DNA from: Pseudopyrenochaeta lycopersici
Taxonomy: Eukaryota; Ascomycota; Dothideomycetes; Pleosporales; Pseudopyrenochaetaceae
Reading direction: 5' to 3'
DNA: 64,000 bases
Assembly (NCBI GenBank): GCA_003313425.1
Contig: NHZP01000032.1
Location: 124,001 to 188,000 of the forward strand
Below, in pieces: positions 1 through 64,000 of the stretch (its first letter is position 1; every line of letters begins with the position of its first letter). The notes beneath the pieces were generated by a model. It did no database searches, was not told the DNA's origin, and was given only the letters and a program-made list of their open reading frames with translations. The translations under genes and the position numbers were made by a program.

Positions 1-452
1 ACTCTCATGCACGCTTTAAGGGTATGTAGACAACTTAGGGCTAATTCGGAGTACTATGCTTGACATAATCGAGACATACGGGTGGTCGAACTTGACTGAC
101 GGGACTAGAAACAGTGAGACTTAGAATATGCGTTGGGTGAAGGACGCGACGGAACCTACTGTCTAGCTGCAGTGGTGCGAAACGCGATGATTTGTATGTC
201 TCAGTATCCTCGAAGAAATTGGAATCTCTCCACAAATAATTACTAGTGAAGACTGCGTGTATGGCATAGTCCTCATCTATAGCGGTAGATGTGGAGTGGT
301 TGGCTCAGAGGGGTATGACGTCGCCCAACATTCCCGCGGTTCAGCCCTACGCTGACCCTTGCAACTTCTCGTTCCCGTTGCTGTTCCTGCATTTCGCGAC
401 TTCCTTCTCTTTCACTCCCACATTGCCTACCACTCCGCTTCGCACATTCAGG
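1..452. other. Upstream region of EAF7, no gene seen
   Basis: I see no convincing coding frame here; the short open frames on both strands resemble no known protein. From about 360 to 445 the + strand is rich in pyrimidines (runs of CTTCTC and TTCC type) directly before the EAF7 start. That is the usual look of a fungal core promoter and 5' leader. Confidence 0.5.
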
Positions 453-1324
453 ATGCATCCCCGAAAGAAAGCTACAGCCAGCGCGGTCTCGACGCCCCTG
501 GCGAACACGCAGCCAAAGACACCGCAAGATACTGGAGTCCCGCAGTCGCAAGACGATTTGCTGAATGACACATGGGCCGACGAGCAGGAGACGCAGTTGT
601 TCAAGAGCATGATGAAGTGGAAGCCGACGGGTAAGACTGTGTATTCTGCACTGGTGAATGCCCCAACTGACAGCTATGAGGCCTCCACAAGCACTTTCGC
701 ATGATCAACGTCCACACCGACATGCGCTCACACGGCTTCGCGACCGAAGACGCCCCACACACGCGCATACCCGGCATATGGAAGAAGCTGCACCAGCTAT
801 ACGACTTGGACACGCTCGACTCTCGTGAGAACGAATTCGCTTTCTCCAAAGATGCCGACCCAATCGACCCCGAGGAAGCAGTCGCTATCCCCGACTTCGA
901 GCTCCCAGAAGACGAATTTGGCGAATTGATGTGGCAGAAGCGCTTCCACAGCGAAGGCTCTGCATCAACTTCGTCCCCCCCGATGATACCCATCGACGAC
1001 GACAAAGCCCTCTATGCGCCAGGGGTCGGCCTCCTGAAAGACCATCCCGACGGCGTACGATCGCAACGGGCAGAAAGTGCCGCGGAAGCCATGCCAACGC
1101 CCAAGAATACGAGGAGTACAACAGCAAGCAGAGCGACCGCGAAAGCCCGTAAGGGCACAAAGGCTGGCGCGAAGAATAGTAAGGCCCAGTCTACCGTATC
1201 CGAGACGGCAGATGAAGAGGAAGAGGAAGAGGAAGAGGAAGAGGAAGAAGATAGTGCACCAACTACAAGGCGGACGAACCGCGGGAGAGCAAATCCGGCT
1301 CCGAAAAGAACAAGGAAGATATAG
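453..1324 (+). CDS. EAF7: NuA4 histone acetyltransferase subunit Eaf7 (CT20 family)
   Basis: Chromatin protein of the NuA4 complex, which acetylates H4/H2A in the nucleus; homolog of human MRGBP. Two exons, 453-630 and 681-1324, give 273 residues. The 50-bp intron begins GTAAGA and ends TATGAG, with CTGAC near 670. Splicing restores the family core around residues 56-72 (KPTGLHKHFRMINVHTD), followed by HTRIPGIWKKLHQLYDLD and then the acidic segment PEDEFGELMW. The C-terminal third is low complexity: Ser/Thr/Ala/Lys-rich, a Glu run of about 12 residues encoded by an imperfect GAGGAA repeat (1213-1250), and a basic KRTRK end. Length fits filamentous-fungus Eaf7. The start is the first ATG in a frame that continues into the domain. 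Codon use is normal and no RIP-type stop is present. This is the conserved gene at the edge of an accessory region. Confidence 0.93.
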
Positions 1325-1530
1325 ACTTCCTGGAGATGACATGCACGGCGTTTGCTTATTGGGATACCCATTCCATTGAAAGTATTACAATGCCATTACC
1401 CAGTCTGCCTTTCCATTATAATCGGGTACAGAAATTGTCAGATTCTATACACATAGCTTGCCAACAACGCTACACACGCCTTCGCGACCAATAGCAAAAC
1501 CTCAAATACCCGAAACCAAGAGGAAAGACC

Positions 1531-2180
1531 GTGCAGTTGGAGATACCTGCTACTGTGCGTAGAAGCAGATCCGGCCAGAACACGGCGTCGACACAGGTCA
1601 TACAGCTCGCCAGAAACCGTTCGCAATGCCGACAAGAACAGAAGCGGACCAACACCGGAGCGACAGTCGACCCAACGGATCAGGAGAACATGCCGTCGTC
1701 TGGACCTGGCAGCCAGCGACCGCAGAGGACCATTATGCCAAGTGGCAGAGCGCTAGAGGCAATCGGAGTGAATACCCGATTGCCACAAAGCAGCAGCCAG
1801 CAAATGGAGATGAACATTGAGACCGAAGCATGAATCAGCACACCACACTAAGCATATTACAATACAACGTGCGCAAGTCGAGAGATACAGTGGTGGCAAC
1901 TCTGCTTAGAGATCCTAAGGTCCACGAGTACGACATTCTGAGCCGTGGAGGAACCCGTTCATGGCGACTACTTACCATCTAGGGAAGGACATTTTCCATC
2001 TCTGCTATCCAGCAGCAGCCGAAAGGGGCCCGGCGAGGGTCTGTTTCTTCATAAGTAAGAGAATAGACCACAAGAGGTGGCGATTCAAGGAACACACGAG
2101 AGACGTCTACTCTCTCACCATTGAGCCCAGCGACAATCCTAATATCTATAGAACTCGTTGCCCTGATTTGAATAACGTAG
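1531..2180 (+). mobile_element. Broken non-LTR retrotransposon (Tad1-like LINE): end of ORF1 and start of ORF2
   Basis: A Gln/Ser/Thr-rich frame ends at 1833 and overlaps the start of a second frame in an ATGA (ATG 1830-1832, TGA 1831-1833), the stop-restart layout of fungal LINEs. The second frame opens with LSILQYNVRKSRDTVVATLL, the usual start of the LINE endonuclease (EEP fold). Near 1939-1941 the frame is lost. The endonuclease resumes in another frame with EPWRNPFMATTYHLGKDIFH, so roughly ten bases that should encode the 'AIQ' of the AIQEPW motif appear deleted. Homology fades near DLNN at about 2177. Reverse transcriptase is absent. No zinc knuckle is seen in the ORF1 part, so the element is truncated at both ends. 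Composition is normal and no RIP stops are visible. Confidence 0.8.
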
Positions 2181-2390
2181 TTTCGGCAGGCTCTCTCTTT
2201 CTTTTATCCCCTTCTTGTTCGCATAGGGTTATGTTTTGTCTGCTACTTCCTTCTTAAGTTGTCCAAAAAGTTCGTAATCTCCTTGCTTAACGTCTGCCAA
2301 GCGTCCCTATGCACCCAATGCCCGGACTACAATACGTGTGAATGTGGGAAATACCGTACATCTTTAAATCCTATAACTCTATACAAGTAT

Positions 2391-3401
2391 TCAAGGGCGA
2401 CTAATTGCCATCCTTTTGGTTTGAACCCCTATTAACTGCATCGTAACATCAAGAGTCGCACCGTAATTTATCTGCACAGCCTGATCTTCAGCAACATTGT
2501 CCTTAACCACAAGCCTAGTCATATGCTTCCATATGTCTTCCCCGACTGCAGCATTGATCTGAAGTGCTTGATTTCGGGCGCAATTTCGTAGAATGATGCG
2601 CTCCATCTTTGAAGGCATTTCTCGTTCCGCAATATCCTCGTCATCAACGAGAGTCTCATCCCCGCTGTCGTCTTCATCGTTTCCTTCACGAGCTAGAGCT
2701 CGCAGATCAGAATCAGTTAGCAGCACGGTTCCATCAGCTGTTGCAGTCAGTAATGAGGCAAAGCGGACTGTTAGAATACATACTTGATGGGCGCCGACCC
2801 TTCAACAGCTTAGCAATACGTAGTCCTGCACTCTCATCGACTTGCTCCCGGAGAAACCGATCAATTCTCTCAATCACTTCTGCATTCGCAACCAATTGTT
2901 TCTCCATCGTGCGCATCACTCCAACGCTGGTGACCTGTATGCGCAACAAAAGCATCGCCTTCACCTGTCCAAGCTCCCCCATGATGCTAGCTAATTTTCT
3001 TTCCTCGATAGAACCTTGGGTAAATTGTCGCGCAAACTGTCTCATCTTGCTTGTCTGCTTTGGGTCTATGTCTTTCAAAAATGCTGCTAGTTTTTGTTGG
3101 ACATCTTGCAATCTTGATAACTCGGTCGCAACGACAGATGTTTGGAGGTCTTCCTCATCGTCTATCACGCCAACTATGGCCTTTACGCTGTTCAATTCAG
3201 CTTGATGGCGGCTGATGACCTCGGCCAATGCTTTTTGGCGTTCGTGCGCCAGGCGGAGCCGTTCAAGAATTCGGCAAGCTTGCTCCACTAATTGTGAAGC
3301 AGCCTGGATCGCGGACAAGAATACAAACGCCTCAGCCTGTTGGCCATGTGAGCGCAGTGTCAATGAACGGGTTGAAGCATACTAACCATATTTGCTCCCA
3401 T
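2391..3401 (-). CDS. HET-S-like protein: helical HeLo-like N-terminus with two C-terminal HET-s-type amyloid motifs
   Basis: Three exons on the minus strand: 3401-3387, 3336-2784 and 2737-2391, giving 304 residues. The introns are 50 bp (GTTAGT...ACAG) and 46 bp (GTATGT...ACAG). The first exon encodes only MGANM; splicing then gives AEAFVFLSAIQAASQLVEQ. Residues 5-190 look all-helical and resemble the HeLo-like N-terminal region of fungal NLR and HET-S proteins (inference from pattern). A short acidic linker follows (NDEDDSGDETLVDDED). Then come two copies of one motif, NCARNQALQINAAVG and NVAEDQAVQINYGAT, 29 residues apart. In HET-s, two such pseudo-repeats form the beta-solenoid prion fold that drives the N-terminal domain into membranes. 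The gene lies 404 bp downstream of a same-strand gene carrying a third copy. Domain family and function are inferred; splice structure is well supported because all phases agree. Confidence 0.75.
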
Positions 3402-3804
3402 GTACGGCAAGCGGAGGATTTGATTGTAGAACTTTGAGATTGTGGCATCTGAGGCAACCACTCAATTTATCCCCAGCTGAAACCTACCGCCCATTCTGGG
3501 GCGCAGCGGTGGTCATGCACATACCAGGTTCGCGAGTGGACAGTGACTCGCTCGCTGATTGCATGCATGATGGAGTGATATGGCCAGTAAGACGCAATTG
3601 CGAATGGAATGTAGCCAACATGGGCCTATCAACAATGACTGATGGCTATGCATACGAGCCAATCACAAAAGAATGCCGTGAACATATCGTGTGTGCTGAC
3701 CAATAGACACACGAGCGCATCTGACAACAGGAGAATTGGCGTGTTGCAGCGCATGCAAGCCCCTCTCTCCCTAAGCGAGGCAGTGTCTGCCTCCCATTCT
3801 ACGA
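3402..3804. promoter_or_regulatory. Intergenic spacer upstream of the HET-S-like gene
   Basis: No gene is supported. A 104-codon + strand frame (3392-3706) crosses it without any recognisable domain. The spacer must hold the terminator of the upstream gene and the promoter of the HET-S-like gene. CCAAT-type boxes occur near 3659 and 3700. Confidence 0.4.
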
Positions 3805-4663
3805 TCAGGTTGATTCGCCAGACGTGTCGCAGCCGATGATCATGTCGAAAGCCGAGCAACCTTTAACAACGAAGAAGCGAAGCTTAGTTTCGGTCTCTCG
3901 GTGGTCATTGAAACAAACGAGGTCAACATAAATACTGGATGATACTATCCATTTCGAATCCAGGTTGATCGGATCTGGATAGAAGTCTCCTCGACGCGGT
4001 TCCATCTCCAAGCGCTTGACGATCCGATGGGCGATAAGATTATGTGACAAGTTGGGTTGGGAGATGACGCGAACTGGAAAGGGTTTCTTGCTGATGCCAG
4101 AGTAAAGACGAAGTACTTGGCTCGATCGCGACAGTTGCGAGGAAGAACGACGCTACGTGACGTCAGAGACATCCTCAGATAGCTGGCGGACATACGGTTT
4201 CTCCTATTTGCAGCTTTGATGCCTCGCTGCTGGGAGCGGGCATGTTCGATTGTGGTGACTGCATAACTACATTTGATCTAGTTCTTGCTAGAGGTCGACC
4301 AAGGCACCCATATGGATCAGTCTTTGTACTTTGACTGTAGTTGAAATTCATTATAAGATTTTGACTATAAGATGTTAGGTCATGATTCCAGGTTCAACGA
4401 GGGTCGTGTAAAACTCACAAATTAATGTTTAAGATCTTATCCGCGACGGAGCCATTGATCTGAACCGCATTGTCCTTGGAGGTGTTATGACTGCTGGAGG
4501 AGACGATTGCGCCAGGCCCCGGGCACTTTGATGCATGGTCGGAGTTGCCATGCACAGAGGTGCTAAAAGCAGTTCTATCCATATGAGAAGAGGTCAAGCT
4601 GTTTTCTCTCAGTATATTCAAGTATGGAGGCACAGCTGGATGCGCAGCGGCTTGAAGCAGCAT
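3805..4663 (-). CDS. Protein with one N-terminal HET-s-type amyloid motif and a retropepsin-like domain
   Basis: Three exons on the minus strand, 4663-4419, 4364-4196 and 4152-3805, give 253 residues. The introns are 54 bp (GTGAGT...TATAG with CTAAC) and 43 bp (GTATGT...CGTAG with CTGAC). Each intron removes an in-frame stop and restores one frame to the end. Residues 60-74 read NTSKDNAVQINGSVA and align without gaps to both motifs of the neighbouring HET-S-like protein. Residues 83-145 are a polar linker. Residues 145-253 resemble a retropepsin fold: HNLIAHRIVKRL, then a strand pair around IYVDLVCFND and LRFFVVKG, ending FDMIIGCDTSGES. The usual DTG/DSG at the first catalytic loop is replaced by SQPN, so proteolysis is doubtful. 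Met28 is an alternative start. In known systems a single N-terminal motif marks the receptor; here no NACHT or NB-ARC is attached. Confidence 0.7.
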
Positions 4664-5183
4664 TATGGTAGAAGCATAGCATAGCCGGGCTTAACACACA
4701 CCGCAGCACACACCGATCGCCGGATTCTTGTGGCCTCAGAACTCTTGGGCCGGGGGCCAAAATGATTGCGCCTCAAACCATGTCCTCGTGACACTGCCAG
4801 GAACCCTCACCACCTCAGCCGCGGGTGCTTCACCGGTCAACTCAAATTGGGTCAAGCGCAAAAGCAAGGCGGCCTACTCTACTTCACACCGCCTAAGCCT
4901 TGGGTGGCAGTATTCAAGCCTGAATATACTGCCGATAGATGGGGTGCGTGAGACCCCACATTGTTGTCTGCCTCGTCGCATGGCTCAGCGATCTTCTACA
5001 TCACCACAGCAACGACATACACGGAACTTTTGGCCCGCATATCATCCATTTCCGCTGCCTAATACCATGCGCTATTTCAAACAAAGTATGGCGCGATAGC
5101 GAATCCTGCCTGTTTGCCAGAATCGAACCTACCCGTGCGACGCAGGCTGCTGTGCGACTCACGGCGGCAAACATCTGCGCGTG
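4664..5183. promoter_or_regulatory. Shared divergent promoter region between the two retropepsin-like genes
   Basis: The minus-strand gene starts at 4663 and the plus-strand gene at 5184, head to head across 520 bp. Open frames inside (for example 4728-5099) show no known domain. An unseen extra 5' exon for either gene is possible. The layout suggests co-regulation of the pair (inference). Confidence 0.45.
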
Positions 5184-6633
5184 ATGGATGGGTTCCACAG
5201 GAGGGTTGAGCGTTTAGTATACGACTTTCCTGAGAAAGCTATTGACATTATCCTGAGCCGCTGCCATGACCAGCACACATGTAATGAGATCATGGCCTTT
5301 CTCGCAGACCGACCGACTCAGCCTGATGCGCGGAGTCCTCCAAGAGGGTTGAACATTACTGTCGGCACTGCAACGCCGTCTCTTCCTCCACTTGGTACGG
5401 AAGCGCCAAACTCTCCGCTGACACGTGACGTCCGCTCACGGCCGCTCAGCTCATACACTGGTGCCGCTACACCTATGAGTCCCCCAAGGACAGTGTCTTC
5501 TACTGCTTCACGTTCATCGGCTGGAGGTAATAGATCAGCAGAGGATATACTCCTTTATGGAGATGATGACGAAGACCTCAAACCCAAACCAGTCCGGATG
5601 AAGATCGCAGCCATTGAGCATAGTGTCATTCGAGATGACGTTGTGCACTCTAGGAATCTAGGCGAGAATCTAAACACCATTGCGCCCTTTACTGTCCAGG
5701 TGCCTCAACGTGAAGCCCCAAGTAACGTCGTGGATATAATGACTATGCAATGTGTACAAATCACGTGGCGACGTCGGAATTCTGATTCAACACACTGGAC
5801 GATGTTCTACGTGGTTCCTGGTAGACTGTTAGACGCGGATGTCCTTCTAGGCTGCACAGACTCGGGCGAACCTTTAATAGGTATGTTGAAGCGGTCAACA
5901 GACTCTCCTTTCATGAATATATGCTCACAGCAACGTTTTGAATGCAGACCACGCAACAACTATAGCGCCACAGCCCCAGCGCCGTCACGAATATAACTTC
6001 AGGAATTTTAATCAGCAGTCAATGCCCGTCGCTCCAACACCTCCTCAGAATTCATACCACCCATCCGCCGTGTCGTACAATTCTGCCCCTCGCGAGAGGG
6101 CTATGCATGACACGGGGCGACACCACCCCCCGTTCATGGATGCATTGCTAAGTCGCCAACAAAATGCCACCTCACACAGACAAATTCCGCCTGTCCAGGG
6201 ATCACCAACACCCACTGTTCTGGACGCTCGCTCATTTCCCGCCGAAGCTTCGCAGCCGCTTGGACCTCGGGGTTTTTCAGGTGCATCTGCTCCGCGCAAT
6301 GGCCAAGGACGTGAGCCGTCAGATAGGCTGAGAGTTTGTCTAATGTGGGACAAGACTACAATGAGTCTATGGCTTGATCTCGCTGCCCCAGCAGAGCATT
6401 TCTTCGACGCGTTCCGACAGGCTGCGGAAAAACGCAAACGTGTTTTCAATCGGCCTGAGACAACGATATATTTCAAGAGGGACAAGTTGTCACCAGATGA
6501 AGAAGACTTCGAGCTGTCTTTTGACGAAGAGAGCCTTGAGGCAGACTGGCTTCAGACGCTAGACTGGTTGGAGGAGAACAAGAAAGATACTTCGCCACAT
6601 ATACACGGAAGGGTGCAGGTCGATGAGGGATGA
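5184..6633 (+). CDS. Retropepsin-like domain protein with conserved C-terminal domain of unknown function
   Basis: Two exons, 5184-5880 and 5948-6633, joined by a 67-bp intron (GTATGT...TGCAG), encode 460 residues. GTG precedes the ATG at 5184. Residues 1-45 form a likely helical segment (RVERLVYDFPEKAIDIILSR). Residues 46-130 are Pro/Ser/Thr-rich and disordered, with DILLYGDDDED near 125-135. Residues 140-235 match the retropepsin-like region of the neighbouring minus-strand gene: HSVIRDDVVHSRNL, TMQCVQITWRRR, WTMFYVVPG, DVLLGCTDSGEPL. The catalytic DTG position again lacks the motif. A second disordered stretch follows. The last 110 residues are a compact domain beginning LRVCLMWDKTTMSLWLDL and ending ADWLQTLDWLEENK. 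I recognise it as recurring in fungal proteins but cannot name it. No amyloid motif is seen. Frame and splice are solid; function is unknown. Confidence 0.72.
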
Positions 6634-6819
6634 GTGCGAAGGAGTTGTCCAACAGCCCGAGATCCTCCGGCACCCTTCCCCAACCAATATTTTCCGAAGT
6701 CGGGACCCCCAAGTCGTCGGCGAAGGACGTTTCACTCACGAAAGGGTGATGATAAAGCAGTAAGCCGTCATGGTCGCCGTAAAGTAGGATGTCATAGCGT
6801 GCAGCAGAATGTCCAAGCA

Positions 6820-7265
6820 CCAGCCCTCATCCAGCGCCTCTTCAACATGAAAGAGCGAAATATTTCAGTGAGAGGACAGTCACACTGCTGCGGGATTAAG
6901 TGGCATTGTTGAGGATGCGGTCAAGTTGCCTTACTGCCGGGCAATCATCAAAGAAGTGGAGCGCTGCCACAACCCCTTCTGGCTCGGAACACCCCATATG
7001 GCGCGAGAGAATTTTGTTTACGGTAAGCATTTTATCCCGAAAGGCACTGTTGTTGTGCTGAACACGTGGACAATGCACCACGACTCAAATAGATGGGAGA
7101 AGCCGATGACCTTCAACGTAAGCTTTCACATGCCCCTGTTTCTTCTACTGGTTCACATCTATCTTACATTAACTATTCACAGCCCGATCGCTATCTTAAC
7201 GATCCTATTCGTTCCTCCACCAGCTTTTCTTGATTTTCTTAGCAGGACCCCTGCGCATCACGCGA
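6820..7265 (+). pseudogene. Cytochrome P450 fragment (I-helix side to K-helix and beyond)
   Basis: The reading starts near ALIQRLFNMKERNIS. It shifts frame around 6870, where two bases seem lost. It then runs through LPYCRAIIKEVERCHNPF, which holds the ExxR motif (EVER) of the P450 K-helix, and FIPKGTVVVLNTWTMHHD, the strand after it. A 67-bp intron (GTAAGC at 7118, ACAG near 7183) is still readable and joins MTFN to PDRYLNDPIRSSTS, the PERF-region equivalent. After that come stops, and no heme-binding FxxGxRxCxG is found. About 50 residues between the I-helix part and LPYC are also missing. This is a dead, internally deleted remnant; the CYP family cannot be named. Confidence 0.75.
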
Positions 7266-8170
7266 ATGAACACGGTATGTTGACATATCCTTATCCGAGA
7301 TATATCCATTCATTCCATCCCATGTTCTGCGCGTCGCTATAGTACATTTTCATGCAAGTCCTCGGTCGTGCACTCGTGTTCCTCAGCCTAGCATATATCG
7401 CCTTGTGTAATGGGCGGTTGTTCACAATCTCTCGGCCAGTCTTTGGCACACAAGTGCTAAAAAAGCAATGAGAGGAAAACGCCTTTCGTTCAGCAATACC
7501 ACCCGTAGGCAGCCGTTGCGCCGTTCAAATGCTGATGAGTTCCAAAAAGATTACATCCCACACACGACCCAGATGCAAGCAGGAGGTTAAACCACAAAAC
7601 GCGTTGAAGCGAAGAGATATGACATTCGCACCGACGAATTCCTTCCGGGTCAAATTCCCGGTGCTGTCCGAATTAGTATTACGCCGCATCGTGGGAGAGC
7701 ATGCAGTACCCAGTAGCGCCGTGTCGCTGATGCAAGTCGTTGTGAGATCAAAATATGTTGCTTAGTGGTGTTGAATGTTAAAAGTTGACTGGCCGTTTCT
7801 ACTTCTTCAGTTTCAGTAGATCAGGAGCTCTTGATGGATCTACCGGATCACGACGTTCGGTGATCCGCACGGACCGCCTTGCAGCGGGAACTAGCTAAGC
7901 GAGCGTCCGCGGTTCGAGTAAAAGAATGTCCGAGTATCCTCCTCTTCAACAATCCGAAAGGCTTTTTTTCGACGATCATGACAAGGTGTGGCCGGAGCGG
8001 GTCGGCCACCTCCCTACTAGTACCGGCGAAGTGCATGAACCTTCTGCTCTGCATACAGTACGAAGGAGCTCGTTTTTTTTGAGTTTTGGGCCCGTGCTTG
8101 CATCGCCCGCGAACATCAACATCGCGACTTCATAAAACTCAGCCTCTATTTCTCCACCACCACCTTCAAA
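7266..8170. other. Intergenic, nothing identified
   Basis: Short open frames on both strands (for example 7529-7765 and 7879-8135) show no family resemblance. Composition is ordinary and no repeats are obvious. The part from about 8130 to 8170 leads directly into the transposase fragment start. Confidence 0.4.
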
Positions 8171-8494
8171 ATGAATACAATAAATCGTCGCAAGCCTTTT
8201 AAATATAAAAAGGATAAAGTTCTGAAGCTTCCTAAGACTTCTCGCACAGAAATGCACCCCACAACACGCGCGTTCGTGGTAGGCGCGATTGTCGCGTCGC
8301 GCGATGGCTATGCGTCAGCGACAGCTCTCTCAAATCGTATGTCACGCACGCAGCCAGGCTTATCTGCACTTGTTCGACGTGTTGAAGCAAGAGCAAAAGA
8401 AGGAGGTCTTGATTTATGGGATCCTATTTTGTACAACAATGACCTTAGGCGTAGGCGACTATCGAAAGCTTCTTCCACGCAGCGTGTTCCATGA
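8171..8494 (+). mobile_element. N-terminal fragment of a Tc1/mariner-type transposase
   Basis: An ATG at 8171 opens a frame with a basic leader and then TRAFVVGAIVASRDGYASA, a helix-turn-helix. LSALVRRVEARAKEGGLDLW and DPILYNNDLRR follow, as is typical just before the DDE domain of fungal Tc1-like elements. The frame then falls apart (8460-8550) and no catalytic residues are present. No inverted repeats were recognised around it. The sequence is not RIP-mutated, unlike the C-terminal Tc1 transposase remnant at 25500-26251, so the two are probably separate events. Confidence 0.72.
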
Positions 8495-8761
8495 CGTCAC
8501 CTTCTGGTATCGTGCACGGCATGGTGTCAGTTGGAGCAACGCTACCCCATGACACTAGCGTACTCCATGGGCAACGTCCGAACAGCATGGAAAGGCCTGC
8601 GATATGCGCATCCACGGATCGCCTGTTCAATATCTAATGGCAGCCTGTGCTACTCTGTTCCGGGCGAGAGGGAAGTGCAGGACTAGCTTGCATATTCCCT
8701 TATCATCGACCGTTCAGGAGCCTCTGGACTCGACATACTCAGTACGCTAAAATCGTCCAAG
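8495..8761. other. Decayed DNA between transposase fragment and acyltransferase remnant
   Basis: No frame continues through this stretch. The part just before 8762 reads in frame as a weak extension of the acyltransferase (GASGLDILSTL), so the remnant may begin near 8700. Confidence 0.35.
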
Positions 8762-9708
8762 ATGGGAGTTCTTGTGCTAATCCCAAAACGTCGCGAACTC
8801 TTTTTCCAAATCTCTCATAATCACATCCACGGCGTGGGCGCGATAATGTTTCTGAACCTTCTGATTAACGCTCTTGCAGATCCGAAGGACGTCGAATTCG
8901 GGGACGAGCATCGAAATCTGTCAAGCACCCTGGCCCATTCTCTCAACCTGGGAAACCCAAGCAAGGCGGAAGTTCAAAGAGCTCAAAGAATAGTCAAAGA
9001 CTTAGCAGGCAGTCTCCCTGGTTTAAGTCTTCGCCAGACCAAAAACCCAAACCCAACTCATGCCGTACGAATGGAGCGAATAGAGTTCTCCTCAGCCTGT
9101 ACTCATAACATCCGCCGTCAAGCAAGATATCGCGGTATCACCGTTACGCATACTTGCCACAGCAGCATGATACAGGCACTAGACAACCTTGCAGCTGTCG
9201 ATGCAACCGCCGCACATGTCAGCATGTTCTTCATCAACCTCCAACAGAGCCTCCCTCCCGATATTGACCGAGAACTCTCGCCAGTATCTGTCCATCTCAC
9301 GGCTATACCAGCCGTACTACGTCGCAGCTGCTCGAAAGACTTCCTCCATCTCGCCCATCACCTAAAGGACAGCTACACCCAATTCAGCGTGGCCAGCACC
9401 ACACGCCTACACCAGCCGCTATATAAGGCACTTAGTCCTGCCTTGGCAGCTACTAGAAGCCAGCAGTCCTTATTTTCCAGCCTCGGGATTGCCAAACAGC
9501 GCGTCCGCCACAAGCTTAATAACTTCTAGATCAGTGCCAGATCTGTTACAGCCGACGTCACCACATATGTATGGTCCTTTGAGGGACGGCTGACGGTGGC
9601 CATATAGTATAACGAGGCCTTTTACGAGGCAGAAGTTGTTACAGCGTATCTGCAAGAGGTACGTCGCATCTTGCTTGCAGGCCTAGAAATTGGCGAGGGC
9701 TATTAGAT
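8762..9708 (+). pseudogene. Condensation/acetyltransferase-fold enzyme remnant (15-O-acetyltransferase-like)
   Basis: Family members are fungal acyl/acetyl transferases of the condensation superfamily, of 450-500 residues, with a catalytic HHxxxDG. Here ELFFQISHNHIHGVGAIMF occupies that site but reads HNHIHG, so the Asp is replaced by His. FGDEHRNLS and ITVTHTCHSSMIQAL follow in the expected order. The frame stops at TAG (9527-9529) after RVRHKLNNF. It then continues in the same frame through VWSFEGRLTVAI, another TAG near 9608, YNEAFYEAEVVTAYLQEVRR and a final TAG at 9706. The matching C-terminal extension beyond the stops shows they are disabling mutations. The N-terminal third is missing. 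Both internal TAGs could be RIP changes, though the surrounding sequence is not heavily mutated. Confidence 0.72.
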
Positions 9709-9999
9709 CATGATGCAGCAGAGTGCAGTGGATGCTGGATTTGAAGTAAAGCATTTGTTCCTTGTATCTTTTGATGCGACATTTAACAAGAGGCTAGTTA
9801 AAATATGTGATACTCCCCTCGTCCAACTTACGCTGCGCTTACCCAGAATGTACTCATGTCCAACACCCGTCTCTGTCTGTCTAACCCGGATTTCTCAACC
9901 CTATTTTATGAACCTCTGGCTCCTCCTGAAGCCCACATCGCAACAACATGGGCTGTTGATAAGAAAATCGAATGTTTCGGCTACTACTAATATTTGCAG
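9709..9999. other. Spacer before the NLR remnant
   Basis: No domain is recognised. The last bases (CTAAT then TTTGCAG at 9993-9999) look like a branch site and 3' splice site leading into the SesB-like exon, so an upstream exon of the NLR has been lost. Confidence 0.4.
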
Positions 10000-12503
10000 G
10001 CGCTCTCAGGGTTGGGCATTACGTACGGTGTCATGTTCATGGGTACACCGCACCAAGGCGGCAGCGGAGTGGCGCTCGGCAGGCTGATGGTCAACGTCGC
10101 ATCGGTGTTTGTGGCGGCAGACGACCGGCTGTTGCGACATCTCGAGCGGGACTCGGAGTGGCTGCAGCAACAGCTTGGGCAGTACGGGCCGATCAGCGGG
10201 GACTTTGTGACCAAGTATGCATTTGAGGAGTACGCGACGCCCACAGTGCTTGGCCGGTCGATTGTGGTTAGTTATAATGAAGGGATCAGTACGTAACGGC
10301 TACTAAGTAACATTCATAGGTTGTTCCCCGAGCGTCCGCTGTGGTGCCAGGCGCAGCGGACGGCGAGCCGATCGCGATACATGCGGACCACATCCATATG
10401 GTCAAGTTTGGGTCGAAGACGGACGCCGGATACAAGACGGTGTCAGGCCACCTGCGAGTCATAGCTGCGAGAGCGGGCGACACGATCGGTGGACGATAGG
10501 ATACAGAAGGCAGGGTAAACGCGGGTACGTAGACTTGAACTAGCGATTACATATATAAAGTCAGAAGTAGTAATAACAAGTGGTTTGCAGTTCGCGCCAA
10601 TAGACCTATTAAGTCGTTTATTGTTCAGTTTAGGGTGCTAGAGGTGTCGCACGTCAAGCGCTTCGTTGGCCGGGACGAGGAACTGGACACAATCCACTAA
10701 GAGCTTCTGCATGATAGCTCTCGCAAGACAGTCATTGTGCACGGCCTAGGTAGGATGGGCAAGACTCAGCTCGCATTAGCATATGCACAGCGATATAGAG
10801 AGGAGCACTTAGCGGTGTTATAGGTGAACAGTAAGGACGTAGACACACTAAAGCAAGGCTATGTTACTGCCGCGAAACACATCTTTCGCGATTATCCGTC
10901 GCTAATCTACTTAAAGGGTATCGCTAAAGGCAGCAACCTTAACAAAGCAATAGAGGCGGTCAAACAGTAGCTAAGCTATCCGCAGAACACACAGTAGCTA
11001 ATCATCTATAATAACTACGACACGCTGAAGCTTCTAGGACGCGTTAAGGCGGGTACTTTTAATATCTAACCTTTCCTCCCTAAAGCCTACTAGGGAGCTA
11101 TACTAACTACAACGCAGTCTTCTTAGCTAAGAGTAAGTCGCCCTGTTACAGTAAGGAAGCTGCAGAATATTAAGCACAGCGTAGAGATTCTTACGCATAC
11201 GTTAGGTCGGGAGGGGCTTAGTAGCGGTAGGTTACATCTCTTACTATACTACTATCGTAACTTACTAATATTAGGTTAAGACGCTAACGCTTGTAAGCTA
11301 GCTGAAGAGCTTAATAGTCTGCTACTTACTCTTGCTACAGCTAGGGCTTACCTCTACTAGGTAATAACTAGCTTCGCTGACTACCTCTAGCTATATAAGG
11401 AATCTTAGCTTTAGCTGCAGCAGAAGACGCTATAGCTGCTTTCGTACGAAGACTAAGTGCTATATTCAACGTAGGGCATCTCTCTTAATTATGTTAAGTA
11501 GCAGAGCTTGGTCGCAGTAAAGCTTCTTTAGCTGTGGGCGTACTTTAACAACCAGGATGTCTGGTTTGAGCTTCTGCAAGAATGCTGGCGAGATAGTCCT
11601 AAGTGGTTCTCGGAGCTAACGGAGGACACGCTTAGCTTTGACGAGGCAGTAAGAGTGCTCTGCGATCACGCGCTAGTAGAGGCAGATAGTACGTTCAGAG
11701 ATGACAGCGTAGAGTCGCGTGGATACAGCATGCACAGCTGCGTGCACTCATAGACGAAGCATGTAGTGAACGAGGGATGGGATGGCAGTATAGCCAGACT
11801 CGCGCTAAACTGTGTAGGGCGGCACGTGCTAATAAAGGACAGGCATCTGTACTGGGTCACTCAGCAGCGGCTTGTTCGACATGCTAATCGGTGCTAAGGG
11901 TTCATTAGTACATGCCTGGCTGAGCAGTATGACGACGAATCTGTTCTTGCAGCAGTCCACAACCTAGGCCGCCTCTACGTTGATCAAGGCAAGCTAGACG
12001 AGGCAGAGGAGATGTACCAGCAGGCGCTGCAAGGCAAAGAGAAGGCATGGGGACCAGAGCACACATCAACACTTGATACGGTTAACAACTTGGGCATTCT
12101 CTATAAGAGCTTAGGAAGACTAGATAAGGCGGAGAAGATGTACCAGCGGGCGCTATAAGGCAAAGAGAAGGCATAGGGACTAGAGCACACATTAACACTC
12201 GACACGGTTAATAACTTGGGCAGTCTCTATAAGAGCTTAGGAAGACTAAACGAGGCAGAGAAGATGTACCAGCGGGCGCTGTAAGGCTGCGAGAAGGCAT
12301 GGGGACCAGAGCACACATCAACACTCGACACGGTCAAAAACTTAGGCATTCTCTATCAGAGCTTGGGAAGTCTAGACGAGGCAGAGAAGATGTACCGGCG
12401 GGCGCTGCAAGGCTTCGAGAAACGCCTTGGCCAAGAACACAAGCGATGTCGCAGTCTCCGTCGTGTTCTTGCTATAATAAGAGAGAATGCTGCTATAGAG
12501 TAG
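10000..12503 (+). pseudogene. NLR pseudogene: SesB-like hydrolase, NB-ARC, TPR
   Basis: Fungal NLRs are intracellular receptors. The N-terminal part is the end of a SesB/lipase-like alpha/beta hydrolase (GVMFMGTPHQGGSGVALG, then LERDSEWLQQQLGQYGPISG). A 53-bp intron at 10267-10319 (GTTAGT...CATAG) leads to VVPRASAVVPGAADGEPIA, then HADHIHMVKFGSKTDAGYKT. Next is the NB-ARC: RFVGRDEELDTIH, and the P-loop HGLGRMGKTQLALAYA near 10740-10790, with Arg for the second Gly of GGxGKT. From there to about 11900 the frame is cut by many TAG/TAA codons at CAG, CAA or TGG positions, the RIP pattern. Four TPR units close the protein, ending at a TAG at 12501-12503. The SesB part has no such stops, so the damage is patchy. 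The 5' end (nucleophile elbow) is missing. Confidence 0.88.
11961..12464 (+). repeat. Four 126-bp tandem repeats encoding TPR units
   Basis: Units begin at about 11961, 12087, 12213 and 12339. Each encodes a 42-residue TPR of the form NNLGILYKSLGRLDEAEKMY plus a linker ending in STLDTV. They are very alike at the DNA level. Unit ends carry TAA or TAG where other copies have CAA or TGG (CpA/TpG to TpA). Such high-identity 42-residue repeats are typical of fungal NLR ligand-sensing ends. Confidence 0.9.
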
Positions 12504-12649
12504 ATAGTTCCTACGCTTCTCGTGTCTCAAGTATTTGTGATCTTGAAGTTGAACGAGATCACTTTGTATGTTATGCGCGCTAAGTTTGTGGTGCTAAAGC
12601 TCAGTATTAGCGATTCGTTGCGGGTATGCTGACATGTCAACGCTAGGCC

Positions 12650-12800
12650 AAGCGGCAAATGACCGCCTTACCACTGCTTGGCGTAATAATTCCCCATCTA
12701 CCACTGTTTTCAATACACTACCACACATGTGACCTCGGCTAAAAAAGGACTGAAATACCACTGTTTCTTCCCTATTTCTTCCCTAAATGCCACCATTTAA
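12650..12800 (+). repeat. Left terminal inverted repeat of the MULE
   Basis: It pairs with 15607-15757. The outer 120 bp include TTACCACTGCTTGGCG, TTTTCAATACACTACC and TGTGACCTCGGC, all found reversed at the right end. The few differences are mostly C/T or G/A. Confidence 0.88.
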
Positions 12801-14199
12801 CTAATCGCATGGCCTACCTTTATTTGGCGGCTATTGCGGCCCTTAGGCAGTCAGCGACTTCATATAAGAAGAGATAGGTCCGGGATTATATTATAATAGA
12901 TCTAGAACCCTATTTATATGCTTATAATTAGTCTGTTTAAGCTTGTTTTCTTAACCGCGTTAATAGAGTAGGAGGCTCTTCTCTCTTAATATTATTCTCT
13001 TCTTCGTTCCTACTTACTATAGGTCTTTTGTTTCCCCCTAGTAGACTTGCTGTAACGTTAATAGTAATGCTAGGGACAGAGCTAGATACTCTAAACGTAA
13101 AGTTATTATTTGTAACAGTAGAGTTAATATATATAACTTGTGAAGCGGCTGCATTATCCTATAAGGTGCCGCTTCTTTGCAGCTTATTAGTATCTAGCGA
13201 CGGCTAGTCTCTATTTAATTACGAGGCTAGTAGATCTGTAGAGGACTAAGATTATAGTGTTAGTTATTCTGCGTACGTCGTCAGTATCTGCGCTGTAGGA
13301 GGCTAGTTATAGTTATTATTTCTATTCTTGTTTACTGCTTGTCTAACAGCTCTAATCTAAGCCCTAATCTAAGCCTAGTAGCGTTCTCCTATAGCTTTAG
13401 TTTCGCTAAGGCGCGCATTTATAGCCCTAATCTGTTACTAGAGGGTATCCTAATCTCTTAAGTCTAGTAGTTACGTAATTAAGAATTAGTTAGGGAAATT
13501 ATAGTAATAATTAAAGATAGGGTAGAGGAGTTAAGATAAGACGCTTTAATTAGGTACAGTAAGGTGCTAGGAAGACGCGATCTAGCTAGGACAGTGATAA
13601 GATACTCTAGGTTAACTAAGAGGGTTAGGAGCCGAGCCCGTCCTTCGTTCCTAGAAATACGTTGTGCCTAATTAATACTAGTTTTAAGCTTTATCCTGTT
13701 ATTCCCTCTAGCTGCTTAACGATACTAAATTTCCTCGTCTCTAAGCCTCTGTCTCTCGCGTAGTTCGTTTTATTCTCTTCTTAACTAGACGACCTTAGGA
13801 GGTACTAATAACAAGTAGCTTTATAAACCTATTAGGTTTAAGATTATCTAGTAGAACTAGTAATAGGGATCGCTTATACTACTTATAATACTTAGAAATC
13901 TTATAGAATTTAGCAATATAATCCTTAAGTTTAATATTAAAGAATTAACACACAGTAATTACGGGTCTATAAGGAATTTTATAATCTTAAAAAGTAAGAT
14001 AAGAATATTTCTAAGCTTTAAGCTAAATAAGACAAGTATTCTAGTCTCCTAGATTTACTTAGTATATAATAGCTACTAAGTTCTCGCGCTCCTAAGGAGT
14101 TATAAGATACTAGTCGCTATCCTTAAGCTCTTTCTAGAAATATGTAAAGGCATAGTTAGTATACTTTATATCTTTCTAGGGCTTATAATATCTTTTATA

Positions 14200-15370
14200 G
14201 AACTTTAATATTATATATATCTATAGATAGTAGAGTAAATAGAGTATTAGTAGGTTACGAGCCTCTATCTATGCGCTGTTTACTAACTTAGAGATGTTAG
14301 AACATATTTGCCTAAACTGTAGGAAGTTAACTAGTAGTGCGTATAATATTGCGTAATACTCTCTATTAATATAATTAAGGTAGTAACGCGCGGGAGCTAA
14401 CAGAGACTTAATTTAGTTAAGATAAGCTTTAAACTTCGCCTTAGTGTTAACTAGGTAAGCAGCTTAGAATATCCTCTTAACTTTCTTTCTATATTTATTT
14501 CTAACGTTCTCTGTAAGATATTATATACAGTAATAATAGAAAGCTTTAGGGAATACCTCTAAGATAGCTAGAATTAGACTCTTTACCTAGTTGCTAACAA
14601 TTATAAGATATTTAAAATTAGTACGTTCTTACTTAGTTATCTTAAGGCTGTCTAGAAAATATTCCCTAAAACTATAGAGAAAGTTAAGCTACGATTCTTT
14701 AGACTCGCTTCTAGCGAACCCCTATATTAATAGTAAGATCTCCTTATTAGAGTTAAGCATTATTATAATAAGAAGAACTAGGTTATTATCTAATTTTATA
14801 TAGGTACTATTAACACAAATAAACTTCTAGGAGTGCTAAAATACATAAATACAAGCTTATAGTGCTAGTAGCACTATTTAAAGGTTCTATTGTTATCCCT
14901 AGATATAGCAGTATTCGCCCTTAAAGTAGCGTAGTTTCCTTTATTATCTAGCTCTATATTTAAGTCTAAGCTACTATCTGTAATAGCTTTAAGGAATAGA
15001 AGGATAAGCTAGAAGGACTTCTCTATGTCTATAAAGGTACTCTTTTAGATCTTCTTCTTTACGCGCTACGCCTGCTTATATAATATCTAATTTAAGTGCT
15101 ATAGTCTTTTAGTATTCTAGATCTAGCGCGGCTTTATTTAAAAATTACTCTTAACTATATCCCTATACTAGTAGGTAATAAGCCTTACAGAGCTTAATAC
15201 TTTCTAGTTATAATAGGAGCTAAAGTTGCAGGTATAAGGGACGAACTTTTAAAGCTTAAAGTAGTTAGATTAGTTTATATAGGTAATTTAAATAAAGAAT
15301 TTGCACCTTATATTACTGCTAGAGCAGCAACTAGCGTAGAATCTTATTAGGTTGCTAGATGTTACTTTAA
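14200..15370 (-). pseudogene. RIP-degraded MULE transposase
   Basis: Read on the minus strand in one frame with stops ignored, the segment 14830-14330 gives VNSTYIKLDNNLVLLIIIML, GFARSESKES, SLILAILEVFPKAFYYY and ARYYLNYINREYY. This has the order of a Mutator-type DDE domain, with the 'D-x-N' start, the second Asp region altered (SNxV for SDRV) and the C/H segment. Stops are TAG/TAA in places where Gln or Trp fit. Further upstream (15360-15250) a segment reading STLVAALAVI suggests more of the N-terminal half. No indel is needed over the best 500 bp. Activity is impossible in this state. Confidence 0.72.
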
Positions 15371-15606
15371 AAGAGAGCCTCTAGGAGGCTATAACGTGAA
15401 AAACTGCCTCTTTTACAGCCTAGATTAATATAAACGTCTGCCTAATATATAGTGTATTAGGAAGCCCCTAGGAGGTCTCTATTATAACTCTTTATAATTA
15501 TTTTATTATAATAACTCGCGATTTTATAATAAAACGCGTCTATTTTAAATCGCGTCAGACGCGTTCTAAGCTACTTAAGCGCTAATGTAAGAGGTGAGGC
15601 TACTAA

Positions 15607-15757
15607 CGAAATAGTAGCATTTAGGGAAGAAATGGGGAAGAAACAGTGGTATTTCGGTCCTTTTTTAGCCGAGGTCACATGTGTGGTAGTGTATTGAAAA
15701 CAGTGGTAAATGGGGAATTATTACGCCAAGCAGTGGTAAGGCGGTCATTTGCCGCTT
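15607..15757 (-). repeat. Right terminal inverted repeat of the MULE
   Basis: Inverted copy of 12650-12800. It contains GCCGAGGTCACATGTGTGG and ends GGTCATTTGCCGCTT. Confidence 0.88.
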
Positions 15758-15889
15758 TGTCGCGCCTGCGTTCGAGGGGAAGCCAGTTTCGCTAAGGACT
15801 GTATCGACCTTTACTTCGACGCTACTCTTGGCTACAACACTGTCAGCAGTGATCTTTTCGATGCTATCTCTGATAACAGTGCTCAGTGC

Positions 15890-15990
15890 CACTCACCACC
15901 ACTCAGCATCATATTCATCATACCAACGTCATCAAAGGTCGTGGTGAGTGGTGGTGAGTGGTGGTGAGTGGTGGTGAGTGGTGGTGAGTG
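15890..15990 (+). repeat. 10-bp minisatellite with an inverted partner
   Basis: Five exact copies of GTGGTGAGTG occupy 15941-15990. At 15890-15905 the sequence CACTCACCACCACTCA is the reverse complement of the array, 35 bp upstream, so the region can fold into a hairpin. Confidence 0.95.
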
Positions 15991-17100
15991 GTGCGCTGCT
16001 TCATCTCATCTGCTTTGAGAAATGAGATGGAACAACCGTCTCGCAACAAAGGTCTTTCAAAAACATGACTTACAGTACATAGGAGTTACATAGACCGAAG
16101 TCTTTGACTCCCTCTCTCTGCCAGCAACCAGGTGGCATAACGCCGCTCTACGCGTCCAAACGAGCGTGAGTGCGGTGCTACATAGAGGTCACGCTGGCGG
16201 GCTGGAAAATACGTTGGCAAGCTTGCAATCACGCCGGTACGCTACTATTCACGCTTGTGACCTCGGCGTCCAGCCATTACTAGTCAGCGTCATTGACTAG
16301 CCAGCGAGATTTAGTAGTCAGCAACGCTTAATAAAGGAATAGTGTAGGGGCGTGGCGTCCTTGTTAGAGGATTTAAAGAGGAATCTTGACTCTACGTATA
16401 AGGCAGTGCAACCTTACAATCCTCATTCATTATTCACTCCATGCAAGGCGATAGGCCAGTGTCTCCAGCGCTGTAATCGTGTCGTTGCAGCGGCAGCCAC
16501 AGAAAGAGTTAGTTTTAAAATAGGTGTGAGAGGTGAGGGGCCTACAAGAGCATCTCCATCTAGCGGCGACCAAGGCCGTCCTGTCTCATGCGTAGACATA
16601 AACCCGTCGAAGCGACCGTTGCGACGCGCTTGGAAGTAGATGTCCTCGTCGTTAGGACACAACTCCTGCAGCTATTAGTGTTCATGAGAACAAGTAGTTG
16701 TCACGCTCATTAGGCTACTACGCTGTATTGCATGTTCATAATTAGTCTGTAATACAGAGTTCGAAGAATTATTAGGCAATGCAAGGCAGTATCAAAAACA
16801 ACATGAATCCACAAAACAACACATACACCAGTGCGACTAATAATCTTACAGCAGTCGTCCGCTTAATCATCGTATCAGTATTCAGGTAATTTACGACGAT
16901 CTGAGATGATTTGGGGGTACTAGATGGTCGTCGTGACACACTTGGAGATCAGTAGGGCGCGTCAGAGTGCAACAGGTAGGATGGTTCCGCTTCTTGCTGG
17001 TAACGGTAAAGGTAGTGAAATGGAAAGATGCGTCTGTTGTGTGGATTGGGGCGCGTGTCTGGTCCTGTAGCATAGCCTGCTTCAGGATAATTCCTTAAAT
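15991..17100. other. Non-coding DNA of ordinary composition
   Basis: Open frames such as 16352-16639 (+) and 16423-16662 (-) overlap each other and match no family. The stretch is not RIP-mutated except around the short duplicated block at 16503-16594. It separates the MULE from the next AT-rich block. Confidence 0.45.
16503..16594 (+). repeat. ~91-bp dispersed direct repeat, copy 1
   Basis: It shares AGAGTTAGTTTTAAAATAGG and the following 70 bp with 17603-17693. Differences are nearly all transitions, most of them CA/TA or TG/TA. Possible remnant of a transposon end. Confidence 0.9.
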
Positions 17101-18029
17101 CAGGGATCGGATTCAGTTTAATTCACTAATTTAAAGCAGTAATATATGACGTACGGTGTAGCAGTAGTATTACGACTTATTACCCTACGCTTCGTAATAG
17201 ATAGCCGCGACCTTAAGATCGTCCGTACAGAGACTGGACAAGTAATTAGTCGCATCAGTAGAATGTGGTACGTACCTAAGGAGACAGTATCTTGCGCGTA
17301 GAGATTTTATAGCTGTCACAACCCTATAATGCGATAAAAATAAACTAGCCCTTAATTTAAGCTACGTTCAATTTAGGCTCCCTTTATCTTTCGGACACTT
17401 TCTATTTTAGAATCACCTATTTGTAGCGCCTTCTCTAGAGCCTAAAACACGTCCTCACTAACATCGAGCCTATTTCGTTAACACTAGACCCGAAGTGTTC
17501 TAGCGACTCCCTTCTAAGACTGCCTGCACTTCCGCACTAACAAGCTTAACAGCAGCGGGATAGCGACCTAATCACCAGCGAGGGATATAGTTTGCCCTTA
17601 GCAAGAGTTAGTTTTAAAATAGGTGTGAGAGGTAAGGGGCCTACAAGAGCATCTCTATCTGGCAGCGACTAAGGCCGTCCTGTCTTATACGTCTTAAGGC
17701 TAGGCTATGCATACAAGACATATAAACAGCACCTGGATCTACATTAAATCAATACCTGTTGTACCTAACTAGGAAACTTAAGAGCACAACTTAACGTCGA
17801 GTCTTGCATAAGATAGCACTCGTTGCTTCCTACAATTACACTAGGCATGCGTAAGTAAACGTCGTCCCCGTCCTAGCTATTTCAGAAGCCAGCATCAGCT
17901 TAAAGCGCTATTAACTACCAGAATATTATTCCAGTAGGGCCGCGTCTACCTTTACACTAACAGGCGATGTATGAAACTATAGTACACATCTGCTCTTACT
18001 ATTAATCTTACCCTTACTATTTAAGGCGC
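17101..18029. repeat. AT-rich RIP-affected debris
   Basis: TpA-rich sequence with stops in all frames. Only the second copy of the 91-bp repeat (17603-17693) is recognisable. Confidence 0.5.
17603..17693 (+). repeat. ~91-bp dispersed direct repeat, copy 2
   Basis: Second copy of 16503-16594, about 1.1 kb downstream in the same direction. It carries more TpA changes than copy 1, for example TCTCAT to TCTTAT and TGAGG to TAAGG. Confidence 0.9.
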
Positions 18030-18690
18030 GATTTATAACTTTCAGAAGAGCTATTTCAGGCTCCTTAAGTCCTCCTTTAACTCGCTTGTAGTAGGGGTCT
18101 ATATATAGAACCTAATAGATTTTTAGGCGACAGCTAGTTTAGGCTTCGCCTTGCGGCTATTTTAGGTTCTTTTGTAAAGACTAAAGCATTTACCTAAATA
18201 TACTTTTTATGTCTATTCTTCTTAGACTGTTAATTTTACTCTATTATATTTCTTATAAAGTTATTTAGTTTAAGATACGCTCCCTTATCTTAGTAGGTAA
18301 CTAATCTTAGTAACGCTATTCTTAATATAATAGAATGCAGATAACCTTTAGGCACGCTTATAAGTAAGTAATCTAATATTAGGATGCTTACGCATAGAAA
18401 AGATACTTAAAAGCCTGCACTGCGCTAAATTAATTAAACACGATGCGGCTATTAATCCTGTTAAGCTTAGAATAGTAAGAATTATCCTTTACTACTAGTA
18501 CTAGCAGAAATGCAACGAACTTAAAGGAGACTCCTACCTATTAAGCTAACTTTCTTAGGGTAGAAGTATAGTAAGTGTAGTAAAGGACTTTATTCTAGAG
18601 ACAATCTATAAGTGTTACTACAAGGATATAAATGTAGACTTAAAGAAAAAGCGCGAAAATAGTTTAAAATGGCACATAAGATTAGGCAAG

Positions 18691-19554
18691 AATCTGTTTG
18701 TCCGTGCTCGTACCCCTCTATTTTTGTATCAAACCGTTCTCTGGAATAGTACGCTGATTGTACCAATCCGCTCTCTGGAACATTACGGAAATGCCCGTAT
18801 CCGTAACGATCCCCATCCCGTATCAGTCCATTCTTTGGAACATTACGGAAATGCACCTCCTCTGTAACAATCCGTGCTCTGTATCAGCCCAGAAACGGAG
18901 CGGTACAAGCACGGATTGTTACAGAGACAAAGGCAACCCTTAATTATGATATTCGTCACTCCTCTTATCTTAAGACATGTGATCTCTAAGAAGGGACGGG
19001 TATGATTAGGTTAATACATTATACCTAAGAAAGCCTAAGCCAAACGATGAAAATGTACTAGCTACGTCTTAGTTGGATTTGAGGACGCCGGTTTCTGTAG
19101 GACCCCCTGCAAGATTAGGTCATCCTCACCACTTGCCTCGAACCTGTTCTACACGGATATTACACGAACGAAACCTCTAGGTTGTTCCACTGGCTGCTAT
19201 TCATCTTGAATCTCGACGGCAGACTTTTCTTCTTCCTGTTGGTATCCGCTCATGCCACGCACTGCAGCAATAGCTATTGAAAGTTTAAGCGGTACGGCTC
19301 CTTCTATTATGGCTTTGACTAGCGAGTCAGCCATTTGGCTAACCTAAACGCCTCTTAGATACCTATGTAGTAAGTATGTTAAAAGAGCTATCAAATTTCG
19401 GTCCAGAAATGTTCCGGTATCGTTGCTAGAGTAATTTCGTAAGCTAAGTGCGTGCGCTTACGTGATTATCTATAACTTACATAGAAAACTCTAAGTTGTT
19501 GCTGCAGGTTAAAATAATTCCTAGCCCTAGGTAAAACGCCACGTAAGACTATCT
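18691..19554. other. Unmutated spacer between the 661-bp inverted arms
   Basis: Normal composition, no gene recognised. It holds a pair of 60-bp repeats and a hairpin (18771-18926) and otherwise unremarkable sequence. The change from TpA-rich arm to normal spacer is abrupt at both inner ends. Confidence 0.6.
18771..18926. repeat. 60-bp tandem pair and 19-bp perfect hairpin
   Basis: GGAACATTACGGAAATGC occurs at about 18778 and again 60 bp later. Just downstream CTCTGTAACAATCCGTGCT (18860-18878) is followed after 29 bp by its exact reverse complement (18908-18926). A weaker third relative (GTTCTCTGGAATAGTACG) precedes the pair near 18736. Confidence 0.88.
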
Positions 19555-20215
19555 CTTGCCTAATCTTATATGCTATTTTAAACTATTTTTACGCTTTTTT
19601 TTTAAGTCTATATTTATATCCTTGTAGTAACACTTATAGATTATCTCTAGAATAAAGTCCTTCGCTACACTTACTATACCTCTACCCTAAGAAAGTTAGC
19701 TTAATAGGTAGGAGTCTCCTTTAAGTTTATTATATTTCTACTAGTACTAGTAGTAAAGGATAATTTTTACTATTCTAAGTTTAACAGGATTAATAGCTAT
19801 ATTATATTTAATTAATTTAGCGCAGTGCAGGCTTTTAAGTATCTTTTCTGTGCGTAAGCGTCCTAATATTAGATTACTTACTTATAAGCGTGCCTAAAGG
19901 TTATCTATATTCTATTATATTAAGAATAGCATTACTAAGATTAGTTACCTACTAAGATAAAGGAGCGCATCTTAAACTAAATAACTTTATAAGAAATGTA
20001 ATAGAGTAAAATTAATAGTCTAAGAAGAATAGATATAAAGAGCACGTTTAGGTAAATGCTTTAGTCTTTGTAAAAGAACTTAAAATAGCCGCAGGGCGAA
20101 GCCTAAACTAGCTGTCGCCTAAAAATCTATTAGGTTCTATATATAGACCCCTACTACGAGCGAGTTAAAGGAGGACTTAAGGAGCCCGAAATAGCTCTTC
20201 TCAAAGTCACAAATC

Positions 20216-23200
20216 TAGCCGTCGCTACTAGAGCATCTAATTATAGGAACTATTAATATAGTCTAGCTGTGCCGATTTTACAATACAGTGCTCCCGTCAA
20301 CTTAGATTTAGCGTCTAAGAGTTATCCTCTTCGTCTGCTGTTTATTAGGGTCTTCTGTTAAAACTTGGTAAGACTAAGTAATAACGCTAATTAGTTATAT
20401 AGACAAGGTTATATAACCACTGCCTTTATTACCTATCTTAATATCTTTACCTAAAGTTTGCAGCTGCTTTCTAGTATAAGAAATACTAAGAAGCTCAACT
20501 TACAGAATTATTTTCTAGGTAACGGCCTACAATTATTTACTGCGATCTATAATTTATAGTAGGTAGTACAATATTAAGACAAGCTTAAATTAATAAGTCG
20601 CGAGACATAGTTAATAAAGGTAGCACATCTACGACAGTTAGCCGCTGCTACCTCCTCGTGCATACCCCAGATATACTGATATGCGCCCTTAATTATCTCT
20701 CTAAGTTTTGTTCCACATAAACTACGCCGTACTTTATTACTATAATTTACATAACCTAATACTGTAATATAGTTATAAAGGACGATTAAGCAAATAAGAT
20801 ATAATTCTAGCCTTCCTCGCTGGATAGCTCCGATTTCGAAATCGTTATAGCTTAAAGAATAGCTTTATTGTAACGTGTCTGATTTTGCTTCGCAAGATCT
20901 AGCAGATCTATCTCTAACATCTAAAAAGTAGATTTCTATAAAGTTCTTAGTTAAACTGGACCTAGTATTTCTTTTGCTTAGTCTGGCACGTAGTGTCTGC
21001 TCTTACCTGCGACGTCTAATATCTATTAGTAGCAGGCTTTATATATTATTCTACAGTTACTAGTAACCTTAGTATTAGCTAGGGTTTATACCGCGCCGAC
21101 TCTATATAGTGTTCGCCATCAGGGGGTACTGTATAGGGAGTTAAGTATTCTAACATAAGGCTTTCAGCTCGTTAGAAAATGCTAGCAGCACAAATTCATG
21201 CGTTGCTAGTGAGTTATAGGCTAATCCTTTCAGCAGGAGCATACCCTAAATCCACGACAGCAACCTATTTATGCACTAGATTAGTGTCCGCCTTATATCT
21301 GCGTTATATTAAGGCTTAGCTTCTAGGATAGCGTTTCTTTAGGGGTTTCGCTTACAGCGTAATCTAGAATCTAGCTATATAAGCTAAGAAAACCCTCGCT
21401 TTTCTTCCTACTCTTTCTCTTATTAATATTAATAAGCTACCTATAATTATTAGTAATACAGTAACTTTACAGTAAGCGCACCTACAGGAGATCAAGCGTT
21501 AGTACTAACTACGTAGACATAGACGGTATAAACTAAGCTAAAGAACAGAACGAAGCTTTGCGTCTTTAACTTAACTGCTCTCCGCGACACGTTTTTAGTG
21601 TCTAACTATATACTGCTATTAATACGTTAAATTATAACTTATCTGCGACAGGGCCTTTAGGGCTCCCCTTTTACTGTAGTCTAGTAGACTTCTAAGATAA
21701 GCTTTAATATAGTAATAAATGCTAGGCTGAGGGCGACTTTAGCTACGATAGTAATATACTCGTTAGCTCTAACTATAAGTAAGTGTCTTTAGCCTTTTCT
21801 TCTTTTATACTAATAGTTACTAGCGAACCTTTTAACGCGGAATATCTCTACTATTCTTAAAGCAACGTCTATATCTAGCTTACGATTACTTAGTTAATAC
21901 TCTTTTTATTAGCTGTATATTAAGCAGTCGCTATAATCGCTAAGCTAATCTTGTCTATAGTATGCTATATACTCTTATTCTGTACGCTGTTCTTATTATC
22001 GCGCATATTTTATAGCTTTTATTCTAAGAATGCAGCTCTTTAGCATTATATTTCTCTTTAATAATTCTTAGTTATTAGCATGTATACCTTTAATGCTATA
22101 GCAGTAGGGAGGTCTACTCTTTTATTCGCTAATATTAGTCTACTATGCCTAAGACTCTAACTGCTTATTTATTCCTTAGTTTACCTGTTACTAGTAATGC
22201 GATTAATAATTTATACTGCTTAAGGGAGCTAGTTAGGCTCCTAATCTCCTTTCTAACGCTATAGTGCTCCGCAATAAAAACAGAAGAGGCCTTAATACTA
22301 TATACGTAATGTCTATAGCTCTTTAAAAATAATATTTAGTAGTAAAAGCTAGCTCTATGTCTGTTAAAGGCAGTAGAAGCATAATATTTAAGCGGCTTTA
22401 ACGCCTTTATAGCGCAAAAATCTATCTAAATACTTAGATTATCTACTAACCGCCTCTGTTGCTAGCTGTTATAGTAAGAATTACATTATTAAGACAGCCG
22501 CGTCCTTATCTTAAGAATAGAATACGCTAGAGTAGAGCTAGTCCCCTAAGGTACACATCTTAAATGCTATATATCTCCGATTAGAAGTTACGTTATCGCG
22601 AAGCAAAAGGAACCTTAAGCAACGCTTCTATTTTATTATATTTTAAACTATTACATATATATAGAAAGCGCCCTAAGTACGATGCGTCTGTAACTAAGAT
22701 ATAGTTAAGTAATAGTAATTATATACTCTTTAGGAGCGTTCTCTGCTATTAAGTTACAGATTTGCCGCGAAAAAATAGTATTTATTAATTTATAATCTTT
22801 AGCTACTAATATAGCTATAATCTTTAGATAAAACATAAACATACTAAGTCTAATATAAAAGCCTATTAATAATATTTCTACTAGCGCTAAGTCTTGCTTA
22901 GACGTCTCCCTTTATAATCTTTATCCTTATTATTATCTTTTCTGTCTATAGGGCTAAGGCACTCTTTAATAATATTACATAATACTGCTTTAGCCGTAAG
23001 TAAATCTAAAGCCTGCTTAAATTAGAGTATTTTACTCTTTTCCTCGCTATCTTCTAGAACCTTCCTTATCCTTAGCTCTCTTTTTAGCTTCTTCTAACAG
23101 CTAATAGGCTCTAATACGCTCGCTAGATTAATTAAATTACTTATTTCTAACTTCTTATAAAGATAGTAAAATTTCGCGTAGAAGTCTGTAACTAAATTTT

Positions 23201-25078
23201 TAAGATAGTTACTATAGCTTTCTAGCTTTACTATAAGAGGTTTAATCTTAAATAAGTATATTTCCTGTATTACGGCCTATACGTCTTAAAACTCTTTAAA
23301 TTTCTAATTCTAAAAGTCTACACCGCTCTATAGTTATATATTATTATAACTCCTCTTACGCTTTTATTATTCTAATCTATAAGGGGGATTACCTGTAGTT
23401 TATCTGCCCCTGTTACTATTATTAATGTTAGTGTCTGTATTAGTTAACTTGTAAGAAAACTAGCTTAGTAATTCTTCCTTATTATTAAGTAATATTAGGT
23501 TATCTGTATTATTAGTAGATATTTTATAGTGCACATAGAGTTATACCTTTAGAGCTACATACAGCATTCTTTAGAGTCTCTATACGTCTACCCTTATTTC
23601 CTTTAGCCTCTACCTGCATACTTCTAAATCGTGCAGGACTATTACTAGTCTTATTATTAGATATTCTAGGCCCCTCTTAATCTTCTTACACCTATACTTT
23701 AGCACTTCTTTAATCTAACAGACTAACGCTGCTAGTAGTAGTTCTGCGCTCTTAATTTATACTTTTACTAGTTACTGTCTTAGTTCTAGGCTCCTCCTAC
23801 TTAATTATGCTAATAAGCAGTCCTTATAGAATAGTATTATTCTACTTTAACAGGTTGCCTTTTATAGCACTTTAGTTAGAGGGGCTATAAATCTTAGCGT
23901 TTTTATTCTAAGTTAATCCGCGCTCTAGCACTACTAATAGGCGGTCTAGACATGCTTACTTATAGAAGTATTCCTTATTTTAGAACGCCTGTACTTTAGT
24001 TATATCCTTAGCTGCTATAGTTACTAGCTCTATTTAGGCTCCCTTATTCTTAATAGAGTAGGGGACTTAGGTATAATCTAGACTAACAGGTTCTTCTATA
24101 CCGCCTCCCTATGCCTCATATAACTCCTTAGGGCGTGTCTTAGCGTCTGCTAGTAATAATACGCGCAGCACCTTAAATAGTAGGCTTAAAGAGACTTTAT
24201 AACTTATAATAAGAGAGATATCCTAAATAGTAGCGTCCCTGCCTTTACCTAATACTACTAGAGTCTTAACACCTACGTCTAGCATTTCTGTAGCAGGCTT
24301 ATAGCTTATCTTAGCGCTCTACTCTTAGCTAACCTTATGTCTAGGAGTATTCTCTTCCCTAACTTATATATTTAAGGGTACTTTATAGCTTATAATGCGA
24401 TGTTTACGTTAATTAAAATCTAGTCTAGCAGTAATTTTATTATTAGCTAGTTATTCCGCTAATACCTAGCTTAACGTAATAGCATAGGTAAGGTAAGATG
24501 CACCTATCTCTTCTGTTTACAGAATTAAGCTTATATAAGTATTAGGATTAATACAGAAAAGATCTTATTCCTGCTTATCTAGATAAGCTCGTTAATATTA
24601 AGACAGGAGGGTAAGGTTTACTTACTATTTCTTAGGTTTCTCTATTTTCTATATCTAAAGTCTAAGGAGAGTTATAAAGAAAGTTATCGTGTATAAGATC
24701 TAGGATAGAGTTAAATAGCTACTTAATTACGTCTAAACTCTAAGAGAAAAGTAAAGGAGAGAAGGCTATAATATAATAAGTAGACTGTAGTAGGCTTACG
24801 TATAACTTTATACTTTATCCTAGGCTTTAGGGTGCAGGGGAGCACGCTCTAAAAGCGTCCTGCTACGCTATCCTTAGCCGTCCTTAATAATACCTCTACT
24901 AATTAACACCTCCCCTCTTATAACGCTTAGAGGGCGCAGCTTAATTATTACTAGACGAGCCTTATTAGGGTTCTACTGCTAAGATCCTGCTACTGCTAGG
25001 GTATGTAAAGGGTAGTAATATGCATGTTGTAACATATTAAGTCACACGATACCTGCTTAGCAGCTATAACTGCTTATG
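20216..25078. repeat. AT-rich RIP-degraded repeat block with minus-strand coding traces
   Basis: No intact gene. On the minus strand, frames with stops only at TAG/TAA can be followed, for example AKFYYLYKKLEISNLINLA near 23200-23140 and VTIAAKDITKVQAF near 24050-23990, followed by more than 60 coding-like residues. These suggest one or more large transposon genes running leftward, but I recognise no family. GC-normal patches are few (20620-20700, 21090-21300). Confidence 0.5.
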
Positions 25079-25457
25079 TTGTGCCGTTGCACAGGGTACC
25101 TGGGCAATCAGGTGATGATGGGTTTCCTTTGTCAGCGAAATTTGGTGATAAGACTTGGAGATGCGAGAGATCTCAACATCATGCACCATCCATCATGCAC
25201 CATGCACCACACACCACGATAATTCACTTTAAAACTGAGGTTTTGCAAAGTAGCTAGTGCATTAGCTACGTCAATTCAATGAGGTTTCAGACCATTTTAT
25301 TTATTACTTTTAATCAGGCTCCATACCTACCTTCGTTTCTGGCAGACTGCACAGGCAGAGCTGCTCCTGTTATTCACGCACGTTTGATTCCAACGTTACC
25401 TCTCATTCACAACACCAGAACTGCGGGATTGTGCCGAACCACCTTGTTAACTCCACA
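25079..25457 (+). repeat. 379-bp inverted repeat, left copy (not RIP-mutated)
   Basis: It reads TTGTGCCGTTGCACAGGGTA at the outer end and ends GTTAACTCCACA. Everything I compared is identical to the reverse complement of 31170-31548. The outer 14 bp (TGTGCCGTTGCACA) are a small palindrome. A CATGCACCATCCATCATGC motif cluster lies near 25180-25205. It sits between heavily mutated sequence on both sides. Confidence 0.9.
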
Positions 25458-25499
25458 GTACCTCTTTAAAGCTACCTAGTAATAACACATTAGCACAAT

Positions 25500-26251
25500 T
25501 CCTTAAAAGACAAGGCCTCACTAATTAACCTTATAAAAAACGTCCTAAGCTTAATCGCTCGCGTGCGTTAAGGCGCCTTAAGTTCTGTAAGGAGTACTCT
25601 TAATTCCTGTAGTATTAGCGCACAGTTAAGTTCTTAGATAAGTGCCTAGTTTAGAAGGGCTTAGAGTAAAACTAGGAGTAGGTTTTTTAAAAACTAAATA
25701 AGAAATAGAAGGAAATAATACTGTAAACCTATAGCTGCAGTAAAAAGGTTACATAAATAGTATAGGGCTTAATATAGTTAGATAAACGCGGGTATACTAG
25801 AAGAAGTCCTCTAGTTATAATAGAGCGTAATTTTAATATAAAAAAGTAAGGGTACTCTGCTAAGAGTTACATTAAGGCCTTAACTAAAGGACTTCTACCT
25901 TCTTAGCATCGTTCTCAGCTTTTTATACAGGATAACGCGCGTATACACATAGTAGCTGCAACGCGTAAGTTCCTGCGCGAGCACTATATTACTGCTATTA
26001 AATAGCTAGTATACCTACCTAATCTTAACCTAATTAAGTACCTCTAGTAGTACCTACAAAAGCGCATATATAAATTATATCTATAATATAATAATTACAG
26101 CTAAGCTATAGAAGAGTGGGATAGCTTTTATAGTGCATTAAAAGCGTGCTAGCAGCGCATCCCAGCCAGGCTCATCAAGAGCCTCATCTTAAGTATGCGA
26201 CGACGAATCGCTGCATGCACAAAGGCGCAAGGAAGGCAAACTAGATACTGA
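25500..26251 (+). pseudogene. RIP-broken Tc1/mariner transposase, C-terminal part
   Basis: One frame with TAG/TAA interruptions gives KRPKLNRSRALRRLKFCKEY, then FIQDNARIHIVAATRKFLRE (the second catalytic Asp, QDNAxxH), VYLPNLNLIKYL (from SPDLNPIEHLW) and the tail RIPARLIKSLILSMRRRIAA. It stops at TGA 26249-26251. Pro, Glu and Trp positions of the DDE core are altered as RIP would do. The first 100 or more residues are missing, and the 379-bp repeat ends only about 40 bp upstream. The last 90 bp are hardly mutated. Confidence 0.85.
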
Positions 26252-27690
26252 CTATCTGAGCAACCTGTAACTCAAAAAATAATAATTATATAATGTTTTG
26301 GCTGAGATCCATGGTGTTGAAGTTTGGTGTACATGTGCTTGTGAGGTTGGCTCGTGCGTGCGCAACGGAAACTTTTGCGGGGTCACTGTAAGGATAAAAC
26401 CGTACTGTATGACTGCATCAGGGAGTACTCAAGCTCCACAGAACAGAACGATAAGGACAAGGACGAGGACTTCAAACCGTCAATAGCGTAGGGACGCCAG
26501 CATATCAAGTTCCTCAAGTAATTTCCATTTCATACATGTCCTTCGTGCTCATACCAGACACGTTCATATGCTGTCGCCTGGCGCTATCGCCATCACTTTA
26601 TGCCGGCATACGGCACGCTCTATAACTAGAAGGGTGAAAGGGTGCTTAACTACGCACTGCTAGTAGCTTGCTAGAGGATACTAGCTAGTGCTTAATACAT
26701 GTAATAGTAAAAGTAAGACAAGATCTAAAGTATACAGCAAAAGAACCGTACAGTTGCATGCTGTATATGATTAATTAGAATAAGAAAAAATAAGCTGGCT
26801 CGCATACTAGTCAATTTTACCTATCACCTTCCTAAATCTTTTTAAAGTCTTTCTGTTCTGAGTGCCTAGTTTCTTGTTGTTTCTTAACACTAATACCCGG
26901 AGTTTCTCTAAAACATTACCTAATTGCTTAGGTACGAAGCTCCTTTATGTGAGAGGTCTCTAGTAACTTGTCGCACTGTACGTGTGTGTTAGGACGAACA
27001 GTGAAAATGGTGAAGAAAATGAGGAGAATGTATTGTAACTGTGTGTGTGTGTATTGTATGTATGTCGATGTGAGATCGTCTCCCTTTGTGGTATAGTGAG
27101 GAGAGGTGCTTTTATGTCCCTCGCGACAGCTATCATATGATGATTGATTCCTGAGCCAATGAGCTTCCACCAGGTGGATCTGGCCTGCGACATAACTGGA
27201 TTCCAGCTATCTAGTCCAGATGCTATCTACAACTAAGATGGGAAGTAAAGGGGAGGATTAAGTGCCACGCGAGGTTATAAAGTTCACGAGCGCGAGCCAC
27301 CCGCACGAACCGTATATCTGTGCACGATGGCACAGCCTCGGACATAGGCCTAGCCCGTTACACTTTATATCTTTCTTTTCGGCGTGGCTGATTAGAGACA
27401 AGGCGGACCTCGACACCCTCGGCGTTATAGTGTATCAGTAATTGATACACACTCCCTATGTGCCTCCTGCTAGCCAGGGAGGTGTGACGTGGGACTTGCG
27501 ATCCCCCCCTCATCCACGTTTCTGCAGCAGGCAGGAGCTTATTCTTGAAAGAGAGATACACATAGACTTGCGCCGCCCCTTACTTCTTTGCATAAGCTGC
27601 CTATCTGCGCTATTACTGCACGAGGCAGACCCGAACCCCTTGTCTTCCCTAACGCTGGTTGATTGCTGTAGCCTGGCGCTCCTGCGATAA
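26252..27690. other. Island of normal composition without recognised genes
   Basis: Small frames (26298-26486, 27358-27690 on both strands) match nothing. A GT-rich simple repeat (GTGTGTGTGTGT) lies near 27041. The switch back to AT-rich sequence occurs near 27690. Confidence 0.45.
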
Positions 27691-30600
27691 CAGAGTTCTT
27701 AATAGGCATAAATGCTATAGTCCTTGACTTAACACTATATGTCCTCCCTTATAATTAGGTGCACACCGCCACCTCTAGGGTAGGAATAGGCAGGCAGTGC
27801 TATACGATGTAGGATGCTGTATTGGTCCGGCTGCGTGCATGCTTATCTCGCTTAGTGTTAAGGCAAGGGTGGATGTTACCCCCCCCCCTGGTTAGCCTAG
27901 CTTGCTGTGAAGGCATAGACGAGTGAAGGATGATGCGTTATAAAGCGAGGCCGTTAAGCGTTTTTAAAGTCTGCAGCTTAGTTTAGATAAAAACTATTTT
28001 CGGCATAAAGTCTATAATGCATGACGGCCTACCTAATCTACGCCTCTGCTGTAGACAGTATCCCTGCTAGGAGGCATTAGTTCCGAATCTTAGATATGCA
28101 TTTACCTGTTATGCGTCTCTTTCTTTTCCCCTGCTGTGTAAGGCGGACACGAACCCCTAGTCTGAATAGTAAGCTCTATAGCTGCGTCCTGTCTCTCAGC
28201 AGTAGTAGTGCCACGTAAGTTAATATCTAACATTATATAACTTTCCTTGCTATAAGATACGCGCCCCTGTCTCTAGGGGAGAATTAGCTAGACCCTAGCT
28301 TTAGAGTATAAACGAGTTATTAGTATTAGCAGGTAATGTTATATACTGTCTTAAATTAAAACTGATGATAGAGGAGTACTATCCTATCCTAGCCTAACGA
28401 CAGTACTACTGCTCTGCTATAACGCATAGAGTATCGCTAGTAGCTTAGGTATGTCGTGCATATAAAGGTTTTTATATTCGCCCGCAATTGCTGCTCTAAG
28501 AACACCTACTATTTTTCTTCTATACTTTCTACCTGCCTCTTATTTTAGTTTACGCTCCTTCGCTCTATAGAATAAAGACGCGAGGACAACCTAATAAAGA
28601 AACTTAGCCTAGTCCTGGCCCTCTACTTAGTAGAAATCTATTAAATAATTAGACAGTTAAAGAGTAATTATACACATCTTAGCTAAATAATAAAGAGATG
28701 TTGCATATTATAGAATGCAAATATTACTTTAGCGCAGTGTTACTGCTTTTATAGGAGCGCACAGCCTAGTTACAGCGCCGCGTTTAAAAACATCCCTATT
28801 CTCTCTAGGCCTAATATATAGTAATGCTTATATATAGATATTAATGCGGACAGCTATTTATCTATATAGATGCACGAGACTAATAATGGTACTACAGTAG
28901 CTATAATATATTACTGCCTAAAATATAATCTAAGCTGCTTAAACTTCTAGGGGAAATCTAAAATAAAATTTATAAGTACGTATTTCCTTTATTTTTAGGT
29001 CTCTTTCCCTAGTATAAGCTTAAAGAGAGTAGTATAAGGCTTTTTATAGTTAATAAATAGGTCTATAAAGAAGTTATAAGTCTAATATATAGTATAAAGC
29101 TACTTAGACTTAAATATAAGGAGGACGACTTAAGTATTAATAATAATTTTTACGATTAGGACAGCTAGGATTATAACATTAGACGCTACTTAGGATTAAG
29201 TTAGAATAAATCTGCGCTCCTCTAATTACTTAGTAGAAATGCGTTTTAATACGTTAATAATATTAAGATTTACGTAGATCTTAAAGACTCTAATAATGCT
29301 AAACGCTTAATTTTACTAGACTTTATCTATGCACTCTGCGCTAAATAAAGAACGTAGCTAAGGCGCTTTATAATAAAGTTTATAGTAGTAATATTAATAG
29401 GCGAAGAAGAGGAGGTTAAAGTTTTACACTTTCTCTAGGCGCTTAGGGAGGTTCTAGAGTTTAAAGATGTACGCTTTAAACTTAAGGATCCTTATTAACT
29501 TAAAGGGGAAGATAAATAATACCTCTTTTAGAGAGTATATATAATAAGGGACAGCCTATTAGTTAGACGTAAACGTAAATTTAAGTAATTTTAGAGGTAG
29601 TATTAATATCTTTTATTATTATAGGAATAACGTTTAATCCCTACGTAATAGAAAAACCTCTGTGACAGAAAAATCACGGATACTTTAATTTCTAATAACT
29701 CTTACTCTAATTACACCTTAATTTCTGCTGTACACTAGCGATTATTATATGCTGTAGGTGCTTCTAAGCTTGCAGATACTATCGCACTTTAAAATTACTG
29801 TCGCATCATAATAAATGTGATTAAATAATAGGTGAGGACTGCGTTAGCGAGGAGGCTCTACTGCTTATAGGATATCATTCGCATATAGACTTAATGTTCT
29901 TCTACTGTGTATAAGAGCATTAGGCTTCCAGCCTATTCCTTAATTAAGTAGTGCTGTTGATAATCTTGTTCGCTGATTAATGTTGTTAACTAATTACTAG
30001 CAGCTAGGATTTCCTGCAGCTGTATTAACCTTAGCCTTAATTAGGTTGTGCTAGCGCTTGCTATTCAGCACAGACTAAACCTAAATTAATCTTTCTACTA
30101 CTACTACTTCTTAATATAACTACTATGTAATAGCCTAACTTACTTTAACTACTAGTTAATTAGAGATTAGCTTAGGAGTATGCATTAATTCTATAAGTGT
30201 AATAACTTCTGCTTACACGTTAAGGTTAATAACGCCCTTTCTAGCATATCCTATTTAACCTTCGTCCCTAAATTCCCCTTCTTACCTGTACGACTAATGT
30301 TATACTAATTCTCTAAGCCTCTAAGTCTACAAGGAACCTATAGAGCTAGATAAATTAGATTTACTGCGTAGTTAATTTATTTTGTATTACTGTTATTCTA
30401 GCACTGGGCTATATAAGCTATAGAGGAATAATAGCGCCTAAAATAAACCTTAGTCTGCCTTTAGGGCTGCGCATGTAATGTTTAGAAGAACATGTATTAA
30501 TGCAGATAATAGGAGATCTAGCTAAATATATTACTGCATAAAGCTAGAAACTGTCGTATAAGTATCTATACCTAGGTTTCTTTCTACTTAAGATTAACGT

Positions 30601-31169
30601 AACTAGGGGAGTATACTAGACTTAAGGCCTAGACTGTATTAGTTACGCAGTACTGTTTAACCTACTCTATCTTTAGGGTAAGGCTATATGCTCGCACTGT
30701 CGCTCGCAGCTCTAAGGGAGCACATAATCTAGTTTTCGCTGTGCTGTTATAGCTACTTACCTATATTACTACTGCATAAATGCGCCTACTTCTAAGTTAT
30801 CTATATTAAGGTTCCTAACTCCTTCTAGTAGAACAGCCGACCGCTTAATAATATACTATCTTATATTATCCTTTAAAAGGCGTTAGACGAGGGATATTTA
30901 TAGAATAGAGCCTATAATTGCGTAGTAGCTTATCTTATCTACGCTCCTGTAACAGATATAGGCCTAGTCCTAACTAAGGGTACGAGTTTAGATACATTAA
31001 GTGCATTAAAGCTATAACTATTCCTGCAACAATTTACGCTAGTACAGCGCTTTACTAACTCTAGCTACCTAGCTGTATTATTATATAAGGCAGACTTCAG
31101 CCCTTTAACTATATTAAGCTACTGTAAAAGGCTAGTACTCCCTTTATATTAATAACTTCTAATTAACAT
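27691..31169. repeat. RIP-degraded repeat block with plus-strand coding traces
   Basis: A plus-strand frame from about 29120 to 29640 is interrupted only by TAG/TAA and reads, among others, KRLILLDFIYALCAK, IIKFIVVILIGEEEEVKVLH and REVLEFKDVRFKLKDPY. It is a transposon-like protein I cannot name. A run of ten C lies near 27880. The remaining sequence shows stops in all frames. Confidence 0.5.
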
Positions 31170-31548
31170 TGTGGAGTTAACAAGGTGGTTCGGCACAATC
31201 CCGCAGTTCTGGTGTTGTGAATGAGAGGTAACGTTGGAATCAAACGTGCGTGAATAACAGGAGCAGCTCTGCCTGTGCAGTCTGCCAGAAACGAAGGTAG
31301 GTATGGAGCCTGATTAAAAGTAATAAATAAAATGGTCTGAAACCTCATTGAATTGACGTAGCTAATGCACTAGCTACTTTGCAAAACCTCAGTTTTAAAG
31401 TGAATTATCGTGGTGTGTGGTGCATGGTGCATGATGGATGGTGCATGATGTTGAGATCTCTCGCATCTCCAAGTCTTATCACCAAATTTCGCTGACAAAG
31501 GAAACCCATCATCACCTGATTGCCCAGGTACCCTGTGCAACGGCACAA
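31170..31548 (-). repeat. 379-bp inverted repeat, right copy (not RIP-mutated)
   Basis: Reverse complement of 25079-25457 with no difference found by eye. The inner edge begins TGTGGAGTTAACAAGG. The 5 bp before it (AACAT, 31165-31169) are the reverse complement of the 5 bp outside the left copy (ATGTT, 25076-25080). Confidence 0.9.
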
Positions 31549-31930
31549 ACCTCCCCTGCTTCGAGCTCAGTCCCATTGAGCTCACAACTCCTACTTATCA
31601 TTCCTTCTCCTCGTAAGTAGAACTACCAGCAGGAGGAGAAGAGAACTGGAAAAAGGAAAGAAAGAAAGAAAGACAGAAAGAAAGAAATTGTTGCCCCACG
31701 AACAAAGGGAAGGCAGCATAAGCTGCATTTCTGCAGGAGGAGCAGTACTCGTAATCGTGCAGGTTCCTTCATGAACTCTCGCACTTTATCGTCAAATCTC
31801 TTAAAGACAGTAGGAAAAATAAAAGAAAACGCGCCTTAACCTTACTGTTAAAGACGCAAGCAAGTATGCCATCGTCCTAGTATCCCTCGAACGACCTGGA
31901 GGCACTCAGCCAATCAGAGTCCGTCAAGTC
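31549..31930. other. Non-coding segment with GAAA microsatellite
   Basis: Normal composition. A GAAA-type simple repeat with small interruptions lies at about 31654-31687. It is the downstream flank of the minus-strand gene that ends at 31931. Confidence 0.5.
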
Positions 31931-34490
31931 TTACTTCTTCTTCTTAATCTCCTTAATCCTCTTGCTACGACGAGGAGTCTGCGACGGTGCATGCAGATTT
32001 GACGCGCCCATGTTAGGTTGCGCTCGCCTAGGGCGAGAAGACGCGAGAGGAGGTCCCATAGGTGACTAACCAGGCGAATATTAACTTGGCGCCTGCTGCT
32101 GCGATGACGACCTTCGTGAACTAGCATGAGTTGAAGTCTGTGGAGACTTAGTTGCGCTTTAGATTGACAGACGCCTCGGTTTCTCCTTCCTGTCCAGCAT
32201 CCTAGCAGCCTTGCTATTAGGATTATTAGAAAGCTCCTTAAGAACCTTGTCTAGGGCAGTGCGTTATTTAACCTGCCTATCGTGCTTCTACTACTTAGCT
32301 TCCTAAGCTAGATTTATACCTTTATTTAAGAAGAATAACCTATTAGGTACGCTAAGGTCTTTATCTTCCCTAAAAATAAGCTTCTTATAATACTAGCAGA
32401 TAACCTAATACTCTTTAATTATCTTTACTATAGCCTTCTTAGTATCCTTAATAAATTAACAGATTAAACTAGGATTAGGCTAATCTGTAAATAAGTTAGT
32501 TAGTTTCTCTAAGACTAGCAGAGAGTCTTATCTTAGCTAATAGTTTACAGCCTTAGTAATATTTAATAAGTATACTAGTGTAATATCTCTAGGAAAGGCC
32601 TACTTAACGCTGCTATAGTAATTTAAGTATCTAGAAGGTAACTTTAGCGCGGTAGTTAAGCTTTAAAAGGTAGTAGTAAGCTCTTAATAGGAGCCTATCT
32701 TAGGAATCTCTATTATAGTTATATCCTCTTCTACCTTAATAAACTAAGGTAAGATAGTTTATTATTGTATAGTTACAGGTCTAGTAGATCTATAAGGTAG
32801 CTTAGGATTAGAGATGCGGACATAACTAGCCTTGTAAGGCTAACTAAACTATTTAATGTTAGGGAATTTTACACTGTAACTCTCTAGCTAGTCCCTCTTA
32901 TTATCCTATCCCTTAATATAACTAGTAGAGTTCTTAAGTCCTAAGTTTTCTTGCTAGTTCTAGTACTTATAGATAATATTATAAAAGCTACGTAGTATCT
33001 ACGTACAGTTATCTTTATCTTTATTATTAAAAGAGACGCTTCCTTAGATAATATCTATACCCCTACCTAAGTATATAGCCTTAGAGATATTTAAGTTAAT
33101 ATAATAGAAGTAAGTCCTATCCCTAGGCTTAGTGTATTTCGTGTAGTAAAGGTAAGAAATTAGGTTAGGCTCTTTTCGCAAGACTGCGTATAGCAGCTAA
33201 TACTTAACATTACTACGTATAAGCTGCTGTATTAATAAATAATATATTACCTAACACTAGCTAAGGTTACTCTTACTATTAATTAACCGCGTATAGTAGA
33301 GGTATATGTTAAAACTCTAATTAAGGATTAAGACTAGCTTAGGATCCTTAAAAATCTAGCTAAAGGTATTATAGGTAATACTACTATACTCCTTAAATGC
33401 TTTAATATATACTCCCTAACTAAGAGCCTTAGTAACTTCGTCCTAGTTAATTTAGACTTAAACTTTTACTAAGTAATAATAATAGCTCTTTAGGTCTTAA
33501 TGCGTATAGTCTCCTTAAAATAGGGCTAAGAACAGAACCTAAGTTACTAGGTCTAATTAAAGCTAACCTTATTAATCTTAATAATAGTATAGTATCTTAA
33601 GTAGCTAAACTATGTTTAAAATACTAAGGCTTTAAGTAAGTAGGCCTATCTTACTAGCTACGTAACAGTAATATTACTAGCATACCTTGTAATAGTTAAA
33701 TACTTAACTACTCTGCCTATCCTTAAGAGTACTAAAATTTATATACTCTTAATACTAGGTATTAATTAGCTAGACGCGCTTACTATTATTTAACTTCCTA
33801 GACGTAAGTAACGTAGTTATCTTAACTAGAGTAGACTGTTTATTTATATAGTTACATCCCTTACGCAATTTTACTATAATACTAGTTTTAAGTAAGATGT
33901 CTTCTTTAATTAAGTCTTAAACGTTAATACTGTTATTAAGTATTACTAGCAGTATTTCTAACTCTTCGCGTAACTACCTTACTAACTCTAAGTCTCTTAC
34001 GCGAATCTTATCTAGAGCGAGAGGCTGCGTAGAGGGAAATCTCTAACGCTGCTTAAGACAGAATTTCTCTTAAAGGGCTTCTACTGCCTTAACTTATTAT
34101 TAAGTTTACTTATTTCCTCTTAAGCGTTATTCTTCTAGCTAGATTTCTTAAATACTTTTAGCTGTAATAGACAGCCTGTCTGTTTAAGGCTTACTTAGCT
34201 TCTCTAACTTATTCTAGATATTACTTCTAAATTCTTTACTTATGCGTTAGTAACTAAGACTAGAAGGCTTAATAACTTACGTATACTCTCTAATATTTAA
34301 TAAAGTAGTAGGGCTTTAGCTTCTAGCACGTTTAGAGGTAGTTATTACTAAGGCTGTTATCTAGACGCTAACCTTAGTTACAGAATTATTCTTACTATTA
34401 CTAGTAGCAGGAAGAAGTAACTTAGTCTACTTATAATACCTAAAATAATTCTCCTATAGCTACTTAGGTAGAATAGTTATATTTAGAGGA
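31931..34490 (-). pseudogene. RIP-broken gene with possible 2OG-Fe(II) dioxygenase-like domain and basic tail
   Basis: The minus-strand frame can be followed from about 34490 to the TAA at 31931-31933, with interruptions that are TAG/TAA. The middle reads LLYAVLRKEPNLISYLYY, TYFYYINLNISKAIYLGRGI and GSVSFNNKDKDNCT, then RISNPKLPYRSTRPVTI. If the Tyr and Asn of YINLN are RIP products of His and Asp, an HxD iron motif appears (33083-33112), and PYRSTRP would have been PHGSTGP, the distal His/Arg region (32768-32822). The C-terminal tail is little mutated and very basic (RRSKRIKEIKKKK). The family is a guess from pattern; an unknown transposon-borne protein is the alternative. A 205-bp LTR begins 15 bp beyond its apparent 5' end. 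Confidence 0.4.
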
Positions 34491-34505
34491 AGCTTTGTCC
34501 CGATA

Positions 34506-34710
34506 TGTTAGGGACTGTTAGTAGAGGTCGAGGTTAAGTGATATAGGATAGTATTAAGACTAATCCTTAACCTCTGCTTAGAGGGGGTAGCTCTTATTTA
34601 TATACTAGCCCGTCTCTAGTGTAGTCCTAAGCCTTTCTAGGCTCTATCTAGTATAAGTCTAAGGGCCCTCCGCTAGGTCGTCTCCTGCTAGGTCTAGTGT
34701 ATTCGTAATA
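34506..34710 (-). repeat. 3' LTR of Gypsy element 1
   Basis: 205 bp. Its outer 40 bp (TGTTAGGGACTG...) retain G/C where the matching inner end of the other LTR is mutated. Its inner end reads ATTCGTAATA where the other LTR has GTTCGTGACA. Confidence 0.9.
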
Positions 34711-34735
34711 ATTACCCTCCCCTTTTTTTAAGGGT
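34711..34735 (-). other. Polypurine tract of Gypsy element 1
   Basis: A pyrimidine run on the plus strand (CCCTCCCCTTTTTTT) directly inside the LTR, i.e. a purine run on the coding strand where plus-strand DNA synthesis would start. Confidence 0.75.
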
Positions 34736-35899
34736 TGTCCCTAACCCGTATAGACGTTACGCGCACGCTGTTCGCGCTACCCCAGTCCTAACGCGTCTCT
34801 AGTTATTTGCTAGGTAACGTAATATATTTCCTGTAGGCAGCTTTTACAGCTTTACCTGTAAATCTTTTTACGTAAGGTAGCTACCTTTACGACTATTATA
34901 CGGTCGCCGTTTCCTAGCTACCTTAGCGTATTCCTTTCTTATAACTGCTATTAGCTAGGGCCTTACGTATTTAGCTTATAAAGTTTACGTGTATAACGCT
35001 GTTACGTAGGTAGGTTGTTATAGCCTGTCCCTACTAGCTACTTATTACCCCTTTACGTAGTTTATCCTTTACAGGTAAGTTACTAGTAAGCTGCTGCCTA
35101 TAACTACCCTAGTAAGAGGCTAGGTTTTAGAGGGTCTGTAGGCGCAGAGGTGTATAAGTATACTACTCCCCTTCTCCCTACTACTTACATCTACTTCCTT
35201 CTTCTAGGTAATTATACTACTCTTTAACTTACTTAATAGGTTCCTAAATACTAACTAGCGTAAGTAACGCGCCTCTTCCTAGTTACATCTATAGTTTGCC
35301 TAGCAATATATAGCTGCAGCTGTTACTTACTTAGTTTTAGTGCGAGGCCTGTATCTCCGCTCTTTCTACAGTATCCTGCAGGGACCCTAATAGTATAGTT
35401 TAGGGCATATTTTACACGTTTTGCTTAGGTAAAGGCTATTATATCTGTAAGAATAACTTTAGTATATATAGCTATTATTTCTCTTAGAAGAAAGGGGGTT
35501 GTGTTAAAGTAAGTAACTTACCCTTACTTCTAGGTTTAGCTAACAGGTCTCCTAGATTAAACCTTTATTTTAGCGTGCTATTAATTTACTTAACTAGCTA
35601 ATTATAGTTGCGAATTATAAAACTAATATAGCCTTGTCCTGTCTTTAACCTAGGGATTCGCTGTCTAAGATCTTTATTATTAATAATTGTGTTACGCTTA
35701 CCTAGACGCGTGCTTATAATTATACTATAGAGTTACGTTAGGCCTTCTCTACTATATTATAGGCCTATAATTACCTTATTTATTCCTATCCTAGGGGGGA
35801 GATTAAGTTTAAGAAGGCCTGCTAGGTGTTTTAAGAGTTAAACGTTAAGTAATATAAAGTAACTTTCTTACTACTTCCTTTAGTAATATATAGCTAATA

Positions 35900-38800
35900 T
35901 ATGTAGTTAGGAATTAGTACGTCTAGTTTAAAGCGCCTAGAAAATATAGTTATAGATAAAAGTATTAAGCATAACTTTTAGTCTACTAGGTATTACAGTA
36001 ACTATAAGCGTCGCTAGTACTATTACAGAACTAATATTCCCGCTAAGTCTAACGTTAGTTTACCCTTTACCCCTTTACCTGTTAAGAAGTCTATTTATTT
36101 AAGTTTACCTCTTACCTTTAGTAGTTCTATTAGTAGCTAAGCTTTAGCGCTTAGGATTACAGCTACGTTAGGTCCTAAGCAGGATTATAATACCTCTATA
36201 TCGCCTTCCTTTTAGCCTTCTATTTCTCCTAGCGCTTAGTCTACCTACTCTTAAGCTACCTTTTATTCTATAGAGTTGCCCTTAAGTCCTATTCCTATAA
36301 ATACTTTTAATAAGGTCTTTTATAGTAGTCTCTCGCTCTTTACTAGTCCTCCTACTAGTAGTTATACGTCGCGTTGTTCTAATCGCCTGCGTTAGGCAGA
36401 TGCTAGTTAGCGTAGAGGTAGTAATATAGAGATAGGGGACTAAATAGGTCTAGGGCGTGTTTCTAGTAGGCCTTATATAGAGTATATTAGTTTAGTTTAT
36501 AGGTATATAGTAATATTATAAATATCTTCCTATTCTCTTCTAAGCTTCTTCTAGGGCTAGCCCTATTATTATTCTAGTTATCTTCTAAGAGGTGCTTAAG
36601 AGTTACGCTCTAGGGATGCTAGGTAGTCTTATAAGAGTTTATTATAGTAGTTAAGATTCTCTTCTAGCTCCTAGGTTATATCTTTAATACTCTAACCTAG
36701 CTACTTTACCTTAAGCTCGCGCCCTCTTATAAGAGTTTCCCTATAATCTAAGATTCCTTCTACTTTATATTAATCTCCTATAGGGGCGTCTACTAAGTCC
36801 TAGATAAGGCCTAGTTAGAACCCTCTCTATATTAGGGGTTCTACTTAGGGCTCTAATAGGGATACGTAGAAGATAAGGTGAATTCGCGCTATTAATAGCG
36901 GGAGGGCAAGCCTATATACTAGCTTACTAATACGCTCTTTAATATAGAACAGCCCTAGGTATCTTACTGCAAACTTCTTTAAAGGTCTTAAGGTTACTAT
37001 ATGCTTCGCCTATAACAGCACTAGGTCTCTAATAAAGAAGTGTTAGTTAGACTGTTTCGTATTATACTACTTTATATTACTTTACTGCGCCTTTTCTAGG
37101 CGTGCCCTTACCTCCTCCTATTATTAGTGCTATTTATTCAGTCTGTTACTAACTTACTGCCTAAGTTCTAGTGCTCCTACAGGACTATCCTAGGCTAGAG
37201 GCGGTTTACAGAGCTAGTAGCTGTTAGGGATTCTATTAAATCCCTTTAGGTCCGTCCTAAACGCCGCCTTAATAGGGCTTACGCTGTATACTAAGTAGTT
37301 TTTTAAGTTATAAGCTTACTCCGCGTAGGGTAGTAGCTCTACCTAGTTATCTTGCTAGTAGTTTATATAGATACAGAGGTAGGTCTCTAGTTCCTAGTTC
37401 TAGCGTTTAGTTTACCTATCTATTTAAGGGTAGAAAGCAGTGCTAAGCCTGTATTTAATTTTAAGGTAGTAATAAATATCTAACTAGAACTAGCTTATAA
37501 ATACTAACCCTTAATCTAATAGAAGGGTGTCTAGTAGCTCCTGCTTAAGAAAGCATTATTTTAGCAGTAACTCTGCTACCTACTAGGACGTAATCGTCTT
37601 TATTATAGGCAGGTACTAGATATATTTTATAAAGCGATCTACTAGTACTAGTATAGCGTCGTACTTATTCCTCTTATTATCTATTAACTTTAGTAAGTCT
37701 GTAATAAAGTCTAGGGAGTAGTGCCTCTATACTATCTTAGAAAGGGGTAGTAGTAATAACAGGCCCTAGGGCTTATGTCTCTAGATCTTATTTAGCTAGC
37801 ACTACAAGCACTAGCTAATATACTTCTAAGTATCTTTCCTAAGGTAGAGCTAAAAGTATTTTCTTTAGAGAACCTTAGTAGTTTTATCTACTCTATAGTA
37901 CCCTCCTATAGGGTTATTATAGTTCCTCTAGAGTATATTTGCGCGGAGTAAGGCGTCCTTAGGGATCTATACTTTCCCGCTCCTGCGCAGGAGGCCCTTA
38001 GGGTTAACTTCCTAAGTGCTAGCCTTCTTCCTCGCTTTGCCCGCGTCTTACTCTGCTAGCGCTGCAAAGCTAGAATAGGCCTAATCCTGTACTTACACCA
38101 GCTAGACGTGTTTAAGAAGGCGTCCTAGAACTTCTAGGGCGTAGGCAGACTCTTATTACGTAGCTACTACCGCGAGGTAGTTAGGTACTATTACTTAGAA
38201 CCTTAGGCTGCGCAAAAGCCCTTTAGTAGCTAGTAAGTATAATAGCCTAGCTTATAGGTTTCCCTCTGTGCTAGCTTCATCGCCTATAGTTTAGCTACAG
38301 GCAGGGATAAGTAACGTATTACTAATAACTAACTACTTATTAGGGAATTCCTAGGCAGGTAGATTCTCTTTTAGAGGTCAACGCGGACCTAGCTAGGTTC
38401 TATCCTTAGGGAGGTGTAGTTCCTATACTACCTGCGGGGTAGTTAGAGCTATAAACTCTTAAGGTGTCTACTATTAAAGCTTTTATTAGAGCGTAGAGAG
38501 TATTACACTCTTTAACGCTTAAGGTTCTCCTACTAGGAGTCCTTACGCAAAGTTAGGCCTTTAAGAGAGCCCGTTAGTAAGGTTCTTAGGTCCTAGTTTA
38601 TACTCTACTTTAAAGTTAAATTCTGCTAGCTCCTTAGCTTATTAGGCCTGCTTAGGAGAGAGCTCCTTTATTATTATAAAGTATTAGAGGTTATTATAGT
38701 TAGAGAGTACCTAGATTATTATTAGAGTGTGTTAGAGGTAGTACCTCTACGTCCTAAATACTTCTATAATAGCGCAGAGCTCCTTATTATAGGTGTGCTA

Positions 38801-41800
38801 ATTTAGAGATAGTCTAGAGAACTTCTTACTCTAGAACGTGATAGGCTTCTAGTAATACTCTATTACCTGCCTAGTTAAGGCTAGTTATAAGAGGATAGTA
38901 GCTATTATAAAGTCTAAAGCGTTAGTAAGAACTATTACTAGTTCTACTAGGTTAAAGTGCTAAAGCACGGGGGCTTCTAAGAACTTCTAACGCAGCATAA
39001 GGAACGCATTCCTTACGTAGTTAGGCTACGCCTACAGCTAGTACTATCTCGTAGGTCCCTTACAACTCTTTACAGCCTTATTTATAGCCTTACCTATAAG
39101 GGGCGTACTTAGGTCTATTAGTAAGTTCTAAGCAGTTATTATATAGTCTACTAACAGACGTACTATAGCAGAGTAGTTAAAGATAAATCTTTAATAGAAG
39201 TTAGCGAACATAAGGAACACTTAGATATCCTTATAGCCCTAGAGTTCTAGCTACTCTCTAATAGTCTGTACCCTTACAGAGTCTATTACTACGCCTCCTA
39301 GGGTTACTATAAACCCTAAGAATTCTATAGATCTAGTAGAGAAGGTATACTTACTTACCTTATAGTACAGGCCCTATTCTATAAGTTAGTCTAAGACCTC
39401 CTCTACGTAGCTATTATATTCTTTCTTATTCTCTAAGTAGATTAGTATATTATCTAGATACACTACGTAAGTGCGGTCTACGAGCCCCTTAAGGGCTCTA
39501 TAGATATAAGACTAGAAGGTTACTAGTGCGTTAGATAATCTAAAAAGTAGAATAAGGTACTTAAAGTAGCTATACTGCGTCTTAAACGCTGTTTTCTACT
39601 TATTGCCCTCCTTAATCTAAAGTCTATAATAGGCGTCTTAGATATCTAACTTTATAAAGATTTACGCCTTTAAGAGGCAGTCTAGCATCTCGCTTATAAG
39701 AGGGATTAGGTACTAGTTCTTTATAGTTACTTTATTTAGGCCTTAGTAGTCTACGTATAGCTAGAGCGTTCTATCTAATTTTAGTATAAAAAGGATTAGG
39801 GCCCCCGCTAGTAACGTGCTGGGCTAGATCTATTCTTTCTCCTGCGCCGTGTTAAGGTATTCCTAGAGGATATCTAGCTCTTAGCGCGAGAGGTTGTAAA
39901 TAGGGAGGTTTAGGACTTTTTATCTCTCCTCTAACATAATCGCGTGGTTATACTGCCCGTAGGGGCGCAGTACCTCTATCTAATACTTACTAAAGGCGAG
40001 CTACTTATAGTGCAGCTTCTAGAGGACGTGCCTTAATTCCTCTTTATCTAAGCAGTCCCTAGCGGGGTTAACCCGCAGAGCATCCTCCTTAGCTAGGCTA
40101 GAGAGGATACAGGGTGCTACTAAGAGGGTAGCGCGCTAATTAGAGTTCCTATTACGTATACTAGACACTACGCGCTGTACTGTCTCTACAGGCAGCTAGG
40201 CTAGCTAGGGTTCCCTTCAGACACACTCCTTTAGGTAGTCTATAATACCAAAGACTAGGTTTCGCAGCTAGAGTAAGCCCTAGCGATAGAACTATTCTGC
40301 GTTATATTCTATATCTCTACTAGGCTTAGCAGGTTCTAACAGATTCGCGGCAGTTACCTAACACATCTCCTCTCAGACTACTCTTTTAGCCTCGCTAGTT
40401 AGGGTGTTACAGGTTAGGGCTCCTAGGTAGAGGATATAGGCTATCTCTCTAGGGCTAACATCGCCTAACAGGTCTACAGCAGTAACAACTTAGACCTAGT
40501 TAGTATCTCGCGCGGCCTACTATTTAAATTCTCCTATAGAGAATTAAATCTTAAGATTAGCTTCCCTTAGCTATAAGTATCCTAGGATAAGGTTATAGCC
40601 TTTAATATTAGTAGACTAAAATAGTTATAGGCCTACCTATTTTACTATACCTTTTAAGTCCTAGTACTAGATAGACAGATTATATACAGCTCCTAGTAGA
40701 AGTAGTTAATTATTAACTAGGCTTACTGTAGGCTTCTAGTAGTAGTTTACTCTAAGCAGGAAGTAAAGCTAAGTAATCTCGCTTAATATAATATTAATCT
40801 CTGCGCCTAAGTCGTATAGGGCTTAGAGAGGGAGCAGGAGTCTATTAGCTACCTGTAGCTAGACTTTAATCGCTATCCAGAGTGCTTTCCCCTAAGTATT
40901 AGGCCCTAGTAGTAGTTAGGATAGATTAGTAACTAGGGTGTTACGTTTCCTAATTAAGGCTTAGGCTAAGTTTGTTTATTAGCTCTACCTCTCGCATTTC
41001 CCTAATTATAATTCTTCTAGTAAGGTTAGGTTATACCCTACTTAGCTAGGTCCTAGGAGTTTTTAGGCGTCCCCTAGTACCGCGGCGGGTTCTATATAGG
41101 CTTTAGACAGGGTAATCTTTAAGAGTAGTTTATCTCTAAGGGTCTGTTATTTTACTTCTTACTAGTCCTCTGCAGGTTAGAGAAAGAGTTTAACGCTAGG
41201 CGTTTGCCCTAAGAAGGGCCTTTAGCGTTAGCTTTTTAGGTGTCCCCTAAAAAATAATTAGCGTAAGTTATAGTTTCTGTGTTACGTAGGGCCCTTTTAA
41301 ACTTAGGCTATAAGTTAATAGTCTTAAGGACCCTAGTACGCATAATCTCCCTATAGTATTCCTCTAGAAGTCTTAACTATATAAAGGTAATCTTTAGCTT
41401 ATAGTTATCCTCTCTATCCTCTAGCTTAAAGAAGTTATAGGTTAGAAAGGATTCCTTTTTCCTTAGCTAGAGGAGGAAGGTATTAACGTTATTATCCCTC
41501 CGCTACTTAAAGTTAAAGAACTAAAGGTAGTTATTATAGCGGGTAAGAATAGGATCTTAAACTAGCTTACGTTCCTCCTATTTAAGGTAAGCCTATAAGG
41601 TAATACTCTCTTTGTTAATACGTTATTAGAGGAGTTCTTAGTAGATATAATACTAGATAGTCCCTAGAGCCTAATAGGTGCGGGTTACTGTATCTTCTAG
41701 CACCTGGGCGTACGCGAAGGCAGTTTTAACGTCCTTTACCTATTAGTCTACCTGCTGTGCTAATAAGGCTTAGGTTTCTAATCTTACTTTTAGTTTAGGT

Positions 41801-42350
41801 TGTATACTATTTAGAGCCCTAATAAGCTTCCCTACCTTATTAAAGGCGGGCTAAAGAGGTTCTAGTAGCTTCCTAGCCTATCCTACCCCTAGTACTTATA
41901 ACGCGTAATTAATTTAGTCCTTTAGCTTTTTAATTGCTTCCTCTAAGGCTCTAGTCTCTTCTGCTTTAAAGAGGTTAGCTAATAGACCTTAGATAAACGT
42001 TTTGTTTAAGATTCCCGTTATTAGCTTTTTCCTAGTAGAAAGAGGTTAGGTTTCTGCTAGGACGTTAGCGGCACTAGATACCTCTGTTAGGGTTTTACTA
42101 ACCTAGTTAAGTCTACTACTATAAGTGCGTTAGTCTAGGAGTAGTCTTAACCTTTACTGTAGGGTACCTGTTATATTAGAGTCCTAGGGGTTTTAGTTTA
42201 AGGCGTCTAACGTATTTAATTATTAGGGGTCTTCTAATGTCCCTAGGTCTCTCTAGGCGTTCTTAGTACTTCCTTAGGGAGGCTCTAGGTTAGCGTCGCT
42301 CCTAGGTCTTCTATAAGTGCCTGCTATAATACTTCCTCTTTTTTTTCTTC
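35900..42350 (-). pseudogene. Degraded gag-pol of Gypsy element 1
   Basis: Landmarks on the minus strand, from 5' to 3', are as follows. The gag-like region (42350-41100) contains NLFKAEETRALEEAIKKLKD. The protease active site reads ALYDLGAEINIIL near 40820, with D-L-G-A for D-S-G-A. The reverse transcriptase box reads VVYLDNILIYLENK near 39450, with Asn for the second Asp of YLDD. The integrase core reads DFITDLLKLIDNKRNKYDA near 37730-37650, then VLVDRFIKYI. Stops are almost all TAG/TAA. The changes D to N, S to L and H to Y are what RIP would produce. No piece is long enough to be expressed. Confidence 0.85.
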
Positions 42351-42449
42351 TTTTACTGTTAGGTTGTAGGCGTGCTGTCCTTAGGCTCTTAACGGTACTT
42401 TAGAGGAGAGTTTCTTAACTGCTACCCCTAGAGTAAGAAGGATTAGAAT

Positions 42450-42654
42450 TATTAGGGACTGTTAGTAGAGGTTAAAGTTAAGTAATATAGGATAGTATTA
42501 AGACTAATCCTTAACCTCTGCTTAGAGGGGGTAGCTCTTATTTATATACTAGCCCGTCTCTAGTGCAGTCCTAAGCCTTTCCAGGCTCTATCCGGTATAG
42601 GTCCGAGGGCCCTCCGCTGGGTCGTCTCCCGCTAGGTCTGGTGTGTTCGTGACA
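42450..42654 (-). repeat. 5' LTR of Gypsy element 1
   Basis: 205 bp, same direction as the LTR at 34506. The outer third (around 42575-42654, GGTCCGAGGGCCCTCCGCTG) is nearly unmutated, although the DNA just outside it is RIP-mutated. Confidence 0.9.
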
Positions 42655-43100
42655 ATTAGACCCTTTAGAGTACAAGAAGTAGTTAGAACGCAGGTATATC
42701 GCTTAATTCTACTACCTCACTACCGCATTCATAACGTATTCTACATCTTACTTCTTAAACGCTAGAAATCCTAGCAGGAAGAAGAGGAAAACACCTAGCT
42801 ACCTAATATTACTCCTAAAGGAGAGGAAGTCTAGGAAGTTAAAAAGATCCTAGGCAAACGTATAAAGAAGGGCTAACTGTAGTACTAGCTAAGGTAGAAA
42901 GGCTATAATAAGACCTAGGATACCTGGACCCTAGCATTAGATTTTAAAAATATAGATAACCTAGTCTAAGAGTTTAAATAAGAGGGAAGAGCTACGCGCT
43001 TAAGGAAGAGAAAGAAAGCATAAGTTACGCAACTAAAGCGCTAAAGAGAAGTAAGTCTAGGAAAGAAAGCAGAATTTATTATTATAGCCTTAGGCTTATA
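42655..43100 (+). mobile_element. Chromodomain end of a second Gypsy polyprotein, plus strand
   Basis: The plus-strand frame reads ITYSTSYFLNARNPS (from RIHNVFHTSLL), then GEEVEVKKILGKRIKKG-like sequence and KGYNKTDTWTLALDFKNIDN once stops are skipped. This is the integrase C-terminus followed by a chromodomain, with the Trp-Glu-Pro of WEPALDF mutated. It ends in a Lys/Arg-rich tail. The rest of this element is cut off at the LTR of Gypsy element 1 and runs in the opposite direction to it. Confidence 0.8.
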
Positions 43101-44807
43101 GGTATCTATAAGAAGTAAAAGAAAACCCCTAAAAACGCTAAAACTACCTTACTCTTATTACCCGCGTTAGGCTTAATCTCCTCCCTAGCATTACTTACGC
43201 TTAAGGCGCTACTATTACTTGCTAGGGCTTAACAGGAAACTCCTAAACCTCCTGTAGCTTAGAGTATCTCTAGCCCTATCTTAACCTAGGCCTTAACCTT
43301 TGCCCTTACCGCGGCCTTAACCTCCGCCCCTACTTCTACCTCTACCTTTTACGTTACGACGCGCTGCAGCGCCTCTACAGCGCGGGGTAGGAGCCTGCTT
43401 ATCTCCTCTATTATTATCTCTGCTACCCTCTCTATTATCTGCTCCTCTGTTATTCTCTCTTCTTCCTCCTCCCCTATTCTCCTGCTGTTCTTCCTCCTCT
43501 TTATCTTAACCTCTACCCCCGCTACCTCTACTCTTGTTATTACTGCCGCTGTCGCTATTATTAGTATTATCTAGGACAGCACCCTTTAGAGATGTCAGCC
43601 TGCGCTCCTAATATAAGTAACGTATCAGTATACTATGCGGGCCGCGTAGGCTACGAGCTACTCTAGGGCAGCCGTAATCCTACGCTGCTTAGCTAGGATT
43701 AGCCTTAGAAACTAAGGCGAGGTAGTAGGTACTTAGGTAGTAACACCTATAGGTGTGCTAGTATAGGCGGCGTAGTAGCGGCGGCTAGCGAGCTCTAGAT
43801 TAAACTAGCGCTAGTAGCGCGCGAGCTTAACGCTAGTTGTAATCACCGCAGTATTAGTTTAGGGGGTAGCAGCAGCAGTAACTGCCGTATTATATTAGTT
43901 GTAAAGGACGTATAATTAGTTTAAGCAGGCATTAAGCTCGCGAGGGACCTGTATTTATTAATAACAACGCGCTTAGAGCGAGCTCTAGACTAAAGACTTA
44001 TAAGAGTATAGGCGCTACAGTTACCTGCGACATAATAGTTACAGCGCTAGTACTTAGAGTTGTTGCAGTTCTTCTTCTAGTTAGTAATGCTCTGCGCGCA
44101 GCGCAGGTAAGTCTTAGTTGCCGCGTCTTAGTTAGCACGCTTATTAGCTGTAGCCTACACAAAGGGCCTAGCACTGCAAAGGTGTAACTTCTTAATATAC
44201 TTTAGATTTAGGTAATAGACTATAGTATCAAGCGAGTTGTGTGTGTTACGTATACGATTTAATAGTATTATTATAATAGGGTAATAGAGCAGCGCGATAT
44301 CATAATAATACTAGAAAACTCTACTATTATAAAGTAGGTCTGTACCTCGTTACTAGGGAATAAAAGTCTTAATTACCTTGACTTCGCTAGAGGCAGGAGC
44401 GCAAACACAGGGCGCTTACAACACATAACAACGACGCGCATAGGACGCGTCTAGGACGCGCGATTAAAACACACACACATAGACACTTTTTTCCTATTTT
44501 CCTGCATAGTTTTAGGTTTTTATTAAGGCTATTAATGCTGTTAGGACGCTAGCTAGAGGGGAAGGCTCTGTAATAAAGTATCGTAAATCTGAATCTTAGT
44601 GTTACAGCATAGTTACGCTAGACCTTTTTAAGGGCTAGCGCGCACCGCAACGGACCTGCTTAAAACCTGCGCTAGCTGCGCGGAGCGGGGACGACAAGTA
44701 TTATTCTCTCTTATAGCTGAGTGACAGCAATACAGAACTATCCCTTCACTATTATCTGTGGTGTGAAGCAAGTACTATTGCCTGAAACCATACGTTACAC
44801 TTATAGT
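43101..44807. other. Repeat-derived DNA with a Gly/Arg-rich minus-strand frame
   Basis: The minus strand between about 44400 and 43250 reads as a broken protein with a Cys-rich patch (KNCNNSKY then RCNYYVAGNCSAY, a possible CCCH zinc finger near 44030). A low-complexity Asn/Arg/Gly/Glu-rich part with GRGRGRGG follows, so a gag-like or RNA-binding protein of an unidentified element is possible. The last 350 bp (44450-44807) are of normal composition with a CA run near 44470. Confidence 0.4.
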
Positions 44808-45418
44808 TTAATAGCGTAATAGTAGTTATAGTAGTTATATATATAGTAGAGGTATAATAGTAGCCTATATTTTAAGTTTCTCTAGTTATAATTATATTAG
44901 AAGAGTTTTTATCCTTTCTCTACTTAGGCTATAGCTTTTTATTTAATTTACTACTTAGCTTATTTTATAGAGAATCTAAAATACTTAATATTCTCTATTA
45001 CGTATTCTTAATATATATTATTCTAGTTTAAGAGTTTATACTTTATTTTCTAGTCTTAGTATTATATATATATATATTTCTTACTATGTATTTTCTATAG
45101 TACTAGTATACTCTATATTCTCTATATCTTATTATCTAGTACCTATACTTCCTTAATACTTTCTATAGGTAGTAGTTAGTTCTAGTTAACTAGAGCCTCT
45201 AGATATAGTACTACTAGAGCCTTATTATTCTAGTTAATTTCCTAAGTATTTAAAGTAACTTATTTATAAGTTTCTATAATCTAGTTATTATCTTACTATA
45301 GTAGTAATAAGGGTCTAGTACTATAGTTAGGTATAGTAACTACCTCCTAGTCTCTAAATTAGGTGTTATTAAAGTTTTTAATTATATTAACTTTAAGTTA
45401 GGTAACTTTATTCTTTTA

Positions 45419-45842
45419 ACGTATTCTATCACCGAGCCGGCCATATCACCGAGCCGGCCACTTTTTTTACTACCAAAAAAGGCCATTTCTTGGCACTGCT
45501 ATCTTAACAACCACTTGATAGAATTGTCTAAAAATTTAAATATAGAGCTGCATCTATATAAGTATTACTATTCTAGATTTTCTAAGCTCTAGCTTATGTA
45601 ATTAAAAAGTTATTAAGGAAAAGCTAAAATACAGGGGTCTGTAGTTAAGATCTCTATAACTATAAGTACTAAAATAATAAAATTTTAGCAAAGTAATACT
45701 TATATATATAGAACTACTATATTAAAATTTTAGACAATTCTACCTAGTAGTTGTTGAGATAGCAGTGCCAAGCAGTAGCCTTTTTTGGTAGTAAAAAAAG
45801 TGGCCGGCTCGGTGATATGGCCGGCTCGGTAATAGAATACGT
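45419..45842. mobile_element. 424-bp MITE with ~66-bp inverted repeats, TA target site
   Basis: The ends read ACGTATTCTATCACCGAGCC inward and reversed at the right. They contain two copies of ATCACCGAGCCGGCC and a CTTTTTTTACTACC stretch. TA dinucleotides flank both ends (45417-45418 and 45843-45844), and the uninterrupted gag copy at 57170 shows the empty site. The interior is also partly self-complementary (ATTGTCTAAAAATTT against AAATTTTAGACAAT). TA duplication points to a Tc1/mariner-type transposase donor. Confidence 0.9.
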
Positions 45843-46698
45843 TACTTATAATTCTTTATAAAGTATCCTTTCTTCTTATAATTATAGTAATTCCTTTTTA
45901 ACTTCTTTATATCTATCTTCTAGTTCCTTACTTTCCTATTCCTTTACTTCTTATTAATATTATTTAGATATATTAGTTCTAGTTTATTAGAAGTATAGTA
46001 GCTAGTAGTATAAGTATTTTTAGGGTAGTAAATATAGCCTTTTTATTTACTTATATAGTTTATTCTTTCTTTTTTATAGCTTTATAGTTCTTAGTTTAGT
46101 TTATATAGGTTATTATTAATCCTTATATAGTTATTAATTAAGTTATTAAGGTTTATAATAATATATCCTATTCTTATAAGTTCTTTTCTAACTTATAGTT
46201 TTAGGCCCTATTAGAATATTCTTTTAAGAGCTTTATTATCTTATCTAATAATTATAGAGTATTATTTAAACTTATTAGTATAGTTAGTAATACAGGTATA
46301 TTACTTTAGTTCCTATATATATTATTCTACTATAATTTTCTTAGTCTATATTCTAAAGATCTGTTAGATATATTTTTTAAACTTATCCTAATCTTTAAAT
46401 ATTTCTAGATTTTCTGCGTTAATAATTCCTTAGTCTATATATTATTCTAATTATAGTATAACCTACTCTAGTGCCTTACTTATAAGGTAAGTTATTATAA
46501 TAAGTACTTTATTACTTTTATTAATATTCTTATAGAAGTAAAAGTAGAGGTTAAGTTAAAGTAACTATCTTTTAAGGTATTATTAGTTACTACTAAATAT
46601 AGTAGGTTTACTAATTAGATAACTCTTAGTAGACATAGTTAAAGAGTTAGGGGTAGCTACGTATTTACTAAGGCTGCTTATCTTAAGAGTAATTAAAA

Positions 46699-47098
46699 TA
46701 TTAAAGATCTAATTAAGTAGTTATAATATAAAGTAACTAGTGTTAACTAGTTAATATCTTTAGAGTATTCTGTAGATATATAGTACGAGGTAAGTTAAAA
46801 GTAAAAGTATTAGATAGTAGTATACTTATAGATTATCTTAAGTTAATTATAATATGCTATAAGGCTATATTATATAAGTCTATATATATAATTGTCTTAT
46901 AGGATTCCTATAAGGCCCTCTCTGGGATTTCTGGGTTTGTCTCCGTCCTATGGGACATAGTCCGTCTTGGCGTGGGTTTCCTGGGATCACGTGACCCTGG
47001 CGTCATCGGTTGGTTCAGAGGCTCGGTCTCCTCGTTGGTCGTCCGTGCCTCCTCCCACATCCTCATAACCGCCGCCTTCCCACTTCCTGTTCGTAACA
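46699..47098 (-). repeat. LTR of the truncated Gypsy element
   Basis: Homolog of the LTRs at 51883 and 58020, with the same ATTAAAGATC start and TTCGTAACA end. The half next to gag is mutated (TATATATAATTG). The outer half from about 46910 keeps its CpA/TpG sites (GGGATTTCTGGGTTTGTC). Confidence 0.92.
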
Positions 47099-47159
47099 GC
47101 AGCGTCCTCTGTCACCCGCCTTCGCATCAGACATCCTCCAACACTATCAAGTTATACTA

Positions 47160-47585
47160 ATGCTTACCCGAAGATACTGCGCACCAGAGGTCGTTCGGGA
47201 AGAGCCTCGGAAGACAATCGCTGACATCTGGAGCCTAGGTGCTGTCTTTATGGAGATGATTGTTGTTCTTAAGGGTAAGACGACTCAGTACATGGATAAT
47301 TTCTACAAGCAGCATGGATCATGGCAAGCCTTTATTTGCGCAAACCCTACTGCTTTACCAGAGTTGGTTGCAGTGCTTGAAGCGATAGGGGTGTTGACAG
47401 ACAATAGAGCCCTTGGCTGGGCTCAACAAATGATTTCAACAGATCAGCTACTGCGCCCGACTGCGTCCTCCATAGTCGCATCTATCACGGCATTTAGCCA
47501 GGAAGAGGAAAGAACTGGTTTTTGCGGGATTTGTTGCGTTTCTCCGAAGAAGAGTTTTCTGATGGACGGACGAGCAAGGTTTTGA
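47160..47585 (+). pseudogene. C-terminal lobe of a Ser/Thr protein kinase, 5'-truncated
   Basis: The frame opens with LTRRYCAPEV, the APE motif of subdomain VIII, and IADIWSLGAVFMEMIVVLKG, subdomain IX with the conserved Asp. A C-terminal helical part follows (AQQMISTDQLLRPTASSIV, where RP is the subdomain XI Arg). The glycine loop, VAIK lysine, HRD and DFG motifs are all absent, because an LTR ends at 47098 where they should lie. An ATG exists at 47160, but the product could not be a kinase. No RIP stops are present. A Cys-rich tail (FCGICC) ends the frame at 47583-47585. Confidence 0.8.
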
Positions 47586-50035
47586 GCGCTCCTTCTCACC
47601 TTATTTAAACCACCTCTCCTTGACGTCTCTTTCTCACACAGGCCCTGCAGATGTGTGTTGAGGTTTTAATATCTACATATACGATGTTTGCCTCCCTACA
47701 CCCTTCATTTCTCCCGTCATGTTCTAAACATTTGATGAACTCGCCGTCTTTGGAGTGGCCGCGGGCATAGCGCACTTGCTCTTGCGTCCAGAGTAATGGC
47801 TTCTGGATATCAGTGCTTTTTTTCGCTTTCATATGCCTTTTGAGCTCCTTTATTTCCCCTGATTTCTCGTTTAGGAGTGCTGAATTTATTCTCCGACCCG
47901 TTTCAGATCGTAGTCAAGATCAGAAATCCTTTCACCTCTGACAATTTCGTGCCCATATCATGGAGGCAGCGCCGCAGTGTAGCAGTCTCCAAAGTTCACT
48001 AAACAACACCTCACCTCGCACAGTCTGGCTCTGGCCAGTATGGTTCGCGGCAAATACCGTGCATGAGCGACCACGAAGGCGCTCGTATTTCTTGAAGTTT
48101 GGACCTATAGCAAGTGCCGCCTTGGCCTAAAACTTTGACAATACGAGCTCGTTCGCACATTGTGAGCAGAAGGGACCAAATCGTGAGGAACCCCTCACCG
48201 TTCTGTTGTGCCTCGCAAAGCCGAGCTGTACTGACTTGCAAATCTCGCTTGGCGCCGTTATTCACGCGGATAAGACTCACTAGAAAGTGGCCCATCATGC
48301 AGCTATGCGCCACGAGCTCACACAAACTTCTCAGGGGATGCGGCGTTTCCCCCTAATACTAATCACTTGAAGGGAAAGGTTGGTCAACGAGACATTCGTT
48401 GATCATGGTTCACAGATTGCGCAAATTCCCTCGGCTTTTCCCGGATACTTTGCAGGCCGCGCAGACCAGTCCCGACACAATGGGTTCAGTTCTCCGACCG
48501 CTACTGCAGGTCACCGTTCCCCGCATATCCAAGACGCAATATCTAATTAGCGATTGGGTGCATTCACCACACTATAGTTCCAAGTGCAGCTCTAAGCTCA
48601 GAAACCTGTAGTTACCACGCGTCTTGTGTGTAGCCTTTTATTACCCCCTTTTACACGCGCACGCGAAGCTACCACCATGATTAAGCTTTTCCGTATAGAC
48701 TTTCAGCTGCAAGGGTAGAGCGCTCCATCGACGACCGTGGATCCCTGACGTTTAGGTCAGGCCCCAAAACAGGGGCTCCACACAGGCGGGTTGCTAGCAA
48801 GCGTCAGTGCGCTTCTCTTCAAATCTACCATACCTTGGACAAACTTTGTCGATGTGTTGGCTCACGCTCGCAACCCTCTTATGAGAGAACTCCGCAAGAT
48901 ACCGTAGAGAAAGTCCAATATATTGTTGCGCGGTGCAATATTTCAGACGGCTGTCGCAAACAATCACAATCAACGCCTCCGTAAACAACGGGCCGAATCG
49001 GCGATCGACACACCCATACCATGGATAATTCTTCCCCGGTGTGATTAGCTATAAATGTCAAAACTGTCGCAAACACCTTACTTTAGATATCCTATTGTAC
49101 AAGTGATTGAGTTTAATCGGGTCATGCATTCTAAGCGAAAAGTTCTCGGTATGTTCACTGCGAGACTGACTGCAGTGATCCTGCGGAATGAAAATTGCCC
49201 AACTCGAGAGCGATAGCAAATCTTGCCACGATGGAAATTCTAACATGTTTATTGCGCACCAGGCACGCCCGTAGTATTTAAAGAATGATCTACGTTAGTG
49301 ATCTTACATTCCAATTGCTCTACGACAGAGCAAAAGGCACAAAACATTACATTTCCTGGTTCCACCAGAGCATCCATTCGTAGAGTACAAGCCTGTGGCA
49401 ATGTTCTTGCGATTGACCAGAGCTGTACGTGGAAATAGTTAGATTTCTCAAGAACTAGCGATGGTGGTGCAATAACGTTCGCAATTGTGATGTGATCAGA
49501 CCTTCAAATCAGCTTCAAGGGGCAATAACACGGGCAGAATGTTCAATGATTGAGACTGCGTTCGTAACATATATTGTGCTGTGTACTGATAGAATTCCCG
49601 TCCAGCTGGGATTGTGAAAGTGTCAGGTCCATTTAAGAGTCGTTAACATTGTAATGAGTTCTTGAGTCATACACTGCGGATTTTTCCAGGCCTCCTGTGC
49701 GCGAAATTTGAGACCAGTGGAGTCAAAATGACCATCTCCAGAGGCATTTGTGCTAAGCAATGCCCTCGGACGTATATATCGGCTTATAGGCCCTGTAAAT
49801 ACGAGCCATTGCCATTCTGGCCAAGACTCCGCCCGCCACTCAAACTCTCGAGTCCGCATCGAGACGCCGGAACATGCCGAACCTGGAGGCGCCGATCCTT
49901 CTACACGATAATTCTACCCATATACTGTAAACGCATTCGAGAGTTCATATAAACATAGCTTCGAAGTCGACTCAGGGTGCAACCATCAGTTTTTACTTCT
50001 TGCTCATTCACATTTGCTCTCTTGTATCTTGCGAA
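47586..50035. other. Normal-composition DNA, no confident gene
   Basis: Several minus-strand frames are mildly protein-like: 47832-47605 with four Cys in a possible zinc pattern (C-x9-C...C-x2-C), 48325-48011, 49246-48794 and 49859-49623. I could not join them into one model with clean introns, and none matches a family I know. They may be parts of a decayed gene running leftward. A C-rich direct pair around CCCCAAAACAGGGGC lies near 48763. Confidence 0.35.
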
Positions 50036-51428
50036 ATGACAGGATTTCTCGTTTCCCCAAATTACCATACGCCTGCACCAGACCCTGATGATATGTACAT
50101 TGCAAGTATTGTATGGGGCTTTTCTATCGCTAGCAGCATCTTCACTGCCGTTAAAGCTATCCAGCAATCTAGCGCGTCCTGGAAACGTTCAGGGCGAATC
50201 TCACCATACATAGTAATGGTATGGCTCGAATGGCTAGCCAGCGTTCTTATGGGTATTTTCTGCTGGTTTTTCCTACGAGGCACGATTAAGCCGAGGTAAA
50301 TCTTGTTTGCAGGTGCCATTTCCTTCCCAAGCTAACGTGCCACATCGCAGCTTTCAACTTTTCTTCAGCCTAGGTGAGAATCTCGTGAAAGCACTTCTAA
50401 TATAGCGGAAGGTGCTGACAAATGCAATCTAGTATGCATGTGGGTTCTTCAGGTACGCTACTGGAGAACGGGTTCTACCTTACATATCCCCCGCTTACGC
50501 AAGACCAGATCCAGCTACTAATGCAAATCATAATCAATCGCATTTCTCTCCTCTCCGTCCAGCGTTCAGTAGCCACTAGGCTGAAGTGGTCCGTTGCCGT
50601 CATCTTAGGGTTTATAAACGTCAGCGTCTTTGTGATCTGGATACCCGCACGGCTCCAGATCAGCCCAATATTCATTCATATTAACGATATATGGGACAGA
50701 ATTGAGAAAGTTATTTTTGCTTTAATCGATTGCGCCCTGAACGGATACTTTATCTATCTGGTCAGGACAAAGTTGATTGCGAATGGCCTCACAAAGTATA
50801 TGCCACTCTTCTGGTTCAACATTCTGATGGTGTTTATTTCGCTCTCTCTGGATGTGAGTCTGTTCTCATCAACGTGCTCTCGATACCCACTGCGAAGCTA
50901 GGGGCTGACTCTCATAATAGGTTATCCTCATCGGCATGATGTCGCTGCGAAACGGCTTCGTGTAAGTCCACCTAGTTTATCACGTGCCGCATTGTCTTTG
51001 AGGGTCACCGCAAGGGTTAAGCTAATATGCACGCGTTTAGTTACGTACAGTTCCACCCTCTAGTGTACCTCATCAAATTGCACATCGAGATGAACAACGC
51101 CGACCTTATTATCAAACTTGTGAGGGTGTCCAATCGCAACAACCAGATCCAGGGATACGGCGCGGACTGCAATTCAGCAACTCACCATTCCCAGCAGCCA
51201 AAGCCTAGAGCAGTCCCACACGCGGCTCTTAAAAATAAGACGCGTGCACGAGACCGATTCTCAGCCGAAGTTCAGACCCATGTTGAGATCTTTTCGGACG
51301 GACCAGCCGAAAGCCCGATGGTACTAGACGGGATACATAAATCTGTTTCCACGATGGTAACTTCCAAATGGTGCGAGGACGACGAGGGGGTAAGCGAGAG
51401 CTCTTCCACTAGGCATCTAAAGACCTAA
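50036..51428 (+). CDS. Seven-helix fungal integral membrane protein, six exons
   Basis: Exons 50036-50295, 50351-50373, 50433-50452, 50509-50853, 50921-50961 and 51041-51428 give 358 residues; all phases agree. Two exons are only 23 and 20 bp; together they encode the third membrane helix (FQLFFSLVCMWVLQ leading into IQLLMQIIINRI). Introns are 55-79 bp with GCTAAC, GCTGAC or GCTAAT branch sites. Predicted helices lie near residues 20-40, 57-80, 86-108, 130-150, 172-192, 206-230 and 233-252. A polar C-terminal tail of about 100 residues is rich in Ser and Glu. The layout resembles the fungal seven-transmembrane family of unknown function often called integral membrane protein. Ligand and role are unknown. 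It is free of RIP stops although retroelement sequence lies on both sides. Confidence 0.8.
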
Positions 51429-51877
51429 TTCGATGCTACTGAGGTCAGCTCAGTTTCATAGGCAGACTACCTTAGCGGCCTGCCTAATAGTAGTTTAATA
51501 GTTTAGAACCTTTTCTGTATACTCTAGTAAACATAATCTCCCTTTATTCTATGCTTTAAAAGCTTCCATATACCGAAAAGAAATCTAGACATTTATGATT
51601 AGTTAGCGTAGTGAGAATGCGGTCGCAACAGCACGGTGAAGCCCAGATGCAGTGCTTTTTTTATATCACACAGAACAGGTAATAATACAGCCCTAAAAGA
51701 TACTGCCACAACAATAGAAAACATTAACCAAGACTCGTGCAGAACTCTTAATTCTCAATGTAACGATATAAGTGCAAGACAAGTAAAGCTATATAATCAT
51801 AGTGTTAGGATCTAAGGTTACTACGTTACGTTAAGCGCCATGTACCGCCAACATCGCCTTGGCACGGACTATACGAG
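51429..51877. other. 3' flank of the membrane protein gene
   Basis: No gene seen. Composition is mildly AT-rich, probably a terminator region and single-copy flank up to the GATGG target site. Confidence 0.5.
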
Positions 51878-51882
51878 GATGG

Positions 51883-52277
51883 TGTTAAAGATCTAATTAA
51901 GTAGTTACAATATAAAGCAACTAGTGTTAACTAGTAGATATCTTTAGAGTATTCTATAGATGTGCAGGCTAGGTTAAAGGTAGAAGTATTAAATAGTAGT
52001 ATACTTATAGATTATCTTAAGTTAATTATAATATGCTGTAGGGCCACATTATGCTAGTCTATATATATAATTGTCTTATAGGATTCTTATAAGGCCCCCT
52101 CTAGGATTTCTAGGTTTGTCTCTGTCCTATAGGATATAGTCTGTCTTAGCGTAGGTTTCTTAGGATTACGTAATCCTAGCGTTATTAGTTAGTTTAGAGG
52201 CTTAGTCTCCTCGCTAGCTGTCTGTGCCTCTTCCCTTATCCTTATAACTGCCGCCTTCCTACTTCCTATTCGTAACA
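51883..52277 (-). repeat. 3' LTR of Gypsy element 2
   Basis: TGTTAAAG...CGTAACA, 395 bp. Compared with the other LTR it carries changes such as GGATCACGTGATCC to GGATTACGTAATCC, all CpA/TpG to TpA in the stretch I compared. Confidence 0.95.
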
Positions 52278-52899
52278 CTATCCCCCCTTCTAGTCCTTAT
52301 ATCCTTATAACTAACCTATAGCTTCTTATAGTACAGCTTATTATTATTCTATTAGAGATCGCATAAATACTATTAGTTAGGTCGCTATAGTCTCTTATAA
52401 ATATTATTTAAAGAAGAAGTTAGAGTGTAGGATATTATTATTAAAAGAGAAGTATAGGAATTATTATTAAAATAGGGTGTCGTTATACAAGCTAGTAGAT
52501 ATACTAGTTCTAAACTTTTCTTATCTAAATAAGGAATTAGCTTAATTAGACGCATAAGAAGCTGAGGCTAACAACGCAGAAGAGAAGGCGCTAAATACCC
52601 TTCTTACTACTCGCGCGAAAAAGAATTAACTTCGTAAATAATAAAAGTTATTATAGCGTTATAAGTAATAATAAGTAGATAATTCTAGTTATATTACGGA
52701 AGAGATTAAGGCGTTAGAGGTAATTAAGGATATTAATTATGAGGTTAATATTCTTAAATAAGAGCTAATGCCTAGTACTTCTACCTTAGACTAGAGCGTC
52801 TTTACTCTGTCCTAGCTTAAAGGTAACTCTCTTCCTCTAAGAATTACGTTATTAGATTAGGTTAGTTATAATTCTAATACCTAACTTCTTTTTATTCCC

Positions 52900-55800
52900 T
52901 ATTATAGTTATATTTACTAATTTATTCTTTATAGTTTCCTAAGTTTAATTTAGGTTCTTATATATTTTCTAAGTTAGGGTAGTCCTTCTATTTTATAAGG
53001 TACTCTTTTTCTTTATATTAGTTTTCTATAATCTTTAAGCGTCTCTTATTAAGGATCTTCTTAACTTTGTACTCTATCTCCTCTTTAGTCTCGTACTTAA
53101 AAGTCTTCTGTAGTAGCGTTACTAAGTGTGCTAGTTCTAGTAACTTAATATAGAACCTAGAGTAGATTTTTACGTCTTTAGGTAGTTCTAATATATACGT
53201 AACTAGTCTATTACGTTATTTAATTAAAAACAGTCTAACTTTAATATAGTCTAACCCCTTATTAGGTTATTTCGTGCGTAGGTTTTTTATAAGTAAGTAT
53301 ACTTTATCCTCTTTTTTTAGCTAAGGTGCCGTTTTTCTTTTCTTATTAATATATAAAATTTATTATCCTTATCTTTTCTTAAGTCTTTCTTATAACTATT
53401 TTAGCGTTACCTATAGTTCTCCTGCTATCCTAACTACAGCTTCTACTTTAATACTAGGAAAGTTTCTTTTAAATAGGTTTAGGTGTTTCCTGTAATAGGC
53501 GTAGAACAGTGTTTCGCCTGTTACTTTAGATTTACTATTATTAAATACGATTTAGGCTGTAGGTAACAGTAATACCTAGTTATCCTATTATTTATTGTAG
53601 TACGTTCGTAGATATTATTTTAAGGTCCTGTTTGTTTGTTCTGTTTATCTATCAGTTTCTAGGTAGTATACTGTAAATAGTTTCCTTTAAGTACCTATCT
53701 TAGCTATAAAGGTTAACTAGAAATTAGATATAAATAACTTATCTCTATCGCTAATAATAGTCTTTAGTATGCTGTAGTATTAGAATATTTAGTCTTTTAT
53801 TATTTCTGCGAGTTATAGTGCTGTAAAATTCTTTCTAAACAGTATAAACTCTGCGTATTTAATATATCTATATACTACGTTGCATATCGCATTATACTTA
53901 TATTTAGTTACTTTGTCTACAGACTTAGGTAAATCTATAATAAAGTCTATTGCTATATCTTCCTATAGTTTTATAGGTATCTTAATTACCTGTAACTTGC
54001 TATAGGGTGCATAAGTAGTATGTTTATTTTATTAGCAGGGTACACATTTTTTAATATATATTTCTACTTTTTACCTTAGGTTTATAATGTAATAGTTTCG
54101 TTAGATAAGTTCTATTATTTTTATAATTCCTAGGTGTCTATATATTAGATTATTATAATGTTATTAGATAATAGTCTTATATAGGTCTTTAGGGACTTCT
54201 ACTTATATTTTTAAGATTGCGGAGTATTCTTACAAAGGTTCTAAAGTTCTATCTTTATTTGTTTTTAGGATTACTATACGAACTTTAGTTTTCTTCCCTA
54301 TTATATTATATCTTCTGCTTAGTACGTCTGCTCTTCTATTTTCTTTTCCTAGTATATAGATAATCTTAAACTTGTATTATCCTAGGAGTTCTAACTATCT
54401 TACTTATCTTTAGTTTAGTTATTTTATTATTATAAAGTATATTAGGTTCTAGTAGTTAGTGTAAATAGTAAGTTCTAAGCAACTTTCTATATATACTCTC
54501 TAATATCGCAGTGCGTTAATAATAGCTTTTAGTTCTTTGTCGTAGATATTATATTATTCTTCTATTTATAAGAACTTACGCGAGTAATACGCTATAGGGT
54601 GCTATTTTCTGTCCTTTTTCTGTAAAGCTACTACTCTAATTGCGAGGTCTAATACGTTTGTTTTAATCTTTAGTAGTTGTCTACTAGTAAATAATATAAG
54701 TACTAGTTTAGCTACGCAGGCTTCTTTTAATATCTTAAAGGCTCGTTGTTATTCTTCGTTCTAGTCCTACTTTTTATCTTTTTTTATTAGTTTTATTAAG
54801 GGTGTTATAATCTTAGCAAAGTCCTTAATAAATTATTAATTAAAGTTAATAAATCCTAAGAATAACTAAATGTCTTTAACTGTTTATAGTGTCTTCTATT
54901 CTTAGATTATCCTAATTTTTAATTTGCTAATCTACACTCCTTATCTTCTAACTATATATCTTAGGAATTCTACTTCTTCTTTATAAAATTCGCACTTTTC
55001 TAGTTTTAACTTAAGGTAGTAGTTCCTTAATTATTATAGTACTTCCTTAACATATTCCTTATATTCGTTTATATTTCTAGAGTAAACTAGAATATTATCT
55101 AGGTAGGCTATAGCATATATATTAAGATATTCTACTAAGACGTTATTAATTAAATCTTAACACGTTACCAGTGCGTTTATTAGGCTAAAGGGTATTACTA
55201 TGTACTTATAATATCTATATTATATCCTAAAGGCAGTTTTCTACTCTTCTTCTTCTTTTATTCTAATAAGGTTATACGCTCCTCTTAGGTCTAGTACGGT
55301 AAAGTATTAAGCTCCTATTAATCTATCGCGTAGCTCTTATATATTAAGTAGCAGGTAGCAGTTCTTTTTAGTAATATTGTTTAACCTCCTATAGTTAATG
55401 CATAACCTTAACACTCTATCCTTCTTTAGCGCGAACAGGACAGGATATCCTGCTAAGGACTTAGATTTCCTAATAAAACCCTTCGCTAAATTTTTATTAA
55501 TATATTTCTTTAGGACGCCTAGCTCGTGGTCGCTTAGGCAGTATATTAGTATAAACTTAGGCTGCTTACCTTCTATAAGTTCTATCTTATAGTCTTATTC
55601 TTAGTGTTTTAGTAGTACTTCCCTTCTTACCTTTTTAGTAAATATATCTCTAAATTCCTTATATTCTTCTAGGATCCTAGGAGTAGTAACTAACTCTTTA
55701 TTCTTCTTAGCGTTCTTTGCTAGCTGCTAATAAAGTAGCTATTTCTTAGCTTTTCGCGAAGGTTTAATATTTATTATCGTCTTCTTATCTACTAAGGTAT

Positions 55801-57900
55801 ACAACTGTTACGTAGGTATTCTTACGTTACTCTTTATACGTATAGATACTCTTTATTTTATCTAGTTAATTACTAGGTTGCAGTGCCTTAACTAAGGTAG
55901 CCCTAGTATAACATTATAGGCGGCCGTCCTTAAGACGTCTAGTCTAACCTAGTATGTTTTAGAGGCTAGGCTAAGGCTAGTAGTAACCTTATAGGTTATT
56001 ATCTCTCCTAATTTTCTGTTTACTACTATTATCTAGTAGGGTGTTTTCTTTAAGACAGGTTATAGCCCTACTTTTAACATAGCTGTCCTAGAGATGTAGT
56101 TTACTTATAATCTAGAATCTATTAGTGTCTTTAGCTCCTTTCCTTAGAGTTCTATTCTAAGTTAGAAGAGACTCTCTTCCTTCTATTAGATAGCCTAACA
56201 CTGCTTATTAGTGCTGTCTAGTCGTAGATAAATCCCTTGTCTAGTTCTAGCCTCCTTGCTATAGGAAGGTTTAACTTCTAGTTTCTGTCTAAAAAAGAAT
56301 TTTCCTTAAAGCTGTTTACTTCCTTTTCTAGCTTATAGCGCTCACATCCTAGATTTATACAGGTTTACTATAATTTATTAGTGCATCGCTTATTTATAAT
56401 AATGTTTTAGTTTATAGTATACTTATTATTATATCCTAGGAAATAATTTATTATTTATTTATCCTATAAGTAGTTAATATAATCGTCCTATTAATAGTTA
56501 TACTATTACTATTTACACGCCCCTTTTAGTATTAGGAAGTGTCCTTCTTATAGCTTAATAGCGTAATAGTAATTATAGTAATTATATGTATAGCAGAGGT
56601 ATAATAGTAGCCTGTATTTTAGGTTTCTCTAGTTATAGTCGTATTAAAAGAGTTTCTGTCCTTTCTCTGCTTAGGCTAAAGCTTTTTATTTAATTTATTA
56701 CTTAGCTTGTTCTGTAGAGAATCTAAAACACTTAATATTCTCTATTACGCATTCCTAACATATATTATTCTAATTTAAGGGTTTGCATTTTATCTTCTAG
56801 TCCTAGTATTATATATATACATATTTTCTACTATGTATTTTTTATAGTGCTAGTATACCCTATGTTCTCTATATTTTGTTATCTAGTGCCTGTACTTCCT
56901 TAATACTTTCTATAGGTAGTAGTTAGTCCTAGTTAACTAAGGTCCTTAGATGTAGTTCTACTAGAGCCTTATTATTCTAGTTAATCTCCTAAGTGTTTAA
57001 AGGAACCTGTCTGTAGGTTCCTATAATCTAGTTATTATCCTACTATAGTAGTAATAAGGGTCTAGTGCTATAGTTAGGTGTAGTAACTACCTCCTAGTCT
57101 CTAAATTAGGTATTATTAAAGTTTTTAATTATATTAACTTTAAGTTAGGTAACTTTATTCTTTTATCTATAATTTTTTATAAAGTGTCCCTTCTTCCCGC
57201 AATTATAGTAATTACCTTTTATCTTCTCTACATCTATCTTCTAGTTTCCTACCTTCCTATTCCTTTACTTCTTATTAATATTATCTAAATATATTAGTTC
57301 TAGTTTATTAGAAGTGTAGTAGCTAGTAGTATAAGTGTTCCTTAGGTAGCAAACATAGCTTTTCTGTTTACCTGTGTAGTTTATTCTTTCTTTTCTATAG
57401 CTCTATAGTTCCTAGTTTAGTTTATATAGGTTATTATTAATCCTTATATAGTTATTAATTAGGTTATTTAGGTCTTTAATAATAAATCCTGTTCTTATAA
57501 GTTCCTCTCTAACCTGTAGTTTTAAGCCCTACTAGAATATTCTTTTAAGAGCTTTATTATCCTATCTAATAATTATAGAGTATTATTTAAACCTATTAGC
57601 GTAGTTAGCGACAGAGGTGTATTGTTTTAGTTCCTGTATATGTTATTCTGCTATAACTTTCTTAGTCTGTATCCTAAAGATCTGCTAAATATATTTTTTA
57701 AACTTATCCTAATCTTTAAATATTTCCGTGTTCTCTGCGTCTATAATTCCTTAGTCTATGTATTATTCCAGCTGTAGTATAACCTAGTCTAGCGCCTCAC
57801 CTGTAAGGTAAGTAATCGCGATAGGTACCTTATTACTTTCGTCAATATCCTTATAGAGGTAAAAGTAGAGGTTAAGTTAGAGTAACTATCCTTTAAGGTG
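52900..57900 (-). pseudogene. Degraded gag-pol of Gypsy element 2
   Basis: Minus-strand landmarks follow. The reverse transcriptase reads NNITKKNCYLLPNIQELRDR, then FTVLDLRGAYNLIRIKEEEE (about 55370-55250), and further on the metal box as LDNILVYS near 55090, with Asn replacing the second Asp. The integrase C-terminus reads LLIKNLRTK and PKDVKIYSRFYIKLLELAH. The chromodomain reads EYLIKWKDYPNLENI with a mutated Trp-Glu-Pro (about 53050-52930). Upstream, gag spans 57900-56550, shared with the truncated element at 44808. Stops are TAG/TAA nearly throughout. Gag sequence towards the 5' LTR is slightly less mutated. Confidence 0.87.
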
Positions 57901-58019
57901 TCGTCAGTTACTACTAAATATAGTAGGTTTACTAATTAGACATCCTTTAGTAGACACAGTTAAAGAATCAGGGGTAGCTACGTATTCGCTAGGGCTGCTT
58001 ATCTTAAGGGTAATTAAAA

Positions 58020-58414
58020 TATTAAAGATCTAATTAAGTAGTTATAATATAAAGTAACTAGTGTTAACTAGTAGATATCTTTAGAGTATTCTATAGATGT
58101 GCAGGCTAGGTTAAAGGTAGAAGTATTAAATAGTAGTATACTCGTAGATTATCTTAAGTTAATTATAATGTGCCGTAAGGCTATATTATGCGAGTCTATA
58201 TACATAATTATCTTATAGGATTCTTATAAGGCCCCCTCTAGGATTTCTAGGTTTGTCTCTGTCCTATAGGACATAGTCCGTCTTGGCGTGGGTTTCCTAG
58301 GATCACGTGATCCTGGCGTTATTAGTTGGTTTAGAGGCTCGGTCTCCTCGCTGGCCGTCCGTGCCTCTTCCCTCATCCTCATAACCGCCGCCTTCCCACT
58401 TCCTGTTCGTAACA
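58020..58414 (-). repeat. 5' LTR of Gypsy element 2
   Basis: 395 bp. The outer 150 bp keep CpA and TpG (CCGTCTTGGCGTGGGTTTCC), while the inner part is TpA-rich. Confidence 0.95.
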
Positions 58415-58597
58415 GATGGCCAATCCGATGAACTGCTCCGAACGGACAGAATAATCTGATCCTAGATAAAGTGAAGCTGCTTGCGATTTATTAGAATTAA
58501 GTAGCCTTCTATACATTCTAAGAATATAATCCCTAAATTTATTATATTAGTACTAGGATAAGACTTAGGCTCTACACTAGTAGTTTATTTAAGTCTA

Positions 58598-60443
58598 ACG
58601 TCAAGCACCACCGAACCCACCACCCCACCGAACCCACCGAAATCTGCTAAGACCACTACACAACTTATCAACGCGTAATAGCTAAGCAACGCAACACGCT
58701 TTTAGTTTAATATAAAGGGAGACTACAGCTTACTCTTTAAAGTTATAATCTTAGCTAATTTAAATCCTATACAGCTGCTGCTAAAGCCTTTAACGTAAGG
58801 CGCCTGACGCTTACTAAACGCGCCCGCGGGGTACTATTTTAACTTAAAACACTACCTAATAGCTGTATCCTTACTACTACTAAAGAATACTTAATTATTA
58901 AGTATATTCTTAATCTTAATGTAAGAAGCTTTCTACCTATACTGTTAGAGGTAGCGGATATAGTAGATTACATACTAGGAGCGCGGGGTACAAAGAAGGT
59001 AGGTAAGAATTAGACTAAGAGATTTATAGCGCGTATAGAGAAGCTTAAAACAGCTTTTAATTAAGTAAAGGACTATTAGAGGATACTAAGGGAAGACCCT
59101 AAAGAGATAAACGCGTAGTTTACACGCGTTTAGGACATAATAGAGTAGTACAGCGTCTACCTAGATAATATATATAACTTTAATAAGACTAGCTTTTAGA
59201 TAGGAATTACTAGCTTATTAAAGGTTATTACTAGTTCTAAAAGGCGTGCGCGGCCTAAGCTTGTCTAGGCAGGCAATTAGGAGTGGGTTACAGCTATTAC
59301 GAGCATCTGCGCTGCTAGGTACTCTACCCTACCTTTTCTTATCCTTAAAGAGAAAGTTTACCTCTTAGCGTAGTATAAGGAGGTAAATATCCTGCGTAAT
59401 TAGAAGGTCTTAGTCTCTAATAATAGCTAGATAAACAACATGCTTAGTCTTAAGTAGTTAAAGCACTTTAATAAGTATATAAAGGAGCGTATAGTAGGGG
59501 TACATAGGCTCCTCCTTTTAGACAGCTATAAGAGCCACTAGAGCTAGGATTTTAAGTAATACTACCTTAATAATAAGATCCTTACGCTCTATATACTATT
59601 ACACTTATTACATATCCTTTAGCTGCTTAATATAGTTTATTTCTCCCCTCTAAAGCGCATATATAGTTAACGCGTTAGAAACTTAGCATAGAAGCGCGTC
59701 TTCTATATTAGTAAGGAAGGCTTTCTACTAGCCTTTAAAGACGCGTACGAACGCGTTTTTATAGAGGCTAACTGTAAAGCAGCCTTTAAGGTGTTAGGAC
59801 TTATTCCTATAAACCCTAATTAAGTAATTAATCGCCTTAATATACGTATCTATACACTGCCTTAAGCCCTACTACTAGAGACGCCGTAGCAATTAAAGAC
59901 TCTAAGTAATTTATTTAAATTTAGCTCTTAATTAAAGCTAGTATTAAGTAAATTTACTTAGTTGCCTAGTACAGCTTAGGAGGCGTATAAGCAGCTTATC
60001 AGAGGTAGTAATAGTCTGTTAGTTCAGTTTAACCTTTAAGCTTCCCGTATTAAGGAGCTTAAAGAGTAATTAGTAGTGTAAACTGCATAGAAATCGCGTA
60101 AAAGGAAGCAGATCTAGAAAGGAGGTATATTAGAGTATAAGGCTAGAGCAGAGTTAAGTATTACTAGATCGTTGAGTAATAATCTAGTAAAAAAGGCGCG
60201 TACACAGAACAATTAAGTAGAGCCTTAACAAGCTGCTCGGCGCTGTAGGAACTGTAGAGAGACTAGCCACAACAAAACAACGTGTAGAAAACGTCCAGAC
60301 GATTCAGAAGAGTCAGAGGCAAGCACTTATTGCACAGCTAGTCTTGTTAATAGTGATAGTTCTAATGATGAATGAGCTGAGTTGGTAGCGCGAAGCATTT
60401 TCGGTGGGTTCGGTGGGGTGGTGGGGTCGGTGGTGCTTGACGT
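58598..60443 (+). mobile_element. Fot1/pogo-like DNA transposon with 45-bp terminal inverted repeats
   Basis: 1846 bp between TA duplications (58596-58597 and 60444-60445). The inverted repeats (58598-58642 and 60399-60443) start ACGTCAAGCACCACCGA, differ at one position, and contain ACCGAACCCACC-type internal repeats. They are GC-rich and unmutated. The interior holds a transposase killed by RIP. Confidence 0.95.
58702..60375 (+). pseudogene. RIP-killed pogo-type transposase (CENP-B-like HTH, DDE_1) with C-terminal zinc knuckle
   Basis: A single frame of 558 codons runs from 58702 to the TGA at 60373-60375 with no indel, broken only by TAG/TAA at former Gln/Trp codons. In order: a helix-turn-helix (AAAKAFNVRRLTLTKRARG), a CENP-B-type DNA-binding segment, and the DDE_1 core. 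The core starts YNFNKTSFIGI once a stop is skipped, from NFDETGF, so the first catalytic Asp is now Asn. It continues with RLLLLDSYKSH (from LLLDGHESH) and LPFLILKEKVY. The last 100 residues are little mutated and include CRNCRETSHNKTTC, a CCHC knuckle seen at the end of several fungal pogo transposases. The original start codon is not visible. Confidence 0.9.
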
Positions 60444-61366
60444 TATCTATAATATAGTTAGGCGCGGTATAATTACTAGATTAGCTTTTATTACTAAGTT
60501 ATTATACTTATATAAGACTACTCTTCTATTAGGCATAACGCGTATAGAATAAGATATTATAGTAACTACTATATGTAATAGACTACGCCCTTAGAGTAAG
60601 AGGAGCTTCGCTCTTAGAGTAAGAGGAGCTTTACTACTATTATATAAAGGAGGAACCTCTTAATCTCTTTTACTTTTTTTATAAACTTATATAGAATAGT
60701 AGCAAAAGAAGTATATTCTTTCTAAATTATATAGATATATATAAATACATCTTAAGAGTACCTATAACCCCTTCGCTATCTTTCTCCTTCTATAGTATAA
60801 GATAAATCTATACTTATTAGCTAGGCCTCTTCGCCTATAATCCTTATAAGTAACTTATAATAACTATAAAGAGAGAATTTATAATTTATCTATAAACCTT
60901 CTTCTAGAATCTTAAGTAACTTTATCTTTATTATTAAGATCTATTATAGTCTGCTCTCTAAGTAACTTTTCTAAATAGATTATATTAGATAATTTATTAT
61001 AATCTATTACTTTAGTAATCTATTCTAATAGACTACTTATTTATATATATAACCTCTACCTTTTTAGATAATAGGTTATAAGCTATTCTACTAGCACTTT
61101 ATGCTTAAGCTGCGCCCTGTAGTACTTTGCTACATAAAGCCTCTCTCTGTAGGCTATAACATATATCTACTTTTGTTAATTAATAAAGTTATTAGCGTAC
61201 TTTTATTTTATAGCAAATATGTACTAAATACCTATACTTATAGTTAAAGGAATACAGCTACGTCTAAAAGTAAAAAGCTATAAAGCTATAAATAAACTAA
61301 ATTTTAAGCATATAGAGATAAATTACTCCAGTCTTTACTATTAGGAGGAAGCGTCTTCTTATAAAA
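60444..61366. repeat. AT-rich repeat debris
   Basis: Stops in all frames, TpA-rich. AAGAGGAGCTT is duplicated in a short tandem near 60597-60633. No gene recognised. Confidence 0.45.
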
Positions 61367-61511
61367 ATTATATACTAATAACCTTTACTTTTAGAGGTAA
61401 ATAACTCTTTCTAAAGCTATATTACTAGCAACCTTTATTCCTAGGAGTAAGTAACTCTTTACAAAGCTGTGTTACTAGCTAGTCTTTGCCCCTAACCCTA
61501 AACCTAACCCT
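61367..61511 (+). repeat. ~50-bp tandem repeats ending in telomere-like CCCTAA units
   Basis: About two and a half units of roughly 50 bp share TATATTACTAG...AACCTTTA...AGTAACTCTTT, starting near 61369, 61418 and 61468. They run into CCCTAACCCTAAACCTAACC (61490-61509), three to four copies of the fungal telomere repeat in complement form. ATTAGGGTTTA recurs at 61571-61581. Confidence 0.8.
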
Positions 61512-61718
61512 TCCTTAGTAGTACAGTTTACCCACATAGTATTCTTTTATTATGGCCAAAAGTCTAAAGTATTAGGGTTTACGCACAACCGTAATTGCTA
61601 AGTTATCCTGTTATCGTCGAATAACGACCTTTAAGTGATACTTGAGTTACCAAAACAAACTACCTAATTAGCCCGTACATATTATAAGCATTACGCCCGT
61701 CCATAGAATATCCCTTCA
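61512..61718. other. 3' flank of the transporter gene
   Basis: Short transition from AT-rich repeat to normal sequence; presumably holds the terminator of the leftward transporter gene. Confidence 0.45.
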
Positions 61719-63635
61719 TCACACCTTCTCCGCCCCATCAACCTTCACTTTCCCATTCAATTTCCCCATATGCTGTAACCTCTTCGCAACATTATTATGC
61801 AAGTACTTATCCATATCTGGAATAAAGACACAACTAACAATTAACAGGACCGAGAACGGAATCGTTGCATAAAACACGTAATGAAACGTCCTTACATACG
61901 CATTCCTTACCGCTAGCCCCGTCGCCGCAATAACCTCAGGCGTAATGTTCGGGACCGCAGTGAAGTTCCCAACCGTGATACCCCGAAAGAGGCTAGGTAG
62001 GGAGGAAGCTGGTAGTCCCGCACCTGTGGCGGCTGGAGTAACCATCTCTGGGATGAATTGTGTGGACTTATTCGTTAGGATGGATACGTAAATTGCTTGT
62101 GCAACTGCGCCACCTAGCGCACGAATTGATCCAAGCACGCCAGTCGCGAGTCCAATATCCTGCGGTTCAATAACTAATGTCACGCCCGGAAACGTGATAT
62201 TATCAATCCAGCCAATAACAAAGCACCCGAGTGTTCCCATAGTGATAACGAACACATGTGTATCTGGTCCCAGGGCCGCTAGACTGCCGACGAACGCTGT
62301 GCTCGAAATAGAGAGAATAATGCACTGCCACTTAACCTTTGGTAAGTAGGAAAGCGCGAAGCCACCGACGAGTTGGCCTAAAAGGATGCCACCGCCCACG
62401 ACGCTCGATTGCCAGCCTACGGCAATGACGTCCGAGGTGTAGACGGTGGTGATGAGGGTTGGCCAGACAATAGTCATGCTGTAGTAGACCATTGCACCGA
62501 TGCAGGCAGCCACAACGATGGCGACGTAGCCGATGTTGGTGAAGAGGCGGGGCGGCATTAGCGGGATGGTTTTGCAAAGGTACTGTTCTATCAAATCTTG
62601 TTAATCTTTGAAACTGGAAAGTTTCCATTGAGTTCAATGAACACTTGCCATAAAGCCCGAACGCAAACAGCGTAAGTATACCAATGATAATGGTGCAAAG
62701 CACATGCGTGCTTGTCCACGGGTACAACTGTCCACCCCAACTCACGCCAATCAAGAAGAGAACGCATCCCGCGATGAAGAGAAAAATGCCAATGAAGTCA
62801 AGCTCCTTCAACGCTTGCCACTTGGTCTTGCCGTGGACGTGCAATTGTGAGTAGGTCGGCGGATGATACAGAGACTGATACAAGACAATCGTAATAGCAC
62901 CAAATATGATACCAAGGTAGTAACTCCAGCGCCATCCTGCTGCTGTATTATCAATAAACTTCCTTGCAATAATTGGACCGAACACCGCAAATGGCAACGA
63001 ACTCATAAACACCAGCGTAACAATGGGTCCGCGTTGCTTATTCGGTACAAGTTCGCCTAGCACGATGCCAAAGGATAACTGGCCCGCCGCTGCGACGCCG
63101 TTGCAAGCGTTGGCTGCGATCAAGGCTTCTATGGTATGTGCAGTGCCACCAACGATGTTACCGACGATACTAAGCACTGTGGTTCCAATGACCATCCATT
63201 TGCGGCCGAAGATGTCGGATAGACGCCCTACGAGCAGGAAACCGACGGCGGACCCAAGGATCCAGACGGTGCCGACCCAGCCGAGGTTGGGGGAAGGACC
63301 AATGTCTTGGTTGATCAACGCCCTGCCACTGTTGTTAGTTTCGGTGGAGTTAGAGTTGTGGTTGGAGCGATGGCGAACAGTGTGTTTGCGGGTAGTACCC
63401 AACCCAGATAAGCACAGATACTTCCGGTACATACGGCAATGACTGTACCGATGAATTGAACGCTGCGGAAATAGCCTGGTGGCATTTCTGCGAGCTCGCC
63501 GCCTAGGGCGTGGGTGTCGACCATATCGACGGTGCCGTCTGTGTGAACTGCCTCGACGGCCTCGACACGTTCGGTGTGCTCAGATGAGGATGCCATCTCC
63601 ATCCTTTCTGGTATCACTTTTTCTGAGGGGTTCAT
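61719..63635 (-). CDS. MFS efflux transporter, TRI12/siderophore-transporter-like, 14-TM
   Basis: Plasma-membrane proton antiporter family that exports fungal metabolites or carries siderophores. Three exons on the minus strand, 63635-63379, 63322-62649 and 62596-61719, give 602 residues, the usual TRI12 length. Intron 1 (56 bp) starts GTTCGC, has CTAAC, and restores LPANTLALINQDIGPSPNLG. Intron 2 (52 bp) appears to be GC-AG (GCAAGT...AACAAG), giving FGLYDLIEQYLCKTIPLM; no GT site in the right phase keeps the adjoining helix. The N-terminal 55 residues are acidic and cytosolic. MFS motif A is GRLSDIFGRKWMVIG (about residues 115-130). Other family features include WRWSYYLGIIFG and MPPRLF before the second half. 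The C-terminus is charged (GKLNGKVKVDGAEKV). No RIP stops. The substrate cannot be told, and no biosynthetic genes are next to it. Confidence 0.88.
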
Positions 63636-64000
63636 CGGGACTCTCCAAGACGAGATAGTTCATGGAAAAGTAAGGAATGACGTGAGAAATGATGAAGTCT
63701 TCAGGACAAAATGGAAGCCAATGCCCAAATTGACGAGAAAACAACAAGGGGAGGAACCAAACCTTGATATCTTGCATGCTCCTGCAACATGACTCCCTCA
63801 TGTACATGTGCAAAACGCGGGAAGCGAAGCCGTTAGGGCTAGAACAGTCCATTGCGAAGACGCATTCCACAAACCGAAGCGAGTCGAGAGAAAGCTAGAA
63901 GCTCAAGCTTACCCCAGACCACGATTTCGGGACCGACTTCCTCGCAAAATGTGACGTGAAATGTGTCATGCTAAGGTGCAGGAGGGCCTTTCGATGACTC
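63636..64000. promoter_or_regulatory. Promoter region of the MFS transporter gene
   Basis: Upstream flank of the leftward transporter. Overlapping short frames on both strands show no domain. No operator-like motif could be assigned with confidence. Confidence 0.4.

What the first reader, a model, noticed from the sequence alone, without database searches (positions are those of the whole stretch)
2391..4663. Two adjacent genes share HET-s-type amyloid motifs in a 1 + 2 arrangement
Seen directly: NTSKDNAVQINGSVA near the N-terminus of the 3805-4663 protein aligns without gaps to NCARNQALQINAAVG and NVAEDQAVQINYGAT at the C-terminus of the 2391-3401 protein. The consensus is N-x-[AS]-x-[DN]-[NQ]-A-[VL]-Q-I-N. 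Known: in fungal amyloid signalling (HET-s/NWD2 and the HRAM families) a receptor carries one N-terminal motif and a pore-forming HeLo-type effector carries two C-terminal ones, and the genes sit side by side. Inference: this is such a pair, but the receptor-side protein has a retropepsin-like domain in place of an NLR.
Basis: partly seen in the sequence, partly recalled or inferred. Interest (0 to 1): 0.88.

Follow-up and report, generated by a model that had tools for sequence, protein, structure and literature searches.

The report
Two-repeat amyloid effector beside motif partner
In a filamentous fungus, a conserved gene resembling known cell-death effectors ends in two repeats of the kind that act as prion-like switches, and the next gene carries one matching motif but is not the usual immune receptor, which hints at a trigger of a different kind.

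Summary
The motif observation is real. The 2391-3401 gene (A, 304 aa) ends in two ~21-residue repeats; the upstream same-strand gene at 3805-4663 (B, 243 aa) carries one copy. A profile built only from database relatives of A ranks B's motif first outside A among 285,846 translated 19-mers; 2 of 10,000,000 random 19-mers score as high. A is a conserved Dothideomycete family (87 database hits). Its tail fits a two-rung beta-solenoid: 99 opposite- against 2 like-charge pairs in register, and the same strand pattern twice in AlphaFold2. The motif does not meet the published HRAM definition: no conserved glycine, an N-to-N span of 11 rather than N-to-G of 17. No NLR was found near: the closest NACHT hit scored on the contig is ~310 kb away. 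B's 'retropepsin-like' domain is not confirmed (no Pfam match, model confidence 39, no DTG). B's domain recurs in the divergent neighbour C, and relatives of A and C carry locus tags two steps apart in Neocucurbitaria. Best reading: amyloid-switched effector plus a fast-evolving, non-NLR motif carrier. Nothing here shows that B signals to A or that cells die; no homologue of B was found.

The parts
2391..3401 (-). Gene A: SesA/HeLo-like effector candidate, 304 aa; exons 3401-3387, 3336-2784, 2737-2391
   Evidence: Splice model; 87 homologues at E<=1, best 2.5e-112, worst 1.4e-27; alignment A1
2784..3401 (-). N-terminal helical domain of A (exons 1 and 2)
   Evidence: AF2 of orthologue P0001: helices 2-60, 67-90, 100-140; PF17111 in 5 and PF17107 in 6 of 50 rows at E<=1, best 2.3e-4 and 0.022; 26-28% identity to two SesA-like genes in the same genome
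2538..2600 (-). Repeat r1 of A (RIILRN.AR.QALQIN...); limits set by me
2454..2516 (-). Repeat r2 of A (RLVVKDNVAEDQAVQIN...); limits set by me
3805..4663 (-). Gene B: candidate motif partner, 243 aa; exons 4663-4419, 4334-4196, 4152-3805
   Evidence: Splice model; exon 3 and motif exon found once in the genome; no homologue found
4454..4486 (-). Core of the single motif r0 in B (NTSKDNAVQIN)
   Evidence: Profile scans
3805..4152 (-). C-terminal domain of B (exon 3); 'retropepsin-like' not confirmed
   Evidence: BLASTP to C 28/121 (23%), E 0.002 for the single comparison; AF2 pLDDT 39; no significant Pfam family
5184..6633 (+). Gene C: divergent neighbour, 460 aa, shares B's C-terminal domain; exons 5184-5880 and 5948-6633
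   Evidence: Splice model; two homologues, P0088 (93% over 50% of C) and P0089 (43% over 53%)

Best explanation
Gene A encodes a cell-death-type effector (a SesA/HeLo-like helical bundle) that is held inactive until its C-terminal pair of repeats folds into a two-rung amyloid beta-solenoid. Gene B encodes a small partner with one copy of the same motif; when B molecules are brought together (by ligand, partner or self-association of the C-terminal domain) their single motifs stack, form a seed and template A's tail, which releases the helical bundle to act, most likely on the plasma membrane. Shown here: gene models with clean splice sites, the motif match beyond chance, conservation of A and of both repeats, in-register charge complementarity, a predicted repeated strand pattern, no NLR found nearby. 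Inferred: amyloid folding, templating from B to A, membrane activity, any role in non-self recognition or defence, and that B's domain senses or self-associates.
For: A has 87 database relatives at E<=1; the 49 aligned ones are 44-67% identical, named from many Pleosporales genera and from Venturia and Tothia, which are Venturiales. Repeats: in 43 distinct r1/r2 pairs the unshifted register gives 99 opposite- and 2 like-charge pairs and 0.80 agreement in hydrophobicity, better than each of eight shifted registers; the opposite charges sit mainly at three positions (N-6 in 32, N-1 in 23, N+3 in 28 of 40 distinct pairs, like charges 0 at each), the same logic as the three inter-repeat salt bridges described for HET-s (PMC4518210). 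AF2 of orthologue P0001 with 47 sequences gives strands 238-242, 245-246, 251-253 and, 29 residues on, 267-271, 274-275, 280-282; block pLDDT is 59 for 231-240 and 78-87 for 241-300. B's motif is the best non-A hit in the three scans; its stretch has 6 S and an H in 27 residues, in line with the S/H enrichment reported for receptor motifs, though it also keeps two K and two D (PMC4518210). The one NACHT hit scored on this contig is at C32:437386, about 310 kb off, of 87; no NB-ARC hit of 50 lies on C32; no G..G.GK[ST] occurs in any frame of the window and the 20 kb before it. B exon 3 is probably coding, since it resembles C and C has homologues. Relatives of C and A in Neocucurbitaria sp. VM-36 bear tags 041830 and 041850 on a contig of the same length, leaving one tag for the place of B (inference from names and lengths).
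Against: No homologue of B was found, whereas A is widely conserved, so in other species A may have another partner or none. B's motif lacks the upstream hydrophobic strand in register. A codon-usage test did not separate A, B or C from non-coding stretches, so B's reality rests on ORFs, splice sites and the similarity to C. Upstream regions of only 40 of 87 NACHT hits, and of none of the NB-ARC hits as such, were read; no comparable motif is in those 40, but a distant NLR partner remains possible. The genome hit lists score only the best candidates and are lower bounds. The AF2 model of A has pTM 0.42 and Foldseek gives no PDB match at E<=0.001; the tail was not modelled alone. Charge counts are over related sequences, not independent events.
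Confidence: 0.5

Rival explanations
1. A is an amyloid-switched effector as above, but its receptor is an NLR elsewhere in the genome, and B's motif is a decoy, amplifier or relic rather than the trigger.
For: The genome has 87 NACHT and 50 NB-ARC hits, partly the same places; two SesA-like paralogues of A sit near NACHT-type P-loop frames; co-operation of non-adjacent genes is suspected in fungi (PMC9815663 section 24). A is conserved where B could not be found.
Against: Upstream 5 kb of 40 of the 87 NACHT hits hold no motif near B's score (best 10.3 bits against 15.9 on the 19-mer); adjacency and same strand favour B.
Confidence: 0.25
2. Intron 1 of B is often retained, or B is not one gene: unspliced, the motif exon ends in a stop 12 residues after the core motif, giving a motif-only protein of 82 aa (55 aa from the second Met) that acts as a prion-like seed or brake, while exon 3 belongs to another product.
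For: The frame 4663-4415 ends just behind the motif.
Against: GT...AG sites with frame kept through three exons.
Confidence: 0.12
3. Chance or recent local duplication: B's motif is a convergent or copied fragment without function.
For: Roughly 9-25 matches of this score are expected by chance in six frames of the whole genome (my arithmetic); no conservation evidence for B.
Against: Expected number within 5 kb of A is at most about 0.004; core match as good as A's own r1.
Confidence: 0.13

Closest known systems
HET-S/NWD2 of Podospora anserina and the HRAM1-5 families (PMC4518210, parts 1-4 of 5 read)
   Same: Effector with two C-terminal ~21-residue pseudo-repeats, opposite charges in register between repeats, single motif in the adjacent gene, linker of about 7 residues by my limits (published range 6-18 in 154 of 155)
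   Different: No conserved glycine at the arch (most frequent G in 24 of 48 r1 and 11 of 50 r2 rows); asparagine closing an 11-residue span instead of glycine closing a 17-residue one; the adjacent gene has no NLR domain; motif in B is internal, not at the extreme N-terminus
PP/RHIM-like motif (HELLP/PNT1; passages of PMC5485727 and PMC4518210 part 1 read)
   Same: A hydrophobic-Q-hydrophobic core flanked by small or polar residues
   Different: GxQxG occurs in 0 of 48 r1 and 0 of 50 r2 cores; two repeats in the effector, PP has a single copy
Sigma cluster SESA/SESB/HET-eN (passages of PMC5485727 read)
   Same: SesA-like helical domain on the effector
   Different: Sigma motif is about 40 residues with threefold repetition of submotifs; the partner is an NLR
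Protease-clustered fungal gasdermins (passages of PMC12881547 read)
   Same: Death effector beside a gene that is mostly not an NLR
   Different: There the neighbour encodes a protease domain; here B shows no catalytic motif and the shared motif suggests templating

Membership tests
HRAM (HET-s-related amyloid motif) | Two C-terminal pseudo-repeats of about 21 residues, linker 6-18 | tested here: met
   First asparagine of both repeats in 48 of 50 aligned rows; N-to-N distance 29 residues in A, linker about 7 by my limits
HRAM (HET-s-related amyloid motif) | Perfectly conserved glycine at position 19, 17-residue span from the conserved N | tested here: not met
   Closing residue is N in 47 of 48 r1 and 50 of 50 r2 rows, 11 residues from N to N; no glycine column above 24 of 48
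HRAM (HET-s-related amyloid motif) | Charge complementarity between equivalent positions of r1 and r2 | tested here: met
   99 opposite vs 2 like in register, eight shifted registers worse; relatedness not controlled
HRAM (HET-s-related amyloid motif) | HeLo, HeLo-like or SesA N-terminal domain | tested here: inconclusive
   A itself has no such Pfam hit; PF17111 in 5 and PF17107 in 6 of 50 rows at E<=1; 26-28% identity to SesA-like paralogues; Foldseek none at E<=0.001
HRAM (HET-s-related amyloid motif) | Single motif at the N-terminus of an adjacent NLR (98 of 155 published cases) | tested here: not met
   Adjacent B has the motif but no Pfam NB domain; nearest NACHT hit scored on the contig about 310 kb away, no NB-ARC hit on it
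HRAM (HET-s-related amyloid motif) | Match to Pfam PF11558 (only 38 of 155 published cases) | tested here: not met
   Not listed for A at E<=10 nor among the 25 of 54 families shown for the 50 rows
HET-S/NWD2 amyloid signalling | Cross-seeding beta-solenoid fibrils and membrane-directed cell death | not testable with these tools
   Needs experiment; only an AF2 strand pattern here
PP/RHIM | G-x-Q-x-G core | tested here: not met
   0 of 48 r1 and 0 of 50 r2 cores; [AS]-x-Q-[IV]-N in 45 of 48 and 39 of 50
Retropepsin-like (B and C) | Catalytic D-[TS]-G near the start of the domain | tested here: not met
   B reads QPN and C IAA at that place by my own alignment to the recalled retropepsin pattern (letters)
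Retropepsin-like (B and C) | Retropepsin fold or Pfam match | tested here: inconclusive
   No Pfam retropepsin family at E<=10; AF2 pLDDT 39, 3-row alignment; PDB by sequence: best E 1.3, a ubiquitin-conjugating enzyme, none for the B/C profile

The most novel reading that the evidence does not exclude
Amyloid signalling in fungi need not start from an NLR: a compact, fast-evolving protein made of a single amyloid motif and a small beta-rich domain (perhaps a dead, dimer-forming protease fold) seeds an old two-repeat effector whose motif forms a separate class with asparagine in place of the arch glycine. Surveys that start from NLRs cannot see such pairs.
Probability: 0.3. Interest if true: 0.8.

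Novelty: new variant of a known kind. Interest (0 to 1): 0.6.

Why it matters
Of the two fungal motif surveys read here in part, PMC9815663 draws its motifs from NLR N-termini and from effectors near NLR genes, and PMC4518210 starts from effectors but then looks for adjacent NLR genes, finding them for 98 of 155 two-repeat effectors and leaving 57 without one. A conserved effector family with an apparent non-NLR motif partner gives a concrete, testable candidate for what else can fire these switches, and a motif class that tests how far the two-rung fold tolerates loss of its arch glycine.

Tried and rejected

Searches in print: 'amyloid signaling motif' + Pleosporales 0 papers; SesA + amyloid + Dothideomycetes 3 listings, unrelated by title; HET-s + aspartyl protease + amyloid motif 0; retropepsin + fungal + NLR 2 listings, unrelated by title; amyloid signaling + fungal + protease + HeLo 7 listings; amyloid signaling + non-NLR + fungi 4 listings, of which only PMC9815663 was opened; HRAM/amyloid/HET-s/HeLo 36 papers, 20 listed. 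PMC12261475 was seen in passages only. Supplementary lists and figures of the HRAM papers are not readable here, so some A relatives or this motif may already stand in them.

Full report
Place. The window is G000:C32:124001-188000 of a 62.7-Mb assembly in 188 contigs. The relatives of gene A that carry an organism name are Dothideomycete fungi (Venturia, Tothia and Neocucurbitaria looked up); the species itself is not named here. The first 12 kb have about 50% GC, the next 50 kb 29-48%, the last 2 kb 51%.

Gene models. Gene A (minus strand) has exons 3401-3387, 3336-2784 and 2737-2391, 304 aa; gene B (minus) has exons 4663-4419, 4334-4196 and 4152-3805, 243 aa. All four introns are GT...AG, 43-84 nt, and keep the frame. 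The exon 1/exon 2 joint of A falls at the 'M-AE' start shared by most of the relatives shown. A codon-usage score did not separate A, B or C from non-coding stretches, so it neither supports nor harms B.

Is the motif match real? From 49 of the 87 database relatives of A I took both repeats, built a weighted profile without letters of this window, and scanned. B's motif scored 15.9 bits; 2 of 10,000,000 random 19-mers reach this. Of 85,490 real 19-mers in the window and six flanking or paralogue loci, and of 285,846 when the 5-kb upstream regions of 40 NACHT hits were added, it came third after A's own two repeats; the next is 11.6. On the 11-residue core B (24.3 bits) equals A's r1 (24.5), the next of 394,141 being 16.0. 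Reservations: genome-wide, some 9-25 chance matches at 15.9 bits are expected by my arithmetic; the hydrophobic strand before the motif is out of register in B; and the motif starts at residue 60, not at the extreme N-terminus.

The tail. r1 and r2 are 29 residues apart in A. In 48 of 50 rows both repeats keep the first asparagine (P0062 and P0066 skipped), in 46 of 50 both keep N.......Q.N. Of 40 distinct pairs, 32 have opposite charges at N-6, 23 at N-1 and 28 at N+3, with no like charges at these three places. Sliding r2 by -4 to +4: the unshifted register has 99 opposite and 2 like pairs and 0.80 hydrophobicity agreement over 43 distinct pairs; the shifted registers reach at most 67 opposite with 14 like (+4), or 51 with 3 (-4), and agreement of at most 0.62. 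Where N+3 of r1 is neutral, r2 can be basic (P0040, P0042, P0049, P0053). The proteins are related, so these are not independent events. AF2 repeats the same strand pattern in both repeats; block pLDDT is 59 where the first strand begins (231-240) and 78-87 over 241-300. [quoted passage not shown]

Family membership. The HRAM definition includes a perfectly conserved glycine at position 19 and a 17-residue N-to-G span. The A motif has no conserved glycine (at most 24 of 48 r1 and 11 of 50 r2 rows at one place) and closes with asparagine (47 of 48 and 50 of 50) after 11 residues. It therefore may work like an HRAM but does not meet the definition of HRAM1-5. GxQxG, the core of PP, occurs in none of the 98 repeat cores (passages of PMC5485727). 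The 16 NLR-side motifs and the effector-side motifs of PMC9815663 (sections 19 and 24 read) were found from NLRs or NLR-adjacent effectors; their logos are figures and not held, so I cannot exclude that one matches.

What is B? No homologue at E<=1 among 143 candidates (at most 100 words are used and only proteins of about 134-425 aa are candidates, so single-exon fragments would be missed). Exon 3 was found once in the genome. It resembles part of the divergent neighbour C (28/121, E 0.002 for the single comparison), which supports exon 3 as coding. C (460 aa) has two homologues at E<=1: P0088 (93% over half of C, on a contig of 11,548 bases, the same length as that of the 89% A relative P0015) and P0089 from Neocucurbitaria sp. 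VM-36 (43% over the C-terminal half; it begins at the end of the domain shared with B). P0089 is tagged 041830 and the A relative P0001 is tagged 041850, both on a contig of 1,067,951 bases, so A and C appear to lie together there with one tag between; this is read from names and lengths, the gene between was not seen. The retropepsin reading: no Pfam retropepsin family for B exon 3 or C at E<=10, no significant PDB sequence match, AF2 pLDDT 39 with strands 73-82, 87-97 and 103-108, and no DTG at the expected place. It is neither confirmed nor excluded as a dead protease fold.

Where is the NLR? 87 NACHT and 50 NB-ARC hits were scored in the genome (lower bounds, partly the same places; the NACHT model also rings in all 14 control genomes); the only one on C32 is a NACHT hit at 437386-437808, about 310 kb from A. 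No G..G.GK[ST] occurs in the window or the 20 kb before it.

Mechanism. The likeliest scheme is the HET-S/NWD2 one: clustering of a single-motif protein makes a seed; the seed converts the two-repeat tail of A; the helical domain is released. Here the clustering device would be B's own C-terminal domain instead of an NLR. Each step after the sequence evidence is inference. The main rival is that A answers to an NLR elsewhere and B is a modulator (0.25); chance or relic 0.13; a motif-only product 0.12.

Verdict. A new variant of a known kind: the effector side is well supported and conserved, the non-NLR partner is a good but unproven candidate, the retropepsin label should be dropped until a structure supports it.

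Noticed in passing
L004 (C54) and L005 (C42), with L009-L012: Two SesA-like paralogues of A lie near NACHT-type P-loop frames on the opposite strand; a single G-N-rich motif seems shared between the P-loop gene's N-terminal stretch (YDGNTIDGNAIAILGNIHG, L004) and the stretch behind the SesA-like exon (QGNRAHGRSTVLQGNADAAG, L004), a possible 1 + 1 arrangement; exon joints were not worked out.
   Followed up: partly
window 5184-6633 (+): Gene C, divergent from B, shares B's C-terminal domain and has a further C-terminal half conserved in Neocucurbitaria, without significant Pfam match; that relative lies near A by locus tags.
   Followed up: partly
G000 genome: Among 87 NACHT hits several pairs on different contigs have identical scores and frame lengths (for example C9:87500 and C25:483755), and four of 50 NB-ARC hits contain stop codons (C10, C6, C78, C62).
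   Followed up: no
window 12001-62000: Most of the window is AT-rich (29-48% GC) beside a start at about 50% GC, as in genomes with AT-rich isochores of decayed repeats; A, B and C lie in the GC-normal part near the edge.
   Followed up: no
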